Part shown: one piece after another, positions 1-27,499 of the stretch
Position numbering within the stretch: position 1 is the stretch's first letter
Layout of the letters: every line of letters begins with the position of its first letter
IMG/VR virus record: IMGVR_UViG_3300031857_001094
Coordinates: 1 to 27,499 of that record
Length of the DNA stretch: 27,499 nt
Reading direction: 5' to 3' (one strand)
Source of the DNA: a virus
The notes under the pieces: generated by a model
The model's database searches: none
What the model saw: the letters and a program-made list of their open reading frames with translations, nothing else
What the model was told of the DNA's origin: nothing
Made by a program: the position numbers and the translations under genes

Positions 1-2036
1 CACGGGACATCGCGGCGCAGATGGATGCGGAGCCACCGTGTGCCGACCCGGACCGGCGCGAACGCTGCCGGCTGAGCCTGCGACTATTCTGCGAGACCTA
101 CTTTCCTGCGCAGTTCGCGCTGGCCTGGTCGGACGACCATCTGCGCGTGATCGAGAAGATGGAGCGGGCCACGCTGACCGGCGGGTTGTTCGCCCTGGCC
201 ATGCCGCGGGGATCCGGCAAGTCGACGCTGGCGGAATGCTGCGCACTGTGGGCCATCCTCTACGGGCACCGTGTGTTCCCCGTGCTGATCGGGTCGGACC
301 AGGGCACTTCCGTGGAAGCGCTGGATTCGATCCGCACCGAGCTAGAGACCAACGAGACCATCCTGGCCGACTTCCGCCTGGAGGTCTACCCGATCGTCGC
401 GCTGGACGGCATCCCGCACCGTGCCTCCGGCCAGATCTACCGCGGCGAGCGGACGCACATCGGATGGACCGCGGACGAGATCATCATGCCGACCGTAGCC
501 GGGTCGACGGCATCCGGCGCGGTGTTCCGCGTGGCCGGCATCACCGGCCGCATCCGCGGGATGAAGGCCAAGCGCGCGGACGGCAAGAGCATCCGCCCTG
601 ACCTCGCGATCCTGGACGACCCGCAGACGGACGAGTCGGCCAAGAGCGTCAGCCAGTCGCAGGCCCGCGCCGCGATCGTGGCCGGTGCAGTGCTCGGCCT
701 GGCCGGGCCCGGGAAGAAGATCGCCGGCATCATGCCCTGCACCGTGATCGCGCCTGGCGACATGGCCGACCGGATCCTGGATCCGCAGCGGCATCCGGAG
801 TGGAACGGCGAGCGGACGAAGCTGATCTACGAGTGGCCGACCTCGACCAAGCTGTGGGAGAAGTACGCGACCATCCGCGGCGACTCCCTGCGCGAGCTTG
901 GCAACATCAGCAAGGCCACCGAGTTTTACCGTGCGAATCAGGCGGAAATGGACGCTGGGGCCAAGGTAGCCTGGCCGGCGCGGTTCAACTCGGACGAGAT
1001 TTCCGCGGTCCAGAATTGCTGGAACCTCCGGCTGGCGAACGAGGCGGCGTTCTTCGCCGAGTACCAGAACGCCCCGCTGCCCGACGACACCGGGTCGACG
1101 GACGACCTGACTCCCGACCTGGTGGTGTCGCGCCTGTCCGGCTACGAGCGCGAGGCGGTCGGCCTGGCCTCGCCGCGGATCACGGCCTACGTCGACGTGC
1201 AGGGCAAGTCCCTCTGGTGGATGGTCGCGGCCTGGGCCGACGACTGGACGGGCCAGGTCCTGGACTACGGCACCTTTCCGGACCAGGGTGGGCGGGATTA
1301 CTTCACGCTCCGCGATCAGCGGATCACGCTGGCGCAGGTGATCAAGGGCGCCGGCCTGGAGGGACAGATCCATGGCGGGTTGGCGGCGATCACCGCCGAC
1401 ATCATGGCTCGCCGGTACCGGCAGCAGGACGGCGCCGAGGTGGCGATCGAGCGCATGTTGATCGACGCGAATTGGGGCCAGTCGACCGATACCGTCTACG
1501 ACTTCTGCCGGTCATCGGCGCATTCCGGCGTGATCATGCCATCGCACGGCCGCGGCATCGGCGCGTCCTCAACGCCCATGTCGACCTGGGCGAAGAAGCC
1601 GGGCGAGCGCGTAGGCAACGGCTGGCGGATCAACCCGGCGAAGCGCGGGCTGCGCAGTGTGACCTACGACACCAACGCCTGGAAGACCTGGACGGCGGAG
1701 CGCATCCTGACCGCGCCTGGCGACCCCGGGACGCTGACGCTCTGGGGAAAATCGCCGGACAGGCATCGCATGATCGGCGACCACTGGTGCGCGGAATACC
1801 GCGTGCGCGTGACCGGCCGCGGCCGGACATGCGACGAGTGGAAGCTGAAGCCCGGCCGGGACAATCACTGGTGGGATTGCGTGGTGGGCACGGCCGTGGC
1901 AGCATCGATCCAGGGCATGCCGGTGAACGCACCGAAGAAATCGGCCAACCCGACCAGGTCCAAGACCACGGACGCGAAGCCCGCGCGCATGTCGTTTGCG
2001 GCGTTGCAGCGTGCGGCGAAGTCACGGAAGTGGTAG
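1..2036 (+). CDS. Terminase large subunit (5' partial)
   Basis: DNA-packaging motor: an ATPase that drives DNA into the prohead and a nuclease that cuts the concatemer. Counting from the ATG at 21, a Walker A motif PRGSGKST lies at about residues 62-69 and a Walker B-like LAILDDP with acidic residues near 198. RNase H-like nuclease acidic residues are plausible in AYVDVQG (about 390), MLIDANWG (about 480) and HWWDCVVG (about 619). The frame stays open from that ATG back to the window edge, no Shine-Dalgarno precedes the ATG, and the upstream residues RDIAAQ look like a continuation of the conserved N-terminus. The true start is therefore probably outside the window. It heads the structural operon, ahead of a small connector gene and the portal. 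Family identity is confident; exact domain edges are not. Confidence 0.93.
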   Translation, partial: RDIAAQMDAEPPCADPDRRERCRLSLRLFCETYFPAQFALAWSDDHLRVIEKMERATLTGGLFALAMPRGSGKSTLAECCALWAILYGHRVFPVLIGSDQGTSVEALDSIRTELETNETILADFRLEVYPIVALDGIPHRASGQIYRGERTHIGWTADEIIMPTVAGSTASGAVFRVAGITGRIRGMKAKRADGKSIRPDLAILDDPQTDESAKSVSQSQARAAIVAGAVLGLAGPGKKIAGIMPCTVIAPGDMADRILDPQRHPEWNGERTKLIYEWPTSTKLWEKYATIRGDSLRELGNISKATEFYRANQAEMDAGAKVAWPARFNSDEISAVQNCWNLRLANEAAFFAEYQNAPLPDDTGSTDDLTPDLVVSRLSGYEREAVGLASPRITAYVDVQGKSLWWMVAAWADDWTGQVLDYGTFPDQGGRDYFTLRDQRITLAQVIKGAGLEGQIHGGLAAITADIMARRYRQQDGAEVAIERMLIDANWGQSTDTVYDFCRSSAHSGVIMPSHGRGIGASSTPMSTWAKKPGERVGNGWRINPAKRGLRSVTYDTNAWKTWTAERILTAPGDPGTLTLWGKSPDRHRMIGDHWCAEYRVRVTGRGRTCDEWKLKPGRDNHWWDCVVGTAVAASIQGMPVNAPKKSANPTRSKTTDAKPARMSFAALQRAAKSRKW

Positions 2037-2154
2037 GCGCCGGCCAGCAATCGCCCATCAATCCGATGGGAATTGTTCCAAATGTTCGGAAATGTAATCC
2101 ACGCCACAACAATTCCGCGAATGACATCCAGCACGGTCCGACACATCGTAGGGG
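2037..2154 (+). promoter_or_regulatory. Structured AT-richer spacer between terminase and connector gene
   Basis: This 118-base gap is noticeably more AT-rich than the surrounding genes. It holds a hairpin CCCATC-AATCC-GATGGG (2054-2070) and a longer perfect 9-base inverted repeat, GGAATTGTT at 2069-2077 and AACAATTCC at 2108-2116. No convincing promoter or U-tract is visible. It may be an RNA structure controlling the next gene or a remnant of a lost gene. Function is unknown. Confidence 0.4.
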
Positions 2155-2349
2155 ATGCCCGACCCGGACCTGACGCAGGCGTTCGAGGATGCCGCCAATT
2201 CGCCGAAATCGGCGACCGGCGATAACGGCTCGATCACCCAGCAGAGCATCCCGGACCTGATCGCGCTGGACCGGTACGTCCGGGGCCGGGCCGCAGGCCT
2301 GGGCCGCGGGTTCCGGATCAGCAAGTTCCGCGCTGGCGGCTCCGCGTGA
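2155..2349 (+). CDS. Small head-tail connector protein (gpW-like position)
   Basis: A 64-residue protein with an acidic N-terminus, a helix IPDLIALDRYVRGRAA, and a basic glycine-rich end. Its place between terminase and portal is where lambda-type phages put gpW or a similar small head-joining protein; the role is inferred mainly from position. An in-frame TAG at 2149-2151 means translation cannot start earlier than the ATG at 2155. The GTAGGGG before that ATG touches it with no spacer, so initiation may be weak or helped by the structured leader. The stop codon overlaps the portal GTG start (GTGA, 2346-2349), suggesting translational coupling. Confidence 0.7.
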   Translation: MPDPDLTQAFEDAANSPKSATGDNGSITQQSIPDLIALDRYVRGRAAGLGRGFRISKFRAGGSA

Positions 2350-3914
2350 AGCTGCCGCGCCTGGTCCGATCAATGCTCGGCCTGGCGCCCAAGCCGGCGC
2401 GGCGCCGTCTTCCGCTGCGTGCGCGCTTCGACTCCGCGCAGACCACGGACGACAATTCCCGGCATTGGGCCATGGCAGACGGGCTGAGCGCGGACGCCGC
2501 CGCGTCGCCGGCCATTCGCCGCACGCTGCGCAACCGCAGCCGCTACGAGACCGCGAATAACTCCTATGCCCGCGGGATCGTCGACACCCTGGCGCACTAC
2601 TGCATCGGCACCGGCCCGCGCCTGCAAATGGTCGGCCTGTCGCGGTCGGATCAGGCATACGTTGAGGGCGAGTTCGCAGCATGGGCCAAGGCGGTGGACC
2701 TGGCCGACAAGCTGCGCACTGCGCGCATGGCGCGCACGGTCGACGGCGAGGCGTTCGCGCTGCTGACGAACAACGATGCGCTGCCAACGCCGGTGCACCT
2801 CGATCTACGGCTGATCGAGGCAGAGCAGGTCGCCAGCACCACCCTGACCTTCCCGAAAAATCAGGTGGACGGCATCCGGTTCGACGAGGCCGGTAACCCA
2901 ATTGAGTACGACATCCTGCCCGAGCATCCGGGGAGCACGGCGTCGATGGGCAACTACCAGGCCAAGCCGGTGCCCGCATCCGACGTGCTGCACCTATACC
3001 GCGCGGACCGCCCCGGCCAGCGCCGCGGCATTCCCGAGCTGACCCCGGCGCTCCCGCTGTTCGCCCAGCTTCGGCGCTGGACGCTGTCGGTCCTCGCTGC
3101 CGCCGAGACCGCCTCGGACTTCGCCGCGATCATGTTCACCGATTCGCCCGGCGAGTCCGGCGAACCGGAGGAGGCCGCCGCCTTCGAGCGCATCGAGATC
3201 GAGCGCCGCGCGATGATGACCCTGCCGAACGGCTGGCGCATGGAGCAGATGAAGGCCGAGCAACCGACCAGCACGTACAGCGACGTCAAGCGCGAGATCA
3301 TCGGCGAGATCGCGCGTTGCCTGTCGGTGCCGTTCAACATCGCCGCAGGAAATTCCAGCGATTACAACTACGCCTCCGGGCGCCTGGACATCCAGGTATT
3401 CCAGCGCGCCATCCAGGTCGACCGCACGCGCATCGTCACGCAGATGCTTGATCGCATCTTCGCAGCGTGGATCCGTGAGGCGGTGCTGATCGAGGACTAC
3501 CTTCCGAACTCGCTGCGCACCGTTACCACCGACTGGACGCACGTCTGGATGTGGGACGGCAACGAGCACGTCGACCCGGTGAAGGAAGCGAACGCCCAGG
3601 CCACGCGCCTGTCCTCGCTCACCACGACGCTGTCCGACGAATGGGGCAAGAGCGGCGCGGATTGGGAGGACAAGCTGGCCCAGATCGCCCGCGAGCGCGC
3701 CAAACTGAAATCGCTCGGCCTGACGCTGGGCGATGTGACGGCCCCGACCGATGCCCCGCCTGAACCGGCCCCGGCACCGCAGCCGGTGGCGGCCAGCCTG
3801 ATCGAGCGCGATTCCGCAGGTCGGATCATCGGTCTGTCCGCCAGCGCGGCCGGCCCCGGCGTGCGTCTGCGCCGAGACCGCACCGGCGCGCTGGTCGGAG
3901 TGGTACGCGCATGA
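2346..3914 (+). CDS. Portal protein (lambda gpB family)
   Basis: A 522-residue portal, the dodecameric ring at the unique capsid vertex through which DNA enters and the tail attaches. Family features include NNSYARGIVDTLAHYCIGTGP near residue 75, DVLHLYRADRPGQRRGIPEL near 215, and PFNIAAGNSSDYNYASGRLD near 335, the signature of lambda-type portals. The length matches that family. The C-terminus has a proline/alanine-rich linker and a basic tail. It starts at a GTG overlapping the preceding gene by four bases. Its stop overlaps the ATG of the collagen-like fibre gene, so head and fibre genes are translationally linked. Protease and capsid genes would normally follow; here four other genes intervene. 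Confidence 0.95.
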   Translation: MKLPRLVRSMLGLAPKPARRRLPLRARFDSAQTTDDNSRHWAMADGLSADAAASPAIRRTLRNRSRYETANNSYARGIVDTLAHYCIGTGPRLQMVGLSRSDQAYVEGEFAAWAKAVDLADKLRTARMARTVDGEAFALLTNNDALPTPVHLDLRLIEAEQVASTTLTFPKNQVDGIRFDEAGNPIEYDILPEHPGSTASMGNYQAKPVPASDVLHLYRADRPGQRRGIPELTPALPLFAQLRRWTLSVLAAAETASDFAAIMFTDSPGESGEPEEAAAFERIEIERRAMMTLPNGWRMEQMKAEQPTSTYSDVKREIIGEIARCLSVPFNIAAGNSSDYNYASGRLDIQVFQRAIQVDRTRIVTQMLDRIFAAWIREAVLIEDYLPNSLRTVTTDWTHVWMWDGNEHVDPVKEANAQATRLSSLTTTLSDEWGKSGADWEDKLAQIARERAKLKSLGLTLGDVTAPTDAPPEPAPAPQPVAASLIERDSAGRIIGLSASAAGPGVRLRRDRTGALVGVVRA

Positions 3915-5434
3915 GCCAGGAGCTTGCGGTATTGGCGCTGGCGACCGCCGAGGACGCGCTCGAAGCGGCGAAGGCCGCGACGGTTCGCGCCATGACTCCT
4001 GGCCCGATGGATCTGCGGGGTCCGCAAGGCGACGCCGGACCAGTTGGCCCGCAGGGTCCAGATGGGCCGCGGGGCGACGTGGGGCCGATCGGTCCGCGCG
4101 GAGAAACCGGCGAAGCTGGCCGGCGTGGTCCGATGGGACCGCAGGGCACTGCCGGCGATCCTGGCCGCGACGGTCTCGGCATCACCTGGCGCGGCGCGTG
4201 GTCCGAGTCCGTCACCTATTTCCGGCAAGACGCCGTCAGCCACGCTGGCGGTTCGTGGATCGCGACCGACACCAACATCGATTCGCCCCCCGGAACCGGT
4301 GCCACGTGGAACACCCTGGCCGAACCGGGCAAGGATGGAAAGCCCGGCAAGCCAGGCGACCGCGGCCCGCAGGGACCCGGCGGTGTGTCGATCACCAGTG
4401 GCGCTGGCGGTGGCGGTGACGGCGTATCAGATCATGGAGACCTCACCGGTCTCTCGGATGACGATCACAGCCAGTACCACAACGATTCTCGCGGCGATGC
4501 ACGATACCCACAACGAAGCAACAACCTTTCCGATCTGTCGTCCGTATCGACCGCGAGAACCAACCTGGGGCTGGGAACGGCTGCCACTTCTGCCACCGGA
4601 GACTTCGAGTCATCCGGCGCGGTGTCGACGCATGCAGCCCTGACCAGCGGCGTTCATGGGATCAGCGCCTTCGCGGCGACCGTCCTGGATGACACCACCG
4701 CAGCAGCGGCACGAACCACGCTCGGACTCGGCACCGCGGCAACCGCGGCAACCGGCGATTTCGACGCCGCTGGCGCCGCCGCCGCTGCCCAGGCCGCGAG
4801 CCAACCGCTGGACGCCGACCTGACCGCGATTGCTGGACTGACCAGCGCGGCGAACAAGGGCATCCAGTTCACGGGCAGCGGAACGGCCGGGACCTACGAC
4901 CTGACCACGGCGGGCAAGGCGCTCCTGGACGACGCGGACGCGTCCGCGCAACGGACCACGCTGGGACTTGGCGGCGCTGCAGTGCTTAGCGTTGGCACCA
5001 CGGCCGGAACCGTTGCGGCCGGAGACGACGCGCGCCTGAGCGACACCAGGACGCCAACCGATGCCACGGTCACCAGCGCGAAGCTCACCGGCAGCATCAC
5101 CTTCCCGGCCAGGACCATCCCCAAGGTGGTCGCGCTGACCGATGCCGCGACCATCGCCACTGACGCCTCGCTTGGTAATCACTTCACCGTCACGCTCGCC
5201 GGAAATCGCACGCTGGGGAATCCGACCAATCCGGTTGACGGTCAAATGGTCCTTTACGTCATCCGCCAGGATGCGACCGGTTCCAGGACGCTCGCGTTCG
5301 GAGCCGACTTCCGCGCGACCACTGACGTGGCGCTGCCGACGTTGAGCACTGCGGCGGCAAAAACAGACTATATCGGCTTCCGTTACAACGGCACCGACAG
5401 CAAGTGGGACTGCCTCTCGGTAGTGAAGGGATAA
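3911..5434 (+). CDS. Collagen-like fibre protein in the head module
   Basis: A 507-residue fibrous protein. After a short helical start come about 14 Gly-X-Y triplets (residues 33-78), a carbohydrate-binding-like segment with the pattern WRGAW..YF..DAV..GG.W (about 92-116), and a second short collagen run (about 140-157). Then come an LTGLSDDDHSQYHNDSRGDA motif typical of phage fibres and three repeats of the type ART-LGLGTAA, each ending near TGDF or an equivalent. The C-terminus (about 405-507) is a beta domain with NRTLGNPTNPVDGQ and RQDATGSRTLAFG, common in phage virion proteins. Collagen triplets and these repeats imply a trimer. It overlaps the portal stop codon (ATGA). Location suggests a head or neck fibre rather than a tail-tip fibre, though that is inference. 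Confidence 0.85.
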   Translation: MSQELAVLALATAEDALEAAKAATVRAMTPGPMDLRGPQGDAGPVGPQGPDGPRGDVGPIGPRGETGEAGRRGPMGPQGTAGDPGRDGLGITWRGAWSESVTYFRQDAVSHAGGSWIATDTNIDSPPGTGATWNTLAEPGKDGKPGKPGDRGPQGPGGVSITSGAGGGGDGVSDHGDLTGLSDDDHSQYHNDSRGDARYPQRSNNLSDLSSVSTARTNLGLGTAATSATGDFESSGAVSTHAALTSGVHGISAFAATVLDDTTAAAARTTLGLGTAATAATGDFDAAGAAAAAQAASQPLDADLTAIAGLTSAANKGIQFTGSGTAGTYDLTTAGKALLDDADASAQRTTLGLGGAAVLSVGTTAGTVAAGDDARLSDTRTPTDATVTSAKLTGSITFPARTIPKVVALTDAATIATDASLGNHFTVTLAGNRTLGNPTNPVDGQMVLYVIRQDATGSRTLAFGADFRATTDVALPTLSTAAAKTDYIGFRYNGTDSKWDCLSVVKG

Positions 5435-5440
5435 TGAACC

Positions 5441-5761
5441 ATGACGCTCATCTCCATCGGCAATTCATGGTCATTCGATCCAGCCACGGACACTTTCAAG
5501 AAATTCATCGCGGCATGCCTGGTGGCTGCGAAGGATATCTTGGCCGAGCCCAGCAATACCAGCAACCACGCAAATCGGGTCATCTGGGCGCAAGGGTTGC
5601 AGGGCGAGACCGACGAGCTGGTTTTTAAGCGCGTCCACCGCATCATCCGCTTGGCGATTTCCTCCAACGCAGTATTCCAGGCCGACCCAACCGGCCTGAC
5701 CGACAACGATATCCAGTTCATCGTCAACAGCTTTATCGACGTTGTCGCCACGGGAGCCTGA
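5441..5761 (+). CDS. Hypothetical protein, 106 aa, fibre/capsid block
   Basis: A small, mostly helical protein with no recognised family. The N-terminal stretch contains aromatic residues (NSWSFDPATDTF); the middle has GLQGETDELVFKRVHRIIR; the C-terminus NDIQFIVNSFIDVVAT looks amphipathic. It starts six bases after the fibre stop codon, with only a weak ribosome site. Its place between two likely virion-surface proteins suggests a structural or assembly role, for example a fibre chaperone or connector, but the sequence alone does not show this. Confidence 0.7.
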   Translation: MTLISIGNSWSFDPATDTFKKFIAACLVAAKDILAEPSNTSNHANRVIWAQGLQGETDELVFKRVHRIIRLAISSNAVFQADPTGLTDNDIQFIVNSFIDVVATGA

Positions 5762-5763
5762 GC

Positions 5764-6399
5764 ATGGCCACGATCACTCCAAACAAATCGGCGATCTCGG
5801 CCGCGACGCTGACCCTGGATTGGGCCACCAGCATCGCGACGAACGCGCAGCGGATCAGCACCGACATCGATCTGCACTCGACGAACAAGATTGGTGTGCT
5901 CGCCCTGGCCTTCGAGCTTGGCCGGGTGTCGGCGAGCGCGTTCACCAAAGGCCCGTCTGTACGCCTGGAAGTCAGCCTATTGGCATCTGGCAACGATGCG
6001 TGGTACCCGATCTGGACGCCGCAAATGGCGGTCGGCGCGTCCATCAGCGCTACCACCCTGAACGGCGCGGTGTCCGCAGGGGCGACCACGGCAACGCTGA
6101 CATCGATCACCAACGTCGTCGCCGGTGAATACCTGTACCTGGGCCACACCACGACTCCGGCGAATTACGAATTGATCCGCGTGAAAAGCATCTCCGGCAG
6201 CGTGGTGACCTTTGAGGAAGCATGCACCAGCGCGCACGACAACGGCGCAGCAGTGACCAGCCAGGCCGAGCGTGGATGTCAGAGCGTGGACGTGTCCGGG
6301 TTCCTGCGCGCCCGCGTCATAGTCGACAACGTCGGTTCTGGCCAGTCGCTGTTCAGCCGCGTAAGCGCCGCACGTCTCGATAGCTACACGTCGGCCTGA
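5764..6399 (+). CDS. Putative minor virion protein, 211 aa
   Basis: The first half (about residues 1-90) is rich in beta-forming sequence. Residues about 100-160 form a compact module, SAGATTATLTS followed by GEYLYLG, ELIRVKSISGSVVTFE and AHDNGAAV. The same style of module occurs in the tail hub encoded at 16781-18520. Such modules are common in phage and baseplate proteins and probably form small beta domains. The gene is two bases from its upstream neighbour and one base from the lectin-like gene. A structural role in the fibre block is inferred; no enzymatic motif is visible. Confidence 0.65.
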   Translation: MATITPNKSAISAATLTLDWATSIATNAQRISTDIDLHSTNKIGVLALAFELGRVSASAFTKGPSVRLEVSLLASGNDAWYPIWTPQMAVGASISATTLNGAVSAGATTATLTSITNVVAGEYLYLGHTTTPANYELIRVKSISGSVVTFEEACTSAHDNGAAVTSQAERGCQSVDVSGFLRARVIVDNVGSGQSLFSRVSAARLDSYTSA

Positions 6400-6400
6400 T

Positions 6401-7330
6401 ATGCCACGGTCGCTACCGTATGTGCTGAACAATCCGTTCCTGGAACAGGCGAACGAGCAGGGGGTTTTGTGGACGCCTCCGCTAGTGCGTCCAGCGGTGT
6501 GGCTGGACGCCGCCGATCTAAGCACGATCACCATTGCCACGGGTGTCAGCGAGTGGCGCGACAAGAGCGGGAATGGCTCACACGCCACTCAAGCTACTGC
6601 GGCCAATCAACCTGTTTACTCCCAAACCGGCTTCTTTGGCTTGCCGGGAATTACCTTCGACGGGTCGAACGACCAACTGAACATCTCCACCACGCGGATG
6701 CAAAACACATCGCACGGCGTGTTTTGGGCGTTCATTCGGCGCGGCGCGGGGTCCACGGGCGATACTTATAAGCCGAGCGTTGGTGTCCTCGCTGGCGGGG
6801 GTGACCGTGGCGCGCTGCATTACGTGAAGAACAGTAACAATTTCGGGGCGTCGTATCCGTATTTCGGCGCTCCACTCAACAATAGTTACGACCTCAGTTC
6901 TGGCACGGCATACAACAATACCGCCGCGCAGGTCATGGCATTCCAGAGCAACGTGACAGGCTGGGGCGTGTGGCGGAACGGGACGCTGGAAGCAACTACG
7001 AGTGGCATTGCTGCGCCGAACACCGCGAACACTGGCTTCACACTCGCGGGTCAAGATAACCCGAACCGGAAATCCAACATCACGATGACCGAGTTCATTC
7101 TGCTTGAGACTACAGACAATCTCCGTAGACAGACTGTCGAAGGCTACCTCGCCCATAAGTGGGGCTTGACCGCCAATCTGCCCGCCGCGCACCCGTTCAA
7201 GAACCGCCCGCCGCTGATCGGTCCGGTTCGCCAGCGCGTCATGATGCAGGTGCTGTCCGCGGCCGGGGCTGGTGTCGGCGGCACTGTTCGCACTGACCGC
7301 ATGATGCCATTCTTTTCTGGAGTTGGATGA
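6401..7330 (+). CDS. LamG/concanavalin-like lectin domain protein
   Basis: A 309-residue protein almost entirely occupied by a concanavalin A-like (LamG) beta-sandwich. It shows the recurring pattern AVWLDAADLSTIT, then VSEWRDKSGNGSHATQATAANQ, GITFDGSNDQLN, and the typical ending EGYLAHKWGL..LPAAHPFKNRPP near residues 248-272. Domains of this type bind glycans, so a virion-surface adhesin is likely. Base composition in the middle (about 6830-7130) looks lower in GC than its neighbours, consistent with recent acquisition. Its stop overlaps the start of the protease-capsid gene (ATGA at 7327), putting it in the same translational chain as capsid proteins. Confidence 0.85.
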   Translation: MPRSLPYVLNNPFLEQANEQGVLWTPPLVRPAVWLDAADLSTITIATGVSEWRDKSGNGSHATQATAANQPVYSQTGFFGLPGITFDGSNDQLNISTTRMQNTSHGVFWAFIRRGAGSTGDTYKPSVGVLAGGGDRGALHYVKNSNNFGASYPYFGAPLNNSYDLSSGTAYNNTAAQVMAFQSNVTGWGVWRNGTLEATTSGIAAPNTANTGFTLAGQDNPNRKSNITMTEFILLETTDNLRRQTVEGYLAHKWGLTANLPAAHPFKNRPPLIGPVRQRVMMQVLSAAGAGVGGTVRTDRMMPFFSGVG

Positions 7331-9360
7331 TGCGCCTCAACTTCACCGGATCCGCCCAGATCAAGGCATCAGCCGGCGGACTGCGCCGATTCGCGATGGA
7401 CGCCTACAACGGCGGCCCGATGCGCTTCGCGTGGTCCAAGGTCCCGGTGGTTGTCGACATCGCCGGCATGGACCTCGGCAACAAGTCGCGGCCGATCCTG
7501 CGCGATCACGACGCGCAGCGAATCGTCGGGCACTCCGACCGGATCATCGCCGCAGCCGGATCGCTCCACGTCGAGGGCACCGCCAGCGCGGTCGGCCCCG
7601 ATGCGCTGGAAGTGGTCGCGGCGGCCGACAACGGATTCCCCTGGCAGGCGTCGATCGGCTGCGACATCCACGACGCGGAAGACGTGGCGCATGGCCAGAC
7701 CGCGACCGCCAACGGCCAGACCTTCGCCGGCCCCATGATGATCGTGCGATCATCGCGCCTCGGCGAAATCTCATTCGTGGCGCTCGGCGCTGACGATTCA
7801 ACCATCGCGCGCATGATTGCCGCGAGAACACAACAAACCGTCCACAAGGAGAACCCCATGGACCTGGATACCTGGATCAAATCCCTGGGGTTCGACCCCT
7901 CCACCATCACCCCGGAGCAGCGCGCCGCCTTGCAGAAGGCCTACGACGCGATGCCGAAGGAAGACGCGGCCGACGCCGCCAAGGAAGACGCCATGCCCGA
8001 GAATGAAACCGAAAAGGCTGTGGCCGCTGCCACCGTCAACCTCCAAGCCAGCCGCAAGCAGCACGCCGATGAAGCGCGCCGCGTGGACGCCATCGCCACC
8101 GTGTGCGGCACCAAGCACGCCGACATCAAGGCCAAGGCGATTGAGGAAGGCTGGTCCAAGGACGCGACCGAGCTGGCCGTTCTGAAGGCATCGCGCCCGA
8201 CCGGCCCGGCCATCCATGTGCATGGTGGTGAGTCGATCACCGGCCCCGTGATCGAGGCCGCGATTCTCCAGGCCGCCCGCGTGCCTGGCCTGAACGAGAC
8301 CCACGACGCCAAGGTGCTCGAAGCCGCGCACCGCCGATTCAAGGGCCGTCTCGGCTTGCAGGAACTCCTGCTCGAAGCCGCGTGGGCCAACGGCTACACC
8401 GGCCGCAGCTTCCGCCAGGATCCGCGCGGCGTGCTCCGCGCCGCGTTCGACATCCAGGCCGCCGGATTCAGCAACGCCGACATCAGCGGCATCCTGTCGA
8501 ACACCGCGAACAAGTTCCTCCTCGACGGCTTCATGTCCGTTGAGCAGGCCTGGCGCGAGATCAGCAGCGTCCGCCCGGTCAGCGACTTCAAGACCACCAC
8601 CGCATACCGCCTGATCGGCGACGACCAGTACGCCGAGGTGGGCCCCGGCGGCGACATCGAGCACGGCACCCTCGGCGAGCTGGAATACACCAACCGCGCC
8701 AAGACCTTCGCCAAGATGCTGTCGATCACCCGCCAGGACATGATCAACGACGATCTGGGCGCCATGACCACGGTCCCGAAGAAGCTCGGCCGCGGCGCCG
8801 CGCTCAAGTTGAACAGCGTGTTCTGGACCGCGTACCTCGACAACTCGTCGTTCTTCACCACCGGCCGCGGAAACGCCTTCGTGGGCGCCACGCTGTCGCT
8901 GCTGACGATCGACGGACTGACCGAGGCCGAGCGCCTGTTCCGACTCCAGACCGATCCCGAGGGGCAGCCGCTGGGCCTGATGCCCAAGGTCCTGCTGGTG
9001 CCCGTGGCGCTGGCCGCCAAGGGCTCGGCGCTGATGACCTCGACCGAGATCCGCGACACCACCGCGAGCACCAAGGCGCCGGTGGGCAACCCGTTCGCCG
9101 GCCGGTTCAAGCTGGTGTCCTCGGCCTACATGAGCAACACTTCGTTCACCGGCGCATCGGCGCTGGCGTGGTACCTCCTGTCCGATCCGGCCGACCTGGC
9201 GGTGATCGAGACCGTGTTCCTCAACGGCCAGGAATCGCCGACGGTCGAGACCGCGGAAGCCGACTTCAGCACCCTGGGCATCCAGATGCGCGGCTACCAC
9301 GATTTCGGCGTGTCGAAGCAGGAATACCGCGCAGGCGTCCGCGCCAAGGGCGAAGCCTGA
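7327..9360 (+). CDS. Prohead protease-major capsid protein fusion
   Basis: A 677-residue fusion. Residues 1-165 form an HK97-type (U35) prohead protease with likely catalytic His61 (RDHDAQ), Ser109 (PWQASIG) and Glu147 (LGEISFVALGAD). Residues about 178-300 form an acidic, helical, scaffold or delta-like region. Residues about 310-677 look like a Mu gpT-like/HK97-fold major capsid subunit (FMSVEQAWREISSVRPVSDF, ITRQDMINDDL, AALKLNSVFW). The protease presumably releases itself and the scaffold from the shell protein. A strong Shine-Dalgarno site and ATG lie inside the frame at Met178 (7858), so capsid without protease may also be made. ATGA overlap with the lectin gene favours 7327; 7330 is an alternative. 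Confidence 0.92.
   Translation: MMRLNFTGSAQIKASAGGLRRFAMDAYNGGPMRFAWSKVPVVVDIAGMDLGNKSRPILRDHDAQRIVGHSDRIIAAAGSLHVEGTASAVGPDALEVVAAADNGFPWQASIGCDIHDAEDVAHGQTATANGQTFAGPMMIVRSSRLGEISFVALGADDSTIARMIAARTQQTVHKENPMDLDTWIKSLGFDPSTITPEQRAALQKAYDAMPKEDAADAAKEDAMPENETEKAVAAATVNLQASRKQHADEARRVDAIATVCGTKHADIKAKAIEEGWSKDATELAVLKASRPTGPAIHVHGGESITGPVIEAAILQAARVPGLNETHDAKVLEAAHRRFKGRLGLQELLLEAAWANGYTGRSFRQDPRGVLRAAFDIQAAGFSNADISGILSNTANKFLLDGFMSVEQAWREISSVRPVSDFKTTTAYRLIGDDQYAEVGPGGDIEHGTLGELEYTNRAKTFAKMLSITRQDMINDDLGAMTTVPKKLGRGAALKLNSVFWTAYLDNSSFFTTGRGNAFVGATLSLLTIDGLTEAERLFRLQTDPEGQPLGLMPKVLLVPVALAAKGSALMTSTEIRDTTASTKAPVGNPFAGRFKLVSSAYMSNTSFTGASALAWYLLSDPADLAVIETVFLNGQESPTVETAEADFSTLGIQMRGYHDFGVSKQEYRAGVRAKGEA
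7846..7860 (+). promoter_or_regulatory. Internal ribosome binding site and ATG in protease-capsid gene
   Basis: AAGGAG at 7846-7851 stands six bases before an in-frame ATG at 7858, exactly where the protease domain ends and the acidic scaffold region (MDLDTWIK) begins. It is one of the best Shine-Dalgarno sites in the window, yet it lies inside an open reading frame. Initiation here would give a 500-residue scaffold-capsid protein without protease. The sequence is direct evidence; use in vivo is inferred. Confidence 0.65.
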
Positions 9361-9370
9361 GCAATCGCCA

Positions 9371-9403
9371 CCCTCTGTGCGGCGAGCGTTTCGCCGCATA
9401 GGG
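9371..9403 (+). other. Hairpin between capsid and decoration genes
   Basis: TGCGGCGA (9378-9385) and TCGCCGCA (9391-9398) form a perfect 8-bp stem with a 5-base loop, extended by CCCT/AGGG outer pairs (9371-9374 with 9400-9403). No U-tract follows, so it is not a standard intrinsic terminator. It may stabilise or process the capsid mRNA. Confidence 0.6.
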
Positions 9404-9437
9404 GACGGCATCCAACCATCATTCAAGGGAACCAACC

Positions 9438-10091
9438 ATGGCTGAAGCCATTTTCAAACAGGACCACGGGAAGCAGATCTACACCCCCGGCAGCGCATCG
9501 CTCGCCGGTGAGGTCATCCAGCTTTCCGACCAGCGCGCGGCGGTCGTCGTCAGCGAACTGGAAGCATCGCAGCGCGGCGCCGTGTACACGCATGGCGTGT
9601 TCGACGTCCTCGCCGCCACCGGCGTCACCTTCGTGATCGGCGAAACCGTCTTCTGGGACGTGTCCGCCAACACCGCCATCAACAGCGCCAGCACCGCGCT
9701 GGCTGACTTCGCCATCGGCTCGGCGGTCGCCGCCAAGGTCAGCGGCGAGCTGGTCGTTCGCGTCGACCTCAACGCGCACCTGGCGCGCAACAAGGTGCTC
9801 GCGACGGCTGCGGCCATCACCCTGACCGCGGCCGATCTAGGCGCCACGGTCTACGGCGACACCCAGGCCGGCGCGTTCTCGATCACCCTGCCCACCGCGG
9901 CATCATGCATCGGCGGCCGGTTCACGTTCGTCCGCGCCGGCACCGGCACTAATGCGCTGACGCTGGACGGCGACGCGTCGGAGACCATCGATGGCAGCAC
10001 GACCGTGGCGACCATGGATGCCGCTCGCGACACGCTGACCATCGAGAGCAACGGCACCGCGTGGTTCATCGTCGCGGCCCGCCTCGCCTGA
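9438..10091 (+). CDS. Capsid decoration/cement protein (DUF2190-like) with extra beta domain
   Basis: A 217-residue protein. Residues 1-115 resemble the DUF2190 family of capsid cement proteins (GEVIQLSDQRAAVVV, FVIGETVFWDVSAN, AIGSAVAAKVSGELVVRVDL), which bind the outer shell and stabilise it. Residues about 120-217 add a second beta-rich domain (ADLGATVYGDTQAGAFSITL, FTFVRAGTGTNALTLDG, ETIDGSTTV) of a kind often found in fibres and other virion proteins. It is therefore probably displayed on the capsid surface. The start ATG follows AAGGGAACCAACC, a usable ribosome site. Both flanks carry hairpins, so this gene may have its own mRNA level. Family call is from pattern recognition. Confidence 0.8.
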   Translation: MAEAIFKQDHGKQIYTPGSASLAGEVIQLSDQRAAVVVSELEASQRGAVYTHGVFDVLAATGVTFVIGETVFWDVSANTAINSASTALADFAIGSAVAAKVSGELVVRVDLNAHLARNKVLATAAAITLTAADLGATVYGDTQAGAFSITLPTAASCIGGRFTFVRAGTGTNALTLDGDASETIDGSTTVATMDAARDTLTIESNGTAWFIVAARLA

Positions 10092-10103
10092 AGATTCGGA
10101 TCC

Positions 10104-10156
10104 GGAACTAGCCGGGGGACGATCGCGAGATTTCGCCTATCGCCCCCGGCAGTTCC
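10104..10156 (+). other. Long bulged hairpin upstream of head-tail connector gene
   Basis: The 53-base spacer folds almost completely on itself. GGAACT (10104-10109) pairs with AGTTCC (10151-10156), GCCGGGGG (10111-10118) with CCCCCGGC (10143-10150), CGAT with ATCG, and GCGA with TCGC around a GATT tip, with small bulges. It ends six bases before the next ATG. No U-run follows, so a translation- or RNA-stability element is more likely than a terminator. Confidence 0.7.
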
Positions 10157-10162
10157 CCCGGG

Positions 10163-10537
10163 ATGCCCATGGCCTCATCGTTCGCAACCTACTTCAACGA
10201 ACGCGCCCGCCCGGTCCTGCACCGGACGCACGCGGAGGTTGTCGTCATTCGCAACGAGGTCGCCGGGGATACCGAGGTGTCCGGCGTCTGGAAGCGTGCG
10301 CTCCCGGACGGCGGAACCGAGGCCGATGGGCTAGGGCTCCAGGCCTACGACGGCATGGCAACGCTGGTCGTGAAACTCGAAGACATGCCGACACCTCCAC
10401 TGGTCGGCGACGAGATCATCCGCGAGGATGAAACATGGACGTTGCGCCACGCCGAGCGGCAAGACGAATGGACGTGGATTCTGCACCTGTCGCGCCCGCG
10501 CGATGACCAGGTCATGCCGGCACGGATGCGCACATGA
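10163..10537 (+). CDS. Head-tail joining / head-completion protein
   Basis: A 124-residue protein in the position of lambda gpFII or HK97 head-closure proteins, which seal the portal and create the tail docking site. The sequence is beta-rich with an acidic-hydrophobic core (LVVKLEDMP, LVGDEIIREDETWTLRHAE), compatible with that fold. The call rests on gene order more than on a strong motif. Two starts are possible, ATG at 10163 or two codons later at 10169. Both lie just after the long hairpin, so ribosome access could depend on its folding. The stop overlaps the next gene's start (ATGA at 10534). Confidence 0.65.
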   Translation: MPMASSFATYFNERARPVLHRTHAEVVVIRNEVAGDTEVSGVWKRALPDGGTEADGLGLQAYDGMATLVVKLEDMPTPPLVGDEIIREDETWTLRHAERQDEWTWILHLSRPRDDQVMPARMRT

Positions 10538-11070
10538 CCGCGCTGGGCATGATCGCATGTCCGCTGGCGTCGCTCGCCGACATGCTGGCCGGATCGTCCG
10601 CGTTCCAGGCGTGGACCGGGACCGACGCGGCCACCGCGCAGTACCGCGCCCACATCGTCACCATCCCACGTTCCGCGACGGCGCCGCTCGCCCTGGTCGA
10701 TTTCGGGGATTGGGCGCGCGACCGGCTTCACATCCAGCCCGGACGCGTGTTCGAGCAACGCGCCACCTCCGCGGTCCTGCTGTATTTCCGTGCCCCTGTC
10801 CCTGACGGTCCGCCGCTCGGCCTCGACCTGTCGCGGTACGCCGACGATGATAAGCGCGCCGTTCTCGAATTTTGCCACCACGTTTCCCTGGTCCTGGCCG
10901 ACCTCGAAGCGGTCGCCGCGACCATGAGCCCGGACCGCTTGGCGTTCCGCTCCATCGAAATGGTGGCCGCGCCCACGCGCATCGTCGCCGAGAAGCGCGA
11001 TGCCCGAGGCGACTACTTCGAGACCGCGTTCTCGCTTGGCTACACCCGATCGCCCGTGGTGACGGTATGA
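10534..11070 (+). CDS. Putative tail-completion/neck protein
   Basis: A 178-residue protein in the neck module, between the head-joining protein and a gp10-like protein. It has mixed alpha/beta character with features such as VDFGDWARDRLHIQPGRVFEQ and a C-terminal half with FRSIEMVAAPTRI and DYFETAFSLGYTRSP. The latter resembles a beta-strand edge of tail terminators, but I cannot assign a family with certainty. Position suggests the tail terminator (lambda gpU role) or another connector. ATGA overlaps link it to both neighbours. Confidence 0.6.
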   Translation: MTALGMIACPLASLADMLAGSSAFQAWTGTDAATAQYRAHIVTIPRSATAPLALVDFGDWARDRLHIQPGRVFEQRATSAVLLYFRAPVPDGPPLGLDLSRYADDDKRAVLEFCHHVSLVLADLEAVAATMSPDRLAFRSIEMVAAPTRIVAEKRDARGDYFETAFSLGYTRSPVVTV

Positions 11071-11582
11071 GCATCGCCGAAGTCCGCATTGAGGGGCACG
11101 CCCAGCTCATCACCCAGCTGCGCGCACTGGCCGGCCCGGACCTGCGCCGCCTGGCCAAGCGGGTGTCCAGCACCGCCATGGCCCCGGTCCTCGCTGCGGC
11201 AAAGAGCCTGACCCCGGTCGATTCCGGCCGGTTGGCCGCGTCGATCGGCAAGCTGGCCACGCAGAACCGGGCGAAGACGTCGTTCGGATCCAGAGTCGGC
11301 ACGCGCCCGAACTACACCTACAAGACCACCAGCGGAGAGCGCATGGTCAGCGGGTCAAAGAAGTTCCGCGAGAAGCACCAGGGCCGCAAGCTGACGACGG
11401 TCTCTGCGCAGCAGTACGCGCGCCTGATCGAGTTCGGCCAATCGAAGGACGGCAAATGGAAGCGGCGTGCCGGCCCGGTCCATTTCCTTGAGACCGCGAT
11501 CCGATCGAACCAGTCCAGAATAATCACCACCATCGGCGCAGAATTGCGCGCCTACCTCACTCAACGAAAGGCCAACCCATGA
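11067..11582 (+). CDS. HK97 gp10-like tail component
   Basis: A 171-residue protein of the HK97 gp10/lambda gpZ type, which works at the head-tail joint. Family-like features are an N-terminal helix (AQLITQLRALAGPDLRRLAKR), AAKSLTPVDSGRLAASI near residue 55, YARLIEFGQSKD near residue 115, and AGPVHFLETAIRSN near the end. I chose the ATG at 11067, which overlaps the previous stop codon as ATGA and begins the recognisable domain. The open frame further upstream is translated from another gene's sequence and looks unlike protein. It ends with an ATGA overlap with the tail-tube gene. Confidence 0.85.
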   Translation: MSIAEVRIEGHAQLITQLRALAGPDLRRLAKRVSSTAMAPVLAAAKSLTPVDSGRLAASIGKLATQNRAKTSFGSRVGTRPNYTYKTTSGERMVSGSKKFREKHQGRKLTTVSAQQYARLIEFGQSKDGKWKRRAGPVHFLETAIRSNQSRIITTIGAELRAYLTQRKANP

Positions 11583-11986
11583 CCACCGTAGCCCTCGAAG
11601 GTACCGGAGCGACGATCGCGTTCTCCGTCTCGTCCTTCGTCGCCGACCTCATTTCCCTGACGCTGCCGGAGGAAACGGTCGCCGTCCTGGATACCACGCA
11701 TCTCGGCACCACCGTGGCCAAGACCGCGAAGCCGGCGACGCTGATCAGCCACGGCGACATCTCGGCCGAGTTCGACCACGTCCCGGGCATCGGCCGGCTG
11801 ACCCGCGTGCAGCAGACGTTCACCATCGCATGGCCGCTGCGCACCGGCGAATCGACGCCCTACAAGCGAGTTTATACCGGCTTCGTGAAGACGCAGGGCG
11901 GCGAGGAAATGAAGACCGACACCAAGATGGTCACCAAGGTGACGATCCAGGTGTCCGGCGACTTCTCCGAGATCGCCGCGACCTGA
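11579..11986 (+). CDS. Major tail tube protein
   Basis: A 135-residue beta-rich protein at the standard tail-tube position, between the gp10-like protein and the tail chaperones. Typical features include an N-terminal strand region, the DTTHLGTT segment, SHGDISAEFDHVP, and a C-terminal strand pair ending VTIQVSGDFSEI. Hexameric rings of such a protein stack into the tail tube around the tape measure protein. It begins with ATG in the ATGA overlap at 11579. Length is short but within the range of siphovirus tube proteins. The call is from position and strand pattern. Confidence 0.8.
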   Translation: MTTVALEGTGATIAFSVSSFVADLISLTLPEETVAVLDTTHLGTTVAKTAKPATLISHGDISAEFDHVPGIGRLTRVQQTFTIAWPLRTGESTPYKRVYTGFVKTQGGEEMKTDTKMVTKVTIQVSGDFSEIAAT

Positions 11987-12021
11987 TCAGCTCAACCACC
12001 ACCTGAACCAAGGAATCCACC

Positions 12022-12441
12022 ATGGCCGCCCTCTCCATCACCGTCGCCGAAGTCCAGCCGGGCACGACCGGCGCCGAGTTCTTCGACGGCATCGCCGGTG
12101 CCACGATCACCGCCGGTCAACCCTGCTACCTCGATGCCTCGACCAACACGATCAAGCTGGCCGACGCCGACGCCTCGGCGGCCACCGCCCAGGTCCGCGG
12201 CCTCGCCTGCCACGGCTCCCTGTCCGGCCAGCCGATCCGGCTGCAAACCGCCGGGGACTTCACCGTGGGCGCCACCGCCGCTCCAGCGGTCGGCGTGATC
12301 TACGCGCTGGGCGCCACCGCCGGCAGCATCGTCCCAACCGCCGACCTCGCCAACCCGGTCCGCGTGTCGATCCTCGGCACCGGAAAATCAACCGGCGTGA
12401 TCGCGCTGAAGATCGTGAACACCGGCATCGTGAAGGCCTGA
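12022..12441 (+). CDS. Decoration-like virion protein in the tail module
   Basis: A 139-residue protein, alanine-, threonine- and glycine-rich with regular strands (ITAGQPCYLDAST, IRLQTAGDFTVGATAAP, GVIYALGATAGSIVP). The pattern resembles DUF2190-type cement domains such as the N-terminal part of the 9438 protein, although I cannot prove homology. It has a clear ribosome site, AAGGAATCCACC before ATG. Sitting between tail tube and chaperone genes, it might decorate the tail tube or still bind the capsid. No enzyme motif is present. Confidence 0.65.
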   Translation: MAALSITVAEVQPGTTGAEFFDGIAGATITAGQPCYLDASTNTIKLADADASAATAQVRGLACHGSLSGQPIRLQTAGDFTVGATAAPAVGVIYALGATAGSIVPTADLANPVRVSILGTGKSTGVIALKIVNTGIVKA

Positions 12442-12442
12442 C

Positions 12443-12763
12443 ATGATTACCCGCGAACGCTTCCTGGCCGCCGCATCGGACATCCGCCCCAAGGCCATCG
12501 AGGTCAAGGCACTGGGCGGGACGGTCTACATCCGACCCGTCACCCTGGCGATGATGGCAGGATTCAGCGGCGACAAGCTGGACCCGGCGATGCGAATGCT
12601 CATCTCGTGCGTCTGCGACGAGAAGGGCGCAGCGCTGTTCTCCGAGGCGGACGCTACCGAGTTGGGCGGCCTGTCGCGGGCGATCGTCGAGCCGATCATC
12701 TCGGAGATCAACAAGATGTCCGGAGTCGATGAAAAGGCGGTGGAGGACGCGGTAAAAAAATAG
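12443..12763 (+). CDS. Tail assembly chaperone (lambda gpG analogue)
   Basis: A 106-residue protein in the position between tube and tape measure genes, where siphoviruses encode a chaperone that keeps the tape measure soluble and helps assemble the tube around it. The sequence has a beta start (VKALGGTVYIRPVT) and an acidic helical end. It terminates ...AVKK followed by TAG, and the last two lysine codons are part of an A AAA AAA slippery heptamer (12754-12760). A fraction of ribosomes should slip back one base and continue into the next frame. Start ATG is one base from the preceding stop. Confidence 0.85.
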   Translation: MITRERFLAAASDIRPKAIEVKALGGTVYIRPVTLAMMAGFSGDKLDPAMRMLISCVCDEKGAALFSEADATELGGLSRAIVEPIISEINKMSGVDEKAVEDAVKK

Positions 12764-12999
12764 AGGGCGACCCGGTCCTGCGCCTCGCGCACCGCCTGGC
12801 GCGGGACCTCGGGATGATGGTCGCCGACCTGATCGACCGCATGACGTGGCCGGAATTTGTGAACTGGATGGCGTTCTACACCTGGGAGAACGATCAGGCT
12901 ACGCCGCCGGCCAAGCGAAGGATTCGCCCGAAGACGAAGGAACAGGCGGCGAACGCCCTCGATGCACTGTTCGGAGTGAAGCGACCAGCGAAGCGATGA
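12443..12999 (+). CDS. Frameshifted tail chaperone G-T fusion (join through 12760, -1)
   Basis: This is the longer product of the -1 slip. The first 106 residues are shared with the gpG analogue; re-reading base 12760 in the -1 frame then adds 79 residues (IEGDPVLRLAHRLARDLG and onward) to the stop at 12997-12999. The extension contains MTWPEFVNWMAFYTWEND, typical of the T part of these chaperones, and a basic C-terminus. The total is about 185 residues. The T part has no convincing separate ribosome site, although a 61-residue frame from the ATG at 12814 exists. In lambda the fused protein binds the tape measure, and the same is inferred here. Confidence 0.85.
12754..12760 (+). promoter_or_regulatory. 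Programmed -1 frameshift slippery site
   Basis: In the reading frame the sequence is GTA AAA AAA TAG, so A AAA AAA is in the correct X XXY YYZ phase immediately before a stop codon. Slipping one base back gives ATA GAG GGC and an open frame to 12999. This is the expected position for a G/GT-type frameshift. Confidence 0.88.
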
Positions 13000-13000
13000 C

Positions 13001-15157
13001 ATGGCCACGAACCTGACCCGCCTGAATGTTGCGCTGACGATGTCCGTGGGGGCATTCGTCTCCGCGTCGCGGTCCGCCACATCTGCGGTCAAGAGCCTTG
13101 GCGAAGGCATCAAGTCGCCGCTACTCTCGCCGCTGACCGCGGTCGCCGGGCTGCTGTCGACTGGCGCGATCGTCGCCGGGCTCAAGTCCAGCGCGGACCG
13201 CATCGACGCACTGGCAAAATCGGCCGACCGCCTGGGCATCTCCACCGAGGCATTCGCCGGCCTGACGCACGCCGCCGAGCTGAGCGGCGCCAGCGCCGAG
13301 GCGATGGTCAGCGGGATGGAGAAGCTGACCAAGAAAATCCAGGAGGCCGCCAGCGGCAGCGCCGAGGCGAAAAAATCGCTCGATGCCCTGGGTCTGTCCG
13401 CCTACCAGCTTTCGACGCTGCGGGCCGATGAGCAGTTCGCGAAGGTGTCCGACGCACTCAACGAAATGGGCAGCGCCGGAGAGCGCACCGCCGCGGCAAT
13501 GGACCTGTTTGGCAAGGGCGGCGGCGCCCTGCTCAATGTCACCGCGCTTGGATCGGCAGGGCTGAAGGACATGGCGGCCGACGCCGAGGCGCTGGGCCTC
13601 GCGACGACCCGCGCCAACGCCGCGCAGGTTGAAGCCGCCAACGACGCCATGAGCCGGGCCGGCGAATCAATCAAGGGCCTGTTCGACACGGCGATGGTGG
13701 CCATGGCTCCGTTCGTGAAGGCCGCTGCCGATGGCTTCGTCGACCTGGTCAAGCGGGTCCGCGATTGGGGGTTCAGCGTCGAATCCGTTGGCAATTTCAT
13801 CAAGCATGCATTCGCGTTCATCGCCGACGCGTGGCAAGTGGTGATGATCGGGTTCAAATATGGCAAGGTCGCCGTCGCCAGCATTGGCCAATCGTTCTGG
13901 GCTGTGGCCGATGAGGGTGCGCGGGCGTTCTCGATCATCGGGCAATTCGTGTGGAACTGGAACCGAGCCACATGGGAAACGGCCAAGGCGGTCGGCGAAG
14001 TGTTCGCCGTGCTGTGGAATGGCGTCAAGTGGGCTGCGCTCAAGTCATTCTCACTGATCGGCGAGAAGTTCGCGGACCTGCTATTCCTGATGAGCGACGG
14101 AGCCCGCGCCGCTGGCCTGGACATCGCCGGTGAACTGACGACGGCTGCGCATGCGGTCGGAAGGTCCGCGGCTGCGGCGTCCGCGAAGGCCAGCGCCGAC
14201 ATTGGCCAGTCGATGAACGACCTGGTCAACCAGGCCGCGAACGCCAAGGACGCGTGGAAGAACCTATTCGTCATCGACACCGGATACGTGGATTCCATCC
14301 ATCGCGTCCGCGAGACCGCAAGCAATTTCGCCGAGCAATCGCGCGGCGAACTGCGCGAGGCGATCAACGCCCCGTGGAACTCCGCTCTGGTCTACCAGTG
14401 GGGCGACGCGGTCCAGGCCAACGCGCAGAAGGCGGGCAAGGCCGTGGCCGACGCCAAGGCGATCGCCAATGCGCCGGCCACACCGATCATCGACACATCA
14501 GCGATGGACAAGGCGCTGTCCGGCATGCTCGCCGAGAACGATCCGGAATTTGCCGAGATCGCCAAGCACGAGCAGAAGCTTCAGAAAATGGCGGAGCTGA
14601 CGCAGTACTACGACGACATCGGCCAGTCCCGATCGGCTGAGCTGGCGGCGGCGGCCGAGGCCGAGGAGCAGCGCCACCAGAACGCGATGGTCGACATCCA
14701 GTTGCAGCGATACCAGCGGCTGACCGGCGGCGCGTCGTCATTCTTCGCCAACCTGTCCAGCCTGCAAAACACGCACAGCAAGGCGGCGCGCGCCGCCGGC
14801 AAGATCGCCGCCAAGGGCAAGATCGTCATGGATACGGCGTCGGCGGCCATGGGCGCCTACAGCGCGATGGCGTCGATCCCGTTCATCGGCCCCGCGCTGG
14901 GCATCGCCGCTGCGGCCGCGGCCGTGGTCGCCGGATCGGTCCAGCTCGCCAACGTCGACAAGTCGGACTCCGGATCGATCGGCGGGTCAGCGGCGCCCGA
15001 TGTGTCCACCAGCAATATCGGCGGCATCTCTGCGCCCGCGCAGACCGGGCAGACGCTGCTGCTGCAAGGCGACAGCTTCTCCGCGGAATCGCTGGTCCGC
15101 CTGTTCGACGAGGCCCGCGAGCGCGGCATAACGATCGGCGGGGTGCGCCGTGCCTGA
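13001..15157 (+). CDS. Tail tape measure protein
   Basis: A 718-residue, largely helical, alanine-rich protein that sets tail length and is probably ejected with the DNA. The N-terminal 210 residues have the usual pattern, including SADRIDALAKSADRLGIST and AMDLFGKGGGALLNV. The middle is helical with aromatic clusters. The C-terminal part (about 598-655) has the hydrophobic run AKGKIVMDTASAAMGAYSAM..IPFIGPALGIAAAAAAVV. At about 1.5 angstrom per residue it predicts a tail near 108 nm. It starts one base after the chaperone stop and ends overlapping the next gene, as in other siphoviruses. Confidence 0.93.
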   Translation: MATNLTRLNVALTMSVGAFVSASRSATSAVKSLGEGIKSPLLSPLTAVAGLLSTGAIVAGLKSSADRIDALAKSADRLGISTEAFAGLTHAAELSGASAEAMVSGMEKLTKKIQEAASGSAEAKKSLDALGLSAYQLSTLRADEQFAKVSDALNEMGSAGERTAAAMDLFGKGGGALLNVTALGSAGLKDMAADAEALGLATTRANAAQVEAANDAMSRAGESIKGLFDTAMVAMAPFVKAAADGFVDLVKRVRDWGFSVESVGNFIKHAFAFIADAWQVVMIGFKYGKVAVASIGQSFWAVADEGARAFSIIGQFVWNWNRATWETAKAVGEVFAVLWNGVKWAALKSFSLIGEKFADLLFLMSDGARAAGLDIAGELTTAAHAVGRSAAAASAKASADIGQSMNDLVNQAANAKDAWKNLFVIDTGYVDSIHRVRETASNFAEQSRGELREAINAPWNSALVYQWGDAVQANAQKAGKAVADAKAIANAPATPIIDTSAMDKALSGMLAENDPEFAEIAKHEQKLQKMAELTQYYDDIGQSRSAELAAAAEAEEQRHQNAMVDIQLQRYQRLTGGASSFFANLSSLQNTHSKAARAAGKIAAKGKIVMDTASAAMGAYSAMASIPFIGPALGIAAAAAAVVAGSVQLANVDKSDSGSIGGSAAPDVSTSNIGGISAPAQTGQTLLLQGDSFSAESLVRLFDEARERGITIGGVRRA

Positions 15158-16013
15158 CGTCCTGACCATCACCGACACATCGACCTACCCGCGCATCGCC
15201 TGGGATTCCGCGCTGGACGGTGCGACGCTGACCGGCGCCGACAGCCTGGCCAGCGCTGCCACGGAATCCGACGGCCTGGTGGACCACGTCGCCGACTGGA
15301 CGCCATGGACCTTCTGGCGTCCGGTCGGCACCGGACCGTTCTCGATTACGGCCGTCCTCGACGGATCGCACACCGTCACCGGTTTCGCCCTGGCCGGGCA
15401 CGACGCCAGCGGCACCGTGGCCATGGACACCTGGGACGGCGCGGCATGGGTCGAGCTCGCCGCGGTCAGCGCGGCCGGCGATGGGTCGTGCATCTACCTG
15501 ACCGGCGACGCGATCGCGACCACCAAGCTCCGCTTCCGGTTCGCCACGATCACCTACCTGGCGGTCCTGTGGGCCGGCGAGGACATGGTGCTCCCCGAAG
15601 GCGTCGGACCTGGCTGGACCGATCCGCTCCTGGCCCTGCGCGCCGTGACCAAGCCGGAGCAGAGCCGGGACGGCGTCTGGCTGGGAACGACCGTGGAGCA
15701 GTGGAACGCCCGGCTGTCGCTGGATGTGAAGAACGTGCAGGACACGTGGGCGCGCGACTACTGGATCCCGTTCCTGCGCGCGTGCAGTTCGCGTCCGTTC
15801 TTCCTGCACTGGAACAACGTCGACTGGCCGTCCAGCGCATGCCTCTGCACGAAGGCCGACTTCGGCGGGACCGCATTCACCGGACGCGGATTCGTCGACA
15901 TCTCCGTGGCGTTCGACGCTGACCCCGGTCTCGATCGACGGATGACCACGGACGACGACCTGCCGGCCCTGCTCACCGAAGACGCCAGCGGCGCTCTGCT
16001 CCTGGAAGGATGA
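15150..16013 (+). CDS. Distal tail protein
   Basis: A 287-residue protein directly after the tape measure, in the place of a distal tail protein that starts the tail tip. The first half looks like a beta-sandwich (VTGFALAGHDASGTVAMDTWDG, YLAVLWAGEDMVLPEG). The second half, from about residue 170, contains TTVEQWNARLSLDVKNVQDTW, DYWIPFLRA and PFFLHWNN, which may be the ring-forming part. The start is a GTG at 15150 overlapping the tape measure end by eight bases. The function is inferred by order; the exact family was not identified. Confidence 0.65.
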   Translation: MPDVLTITDTSTYPRIAWDSALDGATLTGADSLASAATESDGLVDHVADWTPWTFWRPVGTGPFSITAVLDGSHTVTGFALAGHDASGTVAMDTWDGAAWVELAAVSAAGDGSCIYLTGDAIATTKLRFRFATITYLAVLWAGEDMVLPEGVGPGWTDPLLALRAVTKPEQSRDGVWLGTTVEQWNARLSLDVKNVQDTWARDYWIPFLRACSSRPFFLHWNNVDWPSSACLCTKADFGGTAFTGRGFVDISVAFDADPGLDRRMTTDDDLPALLTEDASGALLLEG

Positions 16014-16016
16014 CCC

Positions 16017-16784
16017 ATGGTCGACGGCTCCAAGCTCACGGATCTGGACGCGCTGCCGACCGACTCGGCGACGACCGACAAGGTGTACATCGTCCGCGCT
16101 GGCGCATCGTACTACGCGCTCATTTCGCAGCTTGCATTCCTGCCGAAAATCTCTGGCGGATTTACGGTGTCATATCCGGCACTGGTGGCCAATGACACGC
16201 TGGCGTTCCTGGGCATGCCGAACGCGTTCACCAGCACCACCGAGGCAACTGCGGTCGGCTCCGCTGCCATCACCATTGCCGGCGGCCTCGGCGTCGCCAA
16301 GCGAAGCTTTCTCGGAACGATCGGCGCCACCTTCAAGGGCAACGTGCTGGCCGGCGTGCAGGACGCCACGGCGGCGGTGTCCGGTCAGGTCGGCGAAACG
16401 CTGACCGGCGCACAGAGCACTCCCACCAACTACACCACGACCGCGACCTACCAGCAGATCGCCACTGTCAGCCTCACGCCCGGCGATTGGGAAATCACCG
16501 CGACGATCACGCTCATCGCCAACGGCGCGACTCTCACCGCGACCGCAAACGCCATCGGCGTGATCGGCGGCACCACGGCCAGCGCGGCCGGCGTCACCGA
16601 GGGTAGCGGGGACATCGGGTACATTTCGCAGGTCATCAACAACACCAGCGGCATGCAGACGATCACGCTGTCTAAGCGTGTGACGATCAGCTCGACCACG
16701 TCCTACTTCCTCAATTCGCAGGCGACTTTCAGCGCCGGCAACCCGCAATTCGTCGGGTCGATCACCGCGCGGCGGATGCGATGA
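16017..16784 (+). CDS. Fibre-like tail protein
   Basis: A 255-residue protein. Its start, SKLTDLDALPTDSATTDKVY followed by IVRAGASYYALISQLAF, is a common attachment motif of phage tail fibres. It is followed by STTEATAVGSAAITIAGGLG, a repeat-like fibre motif, and a C-terminal beta domain (SLTPGDWEITATITL to FVGSITARRMR) that likely forms a compact trimeric head. It is four bases past the preceding gene and its stop overlaps the hub start (ATGA). Receptor binding or tail-tip decoration is plausible; the receptor cannot be predicted. Confidence 0.75.
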   Translation: MVDGSKLTDLDALPTDSATTDKVYIVRAGASYYALISQLAFLPKISGGFTVSYPALVANDTLAFLGMPNAFTSTTEATAVGSAAITIAGGLGVAKRSFLGTIGATFKGNVLAGVQDATAAVSGQVGETLTGAQSTPTNYTTTATYQQIATVSLTPGDWEITATITLIANGATLTATANAIGVIGGTTASAAGVTEGSGDIGYISQVINNTSGMQTITLSKRVTISSTTSYFLNSQATFSAGNPQFVGSITARRMR

Positions 16785-18520
16785 CCTGGGCGGCGCACGC
16801 AGCACTCACCGAGCGCACGCCGTGCATCGTCGTCGAGGTCGATCTGGACTACTACGACGATGGCCCGGACGCAGTCGCCGCGACAAACGACGACGCGTCG
16901 CTGTGCTACCGTACGCCGCACACCACGGACCAGGACGGCCAGGCGTTCACGCTGACCACCAAGACGCGCCGGTGGATGACCAAGACCACACGTCCCATCC
17001 CTGAACTCGGCGCCATCCCGTGCCTCAGCTCTGCGAAGATCGCGGCAGAGGAGGCGAAGATCGGCAAGGGCCTGGCGTTCTTCGGCCAGGTCACCATCGA
17101 GCTTCAGGACTTCACCGACGATGACCGCCGGGAAGATCCGTTCTATTCCGACGCCAGCCGCGCCAGCATCGACCACTCAGCGGGAACCTACTTCTCCAAG
17201 CTGATGGCGCGCAACCCCTACTGGACTGGCCGGAAAATCCGCGTGATCGAAGGGTGGGCCACCGACAACGTCTGGCACGCCGCGGACGCGATCACGCACA
17301 CCTATTTCATCCGCGACGTGCAGGGTCCGAGCGGCGGCCGCTTCAAGATCACCGCGGCCGGTCCGCTGCAATTGGTCAACCTGGGCAACCGCGAAGTACC
17401 TGCTCCAAGCGAAGGGAAGCTGGCTGCGGCGATCTCGTCCGGCGCCGCGTCGTTCGCGCTGTCAGATGCGGTCGTCGCCGAGGATTACCCGTCAGCGTCG
17501 TTCTACCTGCGCATCGCCGACGAGGTGATGCTTTGCACCAGCCGATCCGGAGTCACGTTCAACGTCGACCGCGCGAAATACAACACGATCGCCGACGCGC
17601 ACGCCGAGGGCGATGGCGTCCAGCTCTGCGCGGTCTACGAGGACCAGAACGTCACCGACATCATCGCCGACCTGCTGACCACCTACGGCGGCGTCGCATC
17701 GGAATACCTGGCGCTGTCCGAGTGGGCCGATGAGCAGGCCGTATTCCTGTCGCTCTACGTCCTGTCGGGGATCGTCAGCAAGCCGACCCAGGTCATGGAC
17801 GTGGTCCAGTCCATCCTGGAATCGTCGGCCGCCATAATGTGGTGGGACGACGACCGCGGGCAGGTCCGCCTTCGCGCGGTGCGCCCGTCCGCCACCGTGA
17901 TGGGCACATGGGGCGACCGGTTCCACCTGCTGTCGCCACCCGAGGTCAAGCGCGACATGACCGGACGCGTGTCCCGCTGCGACGTGGCGATAGACCTGCG
18001 CAGCGCCGACCTGGATCCCAAGGAGCTGGCGTCCTACCGCTACCGTCTTGTGGGGACATCGCTTGGCGAATCAGCTACCGAGCACGGATCCGAGCAGGTC
18101 CAGGTCATCGCCACGCAGTGGCTCAGCGTCGACCAGATCGCACTGGCCTCGCGCGCATCCGCGCAGATCACCGCCCAGCTTCGCGACGGACGCCAGACCA
18201 TCGTCGTCGAGGTCGCAGCGAAGGACGCGCGCCGCGTTATCGGCGACACCATCGACGTCAAGTCCCGCGACATCGTCGACCGCACCGGGCAGCCCGACGT
18301 CACGCGGTGCATCGTGATCAAGCGTGAGGCCATCGTGCCTGGCGCGCGGTACCGCTACACGCTGGAAATCGTTCCATTCAATGGGCGGTACGCCTATTTC
18401 ACCGCGAATGACTGCCCCATTTATTCACTGGCCAGCACGACCGAGCGCGATCCCGGAGGATTCTTCTCCGACGGCGATGGCGGCGGACTCGGCGGCGATC
18501 CTCCTTATGCGTTCGGGTGA
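16781..18520 (+). CDS. Tail hub / tail-tip protein
   Basis: A 579-residue protein in the position of the tail hub. It has an N-terminal region with EVDLDYYDDG and FGQVTIELQDFTDDDR, and a strand-rich part (KIRVIEGWATDNVW, THTYFIRDVQG). It then has a small inserted module with ISSGAASFALSD, YLRIADEVMLCTS and AEGDGVQL (about residues 212-285), related in style to the module in the 5764 gene. The rest includes SAAIMWWDDDRGQVRLRAV and TGQPDVTRCIVIKREAI, suggestive of hub domains. The end is glycine/aspartate-rich. I found no clear peptidase or lysozyme motif. Hub identity is from size, order and pattern. Confidence 0.7.
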   Translation: MTWAAHAALTERTPCIVVEVDLDYYDDGPDAVAATNDDASLCYRTPHTTDQDGQAFTLTTKTRRWMTKTTRPIPELGAIPCLSSAKIAAEEAKIGKGLAFFGQVTIELQDFTDDDRREDPFYSDASRASIDHSAGTYFSKLMARNPYWTGRKIRVIEGWATDNVWHAADAITHTYFIRDVQGPSGGRFKITAAGPLQLVNLGNREVPAPSEGKLAAAISSGAASFALSDAVVAEDYPSASFYLRIADEVMLCTSRSGVTFNVDRAKYNTIADAHAEGDGVQLCAVYEDQNVTDIIADLLTTYGGVASEYLALSEWADEQAVFLSLYVLSGIVSKPTQVMDVVQSILESSAAIMWWDDDRGQVRLRAVRPSATVMGTWGDRFHLLSPPEVKRDMTGRVSRCDVAIDLRSADLDPKELASYRYRLVGTSLGESATEHGSEQVQVIATQWLSVDQIALASRASAQITAQLRDGRQTIVVEVAAKDARRVIGDTIDVKSRDIVDRTGQPDVTRCIVIKREAIVPGARYRYTLEIVPFNGRYAYFTANDCPIYSLASTTERDPGGFFSDGDGGGLGGDPPYAFG

Positions 18521-18523
18521 TCA

Positions 18524-19411
18524 ATGACCACTCCATGGACTGAAGTTGCGGACCCATCATCCGAGTTCGCGGTCGGCGCGCCGCTCAAGAGCGAGCATGG
18601 ATTGATCTGGTACAAAAACCCGATTGCCATAGCTGAGGGCGCCGACGGTGCTCCTAGGTCGTCCACCAGAAGTATTCATCCCGGCGGCAGCGAATTGGAC
18701 GGAGTGCTGACCAACGCCACGTCCATATCGACCGCCGGCATCTACGACCTGACGTCATTCACCCGCAGTTCAGCGCTATCCCTTCCGTTCGCTACGGTCC
18801 TGCGGGTGAACGGGAATCTTTCGCTGTCATCGACGATCACCGTGGCGACGCACACCGCCGGTGATGCGCTGTTCGGCCAGATGCTGGGCTGTGTCTCCGG
18901 AGGAAACGGCGTCGGGGATGGCGGCGGCGGATCGGCATCGCAGGGCGGTGCCGGCAGCGGTACCGCCGGGGCCGGTCTCCAGTCGACGTTTGCTGGCGGC
19001 CGGCACCTGTGGGCGTTCCTGCGCATGCTCCTCGGAGGCGTCAGCGGAGCGGGTACGAATGGCGGCGGCGGTCTACTGCTCATCGTGCACGGCAACGCTG
19101 ACTTCACGGGCGGGACGATCAACGCCAATGGATCGGACGGCGCCGGCAATGGCGGCGGCGGCGCCGGATCGATCACGGTCATCGCCACTGGCACGATCAC
19201 CGGCGGGACATTCAACGCGAAGGGCGGCACCGCGACCGGATCGGCAGGACCTGGCGGCGGCGGGCTCATCCAATTGGTCGCGTCGGCCTTCTCAGGAACG
19301 CAGACAACATCCGTAATCGCCGGCACCGGCGGCGCAGGCGGCGCACAGCCGGGCCTGGCCACGTCGTCCACGCTGACCGATGCGCAGATCAACGCGCTGG
19401 TGACGAGGTGA
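18524..19411 (+). CDS. Glycine-rich putative adhesin
   Basis: A 295-residue protein. After a mixed N-terminus come alternating beta strands and glycine-rich loops: GGNGVGDGGGGS, GGAGSGTAGAG, GVSGAGTNGGGG, GSDGAGNGGGGAGS, GSAGPGGGG and GTGGAGGAQPG. Such repeating strand/glycine-loop patterns fit a beta-helix-like or polyglycine-loop protein of the kind seen in phage adhesins; the fold here is a guess. It lies among tail-tip genes downstream of the hub, compatible with receptor recognition. The start has only a weak ribosome site. No signal sequence or enzyme motif is visible. Confidence 0.65.
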   Translation: MTTPWTEVADPSSEFAVGAPLKSEHGLIWYKNPIAIAEGADGAPRSSTRSIHPGGSELDGVLTNATSISTAGIYDLTSFTRSSALSLPFATVLRVNGNLSLSSTITVATHTAGDALFGQMLGCVSGGNGVGDGGGGSASQGGAGSGTAGAGLQSTFAGGRHLWAFLRMLLGGVSGAGTNGGGGLLLIVHGNADFTGGTINANGSDGAGNGGGGAGSITVIATGTITGGTFNAKGGTATGSAGPGGGGLIQLVASAFSGTQTTSVIAGTGGAGGAQPGLATSSTLTDAQINALVTR

Positions 19412-19414
19412 TCC

Positions 19415-19798
19415 ATGGCCGCTGAACTCGTCAGCAACACCGTGGTCGACCAGCACGGCCAGCCGGTCGCGTCAGCGCTGGTGACGATCCGCGACGCGTC
19501 CGGCGCTCTGGTGACGATCCCCGGAGAAAGCAACCCGGTGGTGACCGATTCGGTCGGGTATTGGGAAGCGCTGCTGGATCCAGGTACCTATTCGCTCGTC
19601 ATCAGCAAGGGCGACGACTACATAAGCCGGACGGAATCGGTCTGCGTCGGGTCGAGCGCAGACGGCGCTCTGACCGCCACGTCCGTATTCCGCATACGCC
19701 AGCGATTCATCGTCAGCCCGTCGATGGAATCGGACGTTCCGGCAACCGCCGTGTTCAGGGATCGAGTCCGATTCATCGCAAGCCCAACCATAGCCTAA
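19415..19798 (+). CDS. Small Ig-like/CarboxypepD-type tail protein with repeat
   Basis: A 127-residue protein. Residues 8-75 resemble a carboxypeptidase regulatory-like beta domain (VVDQHGQPVASALVTIRDAS, SVGYWEALLDPGTYSLVIS). The tail is a 17-residue tandem-like repeat, ATSVFRIRQRFIVSPSM and ATAVFRDRVRFIASPTI, separated by a short spacer. The domain suggests surface exposure; the repeated arginine/phenylalanine strand could be a polymerisation or docking element. It has a good ribosome site (GAGGTG before ATG). Role inferred from location in the tail-tip block. Confidence 0.65.
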   Translation: MAAELVSNTVVDQHGQPVASALVTIRDASGALVTIPGESNPVVTDSVGYWEALLDPGTYSLVISKGDDYISRTESVCVGSSADGALTATSVFRIRQRFIVSPSMESDVPATAVFRDRVRFIASPTIA

Positions 19799-19807
19799 AG
19801 GAAACGC

Positions 19808-20782
19808 ATGTCATTTTCATGGACCATGTCCACGGCGCGCAGCTACACCATCGCCGGGGCGAACGCCACCATCGACGAATTGCTGCAAGGGATCAACGAC
19901 CTGGTCGTGGCCGAGGCGACGTTGTGGGAAGTCTCGCAACTATCGATCGTCAACCATACCCTGGAACTCAAGCGCAAGGTCAGCGGATCGCCGGCCGGTG
20001 AATACGCCAGCGTGCGTATCCTGTTCTTCGGATCGTCCTCGCCGAACAGCGCTGCGCTGATCCCAGTCGGCGCATCGCCGGCAGCGAATACGCTCTACTG
20101 CTGCATGTCGATCGACGCAGCGACCACCGGACCAGGAACGCTGCCCACCGCGGGCGCCCCGTACGCCACCAAGTTCCTACAGGGCGATGTCGTGTGCACG
20201 TCGTCCCACTTCGCCGCCGCGAGCCTTCCGCGCATCACGCTGATGGAATCGACCGAGGGAATCTGCTTTTGCTTCAACATGGTGAACTCCACGAACATCG
20301 CGAGCACGATGTCGGGGAAGTTGCTGATCACCGGATCCGATAGCTCCTACAAGTGGTGCAACATCACATCCGGCGGCGTGTTCTCGTCGGCCGGATTCCC
20401 CTCGACGATCATGGCCGCGCAGGCGCCATTCTGGGTGCCGGCCTACTACGATGGTTCATCCGTGGCCGGGAAGCCGTCGTATTACACCGGGTCGTCGGTC
20501 CGCCAGTTCGGCCGCATGCACACCTCTATCGCTGCCGCAGTGGTCGACTTCGCGCATGGCGTGAGCGGTGCCACATGCGCGCTCGCCGACATCCTCGTGT
20601 GCGAATCGGCTCAGGCGAATACGCAAACCGAGGCCGTCTACGGAAAGCTGCGCCAGATCAAATTGGGTCCGGTCGCCTCGCACCGCCAGGCCATGACCAC
20701 CACCGGACCGGTCACGGTCGCGCGCAATTTCCACGGATCGTCGACCGCTGGCGTCGGCATCTGGTTCGATGAAACGGAGTGA
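19808..20782 (+). CDS. Putative virion protein, 324 aa
   Basis: The N-terminus (MSFSWTMSTARSYTIAGANA, TIDELLQGINDLV) resembles attachment segments of small phage structural proteins. The rest is beta-rich and has unusually many cysteines for a phage structural protein: LYCCMS, VVCTSS, GICFCF, KWCNIT, ATCALA and LVCESA. Multiple aromatic/glycine loops suggest a surface protein. It has a good ribosome site, AAAGGAAACGC before ATG. No known family was recognised. It is the last clear virion gene before the membrane/lysis-like pair. Possibly a receptor-binding or head/tail accessory protein. Confidence 0.65.
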   Translation: MSFSWTMSTARSYTIAGANATIDELLQGINDLVVAEATLWEVSQLSIVNHTLELKRKVSGSPAGEYASVRILFFGSSSPNSAALIPVGASPAANTLYCCMSIDAATTGPGTLPTAGAPYATKFLQGDVVCTSSHFAAASLPRITLMESTEGICFCFNMVNSTNIASTMSGKLLITGSDSSYKWCNITSGGVFSSAGFPSTIMAAQAPFWVPAYYDGSSVAGKPSYYTGSSVRQFGRMHTSIAAAVVDFAHGVSGATCALADILVCESAQANTQTEAVYGKLRQIKLGPVASHRQAMTTTGPVTVARNFHGSSTAGVGIWFDETE

Positions 20783-20784
20783 CC

Positions 20785-21300
20785 ATGGACGCTTCCATCA
20801 CATCCACTCACATCTGGGCCGCTGCCGGATCAACGTGCATCATTCTCACCGGAGCCCTTGGAACGGTGTTCAAGCTGCTCCAAGGATCCTGGGAACGGCG
20901 CGTGAAGTCCCTGGAGAATGCCGCCAAGGAAGACCGCGAGCGAGCGAAGGAGGAACGCGAACGGTGTGCTGCGACATATGCCGACATCGCAAAGAGATTG
21001 CGCGATACTGAGGACATTCGGTATAGCGACAGCGTTGCCGCGAATCGCGAAATGGTTGCAGCGCTAAGGGAATCGACGCAGGCCAACCGGGAAATGGCTG
21101 TTGGGGTCCATGAAATAGTCAAGGCGTCTGGACGATGCGCCCGCGTGGTAGAGCTTATTTCCCAGGCCTACGGCATTCAGATCGCCGCGCGATCGGCAGA
21201 GCCGGCCGCCCGCAAGGACGAGTCGTCGCAGGAGTTCATCCTTCCGCAGCCGGCGGAGAAATTCACGACGCACCGCCACGGGCAGGACGGTGGCCGATGA
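20785..21300 (+). CDS. Membrane-anchored coiled-coil protein (spanin- or holin-associated?)
   Basis: A 171-residue protein with one N-terminal membrane segment (WAAAGSTCIILTGALGTVF, about 11-29) followed by a charged, heptad-like coiled coil (WERRVKSLENAAKEDRERAK and beyond). That resembles an inner-membrane spanin, and the next, overlapping gene has a lipoprotein signal like an outer-membrane spanin. Positive residues directly after the membrane segment instead favour a cytoplasmic C-terminus, which would argue against a spanin. A GTG at 20779 is possible, but GGAG at 20776-20779 is well placed for the ATG at 20785. ATGA overlap with the next gene. Confidence 0.7.
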   Translation: MDASITSTHIWAAAGSTCIILTGALGTVFKLLQGSWERRVKSLENAAKEDRERAKEERERCAATYADIAKRLRDTEDIRYSDSVAANREMVAALRESTQANREMAVGVHEIVKASGRCARVVELISQAYGIQIAARSAEPAARKDESSQEFILPQPAEKFTTHRHGQDGGR

Positions 21301-21992
21301 GGGCGCTCATCCTCGCCTGTTCGCTGCTGCTGACCGGCTGCGGCCTCGTCGAGGTCCGCGAGCCCGAGGCGGTGGCGACGCTGCGCCAGGAGATCCAGGC
21401 AGCGACCAGCGCCAGGGCTGATGCCGAGCTCCAGGCAGACGCGGCGATCCGCACCAGCGCGCAGGCCAGGGAGGCTGAGGCTAGGGCCAGGCAGGAGCGG
21501 GATGCGGCGCGCGAGATCGCCGACGAGAAGGACGGCGAGGTGCGCCGGCTCGACCGCCTGGCCAACGAGTTGCGCAACCAGGAAATCGCCGCTGGCATCC
21601 GCCGCGCGTCCTGGTGGTCGATCGCTGCCGGCGGGCTGGCGCTGGTGGCCGGGATCGCGCTGGCCATCTGGCTGCACGCGCCCTATGCGCTGCGCCTGGC
21701 TGGCAGCGGAGCGGCCGTGGTCGTGGTCGGGCTGGTCGGCCTCTGGATCGCGCCGCACTGGCTGTGGGTGGCATGGGTGGCCGGCGCGCTTGCCGTGCTC
21801 GCCGCGCTGGTGGTCGCCGCGCGGGCGTACCTGCACCAGCAACGCGCGCTGTCCCTCACCGCCGGGCTCGCCGACGACCTGGAGGCGGCGCAGGACGGTG
21901 CCGCCGCGGTTGCCGCGAAGCTCAAGGCCCGGGCCGCGCAGGAGGCGGCCGGCGTCCGTCGCCTGATCCAGCGGGTGCGCGGCAAGAGTTGA
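21297..21992 (+). CDS. Lipoprotein with coiled coil and three membrane segments
   Basis: A 231-residue protein with an unusual plan. Residues 1-15 are a lipoprotein signal with lipobox LLTGC (Cys15; next residue Gly, compatible with outer-membrane sorting). Residues about 25-98 form a charged coiled coil. Hydrophobic membrane segments lie at about 106-126, 131-151 and 156-177, followed by an alanine-rich, charged helix. A lipid anchor plus a coil and a C-terminal membrane part is reminiscent of unimolecular spanins, which bridge the outer and inner membranes, but those have one membrane segment. The ATG at 21297 overlaps the previous stop. Spanin function is a hypothesis. Confidence 0.75.
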   Translation: MRALILACSLLLTGCGLVEVREPEAVATLRQEIQAATSARADAELQADAAIRTSAQAREAEARARQERDAAREIADEKDGEVRRLDRLANELRNQEIAAGIRRASWWSIAAGGLALVAGIALAIWLHAPYALRLAGSGAAVVVVGLVGLWIAPHWLWVAWVAGALAVLAALVVAARAYLHQQRALSLTAGLADDLEAAQDGAAAVAAKLKARAAQEAAGVRRLIQRVRGKS

Positions 21993-22010
21993 CACGCGAT
22001 TACAATACCA
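21989..22010 (+). promoter_or_regulatory. Weak candidate promoter half before the terminator
   Basis: TTGACA (21989-21994) is a perfect -35 hexamer overlapping the lipoprotein stop codon, but at 16-17 bases spacing the -10 is poor (TAGCGT). The better -10-like TACAAT (22001-22006) is too close. If used, it would give a short RNA ending at the terminator. Confidence 0.2.
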
Positions 22011-22051
22011 TAGCGTCAGCGCACCTGACCGTGCATCAGGCGGCACCGAGG

Positions 22052-22082
22052 ACCCCGGCTGGATTGAACCGCCGGGGTTTTT
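22052..22082 (+). terminator. Intrinsic terminator after late operon
   Basis: ACCCCGGC (22052-22059) and GCCGGGGT (22071-22078) form a perfect 8-bp GC-rich stem with an 11-base interval that can pair further (GG/CC), followed by a T-run through 22082. It points rightward and ends the structural operon. It also lies just past the 3' end of the convergent leftward operon, whose own terminator is not evident. Confidence 0.9.
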
Positions 22083-22086
22083 CGTT

Positions 22087-22260
22087 TCACGGCGCGCCCT
22101 CCGCCCACCTATCCAGCACATGCCCCAGCCCCTCGCCAGTGCGCCGGGCTGCCTTGATGGCCATCGCGGTTTCCGGCTTGACGGTCGCGCCGATGTGGAC
22201 GCGCTTGTCCTTGCGCGGGATGGGCGGGCGGCCCATCTTGGGTTTCTGTTTGCGTGGCAT
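22087..22260 (-). CDS. Small ribbon-helix-helix-like protein
   Basis: A 57-residue protein with a basic glycine-proline start (RKQKPKMGRPPIPRKDKR), a short strand (VHIGATV) and two helices (KPETAMAIKAARRTG, GLGHVLDRWAE). That is the layout of CopG/Arc-type ribbon-helix-helix DNA-binding proteins, so it may be a repressor or partition-like accessory. AGGAG lies five bases before the ATG. It is the last gene of the leftward operon and ends just beyond the late terminator. Family fit is from sequence layout, not a search. Confidence 0.7.
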   Translation of the reverse strand: MPRKQKPKMGRPPIPRKDKRVHIGATVKPETAMAIKAARRTGEGLGHVLDRWAEGAP

Positions 22261-22281
22261 GGGGACTCCTGGGGTGGGTGG

Positions 22282-22485
22282 TCAAGGGCCAAGGTGGTTG
22301 AAATGTTCTTCGCGCGCGCGCCAATGGTACAGCTCGCCAAGGATTGCAATCCGGTCCGCCTTCGTGATCTCGTGCTCAACCAGATTGATAGCCTCGCTGG
22401 TCAATACGGCATTTTGCACGGCATCTGCCGACCTCAGGTGGTTCAGGATTGCTTGCAGTGCGGCGCGGTGTGGGTTAGTGCTCAT
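22282..22485 (-). CDS. Hypothetical protein, 67 aa, leftward operon
   Basis: A helical protein starting MSTNPHRAALQAILNHLRSA, with an ITKADRIAILGELYHWRARE segment. I chose the ATG at 22485 because AAGGA stands eight bases upstream. It overlaps the end of the preceding gene by 11 bases, indicating coupling. No known family was recognised; early accessory roles, such as host takeover or antidefence, are common for such genes but nothing here shows one. Confidence 0.6.
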   Translation of the reverse strand: MSTNPHRAALQAILNHLRSADAVQNAVLTSEAINLVEHEITKADRIAILGELYHWRAREEHFNHLGP

Positions 22486-22741
22486 GGGCCTGATCCTTGA
22501 GAAAGTTGCGAGCCATCTCAACCAGATTTGAGTCGTGGTTGATGCACTGCGGCTGGCCATCCTCCTTCGCCATGTCGGCGCACCTGACCAGGAGGTTCAA
22601 TATGCCAAGGGCCACTCGCATCTGGTCAAGCCTGTCTGCCGCCTTGACGATGCACGGCACGCGGTTGTCTCCGAATGTCCCCATGTCTCCGGCCATCCCG
22701 CGAAGGGCGCAGGCGTGGTAAAAGAGATCAGCGGAGTTCAC
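22475..22741 (-). CDS. Hypothetical protein, 88 aa, leftward operon
   Basis: The reading frame continues further upstream, but a GTG at 22741 preceded by a GGGGGA ribosome-like site best fits the boundary with the previous gene, which it overlaps by 14 bases. The product has ADLFYHACALRGMAGDMGTF, IVKAADRLDQMRVALGILN and three cysteines. It is likely a small soluble helical protein. Function unknown; start uncertain. Confidence 0.5.
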   Translation of the reverse strand: MNSADLFYHACALRGMAGDMGTFGDNRVPCIVKAADRLDQMRVALGILNLLVRCADMAKEDGQPQCINHDSNLVEMARNFLKDQAHEH

Positions 22742-22976
22742 TGGATTCCCCCATGCCCGGCTCCCGGAGCATTTCCAGAAGGCCCGGGACCGAAACGATC
22801 CACTCAGCACATCTGCGCCACTCGCGATCGTTCCGGTTGTTCTTGCCATTCCGCGCCCTGGCTTCCGCTGGCGTGAAGTGGCCCCAGGTCATGCGGTCCT
22901 GCCCGCGCCTCTGGTCAATGGCGCGCTGCCGCCTCAGGAAGCGCTGCCGGTTGCGGGTTCGTTGTCGTGGGGTCAT
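22728..22976 (-). CDS. Basic hypothetical protein, 82 aa
   Basis: The N-terminal 28 residues are extremely arginine-rich (MTPRQRTRNRQRFLRRQRAI), followed by MTWGHFTPAEARARNGKNN, RNDREWRRCAEWI and a hydrophobic PGLLEML segment. The basic start may bind nucleic acid, or the real start may be the internal Met at residue 29. GAGGA sits five bases before the first ATG and supports the longer form. No family recognised. It is the second or third gene of the leftward operon. Confidence 0.55.
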   Translation of the reverse strand: MTPRQRTRNRQRFLRRQRAIDQRRGQDRMTWGHFTPAEARARNGKNNRNDREWRRCAEWIVSVPGLLEMLREPGMGESSELR

Positions 22977-22991
22977 GCGATCCTCTGTGGT

Positions 22992-23231
22992 TTAGGCGTT
23001 GTGCTCGTGGCCGGATCCGTTGCAGTGGAAGCAGATGCCGCCGCAGCGGTGATGGAAGCAGGAGAGGTTGCCCTTGCCGCGGCAGCGGTGGCAGGGGACG
23101 GGCTTGTGCTCGGGCTTGATGGAGGCGCGGACGGCAGCGTCCTCGGCGTCGAGCTTCGCGCGGTAGGCGGGATCATCCAGGCGCTTGGCGGCTGCGATGA
23201 AGGCTTCCAGGGTCAGTTCCGCGTTGCTCAT
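22992..23231 (-). CDS. DnaJ-like zinc-motif protein, 79 aa
   Basis: The first half is a charged helical region (AFIAAAKRLDDPAYRAKL). The second half has CHRCRGKGN and CFHCNGSG with intervening CFHHRC, a cysteine-histidine arrangement like a DnaJ-type zinc centre. Zinc binding is therefore likely; protein or nucleic-acid binding is inferred. A good promoter stands directly upstream, so it probably leads the leftward operon. Its predicted transcription start falls at about the ATG, with AGGA in the same DNA as the -10 element. Confidence 0.7.
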   Translation of the reverse strand: MSNAELTLEAFIAAAKRLDDPAYRAKLDAEDAAVRASIKPEHKPVPCHRCRGKGNLSCFHHRCGGICFHCNGSGHEHNA

Positions 23232-23237
23232 GCTAGA

Positions 23238-23266
23238 ATCCTACTATTGGTTTAACGGATAGTCAA
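23238..23266 (-). promoter_or_regulatory. Sigma70-type promoter of leftward operon
   Basis: Read on the minus strand, TTGACT (-35, 23266-23261) is followed after 17 bases by TAGGAT (-10, 23243-23238). Five of six and four of six consensus positions match, with ideal spacing. The expected start is six to eight bases on, at or next to the ATG at 23231. Confidence 0.65.
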
Positions 23267-23271
23267 GCGCC

Positions 23272-23391
23272 TTATCCGACAAACTGCACCCGGCGCGCGC
23301 GGGCCATCTTGGGCGACTGGCGGAACATGCCGGCCAGGCGGCAGGCGTTGAGCGGGGCGAGGGCTGACAGGGCAAAGAGGGCGAGGGACAT
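23272..23391 (-). CDS. Tiny hydrophobic peptide, 39 aa
   Basis: A short frame starting MSLALFALSALAPLNACRLA and ending in a basic tail (KMARARRVQFVG). AAGGG lies six bases before the ATG, the main evidence that it is translated. The front could be a membrane helix or leader-like signal. It lies upstream of the leftward promoter, so it would need another promoter. Could be chance. Confidence 0.35.
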   Translation of the reverse strand: MSLALFALSALAPLNACRLAGMFRQSPKMARARRVQFVG

Positions 23392-23449
23392 GGGATCCCT
23401 TTCTTAGTTGGTCAATCATGCTCCACGTTTGACGCAAGCGCAAGGGCAA

Positions 23450-23469
23450 TTGTCCCATTGACGGGACAA
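23450..23469 (+). promoter_or_regulatory. Operator-like palindrome, copy 1
   Basis: TTGTCCC-ATTGAC-GGGACAA: 7-base arms and a 6-base spacer, all perfect. The centre contains TTGAC, the -35 of the rightward candidate promoter, so a bound regulator would cover the promoter. The same GTCCC-N6-GGGAC core occurs twice more downstream. Confidence 0.75.
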
Positions 23470-23485
23470 GGTAGTGGCGTATGGT
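23458..23485 (+). promoter_or_regulatory. Candidate rightward promoter
   Basis: TTGACG (23458-23463) and TATGGT (23480-23485) are separated by 16 bases; the -35 overlaps the operator-like palindrome. The start would be near 23492, giving a short leader and the AAGGAG site of the zinc-finger gene. Suggests repressible transcription of the helicase-methyltransferase unit. Confidence 0.5.
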
Positions 23486-23502
23486 TCCGCCAAGGAGAAC
23501 CA

Positions 23503-23673
23503 ATGGCCTTCCGCGCCGGAACCATGCCACCGACTTGCAAGTGTCTAACTTGCCATCGCACCTACCACCAGGACAGGAAACGACCGCAGAGCACGCGCGA
23601 GTACTGCTCGCTGTCGTGCTTCGAGCGACGAGTCCATAACCGACTTGACAATCTGGTGCGGTATGCTCAGTGA
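23503..23673 (+). CDS. Small zinc-finger-like protein, 56 aa
   Basis: A 56-residue basic protein with KCLTCHRTYH and, 19 residues later, YCSLSCFERR: four cysteines spaced like a small zinc finger, plus nearby histidines. AAGGAG at 23492-23497 is five bases before this ATG. A TTG start 15 codons earlier is possible but would overlap the operator and lies upstream of the predicted transcription start. It precedes and overlaps the helicase-methyltransferase gene by 11 bases, suggesting that the proteins are made together. Nucleic-acid binding is inferred. Confidence 0.7.
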   Translation: MAFRAGTMPPTCKCLTCHRTYHQDRKRPQSTREYCSLSCFERRVHNRLDNLVRYAQ

Positions 23674-25933
23674 ATACCGAGCCAACATCGCCGCAAAGCA
23701 ATGGACCGCGCCGGCAGCAGGATTCGATCCGACCGTAGTCCCATCCCAGCTATTCGACTGGCAGCGCGCAGTCCTGCGATGGGCGTGCAAGAAGGGGCGC
23801 GCTGCACTGTTCGAGGACTGCGGCCTGGGCAAGACCATTCAGCAGATCGCATGGGCCGAGAACGTGCGAGTCCACACGGGCGGAAGCGTGCTGATCCTGG
23901 CGCCGTTGGCGGTTGCTGACCAGACCGTCCGAGAGGGCGGCAAGATCGGGATCGAAGTCCGGCACATCCGCGAAGTGTCCGAGATTGACGGCGAGCCGCG
24001 GATCTACGTCACCAACTACGACCGACTCCATCGGTTCACTGAACGGATGTGGGGCGGCGTTGTGCTTGACGAGTCGTCGATCATCAAGAGCTACAACGGC
24101 AGCACTCGCAACCTGATCATTGAGACATTTTCCCGCACGGATTACCGGCTGGCATGCACGGCGACGCCATCGCCGAACGACCACACGGAGCTTGGCAATC
24201 ACGCGGAGTTCCTGGGCGTGATGACGAGAACGGAAATGCTGGCGTCGTTCTTCGTCCATGACGGCGCGGAGACCAGCGTATGGCGGTTGAAGGGTCACGC
24301 GCAGCGGGATTTCTGGCAGTGGGTCGCAGGCTGGGCGATCATGATGCGGACGCCAGCGGACATCGGATTCAGATCCGATGGGTACGTGCTGCCAGAATTG
24401 AAGATCATCCGCCACGTCATCGCGTCAGGAATTGAGACGCCAGACACGATCTTCGCCATGCCAGCGCAGACCCTGTCGGAACAGCGCGCAGCGCGACGCA
24501 TGACCATGCAGAAGCGAGTCGACATGGCGGCAGCCCTGGCATCAGTCGATGGCCCGTGCCTGGTCTGGTGCGAGATGAACGATGAGGGAGACATGCTGGA
24601 GGAATCTATCGAAGGATCAGTCCAGGTTGCCGGCGCCAATGACGAAGACGAGAAGTCATCGCGCATGATGGGATTCGCGGACGGCATCCACCGGTGCCTG
24701 GTCACCAAGCCCAAACTGGCCGGATTCGGCATGAACTGGCAGCACTGCAATCGCATGGTTTTTGTCGGCCTTTCTCACAGTTACGAGCAATTCTATCAGG
24801 CAGTAAGGCGATGCTGGCGATTTGGGCAATCCCGCCCGGTCGAGGCGCACATCATCACCACAGACATCGAAAGCGAGATCATGGACAACATAGACCGGAA
24901 ACAGGCGGAAGCGGATGCGATGACATCCGGGATGGTTGAGCACATGGCAGAGATTACCAAGGCCGAGATTGTCGGCACCGATCGGCAGGAAGACGAGTAC
25001 CGCACCGCGACCGTTGGCGAATCACAGTGGACTGCCAACCTCGGCGACTGCGTAGAAGGCATCAGTAAATTGCCCAACGAATCCGTGCATTACTCAGTGT
25101 TTTCCCCTCCGTTTGCGTCGCTCTACACCTACAGCAATTCCCCATTTGATATGGGCAACTGCAAGGATCACGGAGAGTTCTTCCGGCAATTCGTATACCT
25201 GACTCGCGAGCTATTCCGAGTGATCAAGACCGGCCGGCTGGTGTCGTTCCACTGCATGAACCTGCCGACCAGCAAGGAGCGGGATGGGTTCATCGGAATC
25301 GTTGACTTTCGCGGCATTCTGATCAGGGCGTTTCAGGATGCCGGGTTCATCTTCCACTCAGAGGTCTGCATCTGGAAGGATCCGGTGACGGCGATGCAGC
25401 GGACGAAGGCTCTCGGGCTTCTGCACAAGACGATACGCAAGGACTCCGCTATGTCACGACAGGGCATCGCCGACTATCTGGTGACGATGCGCAAGCCTGG
25501 CCTGAACCCGGAGCCAATCCCGCACTCTGACGATCTGCCGGTCAGTTTGTGGCAGCGGTATGCCTCGCCTGTCTGGATGGACATCAGGCCAAGCGACACG
25601 TTGCAGAAGGAGTCGGCCAGGGAAGAGAACGACGAGCGGCACATCTGCCCGTTGCAACTTGGCGTGATCGAAAGGTGCATCCACCTGTGGAGCAACCCCG
25701 GCGATCTTGTGCTTTCCCCGTTTATGGGCATCGGATCGGAGGGGTACATGGCACTGAAGATGGGCCGGAGGTTTGTCGGGTTCGAGCTGAAGTCGTCCTA
25801 TTACCAGCAAGCCGTGGCCAATCTAAAGGCGGTGTCCGGAAACGACTGCAATCAGCAGACCATATTCGACGCGATCCAAACCAGCGCCACCGACTACCGA
25901 AACCAAGACCCGAACGCGCAGGTAATGGTATGA
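23663..25933 (+). CDS. SNF2-type helicase fused to DNA methyltransferase
   Basis: A 756-residue two-part enzyme, numbered from the ATG at 23663. The helicase part has GLGKT (Walker A, about 54-58), a DExx box DESS (about 136-139), TATP (about 166-169) and an arginine-rich motif VI-like QAVRRCWRFGQ (about 379-389). The methyltransferase part has SPPF (about 481-484) and then FMGIGSEG (about 687-694, AdoMet binding). That is the IV-before-I order of beta-class adenine-N6 or cytosine-N4 methyltransferases. Phages use such fusions, for example P1 DarB, in modification or defence evasion; a role here is inferred. No nuclease motif seen. The start has a poor ribosome site and overlaps the zinc-finger gene. 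Confidence 0.9.
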   Translation: MLSEYRANIAAKQWTAPAAGFDPTVVPSQLFDWQRAVLRWACKKGRAALFEDCGLGKTIQQIAWAENVRVHTGGSVLILAPLAVADQTVREGGKIGIEVRHIREVSEIDGEPRIYVTNYDRLHRFTERMWGGVVLDESSIIKSYNGSTRNLIIETFSRTDYRLACTATPSPNDHTELGNHAEFLGVMTRTEMLASFFVHDGAETSVWRLKGHAQRDFWQWVAGWAIMMRTPADIGFRSDGYVLPELKIIRHVIASGIETPDTIFAMPAQTLSEQRAARRMTMQKRVDMAAALASVDGPCLVWCEMNDEGDMLEESIEGSVQVAGANDEDEKSSRMMGFADGIHRCLVTKPKLAGFGMNWQHCNRMVFVGLSHSYEQFYQAVRRCWRFGQSRPVEAHIITTDIESEIMDNIDRKQAEADAMTSGMVEHMAEITKAEIVGTDRQEDEYRTATVGESQWTANLGDCVEGISKLPNESVHYSVFSPPFASLYTYSNSPFDMGNCKDHGEFFRQFVYLTRELFRVIKTGRLVSFHCMNLPTSKERDGFIGIVDFRGILIRAFQDAGFIFHSEVCIWKDPVTAMQRTKALGLLHKTIRKDSAMSRQGIADYLVTMRKPGLNPEPIPHSDDLPVSLWQRYASPVWMDIRPSDTLQKESAREENDERHICPLQLGVIERCIHLWSNPGDLVLSPFMGIGSEGYMALKMGRRFVGFELKSSYYQQAVANLKAVSGNDCNQQTIFDAIQTSATDYRNQDPNAQVMV

Positions 25934-26187
25934 CCCTGTTTATCCTGCCGCGGTCCACCTTCGCAACCGACCTGATCACGCACGACGCGACGATCAGGCC
26001 GGCGCGCAACCGGGACTTTGACCCCAAGGCCGGCGCGGTGGTCACATCCGCAGCGCAGTACCAGCGCGACGCGATCATCCACAACGCGCTTCTGACTGTT
26101 GCCATGGCTGCCGAGGCCATGCCAGAGTCCGCCAGGTCGGCGGAACTGAATGCAGCCCTTGCGGTGGTTCGCGATGGATTCCAGTAG
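25930..26187 (+). CDS. Hypothetical protein, 85 aa
   Basis: Starts with ATGA overlap to the helicase-methyltransferase stop. The sequence has FILPRSTFATDLITHDATIR, a helical middle and an acidic end (EAMPESARSAELNAALAVV). No family recognised. Coupling to the upstream gene suggests a partner or accessory. Its stop codon TAG touches the second operator-like palindrome (26186-26203). Confidence 0.65.
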   Translation: MTLFILPRSTFATDLITHDATIRPARNRDFDPKAGAVVTSAAQYQRDAIIHNALLTVAMAAEAMPESARSAELNAALAVVRDGFQ

Positions 26188-26203
26188 TCCCTTGCGCGGG
26201 ACT
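26186..26203 (+). promoter_or_regulatory. Operator-like palindrome, copy 2
   Basis: AGTCCC-TTGCGC-GGGACT is a perfect 6-base inverted repeat with a 6-base spacer. It lies 24 bases before the ATG of the small HTH gene, with AATAAT (26212-26217, five of six to a -10) just downstream. It therefore sits where a -35 would be; autoregulation of the HTH protein is an attractive guess. Confidence 0.7.
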
Positions 26204-26226
26204 GTGTTGCCAATAATTGAGGACGC

Positions 26227-26463
26227 ATGACCCCCATCTGCCCCCGCTCCGTCAAGGCCAAGGTGCGCCGCGCCATCAAGGCCGGCGCGACCGTCCGCGA
26301 ACTGTCCGAGCTTGCCGGGCTGGGCAGGTCCTGGCATCCGCGCATCCTGGAATCGCCGGAAACTACCAGTTATCGCGTGCTTTCCGCGCTTTCGTGGGCG
26401 TGCGACAAGTGGCGTCCCGCGCGCGGGACAAAAGTACTTGACGGCGCCAAGGTCGCGGAGTAG
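26227..26463 (+). CDS. Small helix-turn-helix protein, 78 aa
   Basis: The middle IKAGATVRELSELAGLGRSW with the following TTSYRVLSALSWACDKW fits a compact XRE-like HTH: a scaffold helix, a recognition-type helix and a third helix. Its basic N-terminus (PRSVKAKVRRAIKAG) fits DNA binding. GAGG is five bases before the ATG. It is a natural candidate to bind the GTCCC-N6-GGGAC palindromes: one lies directly upstream and another inside the end of its own gene. Binding is not proven. No dimer or protease-sensitive CI-type domain is present. Confidence 0.75.
   Translation: MTPICPRSVKAKVRRAIKAGATVRELSELAGLGRSWHPRILESPETTSYRVLSALSWACDKWRPARGTKVLDGAKVAE
26414..26429 (+). promoter_or_regulatory. Operator-like palindrome, copy 3 (inside HTH gene)
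   Basis: GTCCC-GCGCGC-GGGAC is a full 16-base palindrome inside the 3' end of the HTH gene, about eight bases before a TTGACG (26438). It may control the following small genes. Confidence 0.65.
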
Positions 26464-26466
26464 GCT
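26438..26466 (+). promoter_or_regulatory. Candidate promoter before small gene 26473
   Basis: TTGACG (26438-26443), 17-base spacer, TAGGCT (26461-26466). The -35 is good, the -10 weak (three of six; its TAG is also the HTH stop codon). The start would fall at the ATG at 26473, like the leftward promoter. Confidence 0.35.
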
Positions 26467-26472
26467 CTGCGC

Positions 26473-26610
26473 ATGAAGATCAACGAACTCCTGAGCGCGC
26501 GCATCCTGGCCCTGCTCGCCTTGAAGGCCGCAGCCCGCAACCCCGACGCCCAGGCCGCGGCCGTCCAGCGGCGCACCGCGCTGCTCATGCTGACCGGGGG
26601 TGGACAGTGA
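26473..26610 (+). CDS. Tiny helical protein, 45 aa
   Basis: A short protein made of alanine- and leucine-rich amphipathic sequence (MKINELLSARILALLALKAA, then NPDAQAAAVQRRTALLML). Its stop overlaps the next gene's GTG start (GTGA at 26607), which supports translation. No standard ribosome site; a near-leaderless mRNA is one possible explanation. Unknown function. Confidence 0.5.
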   Translation: MKINELLSARILALLALKAAARNPDAQAAAVQRRTALLMLTGGGQ

Positions 26611-26918
26611 TCTCCGCGCAACGGTACGACGTCGAGGAATCGGAGCGATGGCATGACTGGATAGCCAAGATCCCGGCAATCCAGTTCGATGCCGGCTGGC
26701 TGGTGCGTGTCATCCCGCCGTTTACGGGAGCCATGGTTCGGTTCCAGGTGAAGTCCGGGGACAAGACCGCATCGGTCTACCTGGATGTCTACGAACGGCT
26801 GGGCAGCTTCGGCGCCCCCTACTGGGAGGTCTACCCAATCGACGGGGACGTTGAGCGGTGCGCCATGGATGACGTGGCCGAACTGCTGACTCTGATCAGG
26901 AAGGCGGTGAAGCCATGA
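26607..26918 (+). CDS. Hypothetical protein, 103 aa
   Basis: Starts at a GTG coupled to the previous stop, with GGGGGTGG upstream. Has aromatic, acidic sequence such as YDVEESERWHDWIAKIPAIQ, a beta-like stretch VRFQVKSGDKTASVYLDVYE, and a charged C-terminal helix. No known family. Its stop overlaps the next gene's ATG, indicating a co-translated set of small accessory genes. Confidence 0.65.
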   Translation: MISAQRYDVEESERWHDWIAKIPAIQFDAGWLVRVIPPFTGAMVRFQVKSGDKTASVYLDVYERLGSFGAPYWEVYPIDGDVERCAMDDVAELLTLIRKAVKP

Positions 26919-27115
26919 TCGACTCCACCTGCCTTATCGCCCTGGCCCAATCCGGCAAGATGGTGTCCGAACTGTCGGAGATGATGGCAGACGGCCAGAT
27001 CACGCCAGATGAGGCGTCCAAGATCCTGGCCCGCATCCACCTGATGCGCAACGACCTGGACTCGCTGGCAAATGCCGCCGCGCGGATCGTGGTCAGGAAT
27101 GGCGTGCACGTATGA
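26915..27115 (+). CDS. Small helical protein, 66 aa
   Basis: A mostly helical protein (CLIALAQSGKMVSELSEMMA, GQITPDEASKILARIHLMRN, DLDSLANAAARIV), with a DGQITPDEA segment of generic helix-turn-helix style. ATGA overlaps join it to both neighbours. Function unknown. Confidence 0.6.
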   Translation: MIDSTCLIALAQSGKMVSELSEMMADGQITPDEASKILARIHLMRNDLDSLANAAARIVVRNGVHV

Positions 27116-27237
27116 CCCGCCACCGATTCACCGACGCCGCCGACCTTGTCCCGCTGCACGACGCCTACGAGTGGTGGCTGATGCTGGCCGCCTGCGCCAA
27201 TATCGACCGGGCGCGTGGCCGGGTCTGGTTCATCTGA
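27112..27237 (+). CDS. Tiny protein, 41 aa
   Basis: A short frame coupled by ATGA to the previous gene. Contains HDAYEWWLMLAACANIDRAR, a tryptophan- and alanine-rich helix that might be amphipathic or membrane-associated. Translation coupling is the only evidence. Unknown function. Confidence 0.45.
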   Translation: MTRHRFTDAADLVPLHDAYEWWLMLAACANIDRARGRVWFI

Positions 27238-27256
27238 CCACCACCAAGGTATCGAC

Positions 27257-27499
27257 ATGCTCACCGCCCTCTCAATCGCCGTCTCCGTCCTCGGCATGAC
27301 CTCCGTATCGTTGGCCGTCGCGGTACATCTGCTGCGACGAAAGATGCGGCGGATGGAATGGGCCGATGCCTCGCGGTCGCTGATGGACGAGCTGCAGAAG
27401 TCCTCGACCGGCACGCCGAACAGGCCGGACCGCGGCGAGCGCATCGCCAACCTGCGCGGCACCATCGAAGCCACCAAGGCGATCGAACTGACGCTTGCC
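27257..27499 (+). CDS. N-terminally anchored membrane protein (3' partial)
   Basis: An open frame of 81 codons running off the window. A strong membrane segment (MLTALSIAVSVLGMTSVSLA and on) is followed by a basic stop-transfer stretch (LLRRKMRRMEW) and a charged, probably cytoplasmic region (SLMDELQKSSTGTPNRPDRG). AAGG seven bases before the ATG supports the start. Function cannot be told from this part. Confidence 0.6.
   Translation, partial: MLTALSIAVSVLGMTSVSLAVAVHLLRRKMRRMEWADASRSLMDELQKSSTGTPNRPDRGERIANLRGTIEATKAIELTLA

Follow-up and report, generated by a model that had tools for sequence, protein, structure and literature searches.

Gene layout and three palindromes in the early region

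The window analysed here is the whole stretch of 27,499 nucleotides at positions 1 to 27,499 of IMG/VR virus record IMGVR_UViG_3300031857_001094. Structural genes run rightward from its left end, followed by small leftward genes that end at 23231 and then by a rightward early region. A 507-aa protein encoded at 3911-5434 carries an N-terminal collagen-like Gly-X-Y stretch and is probably a tail fibre or tail-tip protein. The early region contains a helicase-methyltransferase fusion gene, whose ORF begins at TTG 23645 with an alternative start at ATG 23663, and several small ORFs (Table 1). A second contig of this phage, the sister contig IMGVR_UViG_3300042691_013471, matches the window at 99.97% identity across 9.6 kb of compared sequence and carries RecT, exonuclease and RusA-like genes further right, which marks this part of the genome as an early or recombination region. 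The two contigs agree at 99.97% identity until window position 27245 and diverge fully from there on (window 27245-27499 against L081 from 9020); this divergence reflects either a strain difference or an assembly join.

Table 1. Palindromic sites, neighbouring genes and candidate regulators, with window coordinates
Feature	Position	Strand	Basis or description
Ribbon-helix-helix-like 57-aa ORF, alternative regulator candidate	22087..22260	-	Two predicted helices after N-terminal stretch, pLDDT 69
Site 1	23450..23469		TTGTCCC-ATTGAC-GGGACAA; 7-bp arms; exact match
Zinc-ribbon/HNH-like 56-aa ORF, first gene after site 1	23503..23673	+	Weak PHROG HNH match, E 0.0015; poor codon score, -0.2
SNF2-type helicase fused to N6/N4 DNA methyltransferase	23645..25933	+	PF00176, PF00271, PF01555
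85-aa ORF, stop codon overlapping site 2	25930..26187	+	No family match
Site 2	26186..26203		AGTCCC-TTGCGC-GGGACT; 6-bp arms; exact match
Putative helix-turn-helix (Cro/XRE-like) 78-aa gene, candidate regulator, between site 2 and end of site 3	26227..26463	+	Codon usage; predicted helices
Site 3	26414..26429		GTCCC-GCGCGC-GGGAC; 5-bp arms; exact match
45-aa ORF, first gene after site 3	26473..26610	+	Codon score 0.46
66-aa protein like C-terminal part of phage CII (CP76) regulators, alternative regulator candidate	26915..27115	+	phrog_101, E 1e-7; PF06892, E 4e-5

A first-pass annotation of this DNA had reported three perfect GTCCC-N6-GGGAC palindromes with common arms and an exact 6-base spacer, and had seen no further copy. 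Both statements were confirmed, with exact matches at 23452-23467, 26187-26202 and 26414-26429; the window holds neither a fourth exact copy nor any copy with one mismatch. A depletion of near-matches suggested by shuffled sequences vanished once real viral DNA served as the comparison. Scanning GTCCC-Nk-GGGAC from k=0 to 39 returned three matches at k=6 and none at all other values, while the everted arrangement (GGGAC-Nk-GTCCC) was absent from the window at every spacing scanned. Measured from centre to centre, 11 bp or about one helical turn separate the half sites of each palindrome, and the three sites are separated from each other by 2.7 kb and 227 bp. Beyond the 5-bp core the arms are not the same among the sites. 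Two of the three spacers are not symmetric; the GCGCGC spacer of site 3 makes its entire 16-mer perfectly palindromic.

All three sites end 24-43 nt 5' of an ATG that is accompanied by a Shine-Dalgarno-like sequence. Site 1 is located within the 271-bp gap separating leftward from rightward genes, and the 56-aa ORF begins with an ATG 35 nt further on. From the end of site 2 it is 24 nt to the ATG of the 78-aa ORF; site 3 lies inside the 3' end of that same ORF, 43 nt before the next ATG (26473).

Occurrence of the motif in relatives and other phages

The sister contig carries the same three sites and none in addition, despite an early region that is ~5.7 kb longer. Conservation in related phages, which the first-pass annotation had suggested scanning for, was not found: a relative with 46% portal identity (L082) has no copy in 43 kb, and portal relatives together have two isolated copies in 0.92 Mb. 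Searching with the downstream exonuclease returned relatives from the same phage only. Random copies, whose abundance would have spoken against a specific role, are scarce both in these portal relatives and in four bacterial genomes in which portal relatives occur, where 10 copies were counted in ~18.5 Mb. Genome contigs with a related portal come mostly from Planctomycetota bins and in one case from a Caulobacterales bin, which leaves the host uncertain. A contig encoding a relative of the helicase-methyltransferase (L006) has a three-copy palindrome set of its own, CCCGA-N4-TCGGG at 10703, 11512 and 11914, positioned downstream of that gene and inside longer repeats.

Across IMG/VR, a 14-base form of the motif was found in 86 stretches, with 11 loci containing at least two core sites; several of these rows repeat the same phage, and another is the locus of the window. 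No multi-site locus appeared among the 47 stretches obtained with a control motif of the same composition. This excess supports use of the motif by other phages and is no proof of its use in this window. Spacers at the multi-site loci are mostly symmetric, a difference from the window that speaks against reading its sites by analogy with them. Two further palindromes recur exactly among the contigs: the 20-bp TTGTCCCGACGTCGGGACAA in L090, L103 and L162, and TTGTCCCGCCGGCGGGACAA in L105, L131 and L157. When searching for two sites 196-226 bp apart, seven stretches were obtained, one of them from this phage.

In the unrelated contig L325 (IMGVR_UViG_3300021387_001787), two exact GTCCC-N6-GGGAC sites flank a Cro-type gene (HTH_3, E 1.5e-8). 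The first closely precedes the start of this gene and the second is located at the stop codon; an integrase and an HTH_3 gene in divergent orientation (E 1.7e-9) are neighbours. Larger sets are found in unrelated contigs, namely L327 (IMGVR_UViG_3300049460_000150; 15 sites), L328 (IMGVR_UViG_3300033182_000296; 14 sites), L329-L331 (IMGVR_UViG_3300021062_000003) and L092, each with 4 to 15 near-identical copies whose centre is phage-specific (GTTTCC/GGAAAC, AACNTT, CAATTG, CACGTG). The sites in L327 and L328 are mostly upstream of starts and, together with those in L092, mostly 12-56 nt upstream of start codons. The asymmetric centres in L327 and L328 point both ways when the genes are read in the same direction, a pattern that fits DNA binding better than an RNA loop. 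In L321 a site overlaps a stop codon. L322 presents a different picture, with a 507-aa ORF (9908-11431) of repeated VPDQGPLE-type peptides whose coding DNA carries GTCCC-N6-GGGAC palindromes in an array; these may be origin iterons located within a replication gene. Because all of these loci were found by motif search, their common arms and spacing are not independent evidence and their gene context alone counts. By analogy, they suggest that such sites can surround a Cro-type gene, which is not to show that the sites of the window serve one. A broader interpretation would make palindromes of this kind before gene starts a recurring element of unrelated phages, present in 2 to 15 copies per record with a phage-specific centre and read by a shared class of DNA-binding protein, and the window a low-copy example; we regard this generalization as rather unlikely.

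Candidate regulators and the putative promoter

Codon usage of the 78-aa ORF is phage-like and that of the overlapping frames is not. A single-sequence structure model of low confidence (mean pLDDT of 53) places four helices at residues 7-18, 23-29, 38-41 and 49-60, in an order like that of a Cro/XRE domain. Profile searches with the protein gave no match in Pfam, PHROG or NCBIfam, and the HTH_3 and HTH_26 profiles did not match it even at E 10, nor did they match anywhere in the window or the sister record. Foldseek searches with the model were not significant, XRE proteins being listed only at E above 3. Homologues were found neither in IMG/VR beyond the same phage, nor in phage records or genome contigs, nor in 691 genomes covering Planctomycetota and the order of a Caulobacterales genome. 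Weak genome matches and three weak viral matches were discarded as they look like chance, antisense or stop-interrupted hits. The earlier description of site 2 as lying immediately upstream of a small HTH gene is accurate in its position; the HTH assignment itself draws on predicted secondary structure, with neither profile match nor homologue.

Two other small proteins were considered. The 66-aa CII-like protein is without the DNA-binding half of CII (CP76) regulators. The ribbon-helix-helix-like 57-aa ORF yielded no profile or fold match, and its gene is ~1.2 kb from the nearest site. General family searches recognised no CI-type repressor or integrase among the proteins tested, which come from a record that may be incomplete.

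The first-pass annotation had further proposed that site 1 covers a -35 element. An overlapping promoter-like sequence, TTGACG-16-TATGGT, is indeed present and agrees with the consensus at 9 of 12 positions; site 1 is the only one of the three sites with such an overlap. This sequence would imply a transcription start at ~23492 and a leader of about 11 nt. We consider the promoter doubtful because the implied start falls on the Shine-Dalgarno sequence. None of the three sites was listed as an intrinsic terminator, which would have a T run after a GC-rich hairpin, and searching the sites against Rfam gave no family match.

Operator reading, alternatives and known systems

Based on these observations, we favour, with a probability of roughly 55%, an interpretation in which the three palindromes are DNA operators of a dimeric phage-encoded regulator controlling early genes. 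Palindromic sites spaced by about one turn of the helix are frequent targets of HTH domains (PMC12204516). The distance between the half sites agrees with what a symmetric HTH dimer would need. Site 1 would serve to control the zinc-ribbon and helicase-methyltransferase genes, site 2 the putative HTH gene and site 3 the small genes that follow it. The single likeliest binder is, tentatively, the 78-aa protein, which is encoded beside sites 2 and 3. Cro-type proteins repress their own gene and damp early transcription, and the 78-aa protein might act likewise on both its own gene and the early region; autoregulation is possibly part of the operator set. The sites, their spacing, their position before starts and the coding character of the 78-aa ORF are direct observations; that a protein binds the sites, which protein does so and whether it represses or activates are inferred. 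Of the originally proposed local regulon, in which a repressor or activator controls the helicase-methyltransferase unit, the core is retained as the best reading, a local early-region operator set with spacing-6 sites before gene starts, and the promoter and HTH details named with it are weaker.

Coincidence would mean that three unrelated palindromes in a GC-rich genome were singled out afterwards. The earlier estimate of about 0.1 or fewer expected copies was reproduced (0.10 expected in the window against three observed, with 0 of 100 shuffles reaching three), but this figure ignores that the motif was picked after being seen. We therefore compared it with all 5-bp-arm palindrome families, and some family with three copies within 3 kb was found in 33% of shuffles. 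Weighting every family by the number of copies expected for it gives the cluster in the window a p of about 3e-9 before correction. An equally or more improbable palindrome cluster occurred once in 2.2 Mb of other viral DNA (~80 window-equivalents), and the family-weighted cluster is roughly a 1-2% event per window. That one control cluster, and the missing conservation in relatives, would fit coincidence, whereas the restriction of the sites to spacing 6 argues against it. Of all positions, 3-5% lie at such a short distance upstream of an ATG that has a Shine-Dalgarno-like sequence; three of three sites do so, which is evidence independent of the cluster statistics. The product of both significances is ~1e-4, which is somewhat optimistic because the distance limits were set after looking. 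The three sites are real and beyond chance, and coincidence is in our judgement quite unlikely as their explanation.

The palindromes could also function at the RNA level, as stem-loops in the leader of a polycistronic early message or between its genes, and affect downstream translation, stability or processing. Following transcription, all three sites precede starts, each folds into a short hairpin of about -10 kcal/mol, and site 2 shares its overlap with a stop codon with the L321 example. However, in context these folds are no better than those of shuffled sequences (z of -1.2, -1.3 and -0.2), the loops are not the same among the sites and the arm sequence is constant beyond mere complementarity. 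Together with the lack of an Rfam match and the mixed orientation of the elements in L327 and L328, this makes an RNA role unlikely. Operators for a regulator other than the 78-aa protein, a reading that overlaps with the favoured one, carry a modest minority of our expectation. Here the binder would be the CII-like protein, the ribbon-helix-helix-like protein, a host protein or a repressor encoded in phage DNA beyond the sequenced part. The profile match of the CII-like C-terminal part, the helix pattern of the 57-aa ORF and the possible incompleteness of a record in which the proteins tested included no CI-type repressor or integrase are all compatible with such a binder. Against such binders stand the missing DNA-binding half of the former protein, the distance of the latter gene and the lack of any motif excess in the four bacterial genomes that contain portal relatives. 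A role as replication-origin iterons recognised by an initiator is highly improbable: sites in L322, and perhaps L326, do form arrays in or beside replication-type genes, but the sites of the window, 2.7 kb and 227 bp apart, form no array, each of them precedes a start codon and no replication initiator was recognised beside them.

The preferred reading of an early-region operator set can be compared with several known systems. Inverted repeats upstream of non-structural gene starts are also known as the ESAS of cluster K mycobacteriophages, whose authors suspect DNA-protein sites (PMC3203893). ESAS have imperfect 17-bp arms and are tied to the 13-bp SAS GGGATAGGAGCCC at the ribosome-binding site (PMC3203893), whereas the arms in the window are 5-7 bp long, and reading the sequences around the three starts by eye revealed no motif resembling GGGATAGGAGCCC. 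With neither the 13-bp SAS nor 17-bp arms, assignment to this class was rejected. The L325 switch likewise has a small gene flanked by two exact sites, upstream of its start and at its 3' end. It differs from the window in its clear HTH_3 proteins, divergent partner gene, integrase and other spacer sequences, and its proteins have no sequence similarity to the 78-aa protein. The arm sequence of GTCCC-N6-GGGAC was not found described in the literature searched. To our knowledge, few phages of Planctomycetota have been characterised. If correct, our interpretation would provide a testable operator sequence and a regulator candidate for a phage whose relatives are mainly in Planctomycetota bins, as well as a concrete motif for locating similar control regions in other uncultured phages. 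The Cro/CI operators of temperate phages offer another parallel. In TP901-1 the CI operator set consists of three sites, OR, OL and OD (PMC7250872), and as in the window these are few early-region sites at divergent gene sets near a small regulator gene, which in the window is a candidate one. Unlike TP901-1-type systems, the window contains no recognised CI-type repressor or integrase among the proteins tested and a regulator candidate without an HTH profile match. Repeated symmetric sites with constant arm and spacer are common to the window and to Cro/CI operator sets. The palindromes probably belong to a phage switch of a common type whose site sequence is new to the literature searched.
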